This document shows positions 1-64,000 of a stretch of DNA of 64,000 nucleotides, one piece after another. Source of the DNA: an uncultured Flavobacteriales bacterium (GTDB lineage Bacteria; Bacteroidota; Bacteroidia; Flavobacteriales; Schleiferiaceae). A program made the position numbers and the translations under genes. The first letter of the stretch is position 1. Every line of letters begins with the position of its first letter. Where the stretch lies: positions 558,001 through 622,000 of the forward strand of contig CAJXKC010000001.1 of the NCBI GenBank assembly GCA_913055685.1, written 5' to 3'. The notes under the pieces were generated by a model that was not told the origin of the DNA, did no database searches, and was given only the letters and a program-made list of their open reading frames with translations.

Positions 1-254
1 TTCTCCTTTTCACTTTTAGTGGATAAGTAACTTCCCACACTCATCGCAAAGCCATCGGCAATTAGATTTGCAAAGCCTAAAATAATTACCACTTGGCTAT
101 CCATGGCAGCTCCTGCAGCTCCTGCTACAACAGCAAAAGTAGTTACACTGCCATCGATTCCGCCATAGACAAACTCGCCCAGATATTCCTGAAAGCGATT
201 AATTAAAGGATATTTGCTACCGTGATGTCTTTGTTCTTGTGAGCGAAGATTCAT
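1..254 (-). CDS. VIT1/CCC1-family iron/manganese transporter, N-terminal part
   Basis: Only the first ~84 codons lie in the window; the gene runs off the left edge. Translation from the ATG at 252-254 gives a hydrophilic start followed by [20 protein letters not shown] and then [19 protein letters not shown]. These are hallmark first-helix and second-helix segments of the vacuolar iron transporter (DUF125/CCC1) family, including the conserved FVYGGIDG and the LIADGFAM...YLSTKSE stretch. Family members move Fe2+ or Mn2+ across membranes, in bacteria probably out of the cytoplasm. The gene is divergent from the DUF2490 gene 27 bases away. An FTR1-type iron permease lies 4.5 kb away, so metal handling may be a local theme. 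Family assignment is firm; substrate is inferred. Confidence 0.85.
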
Positions 255-281
255 AGAATTGATTTATACTCAAAGATACTT

Positions 282-1037
282 ATGTTTTTAAGCAAGATTA
301 GAATAAGCTATTCCTTTGTCCTAGTTCTGCTCTTATTTAATCAGATTCCACAGAATGGTTTTAGTCAGGTGCACTATACTGACGGATTATACTGGCTTCG
401 CTTTCAAACAAATATTAAATGGGACTCACCTTGGTCGGCTTCCCTGCAATTGGAAGAGCGCCGCTTTCATAGTCCAGATAGGGCCCACCAAAGGGTATTA
501 CCCGAATTGCAGCTTCATTATAATCCTAAAGCTGAACATGAATTTTATTTATCTTATTTAAACTTCACAATTGCCTTTCCTCAAACAGCCGACCTTCCTT
601 TAATAGAAGCCGTGAATGAACAGCGATTTGGATTGGCATATGTATATACGCATAAGTTGGATTCGTATCAATTAGGTTTTAAAACATTGAATGAATACCG
701 ACTTTTTGATAGTAATCCTAATGATGGGGATTTAAACTACATCCCTTTCCGAATGCGATGGCGCAATGAAATCTCTTGCCGTGTGGCCCTAAGTGAAAAA
801 TGGGGATTGTTTTTAGCTGAAGAGCTGCACCTCAACTGGGCGGCTAATCAAAAGTATCAGGTTTTTGATCAGAACCGTATAAGTTTAGGATTCCGTTATA
901 AGATTAATTCTGATCTATTTACGGAGCTCGATTACATCCATTGGTATCAAAAAAACCGCAGCGGTACCGAGTTTTACAATCGGCACATACTGCGGTTTAC
1001 TATGATGTATTTTCTCCGGTTTACAAATCGAACTTAA
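282..1037 (+). CDS. DUF2490 family outer-membrane-type protein
   Basis: 251 residues. The N-terminus has a basic start and a hydrophobic stretch (about residues 9-25) ending near GFSQ, a plausible cleaved signal peptide. The mature part is rich in alternating aromatic/polar strands (for example LYWLRFQTNIKW, EHEFYLSYLNFTI, ELDYIHWYQKN) and ends in FTMMYFLRF, the pattern of a small beta-barrel. This matches DUF2490 proteins of Bacteroidota, whose function is unknown. Its 3' end overlaps the convergent aldehyde dehydrogenase gene by 17 bases. The family call rests on pattern and length only. Confidence 0.65.
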   Translation: MFLSKIRISYSFVLVLLLFNQIPQNGFSQVHYTDGLYWLRFQTNIKWDSPWSASLQLEERRFHSPDRAHQRVLPELQLHYNPKAEHEFYLSYLNFTIAFPQTADLPLIEAVNEQRFGLAYVYTHKLDSYQLGFKTLNEYRLFDSNPNDGDLNYIPFRMRWRNEISCRVALSEKWGLFLAEELHLNWAANQKYQVFDQNRISLGFRYKINSDLFTELDYIHWYQKNRSGTEFYNRHILRFTMMYFLRFTNRT

Positions 1038-2559
1038 TACCTTGTGCTAAAGGTAATTCACGGGAATAATTAATAGTATTAGTCTGACGACGCATATAGG
1101 CTTTCCAGGCATCAGAACCTGATTCGCGGCCGCCACCGGTGTCCTTTTCGCCACCAAAGGCACCACCAATCTCTGCACCACTTGTACCTATATTCACATT
1201 TGCTATTCCACAGTCACTACCAGCCGCTGAGAGAAACTTTTCACTTTCACGCATATCAGTAGTCATTATAGCGGAAGAAAGTCCTTGAGGGACCCCATTT
1301 TGAAGGGCAATAGCTTCGTCTAAGTCGCGGTACTTCATTACATAAAGAATAGGAGCAAAAGTTTCGTGCTGTACAATCTGGTAATGATTTTCTACTTCGG
1401 CAATACAAGGCTTAACATAACAACCACTGCTGTATTTTTCTCCTTCTAAAACTCCACCTTCAACAATAAAGCTTCCTCCCTCTTTTTCGATTTCTTTCAA
1501 TGCTTTTTGATATTGATCTACCGCTAAGGTATCGATAAGTGGGCCTACGTGGTTTTCGGTGTCTAAAGGACTGCCGATGCGCAACTGGCCATAAGCTTTC
1601 TTCATTTTTTCCAGAACGCTATCGTAGATACTTTCATGGATAATTAATCGTCGGGTTGAAGTACAACGTTGACCGGCGGTGCCAACCGCGCCAAATACTG
1701 CGCCCACTAAAGTGGCGTCTATATCGGCTTTTTCCGAAATAATAATAGCATTGTTCCCACCCAATTCTAGAATACTACGGCCCAGGCGTTCGGCTACTGC
1801 CTTCCCTACTAGGCGACCCATGCGAATAGATCCTGTGGCAGAGATTAAGGGTAGTCTTGTGTCGTGACTCAACCACTCTCCTACTTCTACACCACCATTC
1901 ACCAAATTACTAATACCCTCGGGTAAATTATTTTCTTCGAGGACTTCGTTGAAGATGTTTTGACAAGCGATACCACATAAAGGCACCTTTTCGGATGGCT
2001 TCCAAACGCTAACATCGCCGCAAACCCAAGCAATAGCCGAATTCCAGCACCAAACGGCTACCGGGAAGTTAAAGGCTGAGATTATACCCACGCTACCAAT
2101 GGGGTGCCACTGCTCATACATGCGGTGCAAAGGACGTTCCGAGTGCATGGTTAAACCATAAAGTTGACGAGATAGTCCTACTGCGAAGTCACAGATATCA
2201 ATCATCTCCTGAACTTCACCCCAGCCTTCTTGCAAAGACTTACCCATTTCTAAAGAAACTAGTTTTCCTAGGGCTTCCTTTTTTTCACGTAGCTTATTAC
2301 CGAATTGTCTAACAATTTCTCCCCGTTTAGGAGCCGGAACCATTCGCCATTCTTGAAAGGCTTTTTGGCTGGTTTCGATAATTTGATCGTATTCCGCTCG
2401 AGTTGTAGCCCTAACGGAGGCAATCTTCTGGCCGTCAATAGGAGTGAAAGAGTCAATGATCTCACCTTCACCAAAAAACTGCTTTCCGGTGGAAGATCCA
2501 TGATTTAAATCTTTGACGCCTAATTCTTTAAGTATGTCTTGAATTTCTGAGAGGTTCAT
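1021..2559 (-). CDS. amaB: ALDH7-type aldehyde dehydrogenase (alpha-aminoadipic semialdehyde / piperideine-6-carboxylate dehydrogenase)
   Basis: 512 residues, the usual length of antiquitin (ALDH7) enzymes, which oxidise alpha-aminoadipic semialdehyde with NAD+ in lysine breakdown. Visible landmarks are the FNFP segment near 163-166, the cofactor-binding WKPSEK near 186-191, the general-base Glu265 in ILELGGNNA and the catalytic Cys299 in AGQRCTSTRR. The C-terminal GGEKDTGGGRESGSDAWK is typical of the ALDH7 branch, where it helps form the aminoadipate pocket. The gene stands alone. A TAAATTCG element (minus strand, 2585-2578) could be its promoter -7 box. The substrate is inferred from the subfamily; no lysine-degradation genes adjoin it. 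Confidence 0.85.
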   Translation of the reverse strand: MNLSEIQDILKELGVKDLNHGSSTGKQFFGEGEIIDSFTPIDGQKIASVRATTRAEYDQIIETSQKAFQEWRMVPAPKRGEIVRQFGNKLREKKEALGKLVSLEMGKSLQEGWGEVQEMIDICDFAVGLSRQLYGLTMHSERPLHRMYEQWHPIGSVGIISAFNFPVAVWCWNSAIAWVCGDVSVWKPSEKVPLCGIACQNIFNEVLEENNLPEGISNLVNGGVEVGEWLSHDTRLPLISATGSIRMGRLVGKAVAERLGRSILELGGNNAIIISEKADIDATLVGAVFGAVGTAGQRCTSTRRLIIHESIYDSVLEKMKKAYGQLRIGSPLDTENHVGPLIDTLAVDQYQKALKEIEKEGGSFIVEGGVLEGEKYSSGCYVKPCIAEVENHYQIVQHETFAPILYVMKYRDLDEAIALQNGVPQGLSSAIMTTDMRESEKFLSAAGSDCGIANVNIGTSGAEIGGAFGGEKDTGGGRESGSDAWKAYMRRQTNTINYSRELPLAQGIKFDL

Positions 2560-2630
2560 GAAAAGTATTTTATCGAACGAATTTACATTTTCATAAAGGA
2601 ATTTAGGGTGAGGCTTCCGACTTTCGTAGC

Positions 2631-3011
2631 ATGGAATTAGTAAAAATTACGCCCCTGGGTTTGATAGGTGAAAATGAAAAGGGTAGCACTTTAGAATTTA
2701 AATCTTCCTCCCCCTCTAAAGGTCGAATATTAGCCTTTAGAAAAAAAGGAAGCATTAGCGGAAACCATTGGCATAAAGGCTTATCACCAGCCAAAGATCC
2801 GGAGGAACTATTATTAATATCAGGCCAAATTAGGCTGAGTGTTAAAGCGGCGGAAACAACACAGGCTTTAGAAGAAAGAGTAGTATCAGGCCCTAGCCTA
2901 ATCCATATTCCTAAAAATGTTTACCATCGAGTAGAGGCTCTAAGCGATGTGAGTTTTTTAGAGTCTAATTCCATGGAGGAACACGCCAGCGATACCTTTT
3001 ATGAAGATTAA
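2631..3011 (+). CDS. Small cupin-fold protein
   Basis: 126 residues without signal peptide or membrane segment. The order of elements is that of a single cupin barrel: SISGNHWHKG near residue 45 gives two histidines of a possible metal site, followed by a Glu/Leu-rich strand with LLLISGQIRLSV, then SLIHIPKNVYHRVEAL with a third histidine near residue 103. The fold resembles WxcM-like and mannose-6-phosphate-isomerase-type cupins. No partner gene suggests a substrate. Its stop codon interlocks by 4 bases with the convergent DUF4139 gene. The fold is likely; the function is unknown. Confidence 0.6.
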   Translation: MELVKITPLGLIGENEKGSTLEFKSSSPSKGRILAFRKKGSISGNHWHKGLSPAKDPEELLLISGQIRLSVKAAETTQALEERVVSGPSLIHIPKNVYHRVEALSDVSFLESNSMEEHASDTFYED

Positions 3012-4591
3012 CGAATCCGTTTATCCGAGGGGTAACGTAATTCGTATTTAAAGTCGATTTGCTTAGGCCCACTATTTAATAATTCCATTTCCCAGCTTAG
3101 GAAGCCGCTTTCTTCATCAAAGTTTGCTTGGTGTCCATCGATTAGTCTAACCTTAAGGTCACTGTTTTGGCTAATGGGAATTTGATCCTTGATAATTAGC
3201 TTATTACCATTGGCTTTGCTGGGTTTCACTTTAATCCGGTAATGGTATAACTCAACTTTAGAGGAACCGAAAAAGGTTCCTCTTTCTTCATTAAAAACAC
3301 GTTCGTAGCTAATAGCAAAGCTTTGATCTTTACCGAGGCTTAAAGTAAAACCATCATCAAGGCTTTTAAAATCGGAGAAGAAAGAACCATTGTATGCCCC
3401 TTGATTAAAGACCGAAACTTTACCAGGAATAAGCTCCAAGGATTCATAGTCTTTAAGCCTAGCCATAAGGTAAACCGAGGGATCTAGTTTAGGAACAGAC
3501 TCGTAATGGTAATCGGCTTTTATAGAGAAAGATTGAATAGCCACGATTTCTTCCTTGGCTTGAGGTAGGTTATACTTTCCTTTTAGCTTAAAATCTTGAC
3601 GGGTTTCCATTAAGCCGGTTGAAGCTAATTGCCCGCTAAAAATTTTATTCTGGCTGACCTGAACACCTTCTACCACGCTCACTTCATCGAGCATTTGAGG
3701 TTCCGCATTGTTATAGGCAGCTCGCTTAAAGTTTTCGTTAGGGGTATAAAGATTAATAAAGTTAGTTTCTAATCTTGGTATCTGGTTATTATCGGATGGG
3801 CTACCGGTGCTTAGAGTTATTTCTACATTCTTTAAATCTTCACCACTATTCTGATAGATTACCGCTAATTGGTCGACCGCCAATTGGTCTTCTAAGCTTT
3901 TAAATTCCATACGGTAATTAGGGCTCCAGCTAAAATTGTTTCGGTAAGAATAGCTTAAGCCAATACTGGTATTTAAAGCCTTATCGGTTCGAACGGTAAC
4001 TACAATGCCGCTTTGCAGCTGATTGTATTTTTGCTTAAGACGATTTAGTTCATTCGCCTGCTGGCGAATTTCATTCTGTAAGCTTTGTTTTTTAGTGTTT
4101 AAGCTAAACTGTTGTTTAGCGTTGGCTTGAATCTGGGTTTTAGCATACCGAATGATGGCCTCAAGTTGCCCCATGCTATAACCTTGACTACCACCGATAT
4201 TTTTATTTTCATCAAGAAGAGCCTTTTCCATTTTCAACGCTTCAAGCTCCGCCTCGATATCGGCAATAGCCTCTTTTTTTTGATTTAATTTCTTTAAAAG
4301 AGAGCGGTATTCCTCGGGTGCCTCTTCTTCTGTGAAGGCCTGGTTTTTTATCTTAAAGCTAATGACCTCAAGGCCTTTATTGCCATACAATTGAATGGTA
4401 TTAGGGTCTAAACCTAGCGATAAGCCCCCAAAATATAGGTCATGTTGACCGGCGGCTAATTGAAGTTTAGCCTCGCGATAAAGAGTGGCTCCAGTTTGAA
4501 AGATCTGTACTTTTTTTACCGGAGCTTGCAGTGAAATTTCCGATTCGGCCCATAGGGAACCTGCCAAGAGAAGAAGGATAAGGGTACGCAT
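3008..4591 (-). CDS. DUF4139 domain protein (mucoidy inhibitor MuiA-like), secreted
   Basis: The start at 4591 gives MRTLILLLLAGSLWAES, a clean signal peptide; an in-frame ATG 33 bases upstream would put charged residues before it and is less likely. The mature protein (~527 residues in all) opens with the DUF4140-type segment (VKKVQIFQTGATLYREA), continues with a charged coiled coil (about residues 80-200) and then the DUF4139 beta-rich domain with SYSYRNNFSWSPNYRME. An inserted stretch MLDEVSVVEGVQV resembles a TonB-receptor plug start, often seen in Bacteroidota versions. The family's role is not established; MuiA was named from a mucoidy phenotype. Located 50 bases downstream of the cytochrome-FTR1 gene and perhaps co-transcribed with it. 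Confidence 0.8.
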   Translation of the reverse strand: MRTLILLLLAGSLWAESEISLQAPVKKVQIFQTGATLYREAKLQLAAGQHDLYFGGLSLGLDPNTIQLYGNKGLEVISFKIKNQAFTEEEAPEEYRSLLKKLNQKKEAIADIEAELEALKMEKALLDENKNIGGSQGYSMGQLEAIIRYAKTQIQANAKQQFSLNTKKQSLQNEIRQQANELNRLKQKYNQLQSGIVVTVRTDKALNTSIGLSYSYRNNFSWSPNYRMEFKSLEDQLAVDQLAVIYQNSGEDLKNVEITLSTGSPSDNNQIPRLETNFINLYTPNENFKRAAYNNAEPQMLDEVSVVEGVQVSQNKIFSGQLASTGLMETRQDFKLKGKYNLPQAKEEIVAIQSFSIKADYHYESVPKLDPSVYLMARLKDYESLELIPGKVSVFNQGAYNGSFFSDFKSLDDGFTLSLGKDQSFAISYERVFNEERGTFFGSSKVELYHYRIKVKPSKANGNKLIIKDQIPISQNSDLKVRLIDGHQANFDEESGFLSWEMELLNSGPKQIDFKYELRYPSDKRIR

Positions 4592-4641
4592 AATTTTCGT
4601 TTTAGGGAAAACGAAGATAGGCAAGCCTTATTTCCTAATGT

Positions 4642-6552
4642 TTAAGCGGGAGTGCTTTTTACGTTTAAACTACGGTTACCAATGTTCCAGAGCACAAACA
4701 CCAATATTAAAACAAAAAGCTGCCCCAATAAGGTTTCCCAGGTGGGATATATGCCAAGGGTATCGATACGCAGGTCTATCGGTAAAACGGAAATACTGAT
4801 GTTTCCAGCTTCTTGAATTGCATTTAATCCTTTCCCCGTTAAGATAACCGCTAAACCAGAGATTAGCAGCGCTGAGTACTTAAATAACTTGGCGATCGGT
4901 AGCTTTTTTGAATAGCGCATAAGTAGCACACTAATGATCCCCAATAGGGCAAAGGCAAAAAGAATACCTCCTCCAAAAGCGGCTTGTTGTGCCTCGCCAA
5001 CTTCGATGCTTAAAGCAGAAAGGAATAGCACCGATTCAAAAGCTTCACGAAATACTACCAAGAAGGATAAAAAGGCTAATCCCACCATGTTTTCGGTACG
5101 GGCAAGATTTTGAATTTTACTTTTCACGTAGGCTTGCCATTTACTAGCTTCCGCTTTACTGTGCATCCAAAAACCTACATAAAGAAGGACTCCCACCGCA
5201 AACAAGGCCACCAAGCCCTCCATTAGCTCGCGTTGAGATCCGCTAAAAGTGAAGAGACTTCCGGCAGCAAGCCACATTAAAAAGCCCACCGCAATAGCGC
5301 TTATCCAACCCACGTGAATGTAGGTCTTTGCCTTCGGTAAATTAATCGCTCTAAGAATACTTAGAATTGTCACGACTACTAAAAAGGCCTCTAAACCCTC
5401 TCTGAGTATTATGGAAGCCGATAGTAAAAAGGCCAGCCAGCCGGTAAAGGTTTTATCACGAAGCTTTTCTTTGGCTTCGGTAATCATGCTAATGCTTGTG
5501 CTTACTTCGGCGTTTACTAAGGCCAAATCCTTGCCTCCTTCAATAGCGCTGCGCACTTTAGCCAGCTGACCCTCCAATTGGGCTGAAAAGCTCGCATCGT
5601 TTGCACGTAGTTGAACCTCTACTGGTTCTACTCCTTCTAAATAGGCGGTTAAAGCCAAGGTACGCGCTTTGCGTATGTCGCCATCAGCGTAAGCTACTTC
5701 TGCTTCTTTTAGAAGGGCCACTGCTTTTTGTAAATAGTCGCCTTCACTTCGTTCGGAAATTTCGCGAGGGTATTTGCGCAGAGCAGGAATAATTTCAGCA
5801 TTTGAAGGGTCGATAGAATACTCTGCTTCAATTTCATTATTACTTAGGGAGGCTAAGTCTTCGAGATTAATATCAAAAGCAATTTCCTGTTTTTCTAAAT
5901 CAATGTGCTTGGCAGTATGGGGTAGGCTTAAAACGTAAAATGCAAGGTCCCAGACTTCATCATCATTAAGCTCATCAAAAGCGCGCATGGCGGTATTATC
6001 AACCCCCAAACGAATGGTGTTATAGGCTTGAAAAGGAGATAATCCGTTGGCTTTATCCGGATCGTGAAAATTGGTTGGCGATGGCTCAAGACCTTGAGCT
6101 AACACCCCATTACCTTCTCCATTTTCACCATGGCAAGTCTTACAGTGTAGGGCGTATAATTCGCGGCCATTATCAAGATTGGGCCAGCGCTTTGGGGCTA
6201 TCTCCATATTATAGGAGGAGATAATTTTCTGCTTGATGGAATTGGATACAGAGCTTACTTTATCGCGGCTGGCTTTATCCTCTACTAGTTTTTTGAGAAG
6301 CTTAATGTCCGATTTAACTTCTGCGGGAGCGTCTTCTCCCATACTTTCGATGGTGTTAACAAACTCCTCCATTTCACTGTACTCCGCCTCATTAATCACC
6401 GCACCGTTATCTACGGCCATGGAGTAGTCCACTGCAATATAATCTAGTAGGTGAACCATCATCCGTGCATTCTCGTCATTCGCTTTTAATCCAAGGTTAA
6501 TGGATAAAAGCATTACCATCATCATTGCAATTCGCTGCACTTTTAACATCAT
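4642..6552 (-). CDS. Cytochrome c-FTR1 iron permease fusion
   Basis: 636 residues. A signal peptide (to about residue 23) precedes a periplasmic part containing a mono-heme c-type domain: Cys137-x-x-Cys140-His141 and a candidate axial Met189 in NTAMRAF. A helical linker (about 230-365) follows, then a seven-helix FTR1/EfeU permease. The permease has both REGLE-type iron motifs: Arg384-Glu388 (REGLE) and Arg502-Glu506 (REAFE). FTR1 permeases take up ferric iron after ferrous oxidation; the fused cytochrome would supply the redox step or pass electrons on. Such fusions are known in other bacteria. The promoter -7 candidate TACCTTTG lies at 6588-6581. The domain calls are firm; coupling of oxidation and transport is inferred. 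Confidence 0.88.
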   Translation of the reverse strand: MMLKVQRIAMMMVMLLSINLGLKANDENARMMVHLLDYIAVDYSMAVDNGAVINEAEYSEMEEFVNTIESMGEDAPAEVKSDIKLLKKLVEDKASRDKVSSVSNSIKQKIISSYNMEIAPKRWPNLDNGRELYALHCKTCHGENGEGNGVLAQGLEPSPTNFHDPDKANGLSPFQAYNTIRLGVDNTAMRAFDELNDDEVWDLAFYVLSLPHTAKHIDLEKQEIAFDINLEDLASLSNNEIEAEYSIDPSNAEIIPALRKYPREISERSEGDYLQKAVALLKEAEVAYADGDIRKARTLALTAYLEGVEPVEVQLRANDASFSAQLEGQLAKVRSAIEGGKDLALVNAEVSTSISMITEAKEKLRDKTFTGWLAFLLSASIILREGLEAFLVVVTILSILRAINLPKAKTYIHVGWISAIAVGFLMWLAAGSLFTFSGSQRELMEGLVALFAVGVLLYVGFWMHSKAEASKWQAYVKSKIQNLARTENMVGLAFLSFLVVFREAFESVLFLSALSIEVGEAQQAAFGGGILFAFALLGIISVLLMRYSKKLPIAKLFKYSALLISGLAVILTGKGLNAIQEAGNISISVLPIDLRIDTLGIYPTWETLLGQLFVLILVFVLWNIGNRSLNVKSTPA

Positions 6553-6580
6553 CTTATTTAGACCAATTAAAAATAAAAGG

Positions 6581-6588
6581 CAAAGGTA
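6581..6588 (-). promoter_or_regulatory. Candidate -7 element for the cytochrome-FTR1 gene
   Basis: Minus-strand TACCTTTG matches the Bacteroidota -7 consensus TAnnTTTG, about 30 bases before the start codon. No clear -33 TTG was found at the expected distance, so this is tentative. Confidence 0.35.
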
Positions 6589-6839
6589 ATTATCCTGCGG
6601 AATCTAGAAACTAATATTTGTCACCCTTTCGAAAGAAGCTTTCTTTTTCCGGTGGAAGATCAGTTTGGGATGAGGTGTTTGAGGGCTACGTATAATTGTA
6701 AGTGCATGATAATCAAACAGGTAATTGAAAAGCTAAGCAGTAGGGGTGATAAGTAAATTCATAATATTGATAGATTTTTCTAAAAAAGAAACATGCTAAA
6801 AAGGCCAATGGCCCCTAAAGTGGCCCCTCAAAAACCAGA

Positions 6840-6868
6840 AAGCCCTAACTTTGAGAGAGTTAGGGCTT
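6840..6868 (-). terminator. Hairpin downstream of tRNA-Cys
   Basis: On the minus strand AAGCCCTAACT and AGTTAGGGCTT form a perfect 11-bp stem with a 7-base loop, starting 4 bases after the tRNA CCA end. A mixed tract TCTGGTTTTTG follows. It probably ends the gltX-folB-tRNA-Cys transcript or marks the boundary for 3' processing. Confidence 0.7.
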
Positions 6869-6872
6869 CATT

Positions 6873-6946
6873 TGGAGGTTCCGAGCGGATTCGAACCGCT
6901 GTACAAGGTTTTGCAGACCTCTGCCTAGCCACTCGGCCACGGAACC
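6873..6946 (-). tRNA. tRNA-Cys (GCA)
   Basis: The minus strand folds as a full cloverleaf. The acceptor GGTTCCG pairs with CGGAACC, followed by discriminator T and an encoded CCA (6875-6873). The anticodon loop CTGCAAA carries GCA, and the T loop reads GTTCGAATC. It lies 28 bases after the folB stop codon on the same strand with no promoter or terminator between, so it is probably read through from gltX-folB. Confidence 0.95.
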
Positions 6947-6974
6947 CGATACAGGGGCGCAAATATAAAAATTA

Positions 6975-7346
6975 TTAAGCTGAGAAATCCTTGCGCTTAC
7001 GCTTTAATTCTATACTTACTCTTTCGACATCACCATTAATTGGTGGATAGAGCTTGGAGAGCTTAATGCGTACCTTTTGCACAATGGGCATCTCCTTGAA
7101 AATATCGATGATTATCCGATTTGCTACGGTCTCTATTAATTTTGAACGTTCCCCTACATGGTCACTTACAATGCGGTTAATAGTTACGTAGTCCATGGTC
7201 TTGGACAAGTCATCACTGGCAATAGCCTCTAGAACTTCGCCCCAAACATCAACATCAACCCGATATTCGGTGCCAATCTTTCCTTCTTCATCTAAACAGC
7301 CATGGTAGCCATAAAGACGTATTCCTTCTACACTAATCTTATCCAT
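6975..7346 (-). CDS. folB: Dihydroneopterin aldolase
   Basis: 123 residues, the normal size. FolB converts 7,8-dihydroneopterin to 6-hydroxymethyl-dihydropterin and glycolaldehyde in folate synthesis. Family marks are the start VEGIRLYGYHGCLDEEG with the conserved Tyr and His-Gly-Cys, TMDYVTINRIV, SKLIETVANRI with its pterin-binding Glu near residue 73, and the C-terminal VRIKLSKLYPPI carrying the catalytic Lys near residue 97. The gene starts on the base next to the gltX stop codon, so the two are translated from one message, and tRNA-Cys follows it. High confidence. Confidence 0.93.
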   Translation of the reverse strand: MDKISVEGIRLYGYHGCLDEEGKIGTEYRVDVDVWGEVLEAIASDDLSKTMDYVTINRIVSDHVGERSKLIETVANRIIIDIFKEMPIVQKVRIKLSKLYPPINGDVERVSIELKRKRKDFSA

Positions 7347-8876
7347 TTAAGGAAGCTTTTCCAGGGCCTGGTCCAATCTTTTTAAGCTGGCCTCTTTTCC
7401 CAAAATGGCACAGATATCAAATAAGGATGGACCCATGCCTTTTCCAGTTAAGGCTAAACGGAATCCGGGTCCGACTTTACCGAAACCGAGTTCGTTTTCA
7501 CTTAAGTAAGATTTAAAAGCCGCCTCTGTGTTGGCCGAAGTGAAGTCCTCTATATTTGAGAAAATGCTCCGTAGTTTAGCAACATGGGTCCTTGCTTCTT
7601 CATTCCATTTTTTGCGCAAGGTTTTCTCATCATACTCTTCTACACCTCCAAAGAAAAACTGACTTTCTTCCCAGAGATCTTTAATGAAATAGGCGCGTTC
7701 TTTCATAAGCGAGGCAATCGCCAATGCTTTTTCTACGCTTATTTCCTGACCTTGTTCGCTTGCATAAGAGGTGAATAATTCCGCTAGCGTTTCATCATCT
7801 AGCAGACGTAAATATTGCTGGTTAAACCAACGGGTTTTGTCGTGGTCGTATCGAGCGCCAGCTTTATTAACTTTTTTAAGGCTAAAGGCCTCCACTAATT
7901 CTGAAAGACTAAAAATCTCTTGTTCGGTGCCGGGATTCCACCCTAAAAAGGCTAGCATATTGACAAAGGCGGGAGCAAAGTATCCGTTTTCGCGATAGCC
8001 CGAAAATACTTCACCGCTTTCGGGATTATGCCATTCCAATGGAAAAACAGGAAAACCTAAACGGTCGCCATCACGCTTGCTCAGCTTCCCATTACCATCG
8101 GGTTTCAATAATAAAGGAAGGTGGGCAAATTGAGGCATGCTATCCTCCCACCCTAAGTAACGATATAATAATACGTGCAATGGGGCAGAGGGCAACCATT
8201 CTTCACCACGAATAACATGACTGATCTCCATTAAATGGTCATCCACAATATTGGCGAGGTGATAGGTGGGCATTCCGTCGGACTTAAAGAGCACCTTATC
8301 GTCCATATTATTGGTATTCACGGAAACCCAACCACGTACAATATCCTCGAACTTTACCTCTTCATTGCGATTAAGCTTAATGCGTATTACATAAGGTTCG
8401 CCGGCATCAATTCTCTTTTGCACTTCCGCCGAGGAAAGGGTTAAAGAGTTTTTCATGCTATTGCGGGTAACGTGATTGTATTGCCAGTTTGGAGAACCAG
8501 CGTCTTTAGCCATCTGTCGAACACGGTCTAAATCCTCTGCGCTATCAAAAGCATAATAGGCATGACCGTTCTCAATTAGCTGCATGGCATATTGACGATA
8601 CATTTCTTTCCGCTCACTCTGGCGGTAGGGGCCATAGTTACCACCAAAACCCTGACCTTCATCGGGAACAATGCCGCACCATTTTAATGAGTCAATAATA
8701 TATTGCTCTGCACCAGGTACGAATCGGGTTTGGTCGGTATCTTCGATACGTAAAATAAAATCGCCGCCTTGCTGTTTGGCAAATAGGTAATTGTATAAAG
8801 CCGTACGCACTCCACCCATGTGAAGTGGTCCGGTAGGACTAGGAGCAAAACGTACGCGAACTTTTTCGGCTGCCAT
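7347..8876 (-). CDS. gltX: Glutamyl-tRNA synthetase
   Basis: 509 residues, class I aminoacyl-tRNA synthetase that charges tRNA-Glu. The N-terminal RFAPSPTGPLHMGG holds the HIGH-type signature (HMGG at 19-22) and KLSKRDG at 264-270 is the KMSKS-type loop; RIEDTD near 43-48 and the C-terminal all-helical anticodon domain are as expected. Two enzyme types exist (discriminating and non-discriminating); sequence reading alone does not tell which. It heads a unit with folB and tRNA-Cys. A minus-strand TATCTTTG at 8907-8900 fits its promoter -7 box. Confidence 0.96.
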   Translation of the reverse strand: MAAEKVRVRFAPSPTGPLHMGGVRTALYNYLFAKQQGGDFILRIEDTDQTRFVPGAEQYIIDSLKWCGIVPDEGQGFGGNYGPYRQSERKEMYRQYAMQLIENGHAYYAFDSAEDLDRVRQMAKDAGSPNWQYNHVTRNSMKNSLTLSSAEVQKRIDAGEPYVIRIKLNRNEEVKFEDIVRGWVSVNTNNMDDKVLFKSDGMPTYHLANIVDDHLMEISHVIRGEEWLPSAPLHVLLYRYLGWEDSMPQFAHLPLLLKPDGNGKLSKRDGDRLGFPVFPLEWHNPESGEVFSGYRENGYFAPAFVNMLAFLGWNPGTEQEIFSLSELVEAFSLKKVNKAGARYDHDKTRWFNQQYLRLLDDETLAELFTSYASEQGQEISVEKALAIASLMKERAYFIKDLWEESQFFFGGVEEYDEKTLRKKWNEEARTHVAKLRSIFSNIEDFTSANTEAAFKSYLSENELGFGKVGPGFRLALTGKGMGPSLFDICAILGKEASLKRLDQALEKLP

Positions 8877-8899
8877 GAATTTCTGCTTTTAAAGGGCGG

Positions 8900-8907
8900 C
8901 AAAGATA
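8900..8907 (-). promoter_or_regulatory. gltX: Candidate -7 element for gltX
   Basis: Minus-strand TATCTTTG fits TAnnTTTG, about 24 bases before the gltX start codon. It lies 18 bases from an opposite-facing -7 element, so gltX and the DUF4175 gene would be driven by back-to-back promoters in a 74-base gap. Confidence 0.45.
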
Positions 8908-8925
8908 ATTATATTCAAGGCTTTA

Positions 8926-8933
8926 TACCTTTG
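8926..8933 (+). promoter_or_regulatory. Candidate -7 element for the DUF4175 gene
   Basis: TACCTTTG fits TAnnTTTG and lies 17 bases before the DUF4175 start codon, which would give a leader of only about 10 bases. No -33 box is evident. Confidence 0.4.
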
Positions 8934-8950
8934 AAGATTCAATAATAGCT

Positions 8951-11900
8951 ATGAGCGGATTAGACTTATTAAAACAAAAGCTAAATGCATACACAAAAGC
9001 CTATTATAAGCAAAGAGCTTTAAAGGGTTTGGTATTGTGGCTGGGCGTTTTAGTAAGTGCCTTTATAGTGCTTTCCTTGGCGGAGTATTTTTTCCGTTTT
9101 GAGAGTGGTACGCGTAGCATGTTATTTTGGACCTATCTGGGTCTTTTTAGCCTCTGGTTTATTGCTCAGGTTTTGGTACCGCTTATGCGGATGAAGAGCC
9201 TTATAAAAGGGATTAGTTTAGAAGATGCGGCCAAGCAAATTGGAGAGAGGGCAGAAGGTATAGATGATAAAATTCTCAACGCACTGGGATTATCGAAACT
9301 TATTGAAGGAGACCAGAGCTTGGTTTTGGCAGCAATAAATCAGAAGGCTGAGTCTTTAAGAAATCTAGACTTTAAGTCTTTTGTCGATTTTAAAGCGGTA
9401 AGAAAGGTCTTACCCTATGCTTTGGCGCCTTTAATCCTGGTCCTAGCTTTTAGCCTTAGTGAAAAAGGCAGGGAAGTTTTAAAAAGCTCCCAACGGGTGG
9501 TTTTGTATAATGAAGACTTTCGCCCACCGGCTCCTTTTCGTTTTCTTTTGGAAGAAGAAGTTTATAAGGTTGAAGAAGGGGAAAGCCTTAGTGTTCCTGT
9601 AGAGCTTGAGGGAGACTTGATACCGAAGCGCCTTAACGCCCAGATCGGCGGTTTAAGCTTTCCTGCCATAAAGCTGGGGGAAGGAAAATGGCGAATTGAT
9701 TTAGAGCAGGTGCAGGTTGACCAGTCTTTGCGCTTTGAAGCACTAGGCTATGAAAGCAAAGCGATTCGAATAGAAGTTATAGAAAGTCCAAAGCTTAGTG
9801 CTTTACAAGTTCATGTGCAGCCTCCAAGGTATACCGGACTAAAACCCTATGAAGCGGCATTAAGTCCAGAGACAAGGGTAGCGGAAGGATCTCAAGTGGA
9901 GTTAAAAGCTATCGGCCTTAAGGCAACAAAAAGTTTCGAGCTTGTGAAGGATGATGGTAGTCTGTCATTTAAAGATGCAGTTCTGAGCTTCAAGGCAAGT
10001 GAAAGTTTTAAGTATGACTTGAAGGCGGTTGGTAATGAAATTGAAAAAACAGTTTTAAAGGGAGCGAGCCTTATTTTAATAAAGGATCAGAAACCAGAAA
10101 TTAATGCAAGCTATTTAGAGGATAGTCTAAAGGAAAATCACTTTTGGGTCGATTTGGAATACTCGGATGATTATGGGGTTTCTAAATTAGAAAGGGTAAT
10201 CGAATTTGATCAAAAAAGAATAGTGAAGGGCATAAAGGTTGGCCAAAGGGTCGATCGACTGCTCTTAGATACAATTAAGCCAACAGAGGGCTTCTTACGC
10301 GTTTTTTATCGGGTTTGGGACAATGATGCTGTAAATGGCGCGAAATACCGAGAGAGCGAATCTGTGAGGGTCAAATTTTTGAGTGAAGAAGAGCGAGCTC
10401 AAGAAATTAAGAAGGGCTTAAGTGGTTTTGGTGAGCAGATGCTAGAACAAAAAAAGAATCGTAAAGATTTTCAAGAGAGTTTGGAAGAGGTTAATCGTGC
10501 TTTTAACGAGAAAAAGTCTTTGGCTTGGCAAGATCGTGAGGAAATAAAAAACTTGCTTGATAAGATGAAGCAGAACGAGAAAGTGCTTCAAGAGAAGAAA
10601 GAGAAGTTGGAAAAGAGCTTAGAGAAAATCGATGAGCTACCGGAGGAAAAGGAAAGTTTAAAGGAGCGACTCAATGAAATGACCGAAGCAGAAAAGGAAC
10701 TCGAAAAGTTGCGCGAGGAAATTGAGAAATTGATGGACGAGCTTAAGCTGGACGAAATGCAACAAAAGCTGAAAGAGCTACAGCAGGAGAACCAGGAGCA
10801 AAACCGACGCGAACAAAGGCTGGATGATTTATTGAAGGATCTTATGTTTCAGCGCGACCTATTAAAAGAAGCTCAGAAGCTTAAAGATTTGTCGGAGCAA
10901 CTAAAGGAGCTTTCGGAGCGCAAGGATGAAAGTAGTGCCGAACAACAAGACTTGAAGGATGAGCTGTCGGAAAGCCTGTCTAAGTTGAATGAGATGGCTC
11001 AGGAGAACAAGCAATTGGAGGATAAGATAAGCTCCGAAGATTTTCAAAAGGCCGCTACAGAAGCCGAGCAAAATATGCAGGAAGCGCAAGAAAACCAGGA
11101 AAGCGGGGACAGTGATGCTGCGAATGAAAACCAAGAAGATGCGTCTGAAAGCGCCCAAGAAATGTCAGAGTCGCTCCAAAGTCTTATGGCTTCTATGCAA
11201 AAACAGGCGCTAGAGCTTAATATGGAGAGCTTACGGAGAATATTAGAAAATTTGAAGCAGTACAGTAAAGATATCGAGGCCAGTGGTCTGGCGATTCAGT
11301 CTTTGGGCGATCAAGACCCTCGTTTCAGAGACCTCTTAAAAGAGCAAAGCAGACTAAGAGCGGGCTCAGAAGTTATAAAAGACAGCTTAATTGTTCTTAC
11401 CGAAAAGGCGCCGCAGGTAAAAGACGATGTCTTTAAGGAGCTTAGGGATATGCAGAATGCTTTGGTTAAGGCTCAGGCTGAGCTCCAAGAACAGGGCATT
11501 GCCAAGGCTAGTACTGAGCATCAATATAGTATGATGGCCGCCAATAACTTGGCTTTAATGCTTGATGAAAGCCTTCAAAATATGATGAGCATGATGGCCC
11601 AAAAGCAGAAGGGAAATCAAAATTGCGAGAAGCCGGGTAATGGTAAACCAAAACCAGGGCAAATGTCGGAGAAGATGTCGCAGATGGGACAGAAGGTGGA
11701 TAAGCTCCAAAAGGGGTCTAAAGACGGTAAAGGAAAAGAAGGTAGTCAGGGTAAACAGATAGCAGAAATATTAGCTGAGCAAGAAGCCCTGCGGCAGATG
11801 CTGCAAGGAATGGAAGAAGGAGAATCCGGTAATAAAGGCCTGAAGCCGAAGCTGCTTGAAGATTTAGATAAAATGGAGGATGCTTTATTGAATGAGAATG

Positions 11901-12139
11901 TTGCTGAGGTGAAGGAACGCTTTAAACGTATAGAGACGCGTCTCTTGGAAAGCGAGAAGGCGATGGAGGAGCGTAAACAAAAAGAAGAGCGTCAGGCTGA
12001 GGAAGGGAAGGGTCAGATTATGAAAGACGGAAATCCCATTCCTGGCGAGAGAAGGGATAAGAAAAATCAGCCGGATCCATATTGGCGAAAAAAGCTGAAA
12101 CTTAATAATTTCTACTATGAGCTCCAGCGCAAGGATTAA
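8951..12139 (+). CDS. DUF4175 family membrane protein with long coiled coil
   Basis: 1062 residues. Two hydrophobic helices sit near 25-48 and 57-78 and a third near 154-168. A beta-rich domain follows (about 190-470). Then comes a long Glu/Lys/Gln/Leu heptad region (about 470-740) with runs such as KEKLEKSLEKIDELPEEK, and a Met/Gln-rich helical tail. This architecture is that of DUF4175 proteins of Bacteroidota and some Alphaproteobacteria; the function is unknown. The last 23 bases overlap the ybeY start, implying translational coupling. The low-complexity tail makes homology searches noisy. Confidence 0.8.
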   Translation: MSGLDLLKQKLNAYTKAYYKQRALKGLVLWLGVLVSAFIVLSLAEYFFRFESGTRSMLFWTYLGLFSLWFIAQVLVPLMRMKSLIKGISLEDAAKQIGERAEGIDDKILNALGLSKLIEGDQSLVLAAINQKAESLRNLDFKSFVDFKAVRKVLPYALAPLILVLAFSLSEKGREVLKSSQRVVLYNEDFRPPAPFRFLLEEEVYKVEEGESLSVPVELEGDLIPKRLNAQIGGLSFPAIKLGEGKWRIDLEQVQVDQSLRFEALGYESKAIRIEVIESPKLSALQVHVQPPRYTGLKPYEAALSPETRVAEGSQVELKAIGLKATKSFELVKDDGSLSFKDAVLSFKASESFKYDLKAVGNEIEKTVLKGASLILIKDQKPEINASYLEDSLKENHFWVDLEYSDDYGVSKLERVIEFDQKRIVKGIKVGQRVDRLLLDTIKPTEGFLRVFYRVWDNDAVNGAKYRESESVRVKFLSEEERAQEIKKGLSGFGEQMLEQKKNRKDFQESLEEVNRAFNEKKSLAWQDREEIKNLLDKMKQNEKVLQEKKEKLEKSLEKIDELPEEKESLKERLNEMTEAEKELEKLREEIEKLMDELKLDEMQQKLKELQQENQEQNRREQRLDDLLKDLMFQRDLLKEAQKLKDLSEQLKELSERKDESSAEQQDLKDELSESLSKLNEMAQENKQLEDKISSEDFQKAATEAEQNMQEAQENQESGDSDAANENQEDASESAQEMSESLQSLMASMQKQALELNMESLRRILENLKQYSKDIEASGLAIQSLGDQDPRFRDLLKEQSRLRAGSEVIKDSLIVLTEKAPQVKDDVFKELRDMQNALVKAQAELQEQGIAKASTEHQYSMMAANNLALMLDESLQNMMSMMAQKQKGNQNCEKPGNGKPKPGQMSEKMSQMGQKVDKLQKGSKDGKGKEGSQGKQIAEILAEQEALRQMLQGMEEGESGNKGLKPKLLEDLDKMEDALLNENVAEVKERFKRIETRLLESEKAMEERKQKEERQAEEGKGQIMKDGNPIPGERRDKKNQPDPYWRKKLKLNNFYYELQRKD

Positions 12140-12551
12140 ATGGTTGGGAGCGGTACCTGAATGGCTGAGTTCGCGCAAAGCGGCGGTTGAAAACTGGCTA
12201 ATTGATAAGAGCAAAGAGCGGGGTTATGGTATTCGTACGCTTTCCTATACCTTTTTAAATGATCAGGATATTGAGGAACTTAACACACGCCTTCTTAAGC
12301 ATGCCTATCCAACTGACATTATCACCCTAGATCATAGTGAGGGTCGAAAGAACTTAAAGGTAGAACTATACCTTGGCATTGAGCAGATTCAGACCTACGC
12401 AAGTGCAAATAGGCTGCCATTTGAAGAGGAGCTTTGCCGAGTCCTGGTACACGGATTACTTCATTGTATGGGTTGGGACGATCATAGTATAGAGGATAAG
12501 AATGAAATGCGTAAGGAAGAAGATTTATGTTTACTTTCGCGGCCCAAATAA
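12117..12551 (+). CDS. ybeY: Endoribonuclease YbeY, rRNA maturation factor
   Basis: 144 residues. YbeY is a zinc-dependent RNase acting in 16S rRNA 3' maturation and late 70S quality control. The C-terminal metal site reads HGLLHCMGWDDH (residues 112-123): His112 and His116 are in place and the third ligand His123 is one residue farther on than in the usual HGxLHLxGYDH, a spacing seen in some Bacteroidota members. The conserved HAYPTDIITLDHS precedes it. The chosen ATG lies within the DUF4175 gene (23-base overlap); no later ATG is available before the conserved core. Confidence 0.9.
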   Translation: MSSSARIKWLGAVPEWLSSRKAAVENWLIDKSKERGYGIRTLSYTFLNDQDIEELNTRLLKHAYPTDIITLDHSEGRKNLKVELYLGIEQIQTYASANRLPFEEELCRVLVHGLLHCMGWDDHSIEDKNEMRKEEDLCLLSRPK

Positions 12552-12572
12552 TTGAAATTCAGTTTTATATAC

Positions 12573-12588
12573 TGTTTCACGTGAAACA
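12573..12588. promoter_or_regulatory. parS-like ParB-binding site 1
   Basis: TGTTTCACGTGAAACA is a perfect 16-base palindrome, identical to the parS consensus first defined in Bacillus subtilis and conserved across most bacterial phyla with chromosomal ParABS. It lies in the 43-base gap between ybeY and mnmG, ending 6 bases before the mnmG ATG. Two more copies differing at one base lie 1.4 and 1.9 kb away. Confidence 0.88.
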
Positions 12589-12594
12589 CTATTT

Positions 12595-14466
12595 ATGATT
12601 AATCAGGAATACGATGTTATTGTAGTTGGAGGTGGTCACGCAGGTGCGGAAGCGGCGGCAGCAGCGGCGAACCTGGGGGCAAAGACGCTATTGATTACCA
12701 TGAATTTGCAGACCATCGGCCAGATGAGCTGTAATCCTGCTATGGGGGGAATTGCCAAGGGGCAGATAGTGCGTGAAATTGACGCCTTGGGTGGACTGAG
12801 TGGCATCATAAGTGATAAAACGGCCATTCAGTTTAGAATGCTTAACCGCAGTAAGGGGCCGGCTATGTGGAGTCCCCGAGTACAGAGCGACCGTTGGCGC
12901 TTTGCGGAGGAATGGCGACTGGCTCTAGAGGCGATTCCAAACCTGGACTTTTTCCAGGATATGGTGGTTGATCTAGAGGTAAGTGGCGATAAGATAGTAG
13001 CGGTACATACCGGTATGGGTGTTCGGGTAAGGGCTAAGAAAGTGGTTTTAACGAATGGTACCTTCCTGAATGGATTAATTCATATAGGCGAGAAGAATTA
13101 CGGTGGTGGTCGTGCCGGTGAGAGAGCGGCAACTGGTATTACCGAACGTTTGGTAAAATTGGGTTTTGAATCGGGCCGTATGAAAACTGGTACGCCCCCC
13201 AGAGTGGATGGTCGTAGCCTGGATTATTCCAAAATGGAGGAGCAGAAAGGCGATGATAAGCCGGAAAAGTTTTCTTTCTCGAAGGAGACACGTGCTCTAG
13301 ACAAGCAGCGAAGTTGCTACATAACCTATACTAGCGAGGATGTGCATGAAGCCTTAAGGGAGGGTTTTGACCGCAGTCCTATGTTTAATGGGTCTATAGA
13401 AAGTTTAGGTCCAAGATATTGCCCTTCTATTGAGGATAAGATTAATCGTTTCGCGGATAAAGATCGACATCAGATTTTTGTAGAACCTGAAGGTTGGAAC
13501 ACGGTAGAGATTTACGTGAATGGCTTTAGCACCAGTTTACCTCAAGAGGTTCAGGAAAAGGCCCTGCGAATGGTAAAAGGCTTTGAAAATGTGAAAATAT
13601 TCCGCCCGGGTTATGCGATCGAATACGATTATTTCCCACCAACACAATTAAAGCATAGCCTAGAGACCAAGTTGGTAGATGGACTTTATTTTGCGGGTCA
13701 GATTAATGGTACCACCGGATATGAGGAAGCGGCGAGTCAGGGTTTAATGGCGGGTATCAATGCGGCACGGGCGGTCAAAGAAGAGGACGCCTTGGTTTTA
13801 AGTCGGGATAGCGCCTACATAGGCGTTTTGATAGACGATTTAATTACTAAGGGTACCGAGGAGCCTTATCGGATGTTTACTTCAAGAGCGGAGTATCGCA
13901 TCCTTTTGCGGCAGGATAATGCCGACGAGCGATTAACGCCGGTAGGGCACGACATAGGTTTGGTGAGCGATGAAAGAATGAAGGAGTTTCACGTGAAACA
14001 AAGTAAAACAGAAGCCTTAAGTTCTTTTATAGGTGATTTATCAGTACGCCAGGAGGAAATAAACCCGGTCTTAGAAGAAAAGGGCCTTAGCCCAATAAAA
14101 CAGACAATGAAGTTTGATAAAATTCTGAGTCGCCCTCAGCTTAGTTTTTCAGACTTCACAGGAGTAGAGGCCTTGAAATCCTTCATTTTTGACAATGATA
14201 TCAAGGATGAGAATATTGAACAGGTTGAGATTGCTTTAAAATATGCAGGCTATATCACTAAGGAAAAGGAAAACGCCTCTAAGATTGATCGTTTAGAGCA
14301 TTTAAGTATTCCAAAAAACTTTGATTATACAAAATTGAAGTCCCTCTCGTATGAGGCGAGGGAAAAATTAATAAAACAACAACCTGCCACCATTAAGGAG
14401 GCTAAGGGAATTAGCGGGGTCTCTCCTGCGGATATTTCGGTTCTTTTAGTTTATATGGGGCGCTAG
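12595..14466 (+). CDS. mnmG: tRNA uridine-34 carboxymethylaminomethyl-modification enzyme MnmG (GidA)
   Basis: 623 residues. With MnmE it installs the cmnm5 group on U34 of tRNAs reading NNA/NNG codons, using FAD, glycine and methylene-THF. Visible features are the N-terminal dinucleotide fold VVGGGHAGAEAA (10-21), SCNPAMGGIAKGQ with the conserved Cys near residue 45, GTFLNGLIHIG, KTGTPPRVDGRS with a second conserved Cys-free active-site loop, GLYFAGQINGTTGYEEAASQG and the helical C-terminal domain that binds MnmE and tRNA. A parS-like palindrome lies before the gene, one is encoded within it (as EFHVKQ) and one sits over its stop codon. mnmG is origin-proximal in many bacteria. Confidence 0.96.
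   Translation: MINQEYDVIVVGGGHAGAEAAAAAANLGAKTLLITMNLQTIGQMSCNPAMGGIAKGQIVREIDALGGLSGIISDKTAIQFRMLNRSKGPAMWSPRVQSDRWRFAEEWRLALEAIPNLDFFQDMVVDLEVSGDKIVAVHTGMGVRVRAKKVVLTNGTFLNGLIHIGEKNYGGGRAGERAATGITERLVKLGFESGRMKTGTPPRVDGRSLDYSKMEEQKGDDKPEKFSFSKETRALDKQRSCYITYTSEDVHEALREGFDRSPMFNGSIESLGPRYCPSIEDKINRFADKDRHQIFVEPEGWNTVEIYVNGFSTSLPQEVQEKALRMVKGFENVKIFRPGYAIEYDYFPPTQLKHSLETKLVDGLYFAGQINGTTGYEEAASQGLMAGINAARAVKEEDALVLSRDSAYIGVLIDDLITKGTEEPYRMFTSRAEYRILLRQDNADERLTPVGHDIGLVSDERMKEFHVKQSKTEALSSFIGDLSVRQEEINPVLEEKGLSPIKQTMKFDKILSRPQLSFSDFTGVEALKSFIFDNDIKDENIEQVEIALKYAGYITKEKENASKIDRLEHLSIPKNFDYTKLKSLSYEAREKLIKQQPATIKEAKGISGVSPADISVLLVYMGR
13985..14000. promoter_or_regulatory. parS-like ParB-binding site 2 (inside mnmG)
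   Basis: AGTTTCACGTGAAACA matches parS at 15 of 16 positions; the inner 14 bases are a perfect palindrome. It is read through as codons for Glu-Phe-His-Val-Lys-Gln in mnmG, so the site has to be tolerated by the protein. Confidence 0.78.
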
Positions 14467-14480
14467 TTTCACGTGAAACA
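14465..14480. promoter_or_regulatory. parS-like ParB-binding site 3 (bridges mnmG stop and next start)
   Basis: AGTTTCACGTGAAACA, the same 15/16 match as the copy inside mnmG. Its first two bases are the last two of the mnmG TAG stop and its last base is the A of the next gene's ATG, so it fills the whole intergenic gap. Confidence 0.8.
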
Positions 14481-15361
14481 TGTTTGATTTAAAAAACTGT
14501 CCGATTTGTGACTCGGACCAGAAGCACGAGGTGCGCAAGGCACCTTATTATAGAGGAGAGAGAGAGCATTTCTCCATTGTCGAATGCGATAATTGCGGTT
14601 TTTGGTGGACCAATCCATCGCCAAGAGGGGAAGACTTGGCCGCTTATTATGAAAGCGACGATTATGTTAGTCACACCGATGGAAAGGGCGGCTTACTGGA
14701 CTTTGTGTATAGAACAGTAAGGTCTCGTGCGATAAAATCCAAGATTGCCTTGCTCAATAGGGCACAGTCTAATCGGAAGCTCCTGGTAGATTATGGAGCA
14801 GGGACCGGTGCTTTTCTAGCGGAAGCAAAAAATCAAGGCTGGCAGTCTATGGGATTCGAACCTTCGGAAGTGGCGCGAAGAAATGCGAAGAAAAAAGGTC
14901 TTGACCTACGGAGCCCCGAAAGTAGAGAAGAGCTAGAAGAGAACTCTGTAAGTGCTTTTACATTATGGCACGTCTTAGAGCATATTCCGGATTTAAACGA
15001 AACGTTAGCTTATTTTAATGGTCGTCTTATTAAGGGCGGAAGCCTCATCATTGCGGTCCCGAATCATGAGTCAGCGGATGCCGAGCATTACCGAAATCAT
15101 TGGGCGGCATTAGACGTGCCCTTGCATCTTTGGCACTTCGCAAAGAAAGATGTGCAAGCACTTGCGGATATGCATGGGTTTAGCTTAGATCAGATAGAAA
15201 ACATGCCTTTTGACAGTTTCTATGTTTCGCTTTTAAGTGAGAAGAATTTATGGGCAAAACAACGTCCTCTTCACGCATTCTGGCAGGGCCTAAAATCAAA
15301 TCTTAAGGGAGCTAAGTCAAAGAATATGAGCTCCTTAATATATGTTCTAAGGAAAAAATAG
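14480..15361 (+). CDS. Class I SAM-dependent methyltransferase with N-terminal zinc ribbon
   Basis: 293 residues. An N-terminal four-cysteine knuckle (Cys7-x2-Cys10 and Cys36-x2-Cys39 followed by GFWW) precedes a Rossmann methyltransferase core with motif I VDYGAGTG at 103-110, an acidic residue in GFEPSE near 127-132, WHVLEHIPD near 158 and a post-motif LIKGGSLIIAVPN. This layout (zinc ribbon plus Methyltransf_11/23-type core) is common in proteins acting on sugars or lipids; the substrate is unknown. The start codon touches a parS-like site. The gene ends 4 bases before the convergent holB gene. Confidence 0.8.
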   Translation: MFDLKNCPICDSDQKHEVRKAPYYRGEREHFSIVECDNCGFWWTNPSPRGEDLAAYYESDDYVSHTDGKGGLLDFVYRTVRSRAIKSKIALLNRAQSNRKLLVDYGAGTGAFLAEAKNQGWQSMGFEPSEVARRNAKKKGLDLRSPESREELEENSVSAFTLWHVLEHIPDLNETLAYFNGRLIKGGSLIIAVPNHESADAEHYRNHWAALDVPLHLWHFAKKDVQALADMHGFSLDQIENMPFDSFYVSLLSEKNLWAKQRPLHAFWQGLKSNLKGAKSKNMSSLIYVLRKK

Positions 15362-15365
15362 AGCT

Positions 15366-16502
15366 CTAGGCGGCCTTAATACGCAGGAGATTGCTGAATT
15401 TAAAAGAAGCGTCGGAAATAATAATTTTAACGTTGCCGTTCCTAGAAATATCGTAGATCGCTTTATCCAAAACCTCTAATGCCATAGAGGCATTTTTTAG
15501 ATGTAAAACAGAAGCGAAGCCATCCAGCTTAAAGGCCAATTTTTGGTATATAGGGTGAAGTGCTTTTTCGGATTTTACTTTCGCGCCAAGCGCAATTTGT
15601 AAGGTCTGTAAGAAAAAGCGCAAAGCTTCTTTTTGAGACTCTTTATCTAAGGCGTTAAACTCATCAACGAAGGCAAATATTTCTTGAACCTTGGCGCTGT
15701 AACAGCCTCTCATCCAGTTTTGAAAAAGCGCGCCATACTGCAGGTATCGCTCACTATCCTCTGCTATTTTTAGGGCATGGACTAGGTTTCCCTCTGCAAC
15801 ACTGGCTGCATTTTGAGCGCTCTCCCGTGAAAGGCCACGTGCTTCGAGATAATCTATGAGCTCCGATTCTTTTGGTCGAGGAATATATAGCTTCTGGCAG
15901 CGGCTAGTAATGGTTTGAAGAAGCTTTTCAGGGTCTTCACTTATCAATAAAATGATACTATCACCACTTGGCTCTTCTAAGGTTTTTAGCAATTTATTTG
16001 CCGCAGAAGGGTGTAAGTACTCTGGTAAATAAATGATTAAAAACTTGGCTTTACCAGCATAAGACTTCAGGTTTAATTTCTGAATAATCCTGCTACTTTC
16101 ATGTACGTTTATCTGGGCTTGTTTATTGCTAACCTCTAGGTTCGAAAGCCAATCACCCAATTCGAAAATGGGTCTTTCTGAGATAAAGTGCAACCAGTCT
16201 TTTAGAAAGAAATCACAATTTAAATTAGTGGGAGCGCCGGCTACTCGGGCAAAGGGAAAGCTGAAATGGAGGTCTGGGTAGCTAAGCTTTTCAAACTGCT
16301 TACAAGACCCACATTCGCCGCAACTATCATCTTCTCCCGGATTCTCACATGCTAAATATTGGGCATAGGCAAGGGCCAGGGCAAAGCTTGCCGTTCCCGA
16401 ACGCCCGTGGAAAAGCTGCGCATGACTATTTCGTCCGCGACGAACCGAGTCGAGAAGATGTTTTTTCTCTTCATAAAGACCGGGAATATCTTTTAATAGC
16501 AT
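15366..16502 (-). CDS. holB: DNA polymerase III delta-prime subunit
   Basis: 378 residues. The AAA+ fold of clamp-loader subunits is visible: HAQLFHGRSGTAS in the P-loop position without the canonical Gly-Lys-Thr, so this subunit probably does not hydrolyse ATP, as known for delta-prime. A zinc module CENPGEDDSCGECGSC follows, then FLIIYLPEYLHPSAANKLLKTLEEP and the sensor-1-like TSRCQKLYIPRP. It helps load the beta clamp. Monocistronic and divergent from pgk, 52 bases away. Confidence 0.9.
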   Translation of the reverse strand: MLLKDIPGLYEEKKHLLDSVRRGRNSHAQLFHGRSGTASFALALAYAQYLACENPGEDDSCGECGSCKQFEKLSYPDLHFSFPFARVAGAPTNLNCDFFLKDWLHFISERPIFELGDWLSNLEVSNKQAQINVHESSRIIQKLNLKSYAGKAKFLIIYLPEYLHPSAANKLLKTLEEPSGDSIILLISEDPEKLLQTITSRCQKLYIPRPKESELIDYLEARGLSRESAQNAASVAEGNLVHALKIAEDSERYLQYGALFQNWMRGCYSAKVQEIFAFVDEFNALDKESQKEALRFFLQTLQIALGAKVKSEKALHPIYQKLAFKLDGFASVLHLKNASMALEVLDKAIYDISRNGNVKIIISDASFKFSNLLRIKAA

Positions 16503-16554
16503 GCTTACAATTCTTTAAGGTGCGCAATGTAACTTCGCAGTAAAATTAAGATAA

Positions 16555-17745
16555 ATGGCAAGCCTAGATACATTAGACTTAAAGGGAAAGAAAGTTTTAA
16601 TTCGAGTTGATTTCAATGTGCCTCTTAATGAGGCAAGAGAGATTACCGATGATAGCCGCATGCAGGCGCATGTTCCCACGATTAAAACGGTACTTAGCAA
16701 AGGTGGGAAACCGATATTAATGTCTCATTTAGGACGCCCAAAAAATGGCCCTAGCCCAGAGCTATCTTTAAAGCACTTACAAACACATTTACAAGAGCTT
16801 ACCGGTGTAGACGTGCAGTTTATCAATGATTGCATTGGTGAGGAGGTAGAGCTTGTTGCTAATCAGCTTCCTGAAAACCAGATACTTCTACTCGAGAACC
16901 TGCGTTTTCATCCCGAGGAAACTAAGGGCGATGAAGCTTTTGCTGAAGCCCTTTCACGCTTAGCGGATGTATATATTAATGACGCTTTTGGAACTGCCCA
17001 TAGAGCACACGCTTCCACTGCGGTTATTGCAAAATATTTTGTCGGCAATAAGGCTTTTGGCCGAGTGCTTCAGAGTGAGATTGACAACGTAAATAAGGTT
17101 TTAAAAGGAGGAGAGAAGCCCGTGACCGCCATTGTAGGTGGGGCAAAGGTATCTTCGAAAATCTCAATATTGGAGAATCTTTTAGACCGTATCGATAATT
17201 TAGTGATTGGCGGTGGAATGGCCTTCACCTTTATCAAGGCCCAAGGCGGTAATACCGGAAATAGTCTTATCGAGGACGATTACCTTGAAACAGCCCGAAC
17301 AATTCTAAAGGCAGCCGCAGAAAAAAATGTGGAAATACTATTGCCGGTCGACTCGAAAATTGCCGATCAGTTTAGTAATGAGGCTGAAACTAAAATTAGC
17401 CCCTCTAATGACATTCCTGCAGGTTGGATGGGTCTGGATGCTGGCCCAGAGAGCATCAAGGCGCTAGAGGCCGTATTACTAAGCTCTAAAACAATTTTAT
17501 GGAATGGTCCCCTGGGAGTATTCGAGTTTGAGAACTTTTCGGCAGCCACTAAAGCAGCGGGTGAATTAATTGTTGAGGCCACAAAAAAAGGCGCTTTTAG
17601 CCTAGTAGGTGGGGGCGACTCCGTTGCAGCTATAAAGCAGTTTAATATGTCGGATGGGGTAAGTTATGTAAGTACCGGAGGAGGTGCTATGCTTGAATTC
17701 CTTGAAGGAAAGACTTTGCCAGGGATCCAGGCAATCCTAGACTAA
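16555..17745 (+). CDS. pgk: Phosphoglycerate kinase
   Basis: 396 residues, standard bacterial length. It transfers phosphate between 1,3-bisphosphoglycerate and ADP in glycolysis. Landmarks: VLIRVDFNVPLNE near 15-27 (substrate-binding Asp and Asn), the basic SHLGRPK near 58-64, LLENLRFHPEETKGD, AIVGGAKVSSKI at the start of the nucleotide domain, and the C-terminal GGGDSVAAIKQF phosphate-binding loop. TAACTTCG at 16530-16537 may be the promoter -7 element. Stop codons of pgk and the convergent cvpA gene interlock by 4 bases. Confidence 0.97.
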   Translation: MASLDTLDLKGKKVLIRVDFNVPLNEAREITDDSRMQAHVPTIKTVLSKGGKPILMSHLGRPKNGPSPELSLKHLQTHLQELTGVDVQFINDCIGEEVELVANQLPENQILLLENLRFHPEETKGDEAFAEALSRLADVYINDAFGTAHRAHASTAVIAKYFVGNKAFGRVLQSEIDNVNKVLKGGEKPVTAIVGGAKVSSKISILENLLDRIDNLVIGGGMAFTFIKAQGGNTGNSLIEDDYLETARTILKAAAEKNVEILLPVDSKIADQFSNEAETKISPSNDIPAGWMGLDAGPESIKALEAVLLSSKTILWNGPLGVFEFENFSAATKAAGELIVEATKKGAFSLVGGGDSVAAIKQFNMSDGVSYVSTGGGAMLEFLEGKTLPGIQAILD

Positions 17746-18269
17746 TCGGCGTCCTTAATAAGGTATTGTTTGTCCACTGCCTCTTCAAAACCGATTGCTT
17801 CGGCTCCTTGCTTACCATAGTGTAAAAACTTCTGGTAAACTTTGCTTTCGCGAAGAGTGGATTTTTGAAAATAGGTGTGATTCTTCTGGATTTTATCCAA
17901 GAAAAAACAAAGAAGCACAAGAATTGCTAACCACTTAAACCCACCAAATAAAGCCCCTACTATGCGGTTTATACCGTTGAGTGCAATCAGCTTTAAGGTT
18001 TTGGTAAGGATGCTGGCTAAAAAGTTTATCAGCAAAATGGTGCCGAAGAAAACCACCACATAACTGATAATTCGTAATTCAAAGTCGACTTCCTTGAAGT
18101 AAGTAGTAAAGTATTGAAAGATATTGTCGGCTAACAGATAGGAAGCAAAAACACCCGCAAATAAACCAACAATGGCAGCGAGCTCACGGATAAAACCCTT
18201 CATAAAGCCTCTAACTAAGCCAAAAAGCAAAGGAGCGAGGAGGAAGATGTCAAGAGTAGTGTAGTTCAA
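17742..18269 (-). CDS. CvpA family membrane protein
   Basis: 175 residues with four hydrophobic segments (about 5-22, 28-46, 66-90 and 102-123), the start YTTLDIFLLAPLLFGLVRGFMKGFIRELA and a Gly-rich fourth segment GINRIVGALFGGFKWLAILVL, as in CvpA/colicin V production proteins. In other bacteria the family affects cell envelope stability and purF expression; its molecular function is unsettled. The hydrophilic C-terminal ~50 residues are on the other side of the membrane. Single gene, convergent with pgk. Confidence 0.85.
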   Translation of the reverse strand: MNYTTLDIFLLAPLLFGLVRGFMKGFIRELAAIVGLFAGVFASYLLADNIFQYFTTYFKEVDFELRIISYVVVFFGTILLINFLASILTKTLKLIALNGINRIVGALFGGFKWLAILVLLCFFLDKIQKNHTYFQKSTLRESKVYQKFLHYGKQGAEAIGFEEAVDKQYLIKDAD

Positions 18270-18316
18270 ACGGTTAGGCTTAGTTTTATCAAATTAAAGA
18301 CATTTTTAGGGAAAAT

Positions 18317-18667
18317 ATGCTAGAAGAAAGCAATAGAAATAAGTGGAATAGAATTTTAACGTTTGTAAAATCGAAGTTTAGCGATGGAGAAGAACCTGAC
18401 TTAGACGTAGTTCTGTTCTTAATTGGAGTGCGTGAACTGGGTCTTCCGCCTAAGCGAAAATTTAAAAAGGATCAAAAGCTAGCCCTCCTACACATTGCAA
18501 TTTGTCGCCTTTTAAGCCCTTACGGGTATTACGAACTAATAGGCTCGGATGAAGAAGGCTGGCCGCACTATGAGCTCAAAAAAAAGCTCCCCTTTTTAAA
18601 ACCAGGGGAGCAAAGTATTTTAATGAAAGAAGCGATTATTCGCTATTTCGATGAGGAAGTTTGGTAA
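18317..18667 (+). CDS. Conserved hypothetical protein
   Basis: 116 residues, soluble and charged, no signal peptide. It reads NKWNRILTFVKSKFSDGEEPDLDVVLFLIGVRELG, KDQKLALLHIAICRLLSPYGYY and a C-terminal KPGEQSILMKEAIIRYFD. I recognise it as a protein conserved in Flavobacteriales but know no function. Divergent from cvpA, 47 bases away. A minus-strand terminator for the neighbouring lipoprotein genes is embedded in its codons (18578-18611). Confidence 0.7.
   Translation: MLEESNRNKWNRILTFVKSKFSDGEEPDLDVVLFLIGVRELGLPPKRKFKKDQKLALLHIAICRLLSPYGYYELIGSDEEGWPHYELKKKLPFLKPGEQSILMKEAIIRYFDEEVW
18578..18611 (-). terminator. Rho-independent terminator for the lipoprotein pair, inside a convergent gene
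   Basis: Minus strand: GCTCCCCT, a 10-base loop, AGGGGAGC, then eight T. The stem is 8 bp and GC-rich. It lies about 60 bases after the stop codon of the 18672-19058 lipoprotein gene, but within the plus-strand coding sequence of the hypothetical gene ending at 18667. Confidence 0.8.
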
Positions 18668-18671
18668 AAGC

Positions 18672-19058
18672 TTAGCGATCGAAAGAACAGCCCACTAATA
18701 AAGTATCGAAGGGCTCAATATATACCGTCTTAACGATTTGCTCATTAGGGATTAAACGGATTTCCGTACAGCCAATCCAAGTATAGTCTGGTCTTTTACC
18801 CCGTGAAGCACGCACGCTTAAGGTAGCGGCATTATCGTATTCAAATTCCACTTCACCAGCTTCATCAGTATAGCCGCTAAGCCAAACCGTGTTGCCATTA
18901 ATAGGCGCTAATACTTCCACAAAAGTATTTTGGGCTCGAGTGGAGTCCTCCTGAGTCTTTACTACAATTTTAAAAGGATACTCTGGATTAAGCGCCTCTT
19001 CATCACAGGCACCAATCAGAAAAATTCCTAAAAAGAAAGCTAGGCTTAACTTTTTCAT
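18672..19058 (-). CDS. Small lipoprotein, paralogue of the next gene
   Basis: 128 residues. A basic start, a hydrophobic segment and the lipobox IGAC give a lipidated Cys18, followed by acidic residues. The mature domain is a short all-beta unit with AQNTFVEVLAP, VWLSGYTDEAGEVEF and a pair of cysteines (GCTE, GCSF) that could form a disulfide. The same layout recurs in the gene upstream, so the two arose by duplication. The segment VxAPxxxxxVxxxxYTDExGxVxF resembles a carboxypeptidase-regulatory or Ig-like fold. Function unknown. Confidence 0.75.
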   Translation of the reverse strand: MKKLSLAFFLGIFLIGACDEEALNPEYPFKIVVKTQEDSTRAQNTFVEVLAPINGNTVWLSGYTDEAGEVEFEYDNAATLSVRASRGKRPDYTWIGCTEIRLIPNEQIVKTVYIEPFDTLLVGCSFDR

Positions 19059-19060
19059 AA

Positions 19061-19435
19061 TTATTGATCGTCTCTACAACCACTATTCGGGTCGCCCGAA
19101 ATAGTCATGTCCAAATAAACAGTAGTTACACCGCGGTCGAGTTCTGCAAAAGTGCAACTTTTATAGGGTCTTTTAGTCGCTACTATTTCTAGTACCGCCT
19201 TGTTTTTTAGGGTAACGGATACTTTTCCTTCTTCGTTGGTATACAGGTAATAGTCTACCGAGGTATTATCTACCGGGGCATAAATATGGACCAAAGCATT
19301 TTGCGCTTTTACCTTTCCGTCGTTCACGGTAACATATAAATCAAGGGCATAGTCTCTATCGTCTTTTTCACATCCAGAAAAAAGAAAGAAACTAGCGCAA
19401 GAGAGGACGAATACTCTAATAAACTTGGTCATCAC
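19061..19435 (-). CDS. Small lipoprotein, paralogue of the previous gene
   Basis: 124 residues; start could be this ATG or the next codon (19432). Lipobox FSGC puts the lipid on about Cys22, followed by EKDDRD, an acidic start typical of surface-exposed Bacteroidota lipoproteins. The mature part (KAQNALVHIYAPVDNT, DYYLYTNEEGKVSVTL, two cysteines) aligns by eye with the 18672-19058 protein, 2 bases downstream, although identity outside these motifs is low. The pair is probably one transcript ending at 18578. Function unknown. Confidence 0.75.
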   Translation of the reverse strand: MMTKFIRVFVLSCASFFLFSGCEKDDRDYALDLYVTVNDGKVKAQNALVHIYAPVDNTSVDYYLYTNEEGKVSVTLKNKAVLEIVATKRPYKSCTFAELDRGVTTVYLDMTISGDPNSGCRDDQ

Positions 19436-19511
19436 TGTGCTAAATAATTACCATCTTTGCGCACCAAATATAATAATTAACGCAGGCGATAAGCTTTTTA
19501 GCATTAAGATA

Positions 19512-20531
19512 ATGAAGGAACGTATCGAAAGTTTAAAGCTAGAACTGGAAAACTTCCGCTCCGAGAAGGCCGCAGACATTGAGGCTTTCCGTGTGGAAAT
19601 GCTTGGAAAGAAAGGAAAAATTACCGCTCTATTCAACGATTTTCGTGCTTTGGACGGCGAACTTAAGCGAACTTTAGGTAAGCCTCTAAACGAGTTAAAG
19701 ACATTTGCGCAACAAAAAGTAAATGAACTTAAGGATGCGGCTGAATCGAATATTGAGCTTGGTCCTAAACAAGACTTAAGTCGTCCTGCGAACTTTCAAT
19801 CTCTTGGATCGCGTCATCCGGTGAATTTGGTGAAAAATGAAATTGTCGGAATTTTCAAGCGCATTGGTTTTAATGTGTCGGAAGGTCCAGAAATCGAAGA
19901 TGACTGGCATAACTTTTCGGCTTTAAATTTTCCTGAGGAACATCCGGCAAGAGACATGCAGGATACTTTTTTTGTTGCCAAAGATCCCGATTGGGCCTTA
20001 CGCACGCACACCTCTAGCGTGCAGGTACGGGTGATGGAAAATGAGAAACCTCCCATTCGAACCATTTCGCCGGGTCGAGTTTTTAGAAATGAAGCGATTT
20101 CAGCGCGTTCACACTGCTTTTTCCACCAAATTGAAGGATTATATATCGACAAAGGCGTAAGCTTCTCAGACCTCAAGCAAACGCTTCTTTTTTTCGCGCA
20201 AGAGTTTTTTGGTCCCGATACCAAAATTCGTTTGCGTCCTTCCTACTTTCCCTTTACAGAGCCCAGCGCCGAAATGGACGTTTATTGGGGTCTTGAAAAT
20301 GAACGCGATTACCGCATGACTAAAGGTACCGGATGGCTCGAAGTATTGGGCTGTGGGATGGTGGACCCCAATGTTCTTAAGAACAATGGAATTGACCCAG
20401 AAGTGTACTCGGGCTTTGCTTTTGGAATTGGGGTAGAGCGAATTGCTTTACACCGATATCAAATCCCGGATATCCGGATGCTTTTCGAAAACGATTTACG
20501 CTTTTTGGAGCAGTTTAAAGCAGCCTATTAA
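19512..20531 (+). CDS. pheS: Phenylalanyl-tRNA synthetase alpha subunit
   Basis: 339 residues from the ATG at 19512. An upstream in-frame extension to 19425 reads VITVLNNYHLCAP and is not part of the family, so the inner start is chosen. It charges tRNA-Phe together with the beta subunit (pheT is not in this window). The N-terminal coiled coil (about 1-85) is followed by class II core motifs: SRHPVNLVKNEI, the substrate loop HTSSVQVRVM, RVFRNEAISARSHCFFHQ (motif 2) and FGIGVERIALHRY (motif 3). The 3' end overlaps the convergent pterin dehydratase gene by 17 bases. Confidence 0.95.
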   Translation: MKERIESLKLELENFRSEKAADIEAFRVEMLGKKGKITALFNDFRALDGELKRTLGKPLNELKTFAQQKVNELKDAAESNIELGPKQDLSRPANFQSLGSRHPVNLVKNEIVGIFKRIGFNVSEGPEIEDDWHNFSALNFPEEHPARDMQDTFFVAKDPDWALRTHTSSVQVRVMENEKPPIRTISPGRVFRNEAISARSHCFFHQIEGLYIDKGVSFSDLKQTLLFFAQEFFGPDTKIRLRPSYFPFTEPSAEMDVYWGLENERDYRMTKGTGWLEVLGCGMVDPNVLKNNGIDPEVYSGFAFGIGVERIALHRYQIPDIRMLFENDLRFLEQFKAAY

Positions 20532-20769
20532 TAGCTTCGGCTAAATCGTAGTCTTTTTCGGTAATCTTATGGCCGGCATCATGGGTGCAAAGGCGCAGTT
20601 TAACCTGATTGTAAACATTCCAAATTTCGGGATGGTGCTGGTGATTTTCGGCTAGCTCTGCGACTTCCTTTAAAAAGGCAAAGGCCTGCAGGAAGTCTTG
20701 AAACTCAAAACTTCGCTCCAGGCCATTATTTTTTTCTTGCCAGTCTTTAATCTTCTTCAATGCTTTCAA
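20515..20769 (-). CDS. Pterin-4a-carbinolamine dehydratase (4a-hydroxytetrahydrobiopterin dehydratase)
   Basis: 84 residues, slightly short for the family. The signature ENHQHHPEIWNVYNQVKLRL with the conserved His-His-Pro triad and Trp, followed by THDAGHKITEKDYDLA, identifies the PCD/PhhB fold. The enzyme dehydrates 4a-hydroxytetrahydrobiopterin for pterin recycling; in bacteria without biopterin hydroxylases such proteins may serve folate or molybdopterin pathways. The start overlaps the pyk end by 23 bases; it is the last gene of the acpP-to-PCD run. Confidence 0.85.
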   Translation of the reverse strand: MKALKKIKDWQEKNNGLERSFEFQDFLQAFAFLKEVAELAENHQHHPEIWNVYNQVKLRLCTHDAGHKITEKDYDLAEAINRLL

Positions 20770-22177
20770 TTTTAAGCATATTGGTCATGCCTTTTTCGTG
20801 AATAGGCATACTGGCAATCTTTACAACAAGGTCTCCTTCACTAACGATACCTTCTTCGCGCACAATTTTCTTGATGTCGGCGAAAGTCTCGTCGGTACTA
20901 ACCATTTTGTCGTAGTAGTAGCCGCGCACTCCCCACAGGAGGCTCATGGTGTTTAGAATACTACGATTGGCGGTAAATAGGATAATTGCAGTCTGGGGTC
21001 GGTGGGCCGAAATCTTGAAGGCGGTGTAACCACTAAAGGTCATGGTTAAAATCGCTGCCGCACCTACCTGATCAGCTACTTTACTAGCGTTGTAGCAAAT
21101 GGAGTCGGTTATAAAGCGCTTGTTTCGATAACGAGGAGGGTTCTCTTCTTTTACTTGAACCTGCCCACTTTCTTCGACATGAGCAATAATCTTGCTCATT
21201 GCGGCCACCACTTCCACAGGGTTTTTTCCTACCGAAGTTTCTCCACTTAGCATTACCGCGTCGGCACCATCCAAAACGGAGTTTGCAACGTCGTTTACCT
21301 CTGCTCTTGAAGGAGTAAGGTTCTCGATCATACTTTCCATCATTTGGGTAGCAATAACCACCGGTTTGGCTGCAAGGTGACATTTATTAACGATCATTTT
21401 CTGAATGAGCGGAACGCCTTGCATAGGCACCTCTACTCCCAAATCGCCACGGGCAACCATAATACCGTCCGAGGCTTCAATAATCTCGTCAATTTCTACT
21501 ACCGCTTCTGGCTTTTCAATCTTACTGATGATATGGCAAGGGGCATTGTTCTTCTGAAGAATATCCCTTAGCTCGTAAACATCATTGGGGTTTCGCACAA
21601 AAGAAAGAGCAACCCACTCTACAGCGCATTCCATGGCTACTTCCAGGTCGGCTAAGTCCTTATCGGTTAAACAAGGAAGAGAAATGCGAGTATTGGGTAA
21701 GTTTACGCCTTTGCGTGACTTTAAGGGGCCTCCTTGGATAACTTTAGCTTCTACTTCATCAATACCATTAGACTTAACCGCTTCGAGCATAATCTTGCCA
21801 TCGTCAATAAGGATCCGGTCACCTACACGAACGTCGGCGGCAAATTGCTTATAGGTCATAAATACCTGCTTAGCACTTCCCTGTACATCCTTATTTGTAA
21901 ATTTTAAGATGTCATCCTTTTTAAGTACAGCGCCTTCTTCTACTTCCCCCACTCTAAGCTTAGGGCCTTGTAGATCTGCCAAGACGGCGATATTGGTTTG
22001 CATCTCTTCATTGAGCTTGCGCACTTTTTCGACAATTGCCCGGGCATTATCATGATCGCTATGGGAAAAGTTAATTCGGAATACATTTACTCCCGCTTCA
22101 ACCATTTTTTTCATCACCTCATAGTCGCTTGATGCGGGTCCAAGGGTTGCTAGAATTTTTGCTTTGTTATAGGCCAT
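20747..22177 (-). CDS. pyk: Pyruvate kinase
   Basis: 476 residues. Converts PEP and ADP to pyruvate and ATP. Features: N-terminal KILATLGPASSDYE, RINFSHSDH near 33-41, the K+/Mg2+ site MVARGDLGVEVP, and the signature KPVVIATQMMESMIENLTPSRAE. The C-terminal domain follows from about 350 with TMSLLWGVRGYYYD. This is the PykF-type length. It lies in the fabF-rnc-IPExxxVDY-pyk gene order common in Flavobacteriia, so glycolysis and fatty-acid genes share a transcript. Confidence 0.96.
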   Translation of the reverse strand: MAYNKAKILATLGPASSDYEVMKKMVEAGVNVFRINFSHSDHDNARAIVEKVRKLNEEMQTNIAVLADLQGPKLRVGEVEEGAVLKKDDILKFTNKDVQGSAKQVFMTYKQFAADVRVGDRILIDDGKIMLEAVKSNGIDEVEAKVIQGGPLKSRKGVNLPNTRISLPCLTDKDLADLEVAMECAVEWVALSFVRNPNDVYELRDILQKNNAPCHIISKIEKPEAVVEIDEIIEASDGIMVARGDLGVEVPMQGVPLIQKMIVNKCHLAAKPVVIATQMMESMIENLTPSRAEVNDVANSVLDGADAVMLSGETSVGKNPVEVVAAMSKIIAHVEESGQVQVKEENPPRYRNKRFITDSICYNASKVADQVGAAAILTMTFSGYTAFKISAHRPQTAIILFTANRSILNTMSLLWGVRGYYYDKMVSTDETFADIKKIVREEGIVSEGDLVVKIASMPIHEKGMTNMLKIESIEED

Positions 22178-22667
22178 GGTAGTATTTTATTTGTTTGTTC
22201 AATCTGTTTAATTCGGTGTCTTCTAGTTCTTTAACGATACCAAGATTATTGGACTTACTTAATATCGATTTTACTTCGTGTAAAAAGGACACATTCTGGT
22301 TTTCGCCCTCAAACCAAAGAAAAAAATTGAAACCTTCGCGATTATTAAGCCAATTTTTTTCGGGTGTAGTCTGCCCTGTAAATAGGTCAATGCCAGGCAC
22401 AGCTTGACCCTCGCCCCTATATGAGCGGTTATGAACCAGTCGCCATTCTATTTCCCTTAATGGGTCTGATACGGCAAAGACGGGATAAAAAAAGCGGTGC
22501 TGGCGAAAATCATCGTAGAGATCTTCACTGTAACGTTGAAAACGAAAGATTGGAGAAAGTTGATTTAAAGCGAAACAAAGGTTTAGAGGGCCCAGTGTGC
22601 TGCGAATGCCAAAACCCAGGATTATGGGACTTTCTAAATCTTCTAAGCTTAATTTATACTTCGCCAT
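22167..22667 (-). CDS. IPExxxVDY-family-like protein (divergent)
   Basis: 166 residues from the ATG at 22667; a longer frame to 22775 lies inside rnc and is rejected. Gene position between rnc and pyk is that of the IPExxxVDY family of Bacteroidota. The start KYKLSLEDLESPIILGFGI and the ending DTELNRLNKQIKYYHGL look related to that family, but the eponymous motif is degraded: here AVPGIDLFTG stands at the expected place. Function unknown. The 5' end overlaps rnc by 14 bases and the 3' end overlaps pyk by 11, implying tight co-translation. Confidence 0.65.
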   Translation of the reverse strand: MAKYKLSLEDLESPIILGFGIRSTLGPLNLCFALNQLSPIFRFQRYSEDLYDDFRQHRFFYPVFAVSDPLREIEWRLVHNRSYRGEGQAVPGIDLFTGQTTPEKNWLNNREGFNFFLWFEGENQNVSFLHEVKSILSKSNNLGIVKELEDTELNRLNKQIKYYHGL

Positions 22668-23391
22668 AGGACAAATGTAGTCCTTTGAAAGCTTCTTTTG
22701 CAGCGGCCTCTTCCGCCTTTTTCTTGGTTGCCCCAGAGCCTTGGCCAAGTTGTTGTTGTCGCACATAACATGCAACGTGGTAAACAGGATTATGGCTTTT
22801 TCCTTCCGTTTTCACTAATTCGAAGCGTACTTCTTTCTTTTGTTTCTGCCCCCATTCCAATAAGGCGCTCTTGAAAGAGGTTAGCCTTTGGTTAATCTGT
22901 TCCAGGTCAACACCTTTAAGAATACGTTTCAGTAAAAAATGTTGACAAGCCGGATAGCCGTGGTCTAAGTAAAGGGCGCCTAAAAGTGCTTCAAAGGCAT
23001 CTCCATTAAGGGATTTAGCTTTGGTGCCGCGGGAGGGCAAATATTCTAACAATTCAATTAGTCCTAAGCTTTCACCAATTTCATTGAGGTGCTTGCGGCT
23101 TACCAGCTTACTGCGGAGGTTGGTAAGGTAGCCCTCCTCTTTGTCCGGGAAGTTGCGGTATAGGTAATCGGTAATAACCGCACCTAAAATAGCATCACCC
23201 AAAAACTCAAGACGTTCGTTATTCAGCTTTAGTCCCTTTTTGCTTTCTATGGATGATGAGCTATGGGTAAAGGCCAAGCGGTATAAGGGTTCATCCTTAA
23301 CAGGAAAACCAGTAATGCCTTCTACCTGAGACAAAAAATTCCCGCCCTTGGGGGGGCGGGAATAGAATTTTTTTAGAAAAGAAAACATCAA
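22654..23391 (-). CDS. rnc: Ribonuclease III
   Basis: 245 residues. Cleaves double-stranded RNA in rRNA and mRNA processing. The catalytic signature NERLEFLGDAI is at 58-68 with the second acidic pair in DAFEALLGALYLDHG near 130-145, followed by a C-terminal double-stranded RNA-binding domain (about 170-240) with AAAKEAFKGL. The start is either of two adjacent ATG codons. Codons 10-18 contain a GC-rich hairpin followed by six T on the coding strand, exactly terminator-like. It lies 14 bases downstream of fabF. Confidence 0.95.
   Translation of the reverse strand: MMFSFLKKFYSRPPKGGNFLSQVEGITGFPVKDEPLYRLAFTHSSSSIESKKGLKLNNERLEFLGDAILGAVITDYLYRNFPDKEEGYLTNLRSKLVSRKHLNEIGESLGLIELLEYLPSRGTKAKSLNGDAFEALLGALYLDHGYPACQHFLLKRILKGVDLEQINQRLTSFKSALLEWGQKQKKEVRFELVKTEGKSHNPVYHVACYVRQQQLGQGSGATKKKAEEAAAKEAFKGLHLSYGEV
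23333..23362 (-). terminator. Terminator-like hairpin within codons 10-20 of rnc
   Basis: Minus strand: TTCCCGCCC, loop CCCCAA, GGGCGGGAA, then TTTTTT. The 9-bp stem with seven G-C pairs followed at once by a T run has every feature of an intrinsic terminator, but it sits about 30 bases after the rnc ATG. It may attenuate read-through from acpP-fabF into rnc-pyk or be a target for RNase III self-processing. Confidence 0.6.
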
Positions 23392-23405
23392 GCTTTCTGT
23401 AACGA

Positions 23406-24656
23406 TTAACTGTGCTTACGGAATAAAACAGAGGCATTATGGCCACCAAAACCGAAAGTATTGCTAATTGCTGCGCGAACTTCACGCTCTTGTGCCTGAT
23501 GGAAAGTAAGGTTCAGTTTGGAGTCTATATCCGGATCGTCTGTGAAGTGGTTGATTGTCGGCGGAACAATATTGTTCTGAATAGAAAGAATGGCGGCAAT
23601 CGCTTCAATGGCTCCAGCTGCACCTAATAAGTGTCCGGTCATGGACTTGGTCGAGCTGATATTGAGTTTATAAGCGTCTTCACCAAAGACTTCCTTAATC
23701 GCTTTCAGTTCAGCAACATCACCTAAAGGGGTGGATGTTCCGTGTACATTTATGTAATCTACTTCTTCTGGACGCATTTCTGCTTCTTCCAAGACTTGTT
23801 TCATCACACTAATTGCACCGGCACCTTCTGGGTGGGGAGCAGTAATGTGATGTGCATCAGCACTGATACCAGTACCAGTAATTTCTGCATAGATCTTTGC
23901 GCCACGAGCTTTTGCGTGCTCATATTCTTCCAAAACAATACATCCGGCGCCTTCTCCTAAAACAAAGCCATCGCGGTCCTTATCGAAAGGACGGCTAGCC
24001 GTTTCGGGCGATTCGTTTCGGGTACTCAAAGCATGCATGGAATTAAAACCTCCCATACCCGCTTCGTTTACCGCCGCTTCACTACCACCTGCTAGGCAAA
24101 CCGAAATTTTACCCATGCGGATGTAGTTGAAAGCATCGATGATTGAGTTGGTTGAAGAAGCACAGGCCGAAACAGTGGAATAATTCGGACCACGGAAACC
24201 GTACTTGATACTAATGTGGCCAGGAGCCAAATCAGCAATCATTTTCGGAATAAAGAAGGGGTTAAAGCGAGGTGTTCCGTCTCCTTTAGCAAAGTTCATA
24301 CACTCTTCCAAGAAAGTATCTAAACCACCAATTCCGGAACCCCAAATAACCCCAATTTTATCAGGGTCGGTGTCAATTCCTTCTATTCCCGCGTCTTTAA
24401 CGGCTTCATCAGCAACCACTAAGGCATATTGCGTAAAGCGATCCATTCGGCGCGCCTCTTTGCGATCGATGTAATCTTTTACATCAAAATCTTTGAGCTC
24501 GCAAGCAAACTGAGTTTTGAACTTTTCAGGGTCAAAACGAGTAATTCGGGCCGCGCCGCTCTTCCCTGCTAGCAGTGACTGCCAGTAGTTATCTACGTCG
24601 TTTCCGATTGGAGTTAAGGCTCCAAGTCCGGTTACTACAACCCTTTTCAGTTCCAT
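23406..24656 (-). CDS. fabF: 3-oxoacyl-ACP synthase II
   Basis: 416 residues. Condenses malonyl-ACP with acyl-ACP in fatty-acid elongation. Catalytic triad: Cys165 in STVSACASSTNS, His in INVHGTSTPLGD (near 306) and His in KSMTGHLLGAAGA (near 343). The N-terminal KRVVVTGLGALTPIGND and C-terminal SNTFGFGGHNASVLF are typical. It follows acpP by 8 bases, the usual acpP-fabF pair, and rnc comes next, as in many bacteria. Confidence 0.96.
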   Translation of the reverse strand: MELKRVVVTGLGALTPIGNDVDNYWQSLLAGKSGAARITRFDPEKFKTQFACELKDFDVKDYIDRKEARRMDRFTQYALVVADEAVKDAGIEGIDTDPDKIGVIWGSGIGGLDTFLEECMNFAKGDGTPRFNPFFIPKMIADLAPGHISIKYGFRGPNYSTVSACASSTNSIIDAFNYIRMGKISVCLAGGSEAAVNEAGMGGFNSMHALSTRNESPETASRPFDKDRDGFVLGEGAGCIVLEEYEHAKARGAKIYAEITGTGISADAHHITAPHPEGAGAISVMKQVLEEAEMRPEEVDYINVHGTSTPLGDVAELKAIKEVFGEDAYKLNISSTKSMTGHLLGAAGAIEAIAAILSIQNNIVPPTINHFTDDPDIDSKLNLTFHQAQEREVRAAISNTFGFGGHNASVLFRKHS

Positions 24657-24664
24657 AGAGAATC

Positions 24665-24901
24665 TTACTTCTTAGCTTCTTCGATGTAAGCTACAGCTTG
24701 ACCTACTGTGGTAATGTTTTCTGCTTGGTCGTCTGGAATTTGGATGTCGAATTCTTTTTCGAATTCCATAATTAATTCCACGGTGTCAAGGGAGTCTGCA
24801 CCTAAATCGTTAGTGAAGCTCGCTTCGTTGGTAACTTCGTTCTCGTCTACTCCTAGCTTATCTACGATGATAGCTTTAACTTTAGAAGCAATGTCTGACA
24901 T
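24665..24901 (-). CDS. acpP: Acyl carrier protein
   Basis: 78 residues, acidic four-helix protein. The phosphopantetheine attachment Ser37 is in [12 protein letters not shown]. It shuttles acyl chains for fatty-acid synthesis. First gene of the minus-strand run acpP-fabF-rnc-IPExxxVDY-pyk-PCD. A TTTCTTTG sequence about 35 bases upstream is one base off the -7 consensus. Very confident. Confidence 0.97.
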
Positions 24902-24995
24902 GATAATTTATTTAAAATTACAAGCTGCAAAGAAAGGAAATAATTCAAAAAGCAGCGAGCTTTGAAATTATTTTAGAGCACAGCGAGAATCTTTG

Positions 24996-25003
24996 TATTT
25001 TCG
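24996..25003 (+). promoter_or_regulatory. Candidate -7 element for purN-rnhA
   Basis: TATTTTCG fits the relaxed Bacteroidota -7 form TAnnTTyG, 17 bases before the purN ATG. No -33 box is evident at the expected spacing. Confidence 0.3.
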
Positions 25004-25020
25004 TTTTGATAATTAATGCC

Positions 25021-25587
25021 ATGAAGAATATTGTAGTCCTAGCTTCTGGCTCGGGCACCAACGCGGAGAACATCGTCCGCTATTTCGAAGACAGCGACCT
25101 TGCAAGAGTAAAGGCCATTATTACCAATAGCAAAAAGGCCGGAGTCATTGACAAGGCTAGGAAACTGGGAGTTTCTTGTATGATTCTAAGCAATGCTGAA
25201 ATCGAAGACGGCACCCTGCAAGGGAAACTGGAAAACCTTAAATGCGATCTAGTTGTTTTAGCGGGTTTCTTGCGAAAAATCCCATCAGAACTAATTCAAG
25301 CCTTTGAGCATCGGATTATAAATATTCATCCTGCTCTATTGCCAGATTACGGCGGCGAAGGCATGTATGGTAAGTATGTGCACCAAGCGGTGGTTGAAAA
25401 TGAAGACGAAGTTACCGGCATCACAATTCACTATGTAAACGAGAATTATGATGAGGGCGAAATAATCTTTCAAGAAGAAGTGGATGTCGATTTTGAAGAT
25501 AGCTGGGAAGACGTCGAGTACAAGGTTCGCGAACTAGAATACAAGCACTATCCTTCGGTAATCGAATATCTTCTGCCTAATATTTAA
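25021..25587 (+). CDS. purN: Phosphoribosylglycinamide formyltransferase
   Basis: 188 residues from the ATG at 25021; an in-frame TTG at 25006 would add only MIINA and is not needed. Transfers a formyl group from 10-formyl-THF to GAR in purine synthesis. Features: KNIVVLASGSGTNAENIV at the N-terminus (GAR-binding Gly-Ser-Gly-Thr-Asn), the catalytic core INIHPALLPDYGGEGMYG with Asn and His, and the distal Asp in ENYDEGEIIFQE. The next gene rnhA shares one base with the stop codon (TAATG). Confidence 0.93.
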   Translation: MKNIVVLASGSGTNAENIVRYFEDSDLARVKAIITNSKKAGVIDKARKLGVSCMILSNAEIEDGTLQGKLENLKCDLVVLAGFLRKIPSELIQAFEHRIINIHPALLPDYGGEGMYGKYVHQAVVENEDEVTGITIHYVNENYDEGEIIFQEEVDVDFEDSWEDVEYKVRELEYKHYPSVIEYLLPNI

Positions 25588-26051
25588 TGGTTATTTACCT
25601 CTACACAGATGGCGCGGCTAAGGGCAACCCTGGTCCGGGTGGTTACGGTATTGTTCTTGAAGCAGGCAAGCACCGCAAGGAAATTTCAGAAGGTTTTCGG
25701 CGAACCACCAATAACCGCATGGAGCTATTAGCAGTAATTGAAGGCTTAAAAGCCCTGAAGAAAGAGGGGATGACCGTTGAAGTGGTGTCGGATTCAAAAT
25801 ACGTGGTAGATGCTATTAATAAAGGATGGTTGCGGTCCTGGATCAAAAAGGGCTTTAAAGGCAAGAAAAACGTAGATCTCTGGAAACAGCTTATTCCCCT
25901 ACTGCAGAAACATCGAGTGGGTTTTCATTGGGTAAAGGGACACAATGATCATCCTCAAAATGAACGCTGCGATCGTTTAGCAGTAGAGGCCAGTGAGGGC
26001 CCACGCTTGTTAATTGACCATGGTTACGAGCAGTCAGAAGGCCTGGTTTAG
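25587..26051 (+). CDS. rnhA: Ribonuclease HI
   Basis: 154 residues. Degrades the RNA strand of RNA-DNA hybrids. The DEDD site is visible: Asp8 in LYTDGAAKGNPGPGG, Glu in NNRMELLAVIEG, Asp in VVSDSKYVVDA and Asp in NERCDRLAVEA; the basic handle GWLRSWIKKGFKGKKN matches the E. coli-type enzyme. Translationally coupled to purN. The stop codon interlocks by 4 bases with that of the convergent M23 peptidase gene. Confidence 0.95.
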   Translation: MVIYLYTDGAAKGNPGPGGYGIVLEAGKHRKEISEGFRRTTNNRMELLAVIEGLKALKKEGMTVEVVSDSKYVVDAINKGWLRSWIKKGFKGKKNVDLWKQLIPLLQKHRVGFHWVKGHNDHPQNERCDRLAVEASEGPRLLIDHGYEQSEGLV

Positions 26052-26914
26052 AACAAGATATACTCTTCGGGGTCTACCGGATAGGCATTATACCAAAGCT
26101 CGAAATGCAGGTGTGGACCCGAACTAAGTTCTCCGGAGTTTCCGATGATCGCAATAGGCTCCCCAGCTGAAACTTCCTCCCCTTGTTGTTTTAGTAAAGC
26201 CGAATTGTGCTTATAAACGGAGGTGAATTTATCCGCATGCTGAATTATAAGAACGTAACCCGTTTCGGCGGTCCATTCGGCAAAGAGCACCCTTCCGTCT
26301 TGAGCCGCTTTTATCACTTCATTTTCCTTGGCTACAATATCTACCCCTAAATGTTCTTCATTGGGGTTGAAGGAATTAATCACCAATCCTTTTACAGGAT
26401 TAAAGAAGTTTACACTTTCGATGCTTAAACGAGGACTGCCATCTACGGGAACATTAAAGCGCTCCTCGTCTTCAACTAATTTGCGCAGAATTGAGTCCTC
26501 TCGAGAAATGGACTCCTGAAGGCTAACCTTTTTAAGGCTATCAACTATCGTTGAATCGCTTAGGTCCATTGGGGGCTTTCCTTCTATAATACCGCGTATA
26601 TTTTCTAGGTAAAGCGCATTAAAGGACATTTGCTCCGAAATGCTATCGGTTACTAAGCTCAAACGGTAAGCTTCTCTTTTTAATTCTGTGCTAGAGTAGC
26701 CGGGGATATACTCCCTTAGAGGGGTGAAGGCGATTAATAAAGTGGTACCGGCAATTAATAGTATGGCCGTTAAGCCGGTAAGCACAAAAACATTGAGCCT
26801 GCTTAATTTAAAGGAAAGCTTCTCTTCGAAGGTATCGTCATTTAAAATAACCAGACGGTACTTGTTCTTTAGCTTTGTAAGCAGCTTTTGGTTCTCTTTT
26901 TTATCAATAGCCAT
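26048..26914 (-). CDS. M23 family (LytM-type) metallopeptidase, membrane-anchored
   Basis: 288 residues. A cytoplasmic basic tail of about 40 residues precedes a single membrane helix (about 38-60, FVLTGLTAILLIAGTTLLIAF). A helical periplasmic region and a C-terminal M23 domain follow. The zinc site is complete: HLGVD, then HKHN-type strand residues (YKHNSALL) and the final HLHFELW. M23 domains cleave peptidoglycan crosslinks or act as activators of amidases; which one applies is not visible. Divergent from porW with a 160-base gap. Confidence 0.88.
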   Translation of the reverse strand: MAIDKKENQKLLTKLKNKYRLVILNDDTFEEKLSFKLSRLNVFVLTGLTAILLIAGTTLLIAFTPLREYIPGYSSTELKREAYRLSLVTDSISEQMSFNALYLENIRGIIEGKPPMDLSDSTIVDSLKKVSLQESISREDSILRKLVEDEERFNVPVDGSPRLSIESVNFFNPVKGLVINSFNPNEEHLGVDIVAKENEVIKAAQDGRVLFAEWTAETGYVLIIQHADKFTSVYKHNSALLKQQGEEVSAGEPIAIIGNSGELSSGPHLHFELWYNAYPVDPEEYILF

Positions 26915-27075
26915 CGAGGCAAATATCTTAAAATTACGGCGGCTTTTACACCTTTAGCTGGGGCTGATAAGTCAAATTTCATGGAGGAAATTTCATCAAG
27001 CCATAGCTTAGTAGGTAGATTACAATATTTTTGCGCTTTATAAGTTATTCCAACCCACACCTATAATACAGACTT

Positions 27076-29685
27076 TTGAGACTGCTGAAGGCACTTTCTT
27101 TATTCCTTGTTCTTAGTATACTCGCGGTTTCTTGTTCACGCGAGAAGGATCTCTTCAGCTCTAGACTGTACCATCGTATGGTTAGCAAGTATAACATCTT
27201 GTTTAATGGCGAACAGGCCTTATTAAAGGCACGGACCACGCTAAAGACTCAGCATAAAGACGATTTCGATAAAATTTTACCCATATACATTGAAGGGGAC
27301 GAACGCACTATTTCCAGTGTAAAACCAGACCTTGAGAAGGCGATAGAAAAGGGCACCAAGACCATCAAGGAGCATTCCATGATGATTGAGAATAAGCAGA
27401 AGAACAATTATATCGATGATGCTTATTTATTAATAGGGAAAGCGCGCTATTACAACCAAGAGTACATGCTGGCCTTGGAGACCTTCAATTATATTATCCA
27501 AGAGTTTAGAGAGCCAAAAATTAGAGCGGAAGCTGAATTATGGGCAGCTAAAACTGAAACGGCACTCGACAATCACCTGGCCGCCCAGGACCGTTTTGAC
27601 AAGTTATATAGCGACAAACAACTTTCTAAGTATTTAGACGCGGATGTTTATGGGGCCTTTGCCGCATTGGAAATCAAAAAAGATCGCTATTTAAACGCTT
27701 ATCAATTATTAATCCAGGGAGCTGAGAAAACCAGTAAAAAGGAAGAGGAAGTTCGCTGGCTATACATCTGTGGGCAACTGCAAGCGAGCTTAGGAAACGA
27801 TTACGATGCGAGTCAGCTTTTCCTGCGGGTTATTAAGAAAGGTCCGCCTTACGAGCTATTGTTTAACGCCCAGTTAAGTCGAGCGCGCAATTACGATGTG
27901 GATTTGATGGACCCTTCCGAGGCCTATGACGAATTGGAAAAAATGTTGCGTGACGACAAGAATTACGATAACCGTGACCGCATTTATTATGTCATGGCTG
28001 AGGTTGCTCAGAAACTGGATGAACTCGAAGAACGCGACGGCTTTTTAAAGAAGTCCATTCGCGTAAGCACGCAAAATCAAAAACAAAAAGGCTTAAGCTA
28101 TTTATGGTTAGCCGAAATTCGTTTCGACGATCGCAAATACGAAGATGCCCAAGCGTATTACGATAGTTGTTCCCAGTTCTTACCCAAGGACCACCCTAAG
28201 TATGCGCGAGTAGAAGTATTTAAAAAGAGCCTGGGGCGTTTGGTTGAAAACCTGAATACTATCGCTCTTCAAGATAGCCTGCAAGCCATTGCCGCCCTCT
28301 CACCCAAACAACAATTAGTAAAAGCTGAGGCGATTATTGAAGCCATTAAAGAAGCTGAGGAGGCGGCCAAAGAAGCCGAAAACCGAGCCCTAGATAATTT
28401 AGCTTTTAATGCCGCTAATGGTGGTGGAGAAATGGGAGGTTTAGCCGGAGTGGGAGCTGCAAACCAGCAGTTTTATTTTTATAATCCCGGTATTCGCTCT
28501 GCGGGAGTGTCCACTTTTGCCAATCGTTGGGGAAACCGAAAACTTGAGGACAATTGGCGTCGTTCGGACAAGAGTATCAGTGCAGCTGACCCAAGCCTGG
28601 CTAATGAAAACGCGAATTCTCCCGAGGGAGAAGGGGAAGAGGAAAAGCTCGACCCTAAATACGACCCCAAAACTTACCTAGCTAAGGTGCCAAATGACTC
28701 CAGCAGCATGTTGGAAAGTCACCGTTTAATTCAAGAGGCCCTATTAGATAATGCGCTTTTATATAAGGAGGAAATAAAGGACCTAGTTGCTGCAGCGGCG
28801 AGTGTAGATGACCTTTTAAATCGTTACCCTCAATTTAAAGGAAGGGCTAGAGCTTGGTATATACTTTACCGGGTTTACGTCTTAGTCCCCGATGAAGCAC
28901 TATCGGCTAAATACAAAAACTTAATCCTGTCTACTTATCCAGAATCCGAATATGCCTATTTAATTTTAAACGAAGGTAAAGAGAAGGAGGCGGTGGACGA
29001 ATCGGCGGCCAAGCAAGCTTATGCCGCGGCATTTTTAAAGTATGAAGCGAAAGATTACCGCAGGGCTTTAAGAGCAAGCGAATCGGCTATTGAGCAGTTT
29101 TCGGATAGTCACTTTGGGGCTAAACTATTGCTCTTAAAGGCTTATTGTCAAGGAGCACTGCAGCAGAAAGATGAAATAATTAAAAGCTTGCAAGGGGTCT
29201 TGCAAGCATATCCTGCAACAGAGGAGGCCGCTCAAGCAAAGGTTATTTTAGACGCCATCAATAAGAATAGCCCCGACCCCGAGAAAGGGAATAAGGCTAA
29301 GGCTTCGACTTATCGGACCGACTTTAGTGCCATGCACCGCTATATTTTAGTGGTGCCTAATGGAAAAGCTAATGGGAATCAACTAAGTATAAAACTAAGC
29401 GATTTCAACTCCAAGTATTATCCCAATGACCGCCTTAATGCCAAGAGTATATTGATGGGAAGGGATCAACAAGTTATTATGGTGAGTGGCTTAGCTAATA
29501 AGGAAAGAGCCCTTAATTACCTCAATACGCTTAATAATGAGAAGGCTTTAGAACAGCTGCTTTTGTCGGTAGATTATAAACAATTTGTAATTTCGAACGC
29601 TAATTTTACAGACTTCTATAAAAAACAGGACATAGAGGGCTATCAAATTTTCTATCAAGAGCATTACCAAAAGAAGGGGAAATGA
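27076..29685 (+). CDS. porW: PorW/SprE-type T9SS and gliding lipoprotein
   Basis: 869 residues. The start is TTG (27076-27078): it is directly followed by RLLKALSLFLVLSILAVSC, an ideal lipoprotein signal with lipidated Cys20, and no ATG in frame precedes it. After the Cys come TPR-like helical repeats (for example YIDDAYLLIGKARYYNQEYM, SYLWLAEIRFDDRKYEDAQA). A Gly/Asn-rich segment near 450-500 (FYFYNPGIRSAGVSTFANRW) separates further repeats. This is the layout of SprE/PorW, an outer-membrane-associated lipoprotein linking the PorK/N ring to the Sov translocon. It agrees with the T9SS cargo gene at 39-43 kb. The stop overlaps the bactofilin start (ATGA). Confidence 0.9.
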   Translation: MRLLKALSLFLVLSILAVSCSREKDLFSSRLYHRMVSKYNILFNGEQALLKARTTLKTQHKDDFDKILPIYIEGDERTISSVKPDLEKAIEKGTKTIKEHSMMIENKQKNNYIDDAYLLIGKARYYNQEYMLALETFNYIIQEFREPKIRAEAELWAAKTETALDNHLAAQDRFDKLYSDKQLSKYLDADVYGAFAALEIKKDRYLNAYQLLIQGAEKTSKKEEEVRWLYICGQLQASLGNDYDASQLFLRVIKKGPPYELLFNAQLSRARNYDVDLMDPSEAYDELEKMLRDDKNYDNRDRIYYVMAEVAQKLDELEERDGFLKKSIRVSTQNQKQKGLSYLWLAEIRFDDRKYEDAQAYYDSCSQFLPKDHPKYARVEVFKKSLGRLVENLNTIALQDSLQAIAALSPKQQLVKAEAIIEAIKEAEEAAKEAENRALDNLAFNAANGGGEMGGLAGVGAANQQFYFYNPGIRSAGVSTFANRWGNRKLEDNWRRSDKSISAADPSLANENANSPEGEGEEEKLDPKYDPKTYLAKVPNDSSSMLESHRLIQEALLDNALLYKEEIKDLVAAAASVDDLLNRYPQFKGRARAWYILYRVYVLVPDEALSAKYKNLILSTYPESEYAYLILNEGKEKEAVDESAAKQAYAAAFLKYEAKDYRRALRASESAIEQFSDSHFGAKLLLLKAYCQGALQQKDEIIKSLQGVLQAYPATEEAAQAKVILDAINKNSPDPEKGNKAKASTYRTDFSAMHRYILVVPNGKANGNQLSIKLSDFNSKYYPNDRLNAKSILMGRDQQVIMVSGLANKERALNYLNTLNNEKALEQLLLSVDYKQFVISNANFTDFYKKQDIEGYQIFYQEHYQKKGK

Positions 29686-30098
29686 TAAAGAAAGCTAAAG
29701 AAGTAAATATAGGCACCCATAGCAGTAACCGGATTTTACAAGGAACCTCTATTGAAGGTAATGTAAACTCAGATGGAGACTTCCGTGTGGATGGCCAAAT
29801 AAAAGGCAATATCACCATCAGCGGTAAGCTAGTTATTGGTGAAAAAGGCATGGTTAAGGGTGAAGTAAAATGCGGTTCAGCCACCATCTCTGGAAAGTTA
29901 GAAGGCACTTTAGTTGTCGACGAGCTGCTTAATTTAGAAGAGTCGGCGCGCGTAAACGGCGATATCTTTACCGTAAAACTTGCGATAGAGCCCGGAGCAG
30001 AATTCAGTGGTTCCTGTAAAATGGGCGCAATAGTGCGCGAAATACGCAATGATGAATCAGCCGAAGAAGGACAAAGATCAGCTGAAAAAATCTCTTAA
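29682..30098 (+). CDS. Bactofilin (polymer-forming cytoskeletal protein)
   Basis: 138 residues. After a short N-terminal tail the repeat-rich beta-helix core reads GTSIEGNVNSDGDFRVDGQIKG and continues with regularly spaced Gly/Val (KLVIGEKGMVKGEV, ATISGKLEGTLVV), the bactofilin pattern. Bactofilins polymerise without nucleotides and position envelope enzymes. Overlaps porW by 4 bases and atpZ by about 50, so it is co-translated with both. This porW-bactofilin-atpZ order is a known gene neighbourhood in Flavobacteriia. Confidence 0.92.
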   Translation: MIKKAKEVNIGTHSSNRILQGTSIEGNVNSDGDFRVDGQIKGNITISGKLVIGEKGMVKGEVKCGSATISGKLEGTLVVDELLNLEESARVNGDIFTVKLAIEPGAEFSGSCKMGAIVREIRNDESAEEGQRSAEKIS

Positions 30099-30285
30099 TA
30101 GCTACCTCACTTATTCGGGACTAGCCATACAAATGGGAGCGCTAATAGCCTTAGGGGCATATGGCGGCAAGTGGCTAGACGCTGAATATTCTCTAGAAAA
30201 ACCATGGTTTACGATAGTGGGCACCTTAAGCGGAATGGCTTTGGGGCTCTACCTGGTGCTACGACAAGTTAATGCGGATCAATGA
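30049..30285 (+). CDS. atpZ: AtpZ/AtpI family protein
   Basis: 78 residues with a charged N-terminus (KKDKDQLKKS) and two membrane helices (about 18-40 and 52-72) carrying YSGLAIQMGALIALGAYGGKWLD, the AtpZ/AtpI signature. The family assists F-ATP synthase c-ring assembly or Mg2+/Ca2+ supply. The start lies inside the bactofilin gene (50-base overlap; the next ATG is 3 bases on). First gene of the ATP synthase region. Confidence 0.88.
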   Translation: MMNQPKKDKDQLKKSLNSYLTYSGLAIQMGALIALGAYGGKWLDAEYSLEKPWFTIVGTLSGMALGLYLVLRQVNADQ

Positions 30286-30671
30286 AAGAGTTTAGCAGCA
30301 CTAAGTCACTTAGCCTTTTAATTCTTAGCTTGGGCTTTGCTTTTGCCCTTCATGCCGCCTATCTGTTTAAGCAAGATATAGCCTTAGGGCAACACCTTAC
30401 CTGGCAGGCCTATCTTTTTAATTTTTTAGCCGCTTCCGCTATTCTTGTTTTTCTATTGCGTTTGGCAAAAAAGAATAAGTCTAATTTGGGCTTCATATTC
30501 ATGGGGGGGAGCTTTTTAAAGTTCTTGGTTTTCTTTTTGGTCTTCTTTCCTGTATATAAGGCCGACGGCGAGATGCAGACCATTGAGTTCAGCTCATTTT
30601 TCATTCCGTATGCTATTTGCTTGAGCGTCAAATCTTTTGTGCTAATTCGTCAGCTTAATCAAGCAGATTAA
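30282..30671 (+). CDS. Four-helix membrane protein in AtpI position
   Basis: 129 residues with four hydrophobic segments (about 8-27, 40-62, 70-91 and 100-122) and no long loops. It overlaps atpZ by 4 bases and precedes atpB. A small four-helix protein at this position occurs in Flavobacteriia (DUF6168-like) and by position and topology may replace AtpI, but I see no diagnostic motif. Function inferred from context only. Confidence 0.6.
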   Translation: MKEFSSTKSLSLLILSLGFAFALHAAYLFKQDIALGQHLTWQAYLFNFLAASAILVFLLRLAKKNKSNLGFIFMGGSFLKFLVFFLVFFPVYKADGEMQTIEFSSFFIPYAICLSVKSFVLIRQLNQAD

Positions 30672-30723
30672 AGCCTAAAAAAAATCTCGGTAAAAAATCT
30701 GTAGGTCAGAAAGCTTAAATGTT

Positions 30724-30731
30724 TACTTTTG
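30724..30731 (+). promoter_or_regulatory. Candidate -7 element for atpB-E-F-H-A-G
   Basis: TACTTTTG fits TAnnTTTG, 34 bases before atpB in the 94-base gap after the AtpI-like gene. It would let the core ATP synthase genes be expressed apart from the porW-bactofilin-atpZ message. No strong -33 box seen. Confidence 0.45.
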
Positions 30732-30765
30732 CGCTGATTTTTAAACGACCTCTGAACGCCGAGTT

Positions 30766-31857
30766 ATGCAGATTAAAAGATTCGGATTTCTTGCTTTTTT
30801 GTTTGCCTTAAGTATTTCTTGGGCTGCGAACGCAAGTGATAGCCATGATTCTCACGACGACCATGATGAACATGGTGAGAAAAGTATCAAGGAGCAAATT
30901 GCCGAAGTAAAGGAACACCACCTTAAAGATAGCCACAGTTTCCACCTCTGGGGAGACCACGCAAACGGCACTTCAGTGGAATTCCCTCTTCCAGTAATCT
31001 TGTGGGATGAAGGAACCATTCACTTCTTTATGTCCTCGGCTTTTCATCATGCCGAAAATGAAACGGTAGAGAGCAAGGGTTCCTATTTCCGCTTATACCA
31101 CAGTAAGATCTACAAAACGGACGCTGAAGGTACCATCACTTATGATGAGCACCACCATCCGACTAATGCAAAGCCATTAGACCTTTCCATTACCAAAACG
31201 GTATTTAGCACGATCCTAGTAGGTTTATTAATTATTTGGTTGTTCGGTTCGGTGGCTAAAAATTACCGCAAAGACGCAGTGCCACGTGGCATTTCAAAGT
31301 TCATTGAGCCTTTAATCATTTTGGTTCGTGACGATATCGCTCGTCCTAACATTGGCGAAAAGCATTACAAGAAGTTCATGCCTTATTTATTAACGGTGTT
31401 CTTCTTTATTTGGATCGCTAACCTTATTGGTCAGACTCCACTTGGAATTAACATTACTGGTAACATCGCGGTAACTTTAGGTTTAGCTTTGATTACCTTC
31501 TTTATGACTCAATTCTCAGGCAAGAAGGATTACTGGGCTCACATTTTCTGGATGCCAGGGGTGCCTTATTTAATGCGTGTGGTATTAATGCCGATTGAGA
31601 TTTTGGGAATGTTTGTTAAGCCATTTTCATTGATGATTCGTTTGTACGCGAATATCTTGGCGGGTCACGTGGTGATTATGAGTATCATCGGTTTGATCTT
31701 TATCTTTAGCGCTTGGGGTGCTAAAGGCGCTTTCTTCGGTTTAACGTTCTTCTTATCGATTATAGAATTGTTGGTGGCCTTCTTACAGGCTTATATTTTC
31801 ACAATGTTGTCTGCGCTTTACTTCGGTTCAGCGGTTGAAGAGCATGACCACCACTAA
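30766..31857 (+). CDS. atpB: F1Fo ATP synthase subunit a
   Basis: 363 residues. A signal-like N-terminus ending near ANASD is followed by a long His/Asp-rich periplasmic extension (residues 24-60, with HDSHDDHDEHGE) that is usual in Bacteroidota and absent from E. coli. The membrane part has the proton half-channel helix with the essential Arg in SLMIRLYANILAGHVV. The C-terminus is again His-rich (EHDHH). It forms the stator channel against the c ring. Codon use (GGT, CGT, TTC) suggests high expression. Confidence 0.95.
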   Translation: MQIKRFGFLAFLFALSISWAANASDSHDSHDDHDEHGEKSIKEQIAEVKEHHLKDSHSFHLWGDHANGTSVEFPLPVILWDEGTIHFFMSSAFHHAENETVESKGSYFRLYHSKIYKTDAEGTITYDEHHHPTNAKPLDLSITKTVFSTILVGLLIIWLFGSVAKNYRKDAVPRGISKFIEPLIILVRDDIARPNIGEKHYKKFMPYLLTVFFFIWIANLIGQTPLGINITGNIAVTLGLALITFFMTQFSGKKDYWAHIFWMPGVPYLMRVVLMPIEILGMFVKPFSLMIRLYANILAGHVVIMSIIGLIFIFSAWGAKGAFFGLTFFLSIIELLVAFLQAYIFTMLSALYFGSAVEEHDHH

Positions 31858-31889
31858 GAGTTTTTATTAATGCTTAAATCACACAAACC

Positions 31890-32081
31890 ATGGAAATTCC
31901 AGCTATTGTAGGTGCAGGTTTGATCGTAATCGGTGCCGGTATGGGTATCGGTCGTATCGGTGGTTCCGCTATGGAAGCTATCGCTCGTCAACCTGAAGCT
32001 TCAGGTAAGATTCAGACTGCGATGATTATCGCTGCTGCACTTATCGAAGGTATCGGTTTCGCTGCTCTATTTGCAGTGTAA
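31890..32081 (+). CDS. atpE: F1Fo ATP synthase subunit c
   Basis: 63 residues, two helices joined by the polar loop ARQPEA. The first helix is GAGLIVIGAGMGIGRIGG; the ion-binding carboxylate is the Glu of AALIEGIGFAALF in the second. No helix-1 Gln or helix-2 Glu-Ser pair of sodium-type rings is present, so it is most likely proton-coupled. A strong hairpin follows the gene before atpF. Confidence 0.96.
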   Translation: MEIPAIVGAGLIVIGAGMGIGRIGGSAMEAIARQPEASGKIQTAMIIAAALIEGIGFAALFAV

Positions 32082-32093
32082 GAACCTTATTTG

Positions 32094-32126
32094 CCAAAGG
32101 TCGTAGCGGTTGGCTACGACCTTTGG
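32094..32126 (+). other. Intercistronic hairpin between atpE and atpF
   Basis: CCAAAGGTCGTAGC and GCTACGACCTTTGG form a perfect 14-bp stem with a 5-base loop, starting 13 bases after the atpE stop codon. No T run follows, so it is more likely an mRNA-stabilising or processing structure than a terminator. It would help keep subunit c, needed in many copies, in excess over subunit b. Confidence 0.7.
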
Positions 32127-32158
32127 TCACTTAATTACACCGATAAAAAAATTAAAAA

Positions 32159-32659
32159 GTGGAAAAGCTAATTAACGATTTTTCAGTAGGCCTATTTTTC
32201 TGGCAACTTTTATTATTCGTTCTCTTACTTCTAGTATTACGCAAGTATGCTTGGAAGCCAATTTTGAATGCGGTTGAAGACCGTGAGCAAAGTATTGAGG
32301 ACGCCTTAAATCAAGCTGAGAAAGCGCGTGAAGAAATGCAAAAATTGCAATCGGATAACGAGCGCATTTTGGCAGAAGCACGTGCCGAGCGTGATACTAT
32401 CTTAAAGGAAGCACGTGAGATTAAGGACAAAATGATTAGTGACGCCAAAGGCGAAGCTAGTGCTCAGGCCGAAAATATTATCAGCTCTGCTAAAGAGCAG
32501 ATTAAGAACGAAAAAATGGCGGCCATTACCGATTTAAAAAATCAGGTAGCGGAAATGTCGATCGAGATTGCGGAAATGGTATTACGCAAGGAATTGGAAG
32601 ACAAAGCCAAACAAAGCGAATTGGTGAAAGGCCAATTGGATAACTTTAAAATGAACTAA
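32159..32659 (+). CDS. atpF: F1Fo ATP synthase subunit b
   Basis: 166 residues with a GTG start (32159-32161), the only sensible start since it directly precedes EKLINDFSVGLFFWQLLLFVL, the single membrane helix. The rest is a long charged helix (about 30-160) that dimerises as the peripheral stalk and binds delta. The weaker start codon, together with the hairpin upstream, is in line with lower synthesis than subunit c. Confidence 0.95.
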   Translation: MEKLINDFSVGLFFWQLLLFVLLLLVLRKYAWKPILNAVEDREQSIEDALNQAEKAREEMQKLQSDNERILAEARAERDTILKEAREIKDKMISDAKGEASAQAENIISSAKEQIKNEKMAAITDLKNQVAEMSIEIAEMVLRKELEDKAKQSELVKGQLDNFKMN

Positions 32660-32660
32660 C

Positions 32661-33218
32661 ATGGTCGTTACCAAGTTAGCCCGTGTTTACGCCAAAGCCC
32701 TACTGGATCTTGCTAAAGAACAAGATAAGGTAGAAGAGGTTAAAGCCGATATGGACTTGGTGGCAAACGTGATTAAAGAATCGCGCGAGCTGTCTAGTAC
32801 GCTAAGTAGTCCAATCGTTAAAGCCGATAAGAAAGCCGCTATTTTAAAGGAAATCTTTAATGCGAAGGTTTCTGAAATTACCATGCGCTTCTTTGACGTA
32901 GTACTTAATCACGGTAGAGAAGGTGCATTGCAAGCAATTGCCAGTGCCTTTCATAATATGTACTTAGACCTTAAAGGAATTGAGAAAGTAGAAGTAACTA
33001 CTGCATATCCTTTAAGTGCTGAGGAGGTAAAGGAAATTAGCGAGAAGACCGCAAGCTATACCGGTAAACAAGTTGAGTTAGTACAGAAAGTAGATAGCTC
33101 AATTGTTGGGGGTATGGTTTTACGTATTCGCGATCAACGCTACAACGGAAGTTTAGCGCATCAGCTGGCCACTTTACGTCGTCAGTTTAAGGACAACCAT
33201 TACATTAAAGATTTTTAA
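32661..33218 (+). CDS. atpH: F1Fo ATP synthase subunit delta
   Basis: 185 residues. N-terminal ARVYAKALLDLAKEQ, the helical domain that binds the top of F1, and the C-terminal signature VDSSIVGGMVLRIRDQRYNGSLAHQL identify OSCP/delta. It begins 1 base after the atpF stop codon. Connects the b stalk with the alpha subunits. Confidence 0.95.
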   Translation: MVVTKLARVYAKALLDLAKEQDKVEEVKADMDLVANVIKESRELSSTLSSPIVKADKKAAILKEIFNAKVSEITMRFFDVVLNHGREGALQAIASAFHNMYLDLKGIEKVEVTTAYPLSAEEVKEISEKTASYTGKQVELVQKVDSSIVGGMVLRIRDQRYNGSLAHQLATLRRQFKDNHYIKDF

Positions 33219-33239
33219 GGATAAATAAGCTCAAGCAAA

Positions 33240-34814
33240 ATGGCTGAAGTAAAATCCGCTGAAGTATCAGCAATTCTCAGAAACCAATTATCCGGTTTCA
33301 AAAGCGAAGCAGACCTAGAAGAAGTAGGAACTATTCTCCAAGTAGGTGACGGTATTGCCCGTGCTTACGGGTTGAGCAATGCTCAGGCCGGTGAATTAGT
33401 AGAATTCGATTCAGGTCTAAGAGGTATCGTATTGAACCTTGAAGAGGATAACGTGGGTATCGTACTGCTTGGTGCCGACGAAAACATTAAAGAAGGTTCT
33501 ACCGTAAAACGTACCGGTAAAATTGCTTCCCTTAAAGTAGGAGAAGGAATGTTAGGTCGTGTGGTAGACACTCTAGGTAACCCTATCGACGGTAAAGGTC
33601 CGATCGAAGGCGAAACCTTTGAAATGCCATTAGAGCGTAAAGCTCCAGGGGTAATCTACCGTCAGCCTGTAAACGAGCCATTGCAAACTGGTATCAAGGC
33701 GATTGACGCAATGATTCCTGTAGGACGTGGTCAGCGTGAGCTTATTATCGGTGACCGTCAGACTGGTAAATCAACTGTAGCCTTAGATACCATCATCAAC
33801 CAACGTGAGTTTTATGATGCAGGCGAGCCTGTATTCTGTATTTATGTTGCGATTGGTCAGAAAGGTTCTACTGTAGCTCAGATTGCAAAGACATTACAAG
33901 AAAAAGGAGCTTTAGACTATACCGTAATTGTTGCGGCTAATGCTTCTGATCCCGCTCCAATGCAGTTCTACGCTCCATTTGCTGGTGCTGCTATTGGTGA
34001 GTACTTCCGTGATACAGGTCGTCCTGCTTTGATCGTTTATGATGATCTTTCTAAGCAAGCGGTAGCCTACCGTGAGGTATCTCTACTACTTCGTCGTCCT
34101 CCCGGTCGCGAAGCTTACCCTGGAGACGTATTCTACCTTCACTCTCGTTTGTTAGAGCGTGCAGCAAAGGTTATTGCCGATGACGCGGTAGCTAAGAATA
34201 TGAACGACTTGCCTGAGTCACTGAAGGATAAAGTAAAAGGTGGTGGTTCTTTAACTGCTTTACCTATTATCGAAACCCAGGCGGGTGACGTTTCTGCTTA
34301 TATTCCAACCAACGTAATTTCGATTACGGATGGTCAGATCTTCTTGGAATCAGATTTATTTAACTCAGGTGTTCGTCCTGCAATTAACGTAGGTATCTCG
34401 GTATCTCGTGTAGGGGGTAATGCTCAGATTAAATCGATGAAGAAGGTTTCTGGTACCCTTAAATTAGACCAAGCCCAGTACCGTGAGCTTGAGGCTTTCG
34501 CCAAGTTTGGTTCTGACCTTGATGCAGCCACCATGGCGGTAATTAACAAGGGTAAGCGTAACGTGGAAATCTTGAAGCAAGGGGTAAACTCTCCATTGCC
34601 AGTTGAGAAACAAGCGGCGATTATCTACGTAGGTACTAAAGCTTTATTGAATAATGTACCCGTTGAGAAAGTACGTGAGTTCGAGGTAGAATTCCTCGAG
34701 TATATGGATACTAAACATCGCGATGTTCTAGATCAATTGAAGGCCGGTAAATTAACCGACGAGATTACTGGAACCATCGAGAAGGTTGCTAAAGAATTAG
34801 CGGCTAAGTATTAA
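33240..34814 (+). CDS. atpA: F1Fo ATP synthase subunit alpha
   Basis: 524 residues. Non-catalytic nucleotide-binding subunit of F1. Walker A is GDRQTGKST near 176-184, Walker B-type [12 protein letters not shown] near 260-271, and the family signature [14 protein letters not shown] near 380. The coding sequence uses a narrow codon set (CGT, GGT, GTA, TAC), as expected for a highly expressed gene. A bulged 12-bp hairpin follows before atpG. Confidence 0.97.
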
Positions 34815-34821
34815 TATTTTA

Positions 34822-34850
34822 CCCTGACCGAGCCTTAGCTCGCGTCAGGG
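34822..34850 (+). other. Intercistronic hairpin between atpA and atpG
   Basis: CCCTGACCGAGC pairs with GCTCG-c-GTCAGGG across a CTTA loop, a 12-bp stem with one bulged base, 8 bases after the atpA stop codon. No T run follows. It is likely an RNA stability or processing element. Confidence 0.6.
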
Positions 34851-34865
34851 GAATTACTTTTAATT

Positions 34866-35729
34866 ATGGCTAACTTAAAAGAACTTCGCAGTCGTATTTC
34901 TTCGGTTTCCAGCACCATGCAGATTACTTCTGCCATGAAGATGGTGTCGGCAGCCAAGCTTAAGCGTGCGCAAGATGCAATTACCCAATTGCGTCCTTAT
35001 GCTCAGAAGCTAGAAGAAATCTTGGTAAACGTTAGCGCTACCTTGGATTCATCCGAAGGTGTTTATAGCCGTCAGGCGGATGAGGTTAAAAAGGTACTTT
35101 TAGTAGTTATTTCTTCTAACCGTGGTCTTTGTGGGGCCTTTAATGCTAACGTGGTAAAACGCGTTGCCGCCTATAAGGAAGAATCAAATGCTGAAGTAGA
35201 CACATACTTCCTAGGAAAGAAAGCGGGTGAGATTTTAGTGAAGCGTGGTGTTGCCACCCCAATTGGTGAGCGCAATGCGATATACGACGACCTAAGTTTC
35301 GAAAACGTTTCTACCGTAGCAGAAATGTTAATGGAGAAGTTTGTAGCGGGTGAATACGATCGCATTGAAGTGGTTTACAATCGCTTTGTAAACGCCGCCA
35401 CCCAGCGCGTGCAATGTGAGCAGTTCTTACCAATTCGCGAAACAGAAGCAGACGCTAATCAGGCGGGCGATTATTTATACGAGCCAGATAAAGAAGAGAT
35501 TTTGGAAGACCTTATTCCTAAATCTTTGAAAACCCAGCTTTTCAAATCTTTATTAGATAGTCAGGCTGCTGAGCATGGAGCGCGTATGACCGCCATGCAT
35601 AAAGCGACCGATAATGCCGATGAGTTACGTCGTAGCTTGAGCTTAGAATACAACAAGGCGCGTCAAGCAGCAATTACCAATGAAATTTTGGAAATTGTTG
35701 GTGGTGCCAATGCTTTGGCAGACGGCTAA
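34866..35729 (+). CDS. atpG: F1Fo ATP synthase subunit gamma
   Basis: 287 residues. The rotor shaft: N-terminal LKELRSRISSVSSTMQITSAMKMVSAAKL and the C-terminal SLEYNKARQAAITNEILEIVGGANA helices form the coiled coil; SSNRGLCGAFNANVV is the conserved start of the globular part. It is the last gene of the operon here; atpD and atpC are absent, as is usual in Bacteroidota where they sit elsewhere. A terminator follows. Confidence 0.96.
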   Translation: MANLKELRSRISSVSSTMQITSAMKMVSAAKLKRAQDAITQLRPYAQKLEEILVNVSATLDSSEGVYSRQADEVKKVLLVVISSNRGLCGAFNANVVKRVAAYKEESNAEVDTYFLGKKAGEILVKRGVATPIGERNAIYDDLSFENVSTVAEMLMEKFVAGEYDRIEVVYNRFVNAATQRVQCEQFLPIRETEADANQAGDYLYEPDKEEILEDLIPKSLKTQLFKSLLDSQAAEHGARMTAMHKATDNADELRRSLSLEYNKARQAAITNEILEIVGGANALADG

Positions 35730-35752
35730 GCCGAAACATATTCTTTAAAAAG

Positions 35753-35782
35753 ACCCTGGCTTTTAAGTCAGGGTTTTTTTTT
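35753..35782 (+). terminator. Terminator of the ATP synthase operon
   Basis: ACCCTGGCTT and AAGTCAGGGT form a stem (one G-U pair, TT in the loop centre), followed by nine T. It lies 24 bases after the atpG stop codon. Confidence 0.85.
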
Positions 35783-35820
35783 GAAAGCTTGGCGCACAAT
35801 TTGCTACATTCATAGCCAGA

Positions 35821-37266
35821 ATGAAAGCCGCCCTACCCCATATGACGCTTAGGGGAAGAATATTCTTCTCTATGCTGCTCATTATCGCCATCTCCTTTTT
35901 ACTTACTGGGGCGATCTCTTATTACCACTTTAAAAAAGAAAACGAGCAATACCACGAAGAACGTTTACGCCGAAAGGAGTATGCGGTCTTGGAATCGATA
36001 GGCTTTTTTTTGGGCGGCGAGCAATTAAGTGATAATACGGATAGTATTGTGAGCCTTTTCGATACAAAAGTCTGCGAACTGGCTCAGGTAAATGGATTAG
36101 ATATTAATATCTACGGACTTAATGGGAACCTTTTAATTGCTAGTAATCCGGCTTTACATGAGGCGGAGTTAATACCCACTAAACTGCCCTACGACCTTAT
36201 GGAAAGGTTGTATCAGACTTCCGATCAAATTTTAATGCGCTATAAAGCGGATACCCTTTCCTTTTTATCGACCTATGATTTTATCCGCAATTACGAGGAG
36301 AAGCCGGTTGCTATTATAAACCTACCCTATTTTGATGCCAAGGATCTTAGTAGAGAGGATCTGCGGAACTTTCTTTGGCGTTTAACAGAAATCTACTTCT
36401 TGCTCTTTTTAGCGGCGGTATTCATCGCTTATTTCCTTTCCAATTACATTACAAGCTCCCTGCAAACCATTGGTCAGCACATTAAAAGCACGCGTCTGAA
36501 AGGGGGAAACTATCAATTAGACTGGAAGTATGAAGATGAAATCGGTGAGCTAGTAAAGGAATACAACCGGATGTTACAAGAGCTTGAAGCCTCGGCCGCC
36601 AAGCTTGCACAAACCGAGCGAGAAAGCGCCTGGCGGGAAATGGCGAAGCAGGTCGCTCATGAGATCAAAAACCCGCTTACTCCGATGCGCTTGAACGTGC
36701 AGTACCTCGAGAAAAGCCTTAAAACGGATAATCCCGAAAAGCTACAGGAGTTTTCGGAAAGCATGATTCACCAAATCGACACCTTAAGCAATATTGCGGC
36801 CGCCTTCTCTCGCTTTGCTTCTATGCCCGAACTAAAGCTAAAGCATTTTCCCGTGCGCGAATTAGTGAAGCGAGTGGCTGGATTATACCCAGAGCAGAAT
36901 GTTAGTTTTCACGCCGAGGATGAAGACCTTGAGATTCTGGCAGACCCCGATCAGCTCATCCGTGTAATGAACAACCTAATCAATAATGCCCTTCAATCGG
37001 TTCCCGATGGCCGGGCCGAAAAGATTGAAGTTTTCCTTTCTAAGCAGGCTCAGGAAGCCCTAATAGAAGTGCGCGATAATGGCAGCGGAATTCCCGAGTC
37101 ACAGCATGAAAAAATCTTTGAGCCCAGGTTTACCACTAAGTCTAGTGGCATGGGTCTCGGCTTGGCTTTGGTGAAACGGATCATTACCGGCTTTGGAGGC
37201 CGTATTGAGTTTGAAACGGAGCTTAATGTAGGCACCACTTTCAAAGTTTACCTTCCCCTATCTTAG
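35821..37266 (+). CDS. Sensor histidine kinase with HAMP domain (NtrY/NtrB-like core)
   Basis: 481 residues. Two membrane helices (about 14-35 and 190-210) flank a ~155-residue periplasmic sensor domain; a HAMP segment follows (about 211-262). The phospho-acceptor is His280 in QVAHEIKNPLTPMRLNVQYL. The ATP-binding part has NNLINNALQSV (N box), DNGSGIPE (G1) and GMGLGLALVKRI (G2). No response regulator adjoins it, so it is an orphan here. The signal is unknown. The gene starts 39 bases after the ATP synthase terminator. Confidence 0.9.
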   Translation: MKAALPHMTLRGRIFFSMLLIIAISFLLTGAISYYHFKKENEQYHEERLRRKEYAVLESIGFFLGGEQLSDNTDSIVSLFDTKVCELAQVNGLDINIYGLNGNLLIASNPALHEAELIPTKLPYDLMERLYQTSDQILMRYKADTLSFLSTYDFIRNYEEKPVAIINLPYFDAKDLSREDLRNFLWRLTEIYFLLFLAAVFIAYFLSNYITSSLQTIGQHIKSTRLKGGNYQLDWKYEDEIGELVKEYNRMLQELEASAAKLAQTERESAWREMAKQVAHEIKNPLTPMRLNVQYLEKSLKTDNPEKLQEFSESMIHQIDTLSNIAAAFSRFASMPELKLKHFPVRELVKRVAGLYPEQNVSFHAEDEDLEILADPDQLIRVMNNLINNALQSVPDGRAEKIEVFLSKQAQEALIEVRDNGSGIPESQHEKIFEPRFTTKSSGMGLGLALVKRIITGFGGRIEFETELNVGTTFKVYLPLS

Positions 37267-37288
37267 TCTTTAGCGGGCGGGTATTTCG

Positions 37289-37315
37289 GAATTCGACGCG
37301 AATTCTTTTCTTTTG
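37289..37315 (+). terminator. Weak terminator after the histidine kinase
   Basis: GAATTCG-ACG-CGAATTC is a perfect 7-bp AT-rich stem with a 3-base loop followed by TTTTCTTTTG, 23 bases after the kinase stop codon. It could alternatively be a dimeric operator site of the next gene. Confidence 0.4.
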
Positions 37316-37338
37316 CAGGGCTAGTCAAATAAAGCACT

Positions 37339-38112
37339 ATGGAATTCAATAACTTATTGGTAGCAATCGAGGATAAGATTGCTCAAATCACCATTAATCG
37401 TCCTAAACAGCTCAACGCCTTAAATAAGGAGACTATTGCCGAGTTGCACGAGGCTCTCAAAGCCCTTTCTAGCAATGAGGAAGTGCGGGTAGTACTGCTT
37501 ACTGGAAGCGGTGAGAAATCTTTTGTAGCTGGGGCGGATATCAAGGAGTTTGCCGACTTTGGAGTTAATGAAGGAACAGAGTTAGCCGCCAAAGGTCAGG
37601 AGAGCTTGTTCGACTACATTGAGAATTACTGCAAGCCAGTTATCGCTGCCGTTAATGGATTTGCCCTTGGAGGTGGTTTAGAGCTTGCCATGGCTTGCCA
37701 AGTACGCATTGCTTCAGATAATGCCAAATTGGGTTTACCAGAGGTTACATTGGGCCTAATACCCGGATATGGCGGTACCCAACGACTTGCCCAATTGGTG
37801 GGGAAAGGCCGCGCGATGGAAATGATTTTAAGTGCCCAAATGATAAAAGCTGATCGTGCTTACGAAATGGGTCTAGTAAACCATGTGGTGCCACAAGAAG
37901 AGCTATTAGCAAGCTGCCAATCATTGGCCTCTAAAATGGCCTTGAACTCTCCCAATGCGATTCATGCCGCAATAAAGTCGGTAAACGCTGGCTTTAAGGA
38001 GGGAATGGACGGTTACAAGGTAGAAATAGAGGAGTTCGGCAAATGTTTCGGCACTGCCGATTTTGTAGAAGGAACCACTGCTTTCATGGAAAAACGCAAA
38101 CCTCAGTTTTGA
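37339..38112 (+). CDS. Enoyl-CoA hydratase/isomerase (crotonase family)
   Basis: 257 residues. Hydrates trans-2-enoyl-CoA in beta-oxidation or related acyl-CoA routes. The oxyanion-hole segments GAGADIKEF-type (FVAGADIKEFADFG) and NGFALGGGLELAMAC are present, as are both catalytic Glu positions (GGGLELA near 113 and LPEVTLGLIPGYGG near 133), so it is an active hydratase rather than an isomerase-only form. The C-terminal FGTADFVEGTTAFMEKRKPQF is typical. The downstream esterase overlaps its stop codon. Confidence 0.92.
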   Translation: MEFNNLLVAIEDKIAQITINRPKQLNALNKETIAELHEALKALSSNEEVRVVLLTGSGEKSFVAGADIKEFADFGVNEGTELAAKGQESLFDYIENYCKPVIAAVNGFALGGGLELAMACQVRIASDNAKLGLPEVTLGLIPGYGGTQRLAQLVGKGRAMEMILSAQMIKADRAYEMGLVNHVVPQEELLASCQSLASKMALNSPNAIHAAIKSVNAGFKEGMDGYKVEIEEFGKCFGTADFVEGTTAFMEKRKPQF

Positions 38113-38768
38113 GCATCCGAAGAGATTTAACTATACAGAGAACGGCTCGTTACTTTTTAAGTGATGAGCCGTCTTCACATAAGCCCTATTTATGCTTTGT
38201 GCTGCATGGTTATGGTCAGCTGCCAGAATTCTTCTTGCGTAAATTCAAGGACATTGGTCGCAATGATATTCTCTTTGTTGCGCCTGAAGGCCTACACCGT
38301 TATTATTTGCAAGGCTCGAAAGGAAGGGTTGGTGCAAGCTGGATGACCAAGGAGGATCGCTTGAATGATATTGCCGATTATTGCGCCTTACTCAACCAAG
38401 TGGCAGAAGAACTCATCAGCGAAAGCTCTTTTGAGAAAGTTGCCATTCTAGGCTTTTCGCAAGGAGTGGCCACCGCTTGCAGATGGGCTAATAACACCTC
38501 ACTAAATTTCGAAAGTCTAATTAGTTGGGCGGGTGCATTTCCACCAGACTTGGACTTTGAGGCGGCTTTGGAAAACTTCAAACCTAAAGAGTTGTATATG
38601 GCATGTGGTGATGCCGATGAGTTTATAAGTGAAGAACGATTAAAGGAGCATATTAGCTTTTTAGATACTAAGGGGATAAAGCCCAAGCTTATTCGCTTTG
38701 AAGGAGGACACGATATAGATCAAGCCGCATTAACAAATCTTCTCGAGGAAGTATTTCCAATTAGCTAA
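38109..38768 (+). CDS. Alpha/beta hydrolase (carboxylesterase/phospholipase type)
   Basis: About 219 residues. The likely start is TTG at 38109, overlapping the TGA of the hydratase (TTGA), since the conserved part begins with TIQRTARYFLSDEP. An ATG at 38043 would add an out-of-character Cys/His-rich segment that is only hydratase sequence read in another frame. Family marks: LCFVLHGYGQ (oxyanion), nucleophile Ser in ILGFSQGVAT, Asp in ACGDADEF and His in EGGHDID. Such enzymes hydrolyse small carboxylic esters or lysophospholipids. Ends with an 8-base overlap with the convergent S4 gene. Confidence 0.8.
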   Translation: MSIRRDLTIQRTARYFLSDEPSSHKPYLCFVLHGYGQLPEFFLRKFKDIGRNDILFVAPEGLHRYYLQGSKGRVGASWMTKEDRLNDIADYCALLNQVAEELISESSFEKVAILGFSQGVATACRWANNTSLNFESLISWAGAFPPDLDFEAALENFKPKELYMACGDADEFISEERLKEHISFLDTKGIKPKLIRFEGGHDIDQAALTNLLEEVFPIS

Positions 38769-39123
38769 TAAAGTCGTCGAGATCGCGCCTTTCTTTTTTT
38801 GTGGGCCTTCCGGTCCCTCGGGGCCTATTAAGCTTGTGCATCATTTGAATGAAGTTCTGTTTATCGAGCTCTTCTTTAGGAGTAAGATCTTCAATGTAAT
38901 CGGGGACCAACTTTGCCCCCATTCTAGATTTGGGAAGATCCAGGACCCTTAAGGAAAATTCCACCCCTTCTTTTTTATAAGAAAGCTTATCGCCTACTCG
39001 CACTTCGCGCGATGGTTTTACGATTTCATCATTGACCTTTACCTTGTCTTTCTTAACCGCATCCGCCGCAAGGCTTCTGGTCTTGTATTTTCGAACGCAC
39101 CAAAGAAATTTATCTACCCGCAT
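38761..39123 (-). CDS. S4-domain RNA-binding protein (Hsp15-like)
   Basis: About 120 residues from the ATG at 39123. The N-terminal S4 fold reads MRVDKFLWCVRKYKTRSLAADAV, then KVNDEIVKPSREVRVGD, as in Hsp15 (HslR), which rescues stalled 50S-nascent-chain complexes. The basic C-terminal tail NRPRGTGRPTKKERRDLDDF is shared with Bacteroidota homologues. It starts 20 bases downstream of the terminator of the T9SS gene, so it needs its own promoter. Confidence 0.85.
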   Translation of the reverse strand: MRVDKFLWCVRKYKTRSLAADAVKKDKVKVNDEIVKPSREVRVGDKLSYKKEGVEFSLRVLDLPKSRMGAKLVPDYIEDLTPKEELDKQNFIQMMHKLNRPRGTGRPTKKERRDLDDFIS

Positions 39124-39142
39124 AGGGCACAAAAATAAAGAA

Positions 39143-39169
39143 CCCCGACGAAGCCTAAGCTTGTCGGGG
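39143..39169 (-). terminator. Terminator of the T9SS cargo gene
   Basis: Minus strand: CCCCGAC-AAGC-loop-GCTT-c-GTCGGGG (11 paired bases, one bulge), followed by TTCTTTATTTTT. It lies 28 bases after the stop codon of the 1.3-kilo-residue gene. Confidence 0.8.
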
Positions 39170-39196
39170 CACTTTCTATATAGAGGGGGTATTTAC

Positions 39197-42100
39197 TTAT
39201 TTGCGGTATACAACCTTCTGAGTAAAGCTCTGCTTAGCAGTGTGTACCTTCATTAGGTAAACACCTTCAAACAAGTCTACATTAGGAGTATACACGGCGG
39301 TTTGCACTCCGCTGAATTGGTAACCTAGCTCGGCGCGGTCTACCATTTTTCCGCTTAAATCGTAAAGCTCTAAGCTTACTTCACCAGACTCAACTAAGTT
39401 TAAGTCGATATGCGCCGCACCACTAAATGGGTTAGGATACACATTCATGCTTTGCTTTTGGTCGTAGTCCAATTCGGCAGTACCAATTGCTTTACCGCGG
39501 TTAGTGAAAGTTACATTGGCAATATCTAAGCTGATAGGAGCGAAGTTTTGGTAATCGCCCACTACCGAGAAGGTAATGTTCATGATTTTGCTAAGATCTA
39601 ATGGAAGGTTTCCAGCAGATACTAAGTCGGCAATATCGATAGTGTAAGAACCCATCGCAGCATTGTTCACAGGAACCGTGATACGGTATTGCTCGCTCCA
39701 CTTAGTGATTTCTTCACTAACTAGGGTTACAATGATTTCGTTGAAGCCACTTAAAGAAGCATCGAAGGTAATCTGATTGTAATCGCTTAAGTCGGCACTG
39801 CGGTGTCCTGGGCGAATCATACGGTAAATGCTTACGTAGTTCTTAAGGCTACCAGTGAACTGGATATCGCGCTCTAGGTGCATTTCGCCATTTTGGCTAG
39901 TAAAGCCAGTTTCTTGGCTTACGCTGAATGCGCTATTGCTAACGCCAGTGTTACGTTCAAAGTCAGCTCCCCAAGGACCATCGGCCATGTAAAGGATATC
40001 GCGACCACCACCAACATTATTTAAGATTTCGAAACCGCTATCGAAGATGTAGCCAGTATTCCAAGTAACTGTTTCTTCGCTTTTAGTAGCGTTTAGAGCA
40101 ATTTGATTGCCGAAGTTAGTGCGAGTACCGTTTTCAAATAAAGTACGGTTAGCCATGATGTTGATTTCGCTAGCACCAATGGTGTTTACCATTTCCAATT
40201 GAAGGGCACCGTTTTCGTAACGACCTGTTTTAACATAAACAGTAGGAACACTTACGTTTGAGCTAGTAATTGAGTTTACCTGACCATCAACTTGCATTAA
40301 GCTTAAGATGTCACTTACTAAGTCTTTGGTTAAGCTTTCTGAAACCGACCATACTTGGAAGTTGTAAACCTTGTCTGAGTTCTGAATTTCATACTCGTTT
40401 TGGTTCCAACGTGCGTCGATAGTGAAAGAGCCATCTGCTTTTTTGTAAGCCACAAAGGTGATAGCCATATCTACTAAGCCGTTTTCTTGATCTAAACGAG
40501 CCATGATAAAGGTGTGTCCGTCGATGTTCACACGCTTGATATCATTTAGTTCAGCGCCATTTAAACGGTCACAAATTACTTTGGTGTGGTTGTAAACTTC
40601 GTTCTGAGTCTCGATCGCCAAAATACTAGCCAAACGATTGTTAGCAGTGTTTAAATAGTCTACTGCAAAAATGTCAAGGGCATTAGTAATACCGATTAGG
40701 TCGGTTGGGCTAGTTACTACCGCTGGAGCGTTTTGAGGACCAGTTACCGGTAAGTAAGCATTTAAGCCATTGGTTTTTTCCATGCTTTGGGCACGGTAAG
40801 TGCTCAAAGTTGGCTGCTCGTTGATACGATCGTAGAAGGTGTGCGCACCAGTCTTAATACGCTCGAAGTTACGTTGAGCAATAAGGCTAGCCATAGAACC
40901 TTCAGACTCGATACCCCCATTGTTACCACCAGTAGAGCCGGTAGCTACGTTCTCAGAAGCGCTGTTATTGCTGCTTACAGGGTCGGGCTGGTTTTGAGAC
41001 TGTACACTCGCAGTGTTAGTACCATTACCATTTACAGTTACTGTAACCTCTAGAGTTTGAGAAGTACCACATACTACTTCAGGAATGCTCCAGATGCCAG
41101 TAGTGCTGTTGTAAGAACCGCTTGATGGAGTGTTGTGGCTAACGTAAGTAAAGTTAGCGTCCATTAAGTAAGCAATTTCAACCGCAGTAGCAGGAGTACC
41201 ACAAGTAAGGTTGTCGATGGTAATGGTAAATGTTACCTGATCACCGCTGTTAGGTGTGTTATTGGAAACCGATTGTTGAACGCGTAAGTCGGCAGGACAA
41301 CGAACGGTGTTAATGTCGGCAGTAACACTATTACCTTGAAGGTTCCAAGTTAAAGTGCCACTGGCAGGGAAAGTTACTTCGAACTCTCCTGTGTGGGTTC
41401 CAGGAGCGAAAGAAGTGTTTTGGCCACGATCGGCCGGAGTGGGTACGAATTGGTTGTTTGCGCCAACTAATTCGCTGATAGTAGTATTATTAGTGTTGTT
41501 GTAACCGAAACGAGCAACGATATCCCCGTTTACATCGATGTAGATACAGTTAAGCTCTGGGTTAACTCCAGCAACTGAGTTTTGAGTGTAAGTAGTGTAA
41601 GCACCGCAGAATTCAGAGGTACCCTGACTCACAACATAAGCAGTTGCAGTTAGGTCGTCGCCTGATACGATACCGGCAGGAGCAGGAACACTAAACTCGA
41701 AGCGGTTTACATTGTTACCCTGACCATGATCGATACCATTAATTAAACCAGGACCATAAGAACCAGTGCTGGCATCGGCGTCATTAGCGCTACCTTCGGT
41801 GGCGCTGAAAAGGAAAGTCTTTCCTTGTGGCATAACCGCACCAGAGTATAGGTCGGCAGTAAAGAATTCTACTAAAGCACCTGCAGGAGCAAATCCTTTT
41901 ACCACGAGATTACCATTATTAAAGTAAGCGGCATCAATTACCGGGAAGTTTTGTAATTCATTACCACCTGCATCATTATCGTTATTGTCGTTGGTGGTGA
42001 TGTATGGAGCGCTACCTACTTTATGGTTCTCGTTAGAAGCCAAAAGGTCAATCGCAATCTGATTCTTTACGTTTACTACCGCTGGAACTGCAGAGGGTAA

Positions 42101-43165
42101 TACATTACCGTTATTAAACATGCTGTTCTCAGTGATGAAGTGTTTTTTCGCGCCACTGGTTACTAGGATACCAGCGCCAACATTATCCTTAATAATGTTT
42201 TTGCGGATAGTGTCTCCATAAGCACCATAGATGCGCATTCCGTTGGTTTCAACGTTTTTAAGACCGTTGTTTACAGAAGTATTATTCTCTACTAAGTAGG
42301 CGCCAGTTCCATTGTAAGAATCGAATCCATTACCGCCATTATTGCGGAAAATGTTTTCACGGATAATGTTGTCCTCACAGAAATCAGCCACGTCTAGTCC
42401 GTCACAAATAGCATCGTCTAAAGCGTTAAAGGCAAAATCGTTTTGGTAGATGTCCCAGTCGGTACATCCAGTGCGAAGGAATCCGCCCATAGTCTCACCA
42501 TAGGCTACGAAGTTGTGGTGGAATTTACCGTTGTCTACGCTTAAAGCCTGGAAGTTTGGACCACCATTTACACCATTTGTAGGCGCTTGGGCGGCGTGAG
42601 CTTCACTACCTAAAACACAGTTATAAGCTTCGAAGTTATGCGCATTACCGCGAGCAGCAAGGTTTGCATTGTCCCAGATAAACCAATCGTTACCAAAACT
42701 GTGGATTGCTACATCGTGAATGATAAAGTCACGCTCGGTAGCCATGATCCCCCATTTAAGAGTACCTGCGGAAGAAGCATCAACGATTTCAATTTCGGGA
42801 CCATCTACTTGCGCTAAAGCGATTGCATCGGTACCTACAGTTCCACCAATACCGAAAATGGTAGTATTGGTGTTTCCGGTAAAAGCAGTTTGCGAAGAAC
42901 CGTCAACTACCATTACACGGTTACTAATCGCTGGTAATTCGCTAGAAGTAATATTAATGGTAAATACCCCCGTTCCGCTGTTGTAACCAGCGTCGGTGGT
43001 AGGAATGTTAAACTTGATAGTGTCGATGCTCCAATTTGCATTGGCGTCGACGATAGCTTGGCGTAAAGAACCGGCACCAGCATCATTGGTGTTGGTTACG
43101 ATAACCGCTTGAGCCGAAAGACTTAAGCTAAATACGGTTGATAATATAATACCCCAGGTTTTCAT
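39197..43165 (-). CDS. Giant secreted protein with parallel beta-helix, DUF11-like domain and type A T9SS sorting domain
   Basis: About 1322 residues; the ATG at 43165 gives MKTWGIILSTVFSLSLSAQA, a clear signal peptide (a second ATG 6 bases upstream adds ML). Residues ~20-400 contain Asn/Gly-rich repeats of a right-handed beta-helix (VRENIFRNNGGNGF-type: IIRENIFRNNGGNGFD, YLVENNTSVNNGLKN). A DUF11/CARDB-like Ig module begins with LRVQQSVSNNTPNSGDQVTF (about 640-745), then a Gly/Ser linker. A second half with a beta-sandwich (about 1060-1230) precedes the ~75-residue type A sorting domain with MNVYPNPFSG and a final FTQKVVYRK. It should be exported by T9SS and attached to or released from the surface. 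Codon use resembles the ATP synthase genes, implying strong expression. Confidence 0.9.
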   Translation of the reverse strand: MKTWGIILSTVFSLSLSAQAVIVTNTNDAGAGSLRQAIVDANANWSIDTIKFNIPTTDAGYNSGTGVFTINITSSELPAISNRVMVVDGSSQTAFTGNTNTTIFGIGGTVGTDAIALAQVDGPEIEIVDASSAGTLKWGIMATERDFIIHDVAIHSFGNDWFIWDNANLAARGNAHNFEAYNCVLGSEAHAAQAPTNGVNGGPNFQALSVDNGKFHHNFVAYGETMGGFLRTGCTDWDIYQNDFAFNALDDAICDGLDVADFCEDNIIRENIFRNNGGNGFDSYNGTGAYLVENNTSVNNGLKNVETNGMRIYGAYGDTIRKNIIKDNVGAGILVTSGAKKHFITENSMFNNGNVLPSAVPAVVNVKNQIAIDLLASNENHKVGSAPYITTNDNNDNDAGGNELQNFPVIDAAYFNNGNLVVKGFAPAGALVEFFTADLYSGAVMPQGKTFLFSATEGSANDADASTGSYGPGLINGIDHGQGNNVNRFEFSVPAPAGIVSGDDLTATAYVVSQGTSEFCGAYTTYTQNSVAGVNPELNCIYIDVNGDIVARFGYNNTNNTTISELVGANNQFVPTPADRGQNTSFAPGTHTGEFEVTFPASGTLTWNLQGNSVTADINTVRCPADLRVQQSVSNNTPNSGDQVTFTITIDNLTCGTPATAVEIAYLMDANFTYVSHNTPSSGSYNSTTGIWSIPEVVCGTSQTLEVTVTVNGNGTNTASVQSQNQPDPVSSNNSASENVATGSTGGNNGGIESEGSMASLIAQRNFERIKTGAHTFYDRINEQPTLSTYRAQSMEKTNGLNAYLPVTGPQNAPAVVTSPTDLIGITNALDIFAVDYLNTANNRLASILAIETQNEVYNHTKVICDRLNGAELNDIKRVNIDGHTFIMARLDQENGLVDMAITFVAYKKADGSFTIDARWNQNEYEIQNSDKVYNFQVWSVSESLTKDLVSDILSLMQVDGQVNSITSSNVSVPTVYVKTGRYENGALQLEMVNTIGASEINIMANRTLFENGTRTNFGNQIALNATKSEETVTWNTGYIFDSGFEILNNVGGGRDILYMADGPWGADFERNTGVSNSAFSVSQETGFTSQNGEMHLERDIQFTGSLKNYVSIYRMIRPGHRSADLSDYNQITFDASLSGFNEIIVTLVSEEITKWSEQYRITVPVNNAAMGSYTIDIADLVSAGNLPLDLSKIMNITFSVVGDYQNFAPISLDIANVTFTNRGKAIGTAELDYDQKQSMNVYPNPFSGAAHIDLNLVESGEVSLELYDLSGKMVDRAELGYQFSGVQTAVYTPNVDLFEGVYLMKVHTAKQSFTQKVVYRK

Positions 43166-43187
43166 AAGCATAAACTTAATTACACAA

Positions 43188-43195
43188 CAAACCTA
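43188..43195 (-). promoter_or_regulatory. Candidate -7 element of the T9SS cargo gene
   Basis: Minus-strand TAGGTTTG fits TAnnTTTG, about 22 bases before the start codon. A perfect 10-base palindrome AACAGCTGTT (43206-43215) lies where the -33 box is expected and could be an operator. Confidence 0.5.
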
Positions 43196-43376
43196 GCGCC
43201 TTATTAACAGCTGTTGAAAAATATTAGATTAACGGTAGATTGCTTCGATAAATGGTAAGATGATTCAATTTTGAAGCCTCTGGAAGCCTTTACAGGACTG
43301 CGATTCGTCAAATATAGGCCTATTCTTGTATTCTAAGCATATAAAACGCAATTTTGTAGAAATTCTCATTTTAACC

Positions 43377-44057
43377 ATGAAGTGCATAGTTGTAGACGAT
43401 GATCCTGTACAACGTGAAGCAATCAAATCCTGCATCGCTCAAGTTTCCGATTTAGATCTCGTAGGGGTTTATCCAAATGCTATAGAAGCACGAATGGCTT
43501 TACAAAAGCGTGAAGTGGATTTAATCTTCTTGGATGTAGAGATGCCTGAGATGAGTGGCATTGAGTTTTTAGCCAGCTTTAAAGAAGTTCCTCAGGTAAT
43601 TATGGTAACCGCTAAAAAGCACTATGCCTTTGAGGCTTTTGAATATGATGTTACCGATTACATCTCTAAGCCAATTGATATGGACCGTTTCTCTTCTGCC
43701 GTGCAAAGAGCGCGTTATTATGAGGAGAACCTTAAAAAACCAGCCGAAGACAACCATATATTTATAAAGTCAGACGGAGTACTGGTTAAACTTAATTTAG
43801 ATGAGGTGGCTTATGTTGAAGCCCTAGGGGACTATATTAAGGTAGTTACCGCCGAAAAACGCCATATTGTGCATAGTACCATGAAGGCTTTTGTAGCTAA
43901 GTTGCCAGACAATTTCTTACGTGTACATAAATCACACATCATAAATCTCAACAAGATTCAGAAATTGGAGGAAAACACCGTTTTAGTGGCAAACACTGAA
44001 ATACCGGTAAGTAGAACCAATAAAAAAATATTAGTAGAACGGCTCTCTCAAAAATAG
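43377..44057 (+). CDS. LytTR-family response regulator
   Basis: 226 residues from the ATG at 43377; an upstream TTG extension does not belong to the receiver fold. The receiver domain (1-115) has the acidic pocket VVDDD, phospho-acceptor Asp53 in LIFLDVEMPEMSG and the Lys of YISKPID. The C-terminal LytTR DNA-binding domain (about 130-226) includes IFIKSDGVLVKLNLDEVAYVEA and FLRVHKSHIINLNKI. Such regulators (AlgR/LytR type) pair with LytS-like kinases; none is adjacent. Divergent from the T9SS giant gene across 211 bases, a natural candidate target. Confidence 0.9.
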   Translation: MKCIVVDDDPVQREAIKSCIAQVSDLDLVGVYPNAIEARMALQKREVDLIFLDVEMPEMSGIEFLASFKEVPQVIMVTAKKHYAFEAFEYDVTDYISKPIDMDRFSSAVQRARYYEENLKKPAEDNHIFIKSDGVLVKLNLDEVAYVEALGDYIKVVTAEKRHIVHSTMKAFVAKLPDNFLRVHKSHIINLNKIQKLEENTVLVANTEIPVSRTNKKILVERLSQK

Positions 44058-44075
44058 AGCTTGATTTAAGAGAAT

Positions 44076-44106
44076 AAAAAAGGCTGCAATTTGCAGCCTT
44101 TTTTTT
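44076..44106. terminator. Bidirectional terminator between the response regulator and tRNA-Asn
   Basis: AAAAAAGGCTGCAA-T-TTGCAGCCTTTTTTTT: a near-perfect palindrome with an 8-bp GC-containing core flanked by A and T runs, so it can stop transcripts of the plus-strand regulator and of the minus-strand tRNA-Asn alike. Confidence 0.88.
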
Positions 44107-44107
44107 G

Positions 44108-44181
44108 CGCTCCCTCTTGGGCTCGAACCAAGGACCCTCTGATTAACAGTCAGATGCTCTAACCAACTGAGCTAAGGAAGC
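44108..44181 (-). tRNA. tRNA-Asn (GTT)
   Basis: Minus strand: acceptor GCTTCCT pairs with AGGGAGC (one G-U), discriminator G, and no encoded CCA. The D arm is TAGCTCAGTTGGTTAGAGC, the anticodon loop CTGTTAA carries GTT and the T loop reads GTTCGAGCC. It is transcribed alone and stops at the shared terminator. Confidence 0.95.
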
Positions 44182-44270
44182 TTTTATGTTTCCCTCAAAA
44201 AGGGGCTGCAATATTAGCGCCTTTCTCCAAAATACACAATATTTGCCGAAAAATTTTTAAGCCTCCAATT

Positions 44271-45194
44271 ATGAGTTTATTGGTAGTGGGCACAATGGCC
44301 TTCGACGAGTTAATTACCCCCTTTGGTGAATCCGGTAAAATTATCGGAGGATCAGCTACTTACGCTGCATTATCGGCCGCTAATTTTGCAGATGATATTT
44401 CAATCGTTTCTATTATCGGTGAAGATTTTCCTCAGGCTAAACTGGATTTAATGCAATCCAGAGGAATAAATTTAGAAGGAGTTGAGCAGGTAAGTGGGGG
44501 AAAAACCTTTTTCTGGAAGGGTAAGTATCATAATGATATGAATACGCGCGACTCACTCGATACCCAGTTAAATGTTTTAGCCGACTTTGAGCCTATTGTT
44601 CCGGAAAGTGCGCGCGATGCCGAATATTTGATGCTGGGGAACCTTACACCAGCAGTTCAGATGAGTGTGCTAAAGCAAATGACTAAGCGTCCTAAATTGG
44701 TAATCATGGATACCATGAACTTTTGGATGGACGTAGCAATGCCTGAATTAAAAGAGGTATTAAAGGAAGTGGACCTTTTAACCATAAATGATGAAGAAGC
44801 GCGCCAGTTAAGCGGAGAGTTTTCATTGGTAAAGGCGGCTAAGGCGATATTTGAAATGGGTCCACAATACCTAATCATTAAAAAGGGTGAGCACGGAGCG
44901 CTGCTATTCCATAAGGAGGAAGTTTTTTATGCGCCCGCTTTGCCTTTAGAAGAAGTTTTTGATCCAACTGGGGCCGGAGACACCTTCGCGGGCGGCTTTA
45001 TTGGTCACCTTGCCGATAGTGATGAAGTAAGCTTTGAAAGTATGAAGCGAGGCATTATTTACGGTTCGGCGATGGCCTCTTTTTGTGTGGAAAAGTTCGG
45101 CACCCATAGATTAGTAGAAATCGACCGCAAGGATCTTCATAATCGTGTGATGCGCTTCATTGAGCTAACCAATTTCGATATGAAGCTGAAATAA
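44271..45194 (+). CDS. PfkB-family carbohydrate/nucleoside kinase
   Basis: 307 residues. Ribokinase-fold enzyme: N-terminal LLVVGTMAFDELITPFG with GGSATYAALSAANF (substrate lid region) and the C-terminal PfkB signature DPTGAGDTFAGGFIGHLA with the catalytic Asp. The sequence FFWKGKYHNDMNTRDSLDT is typical of a Bacteroidota subgroup annotated as sugar or adenosine kinase; the true substrate is not visible. Single gene with its own terminator. Confidence 0.88.
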   Translation: MSLLVVGTMAFDELITPFGESGKIIGGSATYAALSAANFADDISIVSIIGEDFPQAKLDLMQSRGINLEGVEQVSGGKTFFWKGKYHNDMNTRDSLDTQLNVLADFEPIVPESARDAEYLMLGNLTPAVQMSVLKQMTKRPKLVIMDTMNFWMDVAMPELKEVLKEVDLLTINDEEARQLSGEFSLVKAAKAIFEMGPQYLIIKKGEHGALLFHKEEVFYAPALPLEEVFDPTGAGDTFAGGFIGHLADSDEVSFESMKRGIIYGSAMASFCVEKFGTHRLVEIDRKDLHNRVMRFIELTNFDMKLK

Positions 45195-45227
45195 TGGGTT
45201 TTAGACCCAACCAAGTCAAATTTAAAG

Positions 45228-45262
45228 ACGTCATTCCTGCACTAATGGGAATGGCGTTTTTT
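45228..45262 (+). terminator. Terminator of the PfkB kinase gene
   Basis: ACGTCATTCC and GGAATGGCGT form a 10-bp stem (one G-U) with a 10-base loop followed by TTTTTT. Its T run abuts the inverted repeat upstream of the sigma-factor gene. Confidence 0.82.
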
Positions 45263-45295
45263 ATTGAAATATCTCACTGAATTTCAATAAATTCG
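45260..45295 (+). promoter_or_regulatory. Promoter with overlapping 11-bp inverted repeat before the ECF sigma gene
   Basis: TTTATTGAAAT (45260-45270) and ATTTCAATAAA (45281-45291) are perfect 11-bp inverted repeats 10 bases apart. A -33-like TTG (45264-45266) lies in the left arm and a -7-like TAAATTCG (45288-45295) begins in the right arm, 21 bases apart. A dimeric regulator bound here would cover the promoter. The alternative is an AT-rich stem-loop trailing the preceding terminator. Confidence 0.5.
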
Positions 45296-45312
45296 GCATC
45301 ATTCAGTAGGGC

Positions 45313-45870
45313 ATGACCATTAATAACCAACTAATACAGGCTTGTATCCGTAAGGAACGTAGGGCTCAGTACGAGCTTTATAAAAGTTCTTATGGGATTC
45401 TTATGGCGGTTTGTTTGCGTTATGAAAGGAATAAGGAAGACGCTGAATTCTTATTGAATAAAGCCTTCCTTAAAATTTTAAATAACCTAGAGTCCTATGC
45501 CCCTGAGGTCCCATTTGAAGCATGGATTCGGAGGATTACCATTAACACGGCAATCGATGAATACCGAAAAGCACAGCGGTCGAAGGTAGATTATGTGGAG
45601 GAACCCATGCAGCTCGCGGCCCTAAGTGAAATGGACTACAATGAGGCGGAGAAGCAATTCGATGCCGAAGAATTAATTGCCCTAGTGCAGCAGTTGCCAC
45701 CGGTGAGTCAGAAGGTTTTTAATCTCTACATTATCGATGGCTACAATCATAAAGAAATTGCCGAGCAGCTCGGGATGAGTGAAGGCACAAGCAAATGGCA
45801 TTTAAGCAGTGCCCGCAAGAAATTGCAAGAGATGATGCGTAAGAAAATGGATAACGATAACGTAGCTTAA
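45313..45870 (+). CDS. ECF-type RNA polymerase sigma factor
   Basis: 185 residues. Region 2 is visible as YELYKSSYGILMAVCLRYER...EAFLKILNNLESY-type sequence with AWIRRITINTAIDEYRK. Region 4 ends with the helix-turn-helix FNLYIIDGYNHKEIAEQLGMSEGTSKWHLSSARKKLQ. The linker lacks extra domains. The next gene, 2 bases on, looks like its membrane-spanning anti-sigma factor. Bacteroidota have many such sigma/anti-sigma pairs that react to envelope or surface signals. The regulon is unknown. Confidence 0.92.
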   Translation: MTINNQLIQACIRKERRAQYELYKSSYGILMAVCLRYERNKEDAEFLLNKAFLKILNNLESYAPEVPFEAWIRRITINTAIDEYRKAQRSKVDYVEEPMQLAALSEMDYNEAEKQFDAEELIALVQQLPPVSQKVFNLYIIDGYNHKEIAEQLGMSEGTSKWHLSSARKKLQEMMRKKMDNDNVA

Positions 45871-45872
45871 TC

Positions 45873-47297
45873 ATGACAGAGAAAGAGTTACGCTTATTAT
45901 TTGAACAAAAAATGGCCGATTGGGAGATTCCTTTCAGCGAAGCCAATTGGGAGGCTTTTGTTCAAATGCAGGATCCATCTGAACCCCTATCGGAACAGGA
46001 ATACCGCAAACTCTTTAATGATAAACTTAAAGAAGCGTCTTTCCCTTTTAACCCAGCGGCTTGGGAGGAAATGGAAGCTCAACTGGGCCCCGAAGGTGGG
46101 ATGAACGATGAGGAAATGCGTCGACTCTTTGACGCGAAAGTGACTCAAGGTTCATTTGCTTTTAATGAAGACAATTGGAACCGCATGGAGCATTTGCTCG
46201 ACGAGCAAGAGCAACGACCATTAGCCTATTACTGGCGATCGGTAGCGGCAATTTTACTATTGGCCTTGTCTTCTAGCCTATTATGGTCACCAAGCTCAAC
46301 TCCTCAACCTGGTATAGCGCCTGTTTATGAGTCACGTACCGGATTAGAGTCACCTCTTGATAAGAAGGCAGAACCTAAAGCAGCGGAGGGCAGTCCTGCT
46401 TCGCTTGACGCCGAAATGCCTCAGTCGAGTGAGGTAGCAACAAACAACCTTGTGAAAGGGAGTACCGCTCCCCAAGCTCAGCAGGCCCCGTCAAGCAATC
46501 AAAATAGGCTTGCACAAGAGCCCAGCTCAATTGCCGACCTTAATACCAAAGAAGTGGAGCCCAGTGTAGTGCTTCCAAGTCTGAGCACTTTAGGAATAAA
46601 GTCTTTGAGCTTATTCACGGAACCGCGCTTGGCTTTAATGCTTAGCGAGAAGTCCGAACTACCCCCAGTAAGTAAAAAGGAGCCCTATATCCCGCTAAAT
46701 TATTCGAGTTTATATGCGGTAGGCGGGCCCAATATCAGCCCTAGCTTTAATGGTCAATGGTCCTCTGGTTACAATGCCGGTTTGGTTTATGAATACAGTT
46801 TAGATGGAGTCTCATCCTTTGAAATAGGCCTTATTTACAATCAGGCGGCAATTGGAATCGAGACTATGAGTGATAGCACCTTCTTTGGTTTAGGAAGAAC
46901 CAATGTGAATACCCATCGTCATTATAAGTCTATTGCCAGCCTACGTGTACCTTTTAGCTATAAACTAAAACTTGCGTCGAAACATTCTTTAAATGTAGGG
47001 ATGTACAGCGACCTTAATCTTAGGGTGCGCATGGATGAGACGGTAAGTACTACTATTTTTAAACAGGACCCTAAGGTTGAAAACCGCAGTTTTAACCAGT
47101 CGATGGATAGCTTTGAAGCACTAAGCTTTGGTGCTAGCTTCTCTTATGCTTATCAGTATAATGATCGATTGTCTTTGGGCCTGACCTACACTCGGGGCCT
47201 TTCAGATATTACTAAGGATGATGCTTTTGGATTTGAGTCGGATCACCGACCCGAGCAGCTTAGCCTAGATCTGCGGTACCGAATATTTAAGCGATGA
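45873..47297 (+). CDS. Dual-membrane-type anti-sigma factor: triplicated cytoplasmic segment, membrane helix, outer-membrane beta-barrel
   Basis: 474 residues. Residues 3-32, 41-71 and 79-109 are three tandem copies of a ~30-residue unit LFxxKxxxxxFxFxxxxWxxM, the type of N-terminal segment found in Bacteroidota anti-sigma factors. One membrane helix follows (about 121-138, SVAAILLLALSSSLLW), then a Pro/Ser/Gln-rich linker (140-230). The C-terminal ~235 residues are a PorT-like barrel with alternating strands and a final LSLDLRYRIFKR. The layout matches the Dma anti-sigma family of Bacteroides thetaiotaomicron, thought to span both membranes. The triple repeat is unusual. It abuts the sigma gene and overlaps the lipoprotein gene by 4 bases. 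Confidence 0.75.
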   Translation: MTEKELRLLFEQKMADWEIPFSEANWEAFVQMQDPSEPLSEQEYRKLFNDKLKEASFPFNPAAWEEMEAQLGPEGGMNDEEMRRLFDAKVTQGSFAFNEDNWNRMEHLLDEQEQRPLAYYWRSVAAILLLALSSSLLWSPSSTPQPGIAPVYESRTGLESPLDKKAEPKAAEGSPASLDAEMPQSSEVATNNLVKGSTAPQAQQAPSSNQNRLAQEPSSIADLNTKEVEPSVVLPSLSTLGIKSLSLFTEPRLALMLSEKSELPPVSKKEPYIPLNYSSLYAVGGPNISPSFNGQWSSGYNAGLVYEYSLDGVSSFEIGLIYNQAAIGIETMSDSTFFGLGRTNVNTHRHYKSIASLRVPFSYKLKLASKHSLNVGMYSDLNLRVRMDETVSTTIFKQDPKVENRSFNQSMDSFEALSFGASFSYAYQYNDRLSLGLTYTRGLSDITKDDAFGFESDHRPEQLSLDLRYRIFKR

Positions 47298-48412
47298 TGA
47301 GAAGGACGAATGTTGTTTGGGCAGTTTTAATATTACTACTCTGGTCTTGCAGTAAAGAGGCGGGAGTAGAAGAAAACCACTATAGCGATCAACCCCTATT
47401 TTACCTCAATGCGGTAGTTGATGGGCTACCCATAAGCCTTAAAGCAGGTGAAAACCAATACCAAATGTATACGGGGTACACGCTGCAAGACTCCGTGCTG
47501 CACATGCAAGGGGTGCTAGCAAGCGATAGTCCGAACTTTAGAAATGCCTTTTATATAGATCTACGTGCGGCTGAATTAGTAGCGAATTTGAATCAGCTTA
47601 CTGCTTCACGTACTTTCACCGAAGGCCCCCTTCCCCTTGCTGATCCGAGTGGCTTGGTGGTAAAACCCGATCATTACGATTACCGCTTCTTCGCAGATAA
47701 TGTGAACGGCCACATTCCTACCATGTGGGCGATTGAAGATACTTCCTATTACGGCGATTCTTGTGCCCTTTTAGGTTTAGACGCTACTAGTAAAACGCAC
47801 ATAGAGGTAGTGATGACCAGCACCGGCCCGCTTTCCTGTACGCCGAGCGTTAAACATATTATTAAAACGCATCAAGATTGTAAAGGCGAGTTGCATATCC
47901 TGCAAAACTCGAACAGCGGACTTATCGCTGAAGCCAGAGCTCGCTTGGGTAAATTGCGTAAAGTGGATTGGTATTTAGGCGGACAAAAAGTTTCTTCGGG
48001 ATTAAATTTTAATTACTCCCCCTTGGTTTACCAACCGAGCTATCTCATTCGGGCAGAATTAGAGTTTGAATCTGGCTGTACCGAAAGCATTGAAAAGCTG
48101 GTTCTTCCTGGCGGTTCTACTTGTGATATTAATATCGATTATTTAAAGACTAAACATCGCGTAGCGAACCCACATAATCTCAAAACGGTGGAAATCCGCT
48201 ATTACGATGCACAGGGTAAGATGTATAGTTCTTGGTATCCAAAGGCAGAGGGAAGCTTTAGCATTGAGTCTTACAATAGCTATCACGATGCCAACTCCAG
48301 TCAGCCGCACCAAAGATTTAGCTTTAGTGGAGAAGCGATCTTAAAAAGTGCCGATGGAGCGAGCATTAAGCTCAACAGTATCTTTGGGATATTTGCTCTA
48401 GCCCACCCTTAG
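47294..48412 (+). CDS. Lipoprotein of the sigma/anti-sigma cassette
   Basis: 372 residues. A signal segment VVWAVLILLLWSC places the lipidated Cys near residue 19, followed by KEAGVEE. The mature protein is beta-rich with several cysteines (GDSCALLG, GPLSCTPS, HQDCKGE, GSTCDINI) that could form disulfides. The middle, WYLGGQKVSSGLNFNYSPLVYQPSYLIRAELEFESGCTES, resembles a PKD/Ig-like fold. The start overlaps the anti-sigma gene by 4 bases (ATGA), so it belongs to the cassette and may interact with the barrel at the outer membrane. Not recognised otherwise. Confidence 0.7.
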   Translation: MMRRTNVVWAVLILLLWSCSKEAGVEENHYSDQPLFYLNAVVDGLPISLKAGENQYQMYTGYTLQDSVLHMQGVLASDSPNFRNAFYIDLRAAELVANLNQLTASRTFTEGPLPLADPSGLVVKPDHYDYRFFADNVNGHIPTMWAIEDTSYYGDSCALLGLDATSKTHIEVVMTSTGPLSCTPSVKHIIKTHQDCKGELHILQNSNSGLIAEARARLGKLRKVDWYLGGQKVSSGLNFNYSPLVYQPSYLIRAELEFESGCTESIEKLVLPGGSTCDINIDYLKTKHRVANPHNLKTVEIRYYDAQGKMYSSWYPKAEGSFSIESYNSYHDANSSQPHQRFSFSGEAILKSADGASIKLNSIFGIFALAHP

Positions 48413-48927
48413 GCTTCGAACTCGATAAGTACCTGATTTTTTTCAACTGCCTCGCCTTCTTGGCAAGGTACAGCCTTGATTACCGCATCATTTTCGGCTT
48501 TCAGAACGTTTTCCATTTTCATCGCCTCAAGCACAATTAAGGGCTGTCCTTTTTTGATGTTGTCTCCTGCTTTTACTTTTATATCTAAAACCAAACCCGG
48601 CATGGGGGCTTTGAGGTCGTTGAGTGCCGAAGCAGCGAGGTGTTCCATGCCCAGATCTTTCAGCAATAGGTCAAATCGGTCGGCTGCCTTTACTGCGATT
48701 ATCTGATCGTTAATTTCTAGGCTAAACTCTTTGCTTTCATAATCCGCTTCTAAAACGTGGATGCGGTAACTTTTTTGCTGATGAATTAGGTGAAAACCCT
48801 TCTCGGCATTGCCCTTAATATCGAGGCTCAGAGACTCGCCGTTTAAACTAAGTTTCTTGCCTTGTTCGCTTACTTCAACGGGGTAAGCTTTTTCATTAAT
48901 CTCGATTTGATAAGATTGGCTAGACAT
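48409..48927 (-). CDS. Biotinyl carrier protein of an acyl-CoA carboxylase
   Basis: 172 residues. The C-terminal ~75 residues form a biotinyl domain with the lysine to be biotinylated, Lys137 in EAMKMEN, preceded by APMPGLVLDIKVKAGDNIKKG. The N-terminal ~95 residues are a beta-rich domain as in the carrier part of propionyl/methylcrotonyl-CoA carboxylases and unlike AccB. The carboxylase subunits are not adjacent, so the partner complex is unknown. Its stop interlocks by 4 bases with the convergent lipoprotein gene. Confidence 0.88.
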   Translation of the reverse strand: MSSQSYQIEINEKAYPVEVSEQGKKLSLNGESLSLDIKGNAEKGFHLIHQQKSYRIHVLEADYESKEFSLEINDQIIAVKAADRFDLLLKDLGMEHLAASALNDLKAPMPGLVLDIKVKAGDNIKKGQPLIVLEAMKMENVLKAENDAVIKAVPCQEGEAVEKNQVLIEFEA

Positions 48928-48966
48928 GATAGCATACTTTTGCGTGAGCTAAGTTAAGCATAAGCC

Positions 48967-50652
48967 ATGCAAAGCAAATTCTTTTTTACGCTTTTATTCT
49001 GCTGTCTTTCGGGGGCCTTTTTGAGTGCTCAGGATAAGGCGGATTTAAACTTGGAGTACAGCGAAGGAAAAGGCTTTGAGGCTCAAATGTGGCTAAGCAC
49101 CAACTTTGATAAGCCTAACCTGAAGCTAATGCTTTATGGCGCTGAGGTCCTTGAGGTGCGGCTGGCTCAGGGTCGTTTAAAGCAAGCCCTACCTTTTCGC
49201 CTTTCGGCGGATACCTTGCTTATTGAACTACCGCCTAAATTAGACCCCCGCAGTCGTATTTACATCGCCTACCGCTATACTTGGGAAAGTTTAGCAGAAT
49301 CACCCTTTGTGGAGTTGCTAAAGCCAGGCTTAGTATTCAATGCCTTCAATTTGGAAGAAGGAGCGCGATCGGGAACCCCCGGTTGGTTAATTCCTAGCCG
49401 CAATGGAAGCTTTGATGAACTTCGCATTGGCATGATATATCCCAAAGATTTAAATCTGGGAATTCCGCTGGAAGAAGACTATGAAATAGAACTGAAGGGC
49501 TCGAAAAACCTGCGTTATTTCCAGTCAGAAGCACCGGTAGACATGGTAGCTTTCTACCTTGTATTTGGAGACTTTAGGCGCTTTGACCCTGAAGATGTTT
49601 TAGAAGATTTAGCCGAGAATGAGGAATTGTTGGAGAAAAGCCGCTTAGCCCAGTTTGAGGCCACTTATGGTTTTATCTTAGATTATGTTAGCCGAGAATA
49701 CGGCTTTATGCTTACCAACGAGGCCTTAAAGGAATTAGAAGAACTAGAGGAGCGGCCGGCACCGCAAGGTTTTTGGAGTGAAGGCTTAGAGGCGAAAATG
49801 AGCAGACCGGTTCAAAATAAGACCTATGCCATCCTCGCAAATTTTGAGAAGGATGAAGACCGTTTATTTAAGAAATGGTTTGACTATTGTCGAAACGCTA
49901 TTGGTGCGCAGCGATGGTCACAGAACCTTGAAAGCCACTATGCAAATGGGGACACAAGCAACTTCTTCTGGAGCTATTTTCTTGCAGACTATTTAAAGCA
50001 ACACCAATTATCATGGGCCGACACCAGCAAAGCAACAAAGTCTAAGCAGGAGCGCTTTTACCTAAGTATGGCTCAATCTTTATACCATCGCAAGAAGGCC
50101 ATCGACTTTAAAGTTTCGTATCGATTAAAGAATGCACAGCAGCGCATGGAATTCTATTTGGAACAAGCCGACACTAATATTTCCATCAGCGGAAGCTTAA
50201 AGGCCCAGATTGTTTTTAAAGATAGCACGGTAGAAAGGGAGCTAGATTACCTTTTGGGAGAAAGAGATACGATTTATGTAAACATCAGCGAAAGCCCCCG
50301 AAGTCTATATTTATCAATACCAGAAGATCGCTTCTTAAGCTTTAAAGAAGAAAGGCCGCTAACTTATTGGCTTTACGATTTAAACAAAGCTCCCGAGGAG
50401 GCACAGCGCCGCCGAGCCTTATTGGAGCTCATGGAGATTGCCAACCCTAATCTTTTAGCAACCGTGGTGGGAGTAGCTCTGGATTCGGGCGAACCCGAAT
50501 TGCAACTTTTAGCTCTTTCTAAGGTTAAAGATTTGCGTCCGGATGGCCTTAGGCGCCTCGAAAGCACTTTAAAGGCGATGGCTCAGGATGAGTCGAATGT
50601 TAAACTAATGCAAAAGACCAAGGCCTTGGTGCAGGAAATCTGGCCAGAATAA
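48967..50652 (+). CDS. Secreted M1-aminopeptidase-like protein lacking the zinc site
   Basis: 561 residues with a signal peptide ending near SAQ (residue 22). Residues ~80-205 follow the order of an M1 peptidase N-terminal domain: LIELPPKLDPRSRIYIAYRY, a loop PGWLIPSRNGSFDELRIGMIYPKDL, then PVDMVAFYLVFGDFRRF, like the TYLFAFVVGDF strand of M1 enzymes. The following catalytic elements (GAMEN and HExxHxWFG) are absent; helical segments follow and the C-terminal ~90 residues look like HEAT-type helices, as in M1 domain IV. It may be a binding-only pseudoenzyme or an unrelated family. It lies 49 bases upstream of rseP. Confidence 0.55.
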   Translation: MQSKFFFTLLFCCLSGAFLSAQDKADLNLEYSEGKGFEAQMWLSTNFDKPNLKLMLYGAEVLEVRLAQGRLKQALPFRLSADTLLIELPPKLDPRSRIYIAYRYTWESLAESPFVELLKPGLVFNAFNLEEGARSGTPGWLIPSRNGSFDELRIGMIYPKDLNLGIPLEEDYEIELKGSKNLRYFQSEAPVDMVAFYLVFGDFRRFDPEDVLEDLAENEELLEKSRLAQFEATYGFILDYVSREYGFMLTNEALKELEELEERPAPQGFWSEGLEAKMSRPVQNKTYAILANFEKDEDRLFKKWFDYCRNAIGAQRWSQNLESHYANGDTSNFFWSYFLADYLKQHQLSWADTSKATKSKQERFYLSMAQSLYHRKKAIDFKVSYRLKNAQQRMEFYLEQADTNISISGSLKAQIVFKDSTVERELDYLLGERDTIYVNISESPRSLYLSIPEDRFLSFKEERPLTYWLYDLNKAPEEAQRRRALLELMEIANPNLLATVVGVALDSGEPELQLLALSKVKDLRPDGLRRLESTLKAMAQDESNVKLMQKTKALVQEIWPE

Positions 50653-50701
50653 GCTCCTAATCATTAGTTTTGCCTAATTCAAAAAAAGGAAGAACATCCC
50701 T

Positions 50702-52024
50702 ATGGATTTCATTATACAAGCTTCACAGTTTTTACTTTCTCTCTCTTTATTAATTATTCTTCACGAGTTTGGCCACTTTATTCCTGCCAAGCTCTTTAAC
50801 ACCAAGGTGGAGAAGTTTTATTTGTTTTTCGACCCCTATTTCTCGCTCTTTAAAAAGAAAATAGGGGAAACCGAATATGGTATTGGCTGGCTTCCCTTGG
50901 GAGGATATGTGAAAATCTCCGGAATGGTAGATGAAAGCATGGACACCGAGCAGCTTAAGGAAGAGCCTAAACCATGGGAGTTTCGGTCTAAGCCGGCTTG
51001 GCAACGACTAATAATTATGATTGGCGGGGTAACCGTTAATGTGATATTGGCGATTCTCATTTACATGGGGATGATGATGTATTATGGGGAGGACTATCTG
51101 CCTATCGATTCGATTAAGAATGGCCTAATGGTAGACGACAATGGCAAGGCAATCGGATTGAAAAACGGTGACCTGGTTATTGCGGTAGACGGAAATAAGA
51201 TTGAGCGCTTTACCGAGATTCCCAAAGAAATTCTCCTTAGCGAAGAAAGTATTGAGATTATTCGTGATGGTAAGCAAATGAGTTTACCCGTTTTGGACGA
51301 ACACAAAAAGATAATTCTAGATAATCAGACCCCAATCGTTGGGTTGCGCTTTCCCTATATAGTGGGTGGTTTTAGCGATACTTCGGTGGCTAAAGACGCA
51401 GGCATGATGGTGGGTGACTCGGTGATTAGCCTCAACGGAAAATCGCTAAACTACTTTGATCAGTACCTAGACGCAATTCCTACTTATGCTGGAGACACCA
51501 TAATGTTGCAGGCTTATCGCGGACCCGATTTAATGAGCTTTACCATGGTGGTTCCTGATGCTGGTAAAATTGGAGTAGCCCCCGGTGGACCAAGTCCGGC
51601 CTACTATTACCCTATCGAAAAGAAGACCTACGGCTTTTTTGCGGCGATTCCTGCAGGAATCAATAAGGCCAATAATGTGCTTAAAGATTACATCCGTCAG
51701 TTCCGCCTTATTTTTAATCCGGAGACGGAAGCCTACAAGCAAGTAGGGGGCTTTATAGCGATTGGTTCACAGTTCGACACCAGTTGGAACTGGGAGCGGT
51801 TTTGGAGTTTCACCGCGTTCTTGAGTATTATGTTGGCCTTCCTCAATATTTTGCCCATCCCTGCTTTAGACGGTGGCCACGTAGTATTTGTATTATGGGA
51901 AATGGTTTCTGGCCGAAAGCCTTCGGATAAGGTTTTGGAGTATGCCCAAATGGTAGGCTTCTTTATTCTTTTAGCCCTAATCGTTTTGGCCAATGGAAAT
52001 GATATCCTCGGCCTTTTTAAATAG
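50702..52024 (+). CDS. rseP: Site-2 protease RseP (RIP metalloprotease)
   Basis: 440 residues. Membrane zinc protease that cuts transmembrane anti-sigma factors or leftover signal peptides. Zinc ligands HEFGH at 21-25 in the first helix and the distal NILPIPALDGGH near 382-393; a periplasmic PDZ region with KDAGMMVGDSVISLNG lies between. A PDZ-like first copy with GLKNGDLVIAVDGNK is also present, giving two tandem PDZ domains. Four membrane segments. It is a candidate for processing the anti-sigma protein encoded 4 kb upstream, an inference from shared chemistry only. Confidence 0.95.
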   Translation: MDFIIQASQFLLSLSLLIILHEFGHFIPAKLFNTKVEKFYLFFDPYFSLFKKKIGETEYGIGWLPLGGYVKISGMVDESMDTEQLKEEPKPWEFRSKPAWQRLIIMIGGVTVNVILAILIYMGMMMYYGEDYLPIDSIKNGLMVDDNGKAIGLKNGDLVIAVDGNKIERFTEIPKEILLSEESIEIIRDGKQMSLPVLDEHKKIILDNQTPIVGLRFPYIVGGFSDTSVAKDAGMMVGDSVISLNGKSLNYFDQYLDAIPTYAGDTIMLQAYRGPDLMSFTMVVPDAGKIGVAPGGPSPAYYYPIEKKTYGFFAAIPAGINKANNVLKDYIRQFRLIFNPETEAYKQVGGFIAIGSQFDTSWNWERFWSFTAFLSIMLAFLNILPIPALDGGHVVFVLWEMVSGRKPSDKVLEYAQMVGFFILLALIVLANGNDILGLFK

Positions 52025-54335
52025 AGTTTTATTTAGCCTAACGCTGCTCTTAAGCACGGGTTTCGTCTTTGCGCAAAACTCAGAAGGAACTTTGCGCTGT
52101 CACGTTATGCACGCAAATACGGCGGAAGGCCTCGAAGGCGTGCGCATTACGGTCCATGAGACTAATCAGGTTCGCTACACCAATAGTGATGGTTGGCTTT
52201 TCCTTAAGCTAAAGAATGGACACTATCACCTTCACTTCGAAAAAGAATCATTTGCCGCCCAGGATATAGACTTGGTCTTTACGGGTAAACAGGAAGTTAT
52301 AGTAATGCTGAGCCCTACGCGCATTGAATTGAGCGAGCTTATCATTGAAGACGCTTATTTACGAATGGGCAGCGCCACTAGCTCCAAGGAGGTTTTGGCT
52401 TTAAACCCCGAGGGCTTTAGTCAGGCTAAAAACTTAGACCTCGGTAGTTTATTGGAATCTCTGCCTGGTGTAAATATGCTCAACACGGGAATGGGGATAT
52501 CCAAGCCGGTAATCCGCGGCTTTATGGGAAACCGGGTAGCGGTAATCGATCAAGGAATAAAGCAGGAAGGACAGCAATGGGGTATGGACCACGGCTTGGA
52601 AATTGACCCTTTTCAGGCGCAGCGAATAGAAATTGTTAAAGGTCCCAGTGCTTTGCAATATGGAAGTGATGCCCTGGGGGGCGCCTTAAAAATATTAGCC
52701 GACCCATTACCGCTTTATCCTTATGAGGCAAGCTTTCAATCCGTATATCAGAGCAATAACAATGCTATCGGCTTATCAGCGGCCAGCGCTTTTAAGCGGA
52801 AAAACTTTAATGCAAGCATCCGTTTAAGTCGCCGTCAGTACCAAGACTTTAGGGTGCCCGCTGAGTCCTTCACTTATAATGGTTTTATCCTTCCCATTAC
52901 GGATGGAACGCTTAAAAATACGGCGGGAACCATTAATGCTTTAAGTACCAATTTTGCTTGGCAATTCGAGGACTACCGAGCGCGCTATTTAGTGTCTTAT
53001 TATGATCAAAAGCAAGGTTTGTACCCAGGTGCAACAGGGGTACCACGTGCTTATGATGTAGGCCAGATTGGCTCGCGGGCCGATATCGACTTTCCGCGTC
53101 AAGAAATACAACACTTTAAGTTTTACACTTTACAGAATATTCGATTAGGGCAACATTGGCTTGAATTGGAAGGGGGATTTCAGCGAAATGATCGCGCCGA
53201 AATGAGTCTACCCCATGCCCATGGCTTTGAGGAATTAGATAGTAGTAGCACTTTGGCTTTAGGGCTAATTCAGGATAGCTACCAGCTTAATGGGCGTTAT
53301 CGTTTGCATTGGGGAAAACAAGAAATTGTAATTGGTACCGCTCAGCAGCTTAAGTCTAATTCACGCGATGGTTTTGAATACCTCATTCCGGATTTCTGGG
53401 CTTATCAATCGGGTTTATTTGCTATTAGCAAGGGTGCTTTGGGAAAAAATTGGCATTGGGATGGTGGTTTGCGCTGGGAGTTTAAGCAGCTTATGGCGAA
53501 AGCCGGAACTAGCGCTTGGTGGTCTAATATAGACTCCTTGGCCCTAAGATCGCCGGCTATTGATCGCAGTTTTTCGAATTTTGCCGCTGCAGCTGGACTC
53601 AGCTTTAAGCCGAGTCCTTTATGGTTGTTTAAAGCACATATTGCGCGCAGTTTTAGGGCGCCTAATATTGCAGAGTTGGCCAGCAATGGGGTACATCATG
53701 GAACTTTTAGACACGAGCAAGGCGACGCGAGTTTAAACCCAGAGCTGGCATGGCAAATAGACCTTCAGGCGGAAGCCCAACGTGAAACCTGGATACTGAG
53801 GCTTAGTCCCTATTTCTATTATTTCGAAAACTATATTTTCTTAAGACCTAGCGCACGCTTTAGCCCCTTGCCTGAAGCGGGTCAATTGTATCGATATGAG
53901 CAGGCACCAATTATCCAAGGCGGAGCGGAGTTCTTTTTAGATTGGCACCCGCTGGAAAATCTGCATATTTCGAATGCTATGGAAGTCTTAGTAAATCAAA
54001 ATCTAGACACTAGGCTTGCTCTTCCCTTTAGTCCGCCATGGAACAACCGACTGGCCCTCAATTGGGAGTCGGGTTTTTGGAATTTTGGCCTAAACTGGCA
54101 GTGGGCTTTAGCCCAGGAGCGAGTAGATCGTAATGAACAAATGACCCCGGCTTATCATCTATTTGGGGCAGAACTAAGTTACCAAAAGGCTTGGGGTAGA
54201 CATAAGCTAGGCCTCCATCTATCCGCACAAAACCTATTTAACCGAGCCTACCTCCGCCATTTGTCACGTTATCGGATTCTTAATCTGCCGGAACAGGGCA
54301 GAAATGTTGTAGTCGGACTTTCCTATAAATTTTAA
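51999..54335 (+). CDS. TonB-dependent receptor, metal or siderophore type
   Basis: About 778 residues from the ATG at 51999; both this and an ATG 6 bases earlier overlap the rseP end. After the signal peptide (to about FVFAQ) comes a carboxypeptidase-regulatory-like domain (about 27-105, GTLRCHVMHANTAEGLEGVRI). The plug follows (about 125-230, with PGVNMLNTGMGISKPVIRGFMG and the VKGPSALQYGSDALGG element), then a 22-strand barrel ending in GRNVVVGLSYKF. The plug residues and the neighbouring His-rich lipoprotein and Fur-family gene suggest uptake of zinc or another metal. Substrate is inferred. Confidence 0.88.
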   Translation: MISSAFLNRVLFSLTLLLSTGFVFAQNSEGTLRCHVMHANTAEGLEGVRITVHETNQVRYTNSDGWLFLKLKNGHYHLHFEKESFAAQDIDLVFTGKQEVIVMLSPTRIELSELIIEDAYLRMGSATSSKEVLALNPEGFSQAKNLDLGSLLESLPGVNMLNTGMGISKPVIRGFMGNRVAVIDQGIKQEGQQWGMDHGLEIDPFQAQRIEIVKGPSALQYGSDALGGALKILADPLPLYPYEASFQSVYQSNNNAIGLSAASAFKRKNFNASIRLSRRQYQDFRVPAESFTYNGFILPITDGTLKNTAGTINALSTNFAWQFEDYRARYLVSYYDQKQGLYPGATGVPRAYDVGQIGSRADIDFPRQEIQHFKFYTLQNIRLGQHWLELEGGFQRNDRAEMSLPHAHGFEELDSSSTLALGLIQDSYQLNGRYRLHWGKQEIVIGTAQQLKSNSRDGFEYLIPDFWAYQSGLFAISKGALGKNWHWDGGLRWEFKQLMAKAGTSAWWSNIDSLALRSPAIDRSFSNFAAAAGLSFKPSPLWLFKAHIARSFRAPNIAELASNGVHHGTFRHEQGDASLNPELAWQIDLQAEAQRETWILRLSPYFYYFENYIFLRPSARFSPLPEAGQLYRYEQAPIIQGGAEFFLDWHPLENLHISNAMEVLVNQNLDTRLALPFSPPWNNRLALNWESGFWNFGLNWQWALAQERVDRNEQMTPAYHLFGAELSYQKAWGRHKLGLHLSAQNLFNRAYLRHLSRYRILNLPEQGRNVVVGLSYKF

Positions 54336-54356
54336 TTGCAACAATGTTGTGTTTAA
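54332..54356. promoter_or_regulatory. Candidate Zur/Fur operator: 25-bp dyad
   Basis: A symmetric element centred on 54344: TTAA, 3 bases, CAACA, A, TGTTG, 3 bases, TTAA, with 9 of 12 positions paired. It begins on the stop codon of the TonB receptor and ends 24 bases before the lipoprotein ATG, in the only gap of this locus. The size and symmetry are those of Fur-family boxes; binding by the regulator encoded at 55148 is an inference. Confidence 0.5.
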
Positions 54357-54380
54357 CATATGTTTGCAAAAACAAAATTG

Positions 54381-55148
54381 ATGAAAAAGTCAGCACTATT
54401 ACTTTTAGGCCTTGTATTTCTTGCCTCCTGCGGTAAGGATGATCCAGTAGATAACACTGCCCCTCTAATAGTCGAGGCACTGGTTAATTCCGAGGATCAT
54501 GATATTGAGCTAAATGCTGGTGATAAAGCATTTCTTCAGGTTCAGTTAAGTGATAATGAGCAGTTATCTGAGCTTAAAATGGATATTCATGATTTATTTG
54601 ATGGTCATAGTCATGGTAAATCCAGTTCTGTTTGGGAAATGACAAAAATTTATTCCCTTTCTGGAACCGAGTCAACCGTAAGCGATAGTTTGGACGTGCC
54701 TTCTCCTGTGGTTGCGGGCCCTTATCATTTTGTGTTTAGACTAGTTGACGCTTCTGGCAATGAGTCGGAGTTTAAAGAAATGGAGTTCATTGTTAAGAAT
54801 GGCAGTGAGGCGCAGTTTAATGTTAGTAGTCCGGATTTTAGCTCCGAAGTACCCGCGCCAAAGGGACAGGCCTTCGATATGGAGGGAACGATAACAGACG
54901 ACCAAGACCTAGCAGAGATTCTGGTACGTATTTCTGAAGACGAAGAGCATAGCCATAAGAAAAGTGGAGCACCGATTTATGAAGATGAAATTGACTTAAG
55001 TGGCACTAATGATACAAGCTTCGACTTAAGCACTTTAAATATCACCATTCCGAATACGGCAGAAACGGGGTATTATAAACTGCTTATTTCCGCCAAGGAT
55101 AATGAAGGAAACTACGGGGTGTTTGAAGCAGAAATTCACGTAATGTAA
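54381..55148 (+). CDS. DUF4625 lipoprotein with His clusters
   Basis: About 255 residues from the ATG at 54381, which gives MKKSALLLLGLVFLASC with lipidated Cys17; an upstream ATG (54360) would add seven residues and is less likely. Two DUF4625-type Ig-like repeats are present, each with its own histidine cluster: HDLFDGHSHG (about 70-79) and EEHSHK (about 188-193). These look like metal sites. DUF4625 lipoproteins often accompany TonB receptors and Zur regulators in Bacteroidota. A role in binding zinc at the cell surface is plausible but unproven. Followed by the Fur-family gene, sharing one base (TAATG). Confidence 0.8.
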   Translation: MKKSALLLLGLVFLASCGKDDPVDNTAPLIVEALVNSEDHDIELNAGDKAFLQVQLSDNEQLSELKMDIHDLFDGHSHGKSSSVWEMTKIYSLSGTESTVSDSLDVPSPVVAGPYHFVFRLVDASGNESEFKEMEFIVKNGSEAQFNVSSPDFSSEVPAPKGQAFDMEGTITDDQDLAEILVRISEDEEHSHKKSGAPIYEDEIDLSGTNDTSFDLSTLNITIPNTAETGYYKLLISAKDNEGNYGVFEAEIHVM

Positions 55149-55561
55149 TGCCCGAAAAAGCCAAAGAACTATTAAAAGAACACGGCCTCCGAAAAACCTT
55201 CGGTCGTCAGCAAGTGCTAATATATTTCCGAGAACGGTCAACCGCCGTTTCTCACGGCGACTTATGCAAGGTTTTTCCAGAGATGGATAGAGCTGCCCTT
55301 TATCGCATAATTCAGGACTTTGAAGAAAAAGGTATTGTGCATAAGGTTCCCGATGATGAAGTTTCGGTAAAATATGCCTTTTGCGCTAGCAGCTGTACCG
55401 CTGAAGAGCATCACGATCATCATTTGCACTTTAAATGTGACGCCTGCCAGGAAACCTATTGTTTGCCCGAGCAGGAAACCCCTAAAATTTACTTGCCCGA
55501 AGGGTTTCGGGCTAATTCAACAGAAGTATTGGTACATGGTTTTTGTAAGGCATGCGCTTAA
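55148..55561 (+). CDS. Fur-family transcriptional regulator, Zur-like
   Basis: 137 residues. The winged-helix N-terminal domain reads GLRKTFGRQQVLIYFRERSTAVSHGDL, followed by DRAALYRIIQDFEEKGIVHKV. The dimerisation part carries HHDHHLHFKCDACQETYCL and a second cysteine pair FCKACA at the C-terminus. These CxxC pairs give the structural zinc site, and the His-rich stretch the sensing site. The gene position behind a TonB receptor and a His-rich lipoprotein favours Zur over Fur or PerR. It starts on the last base of the lipoprotein stop codon. A dyad upstream of the lipoprotein could be its own operator. Confidence 0.85.
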   Translation: MPEKAKELLKEHGLRKTFGRQQVLIYFRERSTAVSHGDLCKVFPEMDRAALYRIIQDFEEKGIVHKVPDDEVSVKYAFCASSCTAEEHHDHHLHFKCDACQETYCLPEQETPKIYLPEGFRANSTEVLVHGFCKACA

Positions 55562-55605
55562 TGGTTATCCCTAGCTAGTTTAAGTATTCCAAGAGATCTG
55601 CAATT

Positions 55606-55644
55606 AAGCCCGACTCCTTAAAATTGAGTCGGGCTTTTCTTTTT
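55606..55644 (+). terminator. Terminator of the metal-uptake locus
   Basis: AAGCCCGACTC and GAGTCGGGCTT form an 11-bp stem with a 9-base loop, followed by TTCTTTTT, 45 bases after the regulator's stop codon. Confidence 0.88.
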
Positions 55645-55672
55645 AAAACCTTTTAAAGGTCTATTCCCTTAC

Positions 55673-55680
55673 TATCTTTG
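55673..55680 (+). promoter_or_regulatory. kbl: Candidate -7 element of kbl
   Basis: TATCTTTG fits TAnnTTTG, 21 bases before the kbl ATG, and is the first gene signal after a strong terminator. Confidence 0.45.
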
Positions 55681-55701
55681 TGAATCTAAAATCAAAAGGC
55701 C

Positions 55702-56895
55702 ATGTACGGTAAACTACGAGAGAACTTACAAGCAGAATTAAAACAAATTGATGCAGACGGTCTGTATAAGCGCGAACGCATCATAATGGGCGAACAGGGC
55801 GCAGAAATTACCGTTCAAGGTGGTCAGAAGGTTTTAAACTTTTGTAGTAATAATTACCTCGGCCTTTCTTCGCATCCACGCGTAATTGAAGCAGCCAAAG
55901 AGGCTTTGGATAGCCATGGTTTTGGAATGTCTTCTGTGCGCTTCATTTGCGGAACGCAGGATATTCATAAGGAATTAGAACAGAAGATTGCAAAGTTCCT
56001 AGGCACAGAAGATACCATCCTTTATGCGGCTGCCTTTGATGCCAATGGTGGGGTTTTCGAACCATTACTTACCGCAGAAGACGCTATTATTTCTGATTCC
56101 TTAAATCACGCTTCTATTATTGATGGCGTTCGTTTATGTAAGGCGCAGCGCTTCCGTTATGAGAATAACAATATGGAGGACCTGGAAGCCAAGTTGAAAG
56201 AAGCTTCTAATACGGCTCGCTTTAAAATTATTGTTACCGACGGTGTGTTTAGTATGGACGGCTATGTGGCCCAACTGGATAAAATTTGTGACCTCGCCGA
56301 AAAGTATGATGCCTTGGTTATGGTAGATGAATGTCATGCTACAGGCTTTATTGGCAAAACGGGCAGGGGCACCCATGAGCTTAACAATGTTATGGGCAGG
56401 GTGGATATCATTACCGGAACATTGGGAAAGGCCTTAGGGGGCGCCATGGGAGGTTTTACCACCGGGCGCAAGGAAATAATTGACATGCTCCGTCAACGCT
56501 CTCGTCCCTATTTATTCTCCAATTCCCTAGCACCAGCAATTGTAGGCGCCTCCATCGCTGTATTCGACTTGCTAAGCGAAACCACCGAGCTTCGCGATAA
56601 ATTAGAGTCGAATGTGAACTACTTCAAAAAGGGAATTCGCGCCGCAGGGTTTGATATAAAAGATGGTGATTCGGCCATCGTACCAATCATGCTATATGAA
56701 GCTGCTTTATCGCAACAATTTGCCGACGCTTTATTGCAAGAAGGGATTTATGTAATCGGATTCTTTTACCCGGTAGTGCCTAAGGGCCAAGCCCGTATCC
56801 GGGTTCAACTAAGCGCCGCGCATGAGCAGGAGCACTTAGACCGTGCGATTGCCGCTTTTACTAAGGTGGGTAAAGACCTTGGGGTAATTAGCTAA
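55702..56895 (+). CDS. kbl: Glycine C-acetyltransferase (2-amino-3-ketobutyrate CoA ligase)
   Basis: 397 residues, a PLP-dependent alpha-oxoamine synthase. Together with threonine dehydrogenase it degrades threonine to glycine and acetyl-CoA. PLP-binding features: the schiff-base Lys243 in [25 protein letters not shown] (Asp/His) and [14 protein letters not shown]. The N-terminal [13 protein letters not shown] is conserved. The gene ends on the base before the stop of the convergent helicase gene. No tdh is adjacent. Confidence 0.93.
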
Positions 56896-59800
56896 TTACC
56901 AACGCTCCACTGCGATTTCTTCTTCGTTCAGGTAAATTAAATAGCACTGGGCCACTTGATGACCAGCCTGTTCGAGGATGGCTTTGTATTCGTTTACCTG
57001 ATTACGGTGTTCGGGTCGCGGCAAACCGCTTTTATAATCGGCGATATACCAATTTTTGCCCTGTCGCACTAAACGATCAGGTATCCTTTGTCTGCCGTCT
57101 TCCAATAGGAGGCTACGCTCATTGTAGACTTCTACCTCTTCACTAAAAAGGGGCTCTAAATCAGGTATGCGCAATAGTTGCTGCATTTGTTTGGTTAGGG
57201 TGTCTATCTCACCAGATTCAAACCAAGCCTCCCGGCGCGCTTGGGTGATAACTTTAGTTAGGTCTGAGGGGTAAATCAAAGCCGATAATAATTGATGCAC
57301 TTGTTTGCCCCAGCGACTTTCCTCCAATACCGGTTTTTGCCAGTTTAAAGGAGCGCTACTAATGGCCTCAATTTTAGTATACCAACTAATACTATCATAG
57401 CCTACATTGCTATACTGTTGCGTGTTTTCGGCTTTCACCTCCGACATATGAAGTTCTTCACCGTAAAAATATGAACCGGGAAGCTCCGCCTCAAAAAACT
57501 GCATCAAGGCACTTTGAATATGCTTTTCGGGATTGCTTTTTGGAGGAACCGGACTAATAATATGCAATTCCGCTTCGGCCCTTGTAAAAGCAACATAGAG
57601 CATGTTTAAACGATCGAGCATGACTTTGGCTCGCTCTCTTTCTCGGAAGCGACTGTAAATTTTTTGATGTTCGGCTGCCACCGGATTGTTAAACTTCAAA
57701 TAAGCATAAGGAAGACCAGCAAAGTCAATTTCCTCAACTTCCTCCAGTTTCAACCAATCATTGCTCTTACTTAGCTCACTATCCAAGCTTTGATCCACCT
57801 TAAGACAAATCACCACCGGAAATTCTAAGCCCTTAGACTTGTGAATGCTCATTACTTGCAGTGCGTCCACACTCTCGGGTAGGCTTACACTTTCTTCCTT
57901 ACCATCTTCATTCCACCAATCGAGGAACTCCTGGGCAATGGGCCGCTGATTTTTAAGGTAATCCTGGGCTTGATCCAAAAAGAACTGTAGGTAGGGGTCA
58001 TCTTGCCAGGGCATTTTAAAAGCCTTGGCCAATGAGTAAAGCTGCTGTATAAGGTCCTGCGATTGCCAGTGGGCCGCCTCGAACTCGGGTTGGTAAGCCT
58101 GCAACATTTCAAGTGCTTCAGCAATACTTAATTCCCGATAGCGACTCAAAAACTGATGCTCTTCTTCGTGGCCTTCGCCAAATACGGAATAGGCGTAGAG
58201 TAACCAATCCTTCCGCCATTCATAATTAGCGGGTTGTTCCATCATCTGTAGAAATGAAACCAAGGCGCGGACGGCGGGAGAAGAACCAACCACTAAACTA
58301 TCGGCCGATAAGATTTGTAAGACTTTTTCCTGGGGTGTTTTAATTAAGGCTTGCGCCTGAAGGAGAAACTGGGCCGCTTCCTTGCCTTCTTTATTGGAAC
58401 GAGCCAGCAGGCAAATATCCTTTTGTTCGTAGCCCCGTTTAAACAGGTTATTTAAAAGGGGTATTAAAAACTCCAGCTGCTCTTTTTTAAAATTGTCTTT
58501 GTCTAAAAGGTGGAAACCAACATAGCCTCCAGGCTTACCGGCCGGCTCTTGTCGAGCTGCTGCATAAAGTTCGCGGTGCTCCTCTAGAGCAAGCATCTGG
58601 GCGCTTTGCGCGAAGAACTTATTATTAAACTCTACGATATTCGCCAGAGAGCGAAAGTTATTGGCCAGCATAATCGTCTCCCGCTGGTACAGCTCCAAAT
58701 CGCCCTGTCGATTGCTGGGGTCTCGGTTTTGAAAAAGGTCTATGAACAATTGTAGTTCCCCTCCCCTAAATCGATAAATACTTTGTTTGGCATCTCCTAC
58801 GATTAAGGCCGAGGCTCCTTCGGAGGCAAGGGCATTATTAATTAAGGGAAGCATGTTTTGCCACTGTAGGGTGGAGGTGTCCTGGAATTCGTCGATAAAG
58901 AAATGCTGGTAGCGTTCTCCCATTTTTTCATAGATAAATGGGGCTGGTTGCTGACGCAGCTCTTGAGAGATAATCTTATTAAACTCTCCAATTGGCAAGC
59001 GGTTGCTCTCTTCTTTAACAACCTGAAGCTTTCGTTCTATTTCAGAAAGGACCGCCATGGCAGCCAGTCTTTGCAATACCTGGCGGTAGAGTTCTCGTCT
59101 CTCGACTTGAGATTCGAAAAAAGCCTGAATTTCTTTCAGCCAATCTTGCACAGAAGCGGTGTGTGGTGCCAATGCCTCAGCTTCGGGTCGGGTTTTTTTA
59201 GGCAACAATGCCTCTGCCTCATCATTAAGCTGGGTAATAGTTTTAGTGGTAAAGCCGATGAACTCACCCGCTTTCATTTTTAGCAGACGGCCCCAAAGGT
59301 TGGGGTCACCAAAAGAGCGCTTTTCAATATTGTGTTGCTCACAAAAATTTAGGAGTTCACTTGCTAAACGCAGATGTTCGGCTTCGATGGCCTCAAGCCG
59401 CTCGCTTAATGTGCCTTTAATTTTTACAAAATCGCTCGCCTCCATTTTGGCTAATACCTCAATAGCTTCAAGGGCTCTTTCTTTGAATAGCTCTTTACCA
59501 AGTTCTTTTAGGAGGCTTTTGGTGTCTGGCGACTTTTCCGAGGCAAGCTGTTGCTCTATGTATTCACTTAAAAGTTGCGAAAAGGGACTTCTTCCATCTA
59601 AATCATCCAGAACTTGGTCAATTGCCTCTTCTAAGATGAGGTCACTGCGCATTTCAATCTGATAATTGCTGCTCAGTTTAAGCTCCCGACTAAAACTGCG
59701 GATTAGCCGATTGGTAAAGCGGTCGATAGTAGAGACGGCGAAAGCTGAGTAATTATGCAATATACTGGCTAAGCTTTCAGCCGCGCGGTATTTTAACTCT

Positions 59801-60069
59801 TCAGGCTTTAAGCCCATTTCTTCGGCTAGACTGTAACAATATTCCAGCTCTTTTTCTTTTAAATTGGGGTACTCCTCTAGGATGCGAAGTTGTTTTACCA
59901 AACGGCTTTTCATTTCGTTGGCGGCCTTATTGGTAAAGGTTATAGCCAAAATGTGCATGAAGGCCATGCTATCGCGACTTTGGAGGCAGAGCTTAAGGTA
60001 ATGGCGTACAAGGCGATAGGTTTTTCCAGCTCCTGCTGAAGCGTTGAAGATTAAAAAAGGCGCGGCCAT
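56896..60069 (-). CDS. RecB/AddA-like UvrD-family helicase-nuclease
   Basis: 1057 residues. Superfamily 1A helicase motifs: Walker A NASAGAGKTYRLV (9-21), ITFTNKAANEMK (motif Ia), FIDEFQDTSTLQW (motif II), VGDAKQSIYRFRGGEL (motif III), LQVMSIHKSKGLEFPVV (motif V) and MLYVAFTRAEAELHII (motif VI). A C-terminal PD-(D/E)xK nuclease is suggested by RIPDRLVRQGKNWYIADYKSG near residue 1000-1020. It should process double-strand breaks as the AddA/RecB half of the recombination nuclease. The AddB partner is not next to it. Confidence 0.88.
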   Translation of the reverse strand: MAAPFLIFNASAGAGKTYRLVRHYLKLCLQSRDSMAFMHILAITFTNKAANEMKSRLVKQLRILEEYPNLKEKELEYCYSLAEEMGLKPEELKYRAAESLASILHNYSAFAVSTIDRFTNRLIRSFSRELKLSSNYQIEMRSDLILEEAIDQVLDDLDGRSPFSQLLSEYIEQQLASEKSPDTKSLLKELGKELFKERALEAIEVLAKMEASDFVKIKGTLSERLEAIEAEHLRLASELLNFCEQHNIEKRSFGDPNLWGRLLKMKAGEFIGFTTKTITQLNDEAEALLPKKTRPEAEALAPHTASVQDWLKEIQAFFESQVERRELYRQVLQRLAAMAVLSEIERKLQVVKEESNRLPIGEFNKIISQELRQQPAPFIYEKMGERYQHFFIDEFQDTSTLQWQNMLPLINNALASEGASALIVGDAKQSIYRFRGGELQLFIDLFQNRDPSNRQGDLELYQRETIMLANNFRSLANIVEFNNKFFAQSAQMLALEEHRELYAAARQEPAGKPGGYVGFHLLDKDNFKKEQLEFLIPLLNNLFKRGYEQKDICLLARSNKEGKEAAQFLLQAQALIKTPQEKVLQILSADSLVVGSSPAVRALVSFLQMMEQPANYEWRKDWLLYAYSVFGEGHEEEHQFLSRYRELSIAEALEMLQAYQPEFEAAHWQSQDLIQQLYSLAKAFKMPWQDDPYLQFFLDQAQDYLKNQRPIAQEFLDWWNEDGKEESVSLPESVDALQVMSIHKSKGLEFPVVICLKVDQSLDSELSKSNDWLKLEEVEEIDFAGLPYAYLKFNNPVAAEHQKIYSRFRERERAKVMLDRLNMLYVAFTRAEAELHIISPVPPKSNPEKHIQSALMQFFEAELPGSYFYGEELHMSEVKAENTQQYSNVGYDSISWYTKIEAISSAPLNWQKPVLEESRWGKQVHQLLSALIYPSDLTKVITQARREAWFESGEIDTLTKQMQQLLRIPDLEPLFSEEVEVYNERSLLLEDGRQRIPDRLVRQGKNWYIADYKSGLPRPEHRNQVNEYKAILEQAGHQVAQCYLIYLNEEEIAVERW

Positions 60070-60108
60070 TTAAAAGATTTGAGTCTAAATTAGCAATAAT
60101 CCAATTCT

Positions 60109-60915
60109 ATGGGAAACTACTATCAGGGAAAAAAGGTCTGGCTTACCGGCGCTAGCTCTGGAATAGGTGAGGCAATGGCCAAGAGCCTGGCTCGGCAAGG
60201 GGCGGAGCTAGTAATTAGCGGCCGTCGCAAGGAAAAACTGCAAGAACTTGCCAGTGAGTTAAGAACTTTAGCAGAAAATAGAGAGCCACATGTTTTAGCC
60301 TTTGATTTGGGCTCTAATGCCGATCGGGAAGAGGCAATTGAAGTGGTTAAGCAACTCTGGTGGGCACCTGATCTTTTAATTTTAAATGGTGGGCTTTCTC
60401 AGCGTTCCTTGGTAATGGAGACCAATTTGGAAGTTTATTCTAATTTGATGGAGGTCGATTATTTGGCCAATGTTCATCTCAGTAAAGCCTTTTTAGAGGA
60501 ATGGGTAACTAAGGGTGAAGGTCAGGTTGCGGTGACCTCCAGCTTGGTGGGGAAGTTTGGCACCCCTTATCGCTCTGGTTATGCTGCAGCTAAGCATGCG
60601 TTGCATGGGTTTTTCGACACCTTAAGGGCGGAAAGAGCAGGAGATGGCTTGAAAGTCACAATTCTTTGTCCGGGCTTTATTCATACTCAGGTATCGGTAA
60701 ACGCCTTAACTGGCGATGGCAGCGCTTTGGGCGAAATGGATCAGGCGCAGGCTAAGGGTATGTCGGCTCCACGCTTTGCCGAGAAAGCGCTTAAAGCCAT
60801 AGCTAAGAACAAAGCTGAGGTTTACATTGGGGGCAAGGAAGTCCTTGGAGTATATCTAAAGCGCTTATTGCCCTCTGTCTTTCGTAAAATGATAGGCAGA
60901 GCCAAAGTAAGGTGA
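60109..60915 (+). CDS. Short-chain dehydrogenase/reductase
   Basis: 268 residues. NAD(P)-binding TGASSGIGEAMA (14-25), LILNGGLSQRS in place of NNAG, active-site Ser in VAVTSSLVGKFG and the YxxxK pair in YRSGYAAAKHALHGFF. ISGRRKEKLQ suggests NADP preference because of the basic residues after strand 2. The C-terminal half resembles DHRS7-type enzymes acting on lipophilic ketones or steroids. No neighbour gives the substrate. Confidence 0.85.
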   Translation: MGNYYQGKKVWLTGASSGIGEAMAKSLARQGAELVISGRRKEKLQELASELRTLAENREPHVLAFDLGSNADREEAIEVVKQLWWAPDLLILNGGLSQRSLVMETNLEVYSNLMEVDYLANVHLSKAFLEEWVTKGEGQVAVTSSLVGKFGTPYRSGYAAAKHALHGFFDTLRAERAGDGLKVTILCPGFIHTQVSVNALTGDGSALGEMDQAQAKGMSAPRFAEKALKAIAKNKAEVYIGGKEVLGVYLKRLLPSVFRKMIGRAKVR

Positions 60916-61035
60916 TTGATTTTGACCATTTCAGCATAGTCCCTGTCTAATAAAAAGTAATTTTTAATAGTTAATTTTGATGCATGCTTTAACGAAAAGT
61001 AAATCTTGTTGAAGATTTATGAACTCTATTCGCTT

Positions 61036-61043
61036 TAGCTTTG
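61036..61043 (+). promoter_or_regulatory. Candidate -7 element of the superoxide dismutase gene
   Basis: TAGCTTTG fits TAnnTTTG, 33 bases before the ATG. A second match, TAATTTTG at 60972-60979, could be an alternative promoter. The 160-base upstream region is AT-rich. Confidence 0.45.
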
Positions 61044-61076
61044 TTAAATCAATAAACACAATCAAAAACAAGAAAT

Positions 61077-61685
61077 ATGGCTTTTGAATTACCACAATTA
61101 CCTTATGCACACGATGCATTAGAACCACATATCGACGCGCAAACCATGCAAATTCACCATGGTAAGCACCATGCAGGTTATACTACTAAATTAAACGGAG
61201 CGATTGAAGGAAGTGACTTAGAAGGTCAGTCAATCGAGGCTATATTAGCCAATGTTTCCAAGCATTCCGGAGCGGTACGCAACAATGGTGGCGGTTTTTA
61301 CAACCACAGCTTATTTTGGAGCGTTATGGGTCCCAATGGAGGTGGAAACCCAAGTGGAGAATTAGCCGATGCTATTAATTCAGCCTTTGGTTCATTTGAA
61401 GCCTTTAAGGACGCATTTGCCAATGCCGCCGCTACTCAGTTTGGTTCGGGTTGGGCTTGGTTAATCGTTGATGGTTCTGGCAACTTAAAAGTAACTAGCA
61501 CACCTAATCAGGATAACCCATTAATGGATATTGCCGATGTTAAAGGAACTCCAATTTTAGGCTTAGATGTTTGGGAGCACGCGTATTACTTAAAATATCA
61601 AAACCGTCGCCCAGATTACATTGAGGCTTTCTTCAATGTGATTAACTGGGAAGAAGTTTCGAAGCGCTACGCAGCGGCGAAATAA
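61077..61685 (+). CDS. sodA: Superoxide dismutase, Mn/Fe family
   Basis: 202 residues, cytoplasmic (no signal peptide). Converts superoxide to peroxide and oxygen. Metal ligands follow the family: His27 in MQIHHGKHH, His in [10 protein letters not shown] near 79, and Asp and His in [14 protein letters not shown] near 163-167. GPNGGG after the second ligand and the Gln of [11 protein letters not shown] near 146 leave Mn or Fe or either open. Followed by a strong terminator. Confidence 0.95.
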
Positions 61686-61706
61686 TAATCATTTCTTTCT
61701 TTATAG

Positions 61707-61732
61707 AACCCCGGTGCAAACCGGGGTTTTTT
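61707..61732 (+). terminator. Terminator of the superoxide dismutase gene
   Basis: AACCCCGG-TGCAAA-CCGGGGTT followed by TTTT gives an 8-bp GC-rich stem, 21 bases after the stop codon. Confidence 0.9.
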
Positions 61733-61813
61733 GTTTCTGCTTGTAGCGTTTGGGATAAGAAGAAAAGGACTTAATAAAATTTCCATATCTTTATAAAACC
61801 TTAACCGCTGATT

Positions 61814-62398
61814 ATGAAACGACTAATTCTACTAATTGGTCTGACTTGTGCTATGAATGCCCATGCTCAGAGCGATTCTGTCCCAACAATTTCCGTTCAA
61901 ACTGATTCCATTCGAATTGATTCGAGTCGAAGCGATTACCTTCACAAAAACAAACATGCAATTCGCCTAGCTGGAGAAGCCGGACTCTTTAGGGGGGTTC
62001 AATTAAATGGCGGCATGGAGTATGAGTATCGAGGGTTTTTCGCTGGCTTCAAGCGCAATTCCTGCTCGGAATCCGTGGCAATTTTAGTTGCACCCAGGGA
62101 GATTAGCTATACTAGCTTTGGCTTGGGTTATAACTACCGATCTTCACCAAATTTTGGGTTCATGGCCTCACTTTACATCGGAAAAGGTGAAGTGATTGAT
62201 GCCAGTTTAAGACATGATTTCCTTTTCTTTTTTAGCACCGTAATCGAGAAGTACCCAACTTACACGCGCGATTTGAGTTGTTCGGTCTATTATAAATACT
62301 ACTGGTTTATGCTAAAAGGAGGATTGGCTATTCACCAGAATGATTACTTTGATAACCTTACCCTTAACCTAGGAGTTGCCTTTGACATTGATTTCTAA
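61814..62398 (+). CDS. Secreted hypothetical protein, small beta-barrel type
   Basis: 194 residues. Signal peptide MKRLILLIGLTCAMNAHAQ, then a Ser/Asp/Thr-rich 30-residue segment with a repeated TDSIRIDSSR pattern. The rest alternates aromatic and small residues (YRGFFAGFKRNS, TSFGLGYNYRSSPNFGFMASLYIG, YYKYYWFMLKGGLAI) and ends in LNLGVAFDIDF, a C-terminal strand that would suit barrel insertion. Not recognised; function unknown. Confidence 0.65.
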   Translation: MKRLILLIGLTCAMNAHAQSDSVPTISVQTDSIRIDSSRSDYLHKNKHAIRLAGEAGLFRGVQLNGGMEYEYRGFFAGFKRNSCSESVAILVAPREISYTSFGLGYNYRSSPNFGFMASLYIGKGEVIDASLRHDFLFFFSTVIEKYPTYTRDLSCSVYYKYYWFMLKGGLAIHQNDYFDNLTLNLGVAFDIDF

Positions 62399-62429
62399 AT
62401 GACATTGGCGAGATTAGTATCTTCGCCGC

Positions 62430-63194
62430 ATGCAATTGCCTCCGGGAAAGAAAATATACTTTGCTAGTGATCTTCATTTAGGCGCCCCTGATTATTCCAT
62501 TAGTTTAATTCGGGAAAAGCATTTTGTTGCCTGGTTAGATGAAATTGCAAAGGATGCGCATTGCATTTACCTAGTAGGTGATTTATTCGATTTTTGGTTT
62601 GAGTATAAAAAAGCCGTGCCTCGAGGTTTTGTCCGCTTGCTCGGCAAATTGGCGGAGCTTAGCGATTCTGGGATAGAATTGCACCTCTTTACCGGTAATC
62701 ATGATATGTGGATTTTCGACTATCTCCCACAGGAGATCGGGCTAACTTTACATCGAGAACCCATTGAAAGACAGTGGTCTGGCAAAAGCTTCTATATTGG
62801 TCATGGTGATGGCCTCGGTCCGGGTGACCACGGCTATAAGTTTATTAAAAAGGTATTTAGTAATCCATTTTTGCAGTGGTGCTTCGCGCGCCTGCATCCA
62901 AACTTTGGAATTGCTTTGGCCGACTATTTTTCTAAAAGTTCAAGGGCAAAAACGGGAGATAGTGATGCTAAGTTTTTAGGGGAGGAAAATGAGTGGCTAG
63001 TAATCTATGCAAAGGAGCAATTGCAAAAGAAGGCCTTCGATTATTTCATCTTTGGTCATCGACACCTACCCCTCGACATTCAATTAAATGAGCAGGGAGC
63101 GCGGTATGTTAACCTGGGCGATTGGATTCAATATTTTACCTATGGCGTTTTCGATGGAGAAAACTTGGCTTTAAAAGAATACCCTCTTAGCTAA
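62430..63194 (+). CDS. lpxH: UDP-2,3-diacylglucosamine diphosphatase
   Basis: 254 residues. Hydrolyses UDP-2,3-diacylglucosamine to lipid X in lipid A synthesis. The calcineurin-like dimetal site is complete: FASDLHLG (Asp14, His16), GDLFDFWFEY, GNHDMW, GHGDGLGPGDHGYK and the final FGHRHLP. The bacterial LpxH insertion (helical cap around residues 135-185, with FARLHPNFGIALADYFSKSSR) is present. It may have its own promoter TATCTTCG (62418-62425). Its stop interlocks by 4 bases with the convergent receptor gene. Confidence 0.92.
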   Translation: MQLPPGKKIYFASDLHLGAPDYSISLIREKHFVAWLDEIAKDAHCIYLVGDLFDFWFEYKKAVPRGFVRLLGKLAELSDSGIELHLFTGNHDMWIFDYLPQEIGLTLHREPIERQWSGKSFYIGHGDGLGPGDHGYKFIKKVFSNPFLQWCFARLHPNFGIALADYFSKSSRAKTGDSDAKFLGEENEWLVIYAKEQLQKKAFDYFIFGHRHLPLDIQLNEQGARYVNLGDWIQYFTYGVFDGENLALKEYPLS

Positions 63195-64000
63195 TCCATT
63201 TCAAGTTTTAAGGTGAGAAAATAAGTTCTCGGCTGGTTTGGCCCATAAATATAGCCGGCGTCTCGATCTTCTCCACGATCAAAATCTTTTTGGTAGGCGT
63301 TTAAAACATTACGTACTCCAGCATGTGCTTTTAGTGCCCAACCCGCAGGGTTATGCCAGATTAAGGTTTCGGCCGAAAGCGAAACATCAAAGAAATTCGG
63401 GCTTCTTTTAAGCTGAGGGTACTCTGTATTGGGATCAATGATATGGCTTAAGAGCATTGGCCCAGTGAAGTTAAGACTGGATTTTAGGTCCCAATGATCA
63501 TTTAATTTATAACTGGCACTGAGGTAGCCGTATATATTTGGAGCCCGTAACATTTCACGGGTGCTAACAATGCTGTCACCACTAGACCATAAAACTTCAT
63601 CTTCCGAAAATAAAGAGCGCTGCAGGGTGAAAGAGGATTGCAGTGTCCAAGCGCTCCAGTAGTGACTGTATTCCAGGTTTAGACCATAAACTCTAGCCCC
63701 TTCTCCATTTCGTTTTAGCAAGCGGGCACTACCATTAGGCAATTCCTGTTGATCGCTTAGAATAAAGTTATTCTTGAGCTCCGTATAGAAGGCATTGGCA
63801 ATAAAATTCGCTTCATAAAAAGGTCGCTGGAGGTTCCAATCCACCGAAAGGTTATAGCTGTTGCTTTTCTCCAAATCGAGCTCTGGGTCTAGCTGAATAA
63901 ATAGCGCTGAGCCACCAACCACGGCAATGTGTAAGTCTTCATTAAAAGCCTGGGGTGCCCTAAAGCCACGAGCGTAGGAACCGCGGAATTTTAAATTTCT
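63191..64000 (-). CDS. TonB-dependent receptor, C-terminal part
   Basis: 270 residues of barrel; the gene continues beyond the right edge, and the frame stays open to base 64000. The segment begins with RGSYARGFRAPQAFNEDLH, the extracellular-loop FRAP signature of TonB receptors, followed by strands such as NSYNLSVDWNLQRPFYEANFI, LQSSFTLQRSLF and KAHAGVRNVLNAYQKDFDRG. It ends in RTYFLTLKLEM, a C-terminal strand. FRAPQAFNE...RDAGYIYGP is common in receptors for vitamin B12-like or heme ligands, but the plug is not visible, so no substrate is assigned. Confidence 0.85.
   Translation of the reverse strand, partial: RNLKFRGSYARGFRAPQAFNEDLHIAVVGGSALFIQLDPELDLEKSNSYNLSVDWNLQRPFYEANFIANAFYTELKNNFILSDQQELPNGSARLLKRNGEGARVYGLNLEYSHYWSAWTLQSSFTLQRSLFSEDEVLWSSGDSIVSTREMLRAPNIYGYLSASYKLNDHWDLKSSLNFTGPMLLSHIIDPNTEYPQLKRSPNFFDVSLSAETLIWHNPAGWALKAHAGVRNVLNAYQKDFDRGEDRDAGYIYGPNQPRTYFLTLKLEMD

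Follow-up and report, generated by a model that had tools for sequence, protein, structure and literature searches.

We describe here a three-gene cassette from an uncultured Flavobacteriales bacterium, in which a predicted dual-membrane anti-sigma factor carries three tandem copies of its short N-terminal unit, and we find that such arrays recur elsewhere in the same class. Anti-sigma domains are usually regarded as one per chain, and a single unit is the usual state in our sample too, whereas 20 of 145 unit-bearing proteins, spread over six families, have from two to about six units in tandem. The window, by which we mean the whole 64,000-nucleotide stretch of DNA that was analysed and to which all coordinates refer, encodes an ECF sigma factor, an anti-sigma/barrel protein and a lipoprotein, with the coordinates and strands of all three genes confirmed as follows.

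45313..45870, plus strand: ECF sigma factor gene, 185 aa (Sigma70_r2, Sigma70_r4_2 and TIGR02937 all above cut-off)
45873..47297, plus strand: gene for the putative dual-membrane anti-sigma/barrel protein, 474 aa (Pfam, alignment and structure model)
45873..45986, plus strand: putative anti-sigma unit 1, residues 1-38 (26.1 bits, independent single-unit HMM)
45987..46100, plus strand: putative anti-sigma unit 2, residues 39-76 (39.5 bits, same HMM)
46101..46214, plus strand: putative anti-sigma unit 3, membrane-proximal, residues 77-114 (38.4 bits, same HMM)
46218..46295, plus strand: single predicted TM helix, residues ~116-141 (model helix 116-134; hydropathy window 123-141)
46296..46697, plus strand: predicted disordered polar tether, residues ~142-275 (low pLDDT; length 130-168 aa in 21 aligned proteins)
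46698..47294, plus strand: predicted outer-membrane beta-barrel domain, residues 276-474 (PF13568; pLDDT 54-89 by block; OmpA-like, Z 16.9)
47294..48412, plus strand: lipoprotein gene, 372 aa (Cys19 invariant; family downstream in 62/123 loci)

The ATG of the lipoprotein gene (47294) and the TGA of the anti-sigma gene (47295-47297) form a 4-nt overlap. The sigma protein exceeds the cut-offs of both Pfam sigma-70 domains, and among the NCBIfam matches listed for it the general sigma70-ECF model (TIGR02937) alone does so. The flanking genes at 44271-45194 and 48409-48927 are, by the look of their sequences, presumably sugar-kinase-like and biotin-carrier-like, and neighbours of these two kinds recur around the cassette in L030, L031 and L032.

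The units of the 474-aa protein start at residues 1, 39 and 77, with a period of 38 aa. To avoid circularity, the HMM used to score them drew on 12 single-unit proteins from other genera, and it finds all three at the scores listed above, whereas shuffling the N-terminal 115 residues 2000 times gave at most 10.1 bits. Unit 1 is diverged and scores lowest of the three. The core of the unit consists of LFxxK, a short loop, N(P) and W, with the F, K and W invariant in 17 segments; Pfam recognised no family in the N-terminus. The AlphaFold2 model gives each unit two helices at low confidence (3-16 and 23-33 in unit 1, 41-54 and 62-70 in unit 2, 79-91 and 99-114 in unit 3; pLDDT 35-59 by block), and by analogy with the systems considered below the unit is probably a sigma-factor-binding module.

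The same full-chain model, computed from a four-sequence alignment (mean pLDDT 51.4, pTM 0.42), places one TM helix after the units, in agreement with hydropathy. The linker that follows has 134 residues, 67% of which are P/S/T/N/Q/E/D/A/G, and its pLDDT is 23-36 by ten-residue block from residue 141 to 270; the 21 proteins in which its length was compared include the window protein, and the tether sequence is hardly alignable among them. The C-terminal domain matches Pfam OMP_b-brl_2 at 34.9 bits (cut-off 27), and residues 268-474 of the model align with OmpA over 169 residues at an rmsd of 3.4 A (Foldseek E 1.3e-7); a sequence search for solved relatives of the barrel protein yielded nothing convincing (best E 0.0086). 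An earlier note, made from the letters of the DNA, had read the protein as three tandem units, one membrane helix, a Pro/Ser-rich linker and an outer-membrane-type barrel in a layout recalling Dma/Das pairs. The independent HMM bears out the units, and full-chain prediction agrees with the note on the helix, the barrel and the Dma-like order of TM, tether and barrel beside an ECF sigma gene; the linker is likewise present, although its composition is better termed polar and disordered than Pro/Ser-rich.

Matches at E <= 1e-5 were found in 26 of the 60 genomes of the window family, its own included, leaving 34 without, and the sigma gene precedes the anti-sigma gene in all 21 family loci examined, again counting the window. 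All seven genomes found for the window genus carry arrays, with three units in five of them and four in G029 and G054. The matches in other genera come from 19 genomes, of which 18 have a single-unit protein and one (G032) a protein that starts at a contig edge and so lacks its N-terminus. The conserved Trp is present in 23/23 units of the seven genus proteins; LFxxK was used to locate these units, so its presence there is by construction. Compared between species, the five three-unit proteins average 70, 67 and 55% identity for units in matching positions, figures raised by the close relationship of G015 and G048, whereas units within one protein are on average 33-41% identical. Since the units retain identity by position, we infer that the triplication predates these species and that each unit has persisted, so that by sequence comparison the window array is an old one that has been preserved. 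The second unit of the four-unit proteins resembles unit 2 at its start and unit 1 at its end, as would be expected of an in-register unequal crossover, and it groups with unit 1 in a unit tree that, being built from short sequences, is weakly resolved. For the one pair compared (G015 and G048, NG86), dN/dS is ~0.06 for the units (dN 0.026, dS 0.40), 0.14 for the TM plus linker (dN 0.080, dS 0.55) and 0.02 for the barrel (dN 0.019, dS 0.80).

Surveys covering the window's own family, order and class show how far the unit extends. Unit profile A1 matches 17/148 genomes of the order and 99/395 of the class (own genome counted in both), and 145 distinct unit-bearing ORFs were gathered from the family, order and class searches, not counting three class-search rows (G349:C426, the second G411 row and G226). 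The profile was seeded with window-family proteins and distant relatives are therefore undersampled, so that the predominance of one unit holds for this sample. A sigma-like ORF lies directly upstream in 143/145 loci; at the two exceptions (L146 and L199) the unit-bearing ORF overlaps the matching upstream ORF beyond the limit set, probably because start codons were set too early. The length from first unit to TM, measurable in 143 of the 145, is quantised in steps of ~37 aa, with 123 proteins falling below 50 aa and 20 reaching at least 76 aa, and therefore 20 proteins carry arrays. Seven of these belong to the window genus, five to f27 (four or five units) and four to f17 (four to about six, diverged); two-unit arrays occur twice in f14 and once each in f5 and f56. 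A lenient N-terminal recount raised the multi-unit count from 18/145 to 20/145 because of two f17 proteins with diverged units. The f17 proteins L138, L155, L188 and L204 have about four to six units, some under profile thresholds, and the figure of about six for L138 is a reading of the sequence by eye, the automated count being 7 stretches, some of 8-9 residues.

A sigma tree was built with 139 rows, six of the 145 loci having a sigma row identical to another or lacking a sigma ORF inside the limits set. At least six changes of the multi-unit label are needed on it, at least three of them forced by starred branches, and none of 500 shuffles was as low; with the labels used before the recount there were seven changes, four forced. 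The tree was made quickly, has SH-aLRT values as its only support and came with long-branch warnings, and such changes cannot separate gain from loss. One f27 array is attached to a PorP/SprF-type barrel (83.3 bits, cut-off 22.3), and the f17 array L138 has a sub-threshold OMP_b-brl_2 match (25 bits, cut-off 27). The earlier note had paired the window protein with the sigma factor encoded before it, and the gene order across the class agrees; it had also singled out the triplication as an unfamiliar feature, but a search that counted repeats places it in all seven proteins of the genus and finds arrays in five other families.

The layout of the protein and its sigma/anti-sigma logic are already known. 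In the available parts of the sources, Dma2 is an anti-sigma factor of this layout that represses the neighbouring sigma factor Das2, its loss raising das2 and bt_1555-1557 (PMC13088901), and in Bacteroides fragilis and Phocaeicola vulgatus a Reo-type anti-sigma factor represses its neighbour EcfO, with ecfO-reo induced by the toxin BcpT or by bacteroidetocin A, a BamA inhibitor (PMC9308784, PMC13114119). As far as those texts go, Dma and Reo are described as spanning the envelope, Reo across all five compartments (PMC13088901, PMC9308784, PMC13114119). The window protein is predicted to share with Dma/Das an N-terminal cytoplasmic domain, one TM, a long disordered tether and a C-terminal barrel next to an adjacent ECF sigma factor, and with EcfO/Reo, as described in the same partial texts, an anti-sigma factor with a C-terminal outer-membrane barrel encoded downstream of the ECF sigma gene (PMC9308784, PMC13114119). 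Two further marks of the Dma/Reo type are a sigma factor of group ECF21 and an occurrence confined to Bacteroidota. The window protein would differ from Dma, as described, in the three to four tandem N-terminal units of its genus, and the unit is tentatively equated with the anti-sigma domains of Dma1, Dma2 and Reo by position and gene context. Two short helices per unit, a low-confidence prediction, may recall class II anti-sigma factors, in which a two-helix module wraps sigma2 and sigma4; the two helices of one of them, CnrY, wrap CnrH (PMC7406223). Unlike the window protein, CnrY is described there with two helices and no repeated modules. Our literature search for repeated or tandem anti-sigma domains found no description, although the founding 2024 PNAS paper lay outside its scope and the result is no proof of absence. 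What appears new, judged by that search, is that the module has been multiplied in tandem and that this has happened recurrently.

We propose, with moderate confidence, that the three genes form a Dma/Reo-type circuit for envelope stress in which tandem modules multiply the sigma sites per chain. The gene order, the units and their retention, the predicted barrel and the tether length are read directly from these loci and models; sigma binding, dual-membrane topology and stress release are carried over from the published systems, and the stress signal and regulon from other genera. With its short two-helix modules the anti-sigma chain would tie the co-encoded ECF sigma factor to the inner membrane; it would cross that membrane with one helix, span the periplasm with the disordered tether and be anchored in the outer membrane by the OmpA-like barrel, which by analogy may report on that membrane. 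Misassembly, poor retention or some other change of the barrel would cause the cytoplasmic part to be lost and sigma to be released, and the freed sigma would transcribe its targets, probably its own operon and hence the lipoprotein gene; this autoregulation and a part for the lipoprotein are what we infer for the present cassette. In the window genus the module would have been multiplied to three or four, most likely with one sigma site per unit, a stoichiometry that is our own supposition, so that a single outer-membrane anchor could silence more sigma and set a higher, sharper threshold for release. Only tentatively would we extend this to the suggestion that Bacteroidota repeatedly array a ~37-residue sigma-binding module, two to ~six at a time, onto different outer-membrane barrels, with array length an evolvable dial for the amount of sigma held and the abruptness of its release.

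Several other readings of the array are plausible to differing degrees. Most simply the repeated units would multiply sigma sites, but one sigma could be bound at a time and be recaptured by the extra units, which would slow its escape and leave the stoichiometry unchanged; the core motif common to all units and the roughly equal expression plausible for adjacent sigma and anti-sigma genes fit this, and we consider it possible if rather unlikely. We think it improbable that the membrane-proximal unit alone binds sigma, the others contacting another cytoplasmic partner or acting as spacers: the spacing from unit 3 to the TM is about that of the relatives' single units, but between species unit 3 is the least conserved of the three, and units 1 and 2 have also kept the Trp. 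Multiplied sigma sites also seem to us much better founded than a hub at which each unit binds a different sigma factor, as the earlier note had contemplated. The low identity of units within a protein and their position-specific identity between species would suit such a hub, as would the 11 ECF-like matches (E <= 0.001, window sigma included) in the window's own genome, and FpvR of Pseudomonas, one anti-sigma factor for two sigmas, is a precedent in the part of the source available (PMC4256889). However, sigma matches at E <= 1e-10 number 7-8 in four multi-unit genomes and 4-11 in eight single-unit ones, and all 12 genomes have one close orthologue of the window sigma (at least 57% identity), with no further match above 46%. 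Arrays are thus not accompanied by an excess of sigma paralogues, which counts against several different clients, and other sigma/anti-sigma cassettes in the same genome plausibly serve other sigmas; we regard the hub as very unlikely.

A further alternative concerns topology. The chain might be cleaved after export, so that the barrel stays in the outer membrane while regulation falls to an ordinary anti-sigma stump in the inner membrane, and a split arrangement of this kind does exist in the same genome (L231). The tether, however, is at least 130 aa in all 21 aligned proteins, as expected for spanning the periplasm, and the accessible descriptions of Dma and Reo have them spanning (PMC13088901, PMC13114119), so that we give a cut chain little credence beside the intact, envelope-spanning one. 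If each unit does hold a sigma factor, the natural one-, two-, three-, four- and more-unit proteins would form a series relating stoichiometry to the threshold of a sigma switch, nearly all of them beside a sigma gene, and would also show how a signal from the outer membrane reaches the cytoplasm along one chain.

The lipoprotein gene is a conserved third member of the cassette. Its family lies 3' of the anti-sigma gene in 19/21 window-family loci, the window included (missing for L040 and L046), and a lipobox-like Cys, residue 19, is found in every one of the 19 aligned sequences, that of the window among them. Across the class, a profile made from the family alignment only places it directly downstream in 62 of the 123 loci where the sequence available on that side exceeds 500 nt, 38 of the 62 being outside the window family, so that about half of the unit-bearing loci are without it; iterating the profile gives 66/123. 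The overlapping lipoprotein gene that the earlier note had found unfamiliar is thus widespread, and the idea that it is a peculiarity of the window locus was rejected. The family is present at all eleven arrays of f1, f5, f14 and f56 and at 0/9 of those of f27 and f17, four f27 loci having another lipoprotein-like ORF in the downstream position. The three-gene layout has a published parallel in the Dma2 operon, which also has three genes in the available text (PMC13088901), but the third gene differs: BT_1557 is annotated DUF4943, and 0/19 lipoprotein members match that family. The Reo regulon, from what could be consulted of its description, has three NigD lipoproteins (PMC13114119), whereas the family of the window lipoprotein has no NigD match and the window gene overlaps the anti-sigma gene. 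Both identities were rejected, since the seven Pfam families listed at E <= 0.1 for the 19 members include neither; PKD models match 3/19 members and Big_7 4/19, and Pfam recognised no family in the window lipoprotein itself. Its model is beta-rich (pLDDT 64.6), with Ig/PKD-like matches of middling score over ~126-273; Foldseek gave no match at E <= 0.001, the best match of a second structural look was also middling (Z 8.8, 135 aligned, 4.3 A), and a sequence search for solved relatives gave nothing convincing (best E 0.095). A conserved lipoprotein partner may also help to show what the barrel senses.

The regions upstream of the sigma genes did not establish a conserved promoter indicative of autoregulation. 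A TAAATTAG-like element is found repeatedly 5' of many sigma genes, including those of many family members, and a AATAAATTCGGC element lies at ~45280-45300, 5' of the window sigma gene; we take these elements to resemble the Bacteroidota housekeeping -7 promoter element.

Four more sigma/anti-sigma cassettes were observed in the window's own genome. L234:761-2684 (G000:C2:108200-112500) encodes a sigma factor and a 459-aa anti-sigma factor that has by eye two diverged tandem units before its TM, with a unit profile score at chance level and no Pfam barrel, followed by a 211-aa ORF with a lipobox-like start. At L232:744-2740 and L233:669-2767 the sigma gene precedes that of a similarly organised protein whose one unit, recognised by profile at 1e-5 in L233 and by eye in L232, is degenerate; a sub-threshold OMP_b-brl_2 match is present in L232 only. 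L231:1590-4228 is the split version, in which the sigma gene is followed first by a 246-aa protein with a unit and a TM, for which Pfam names no barrel, and then by a separate 433-aa OMP_b-brl_2 barrel protein.
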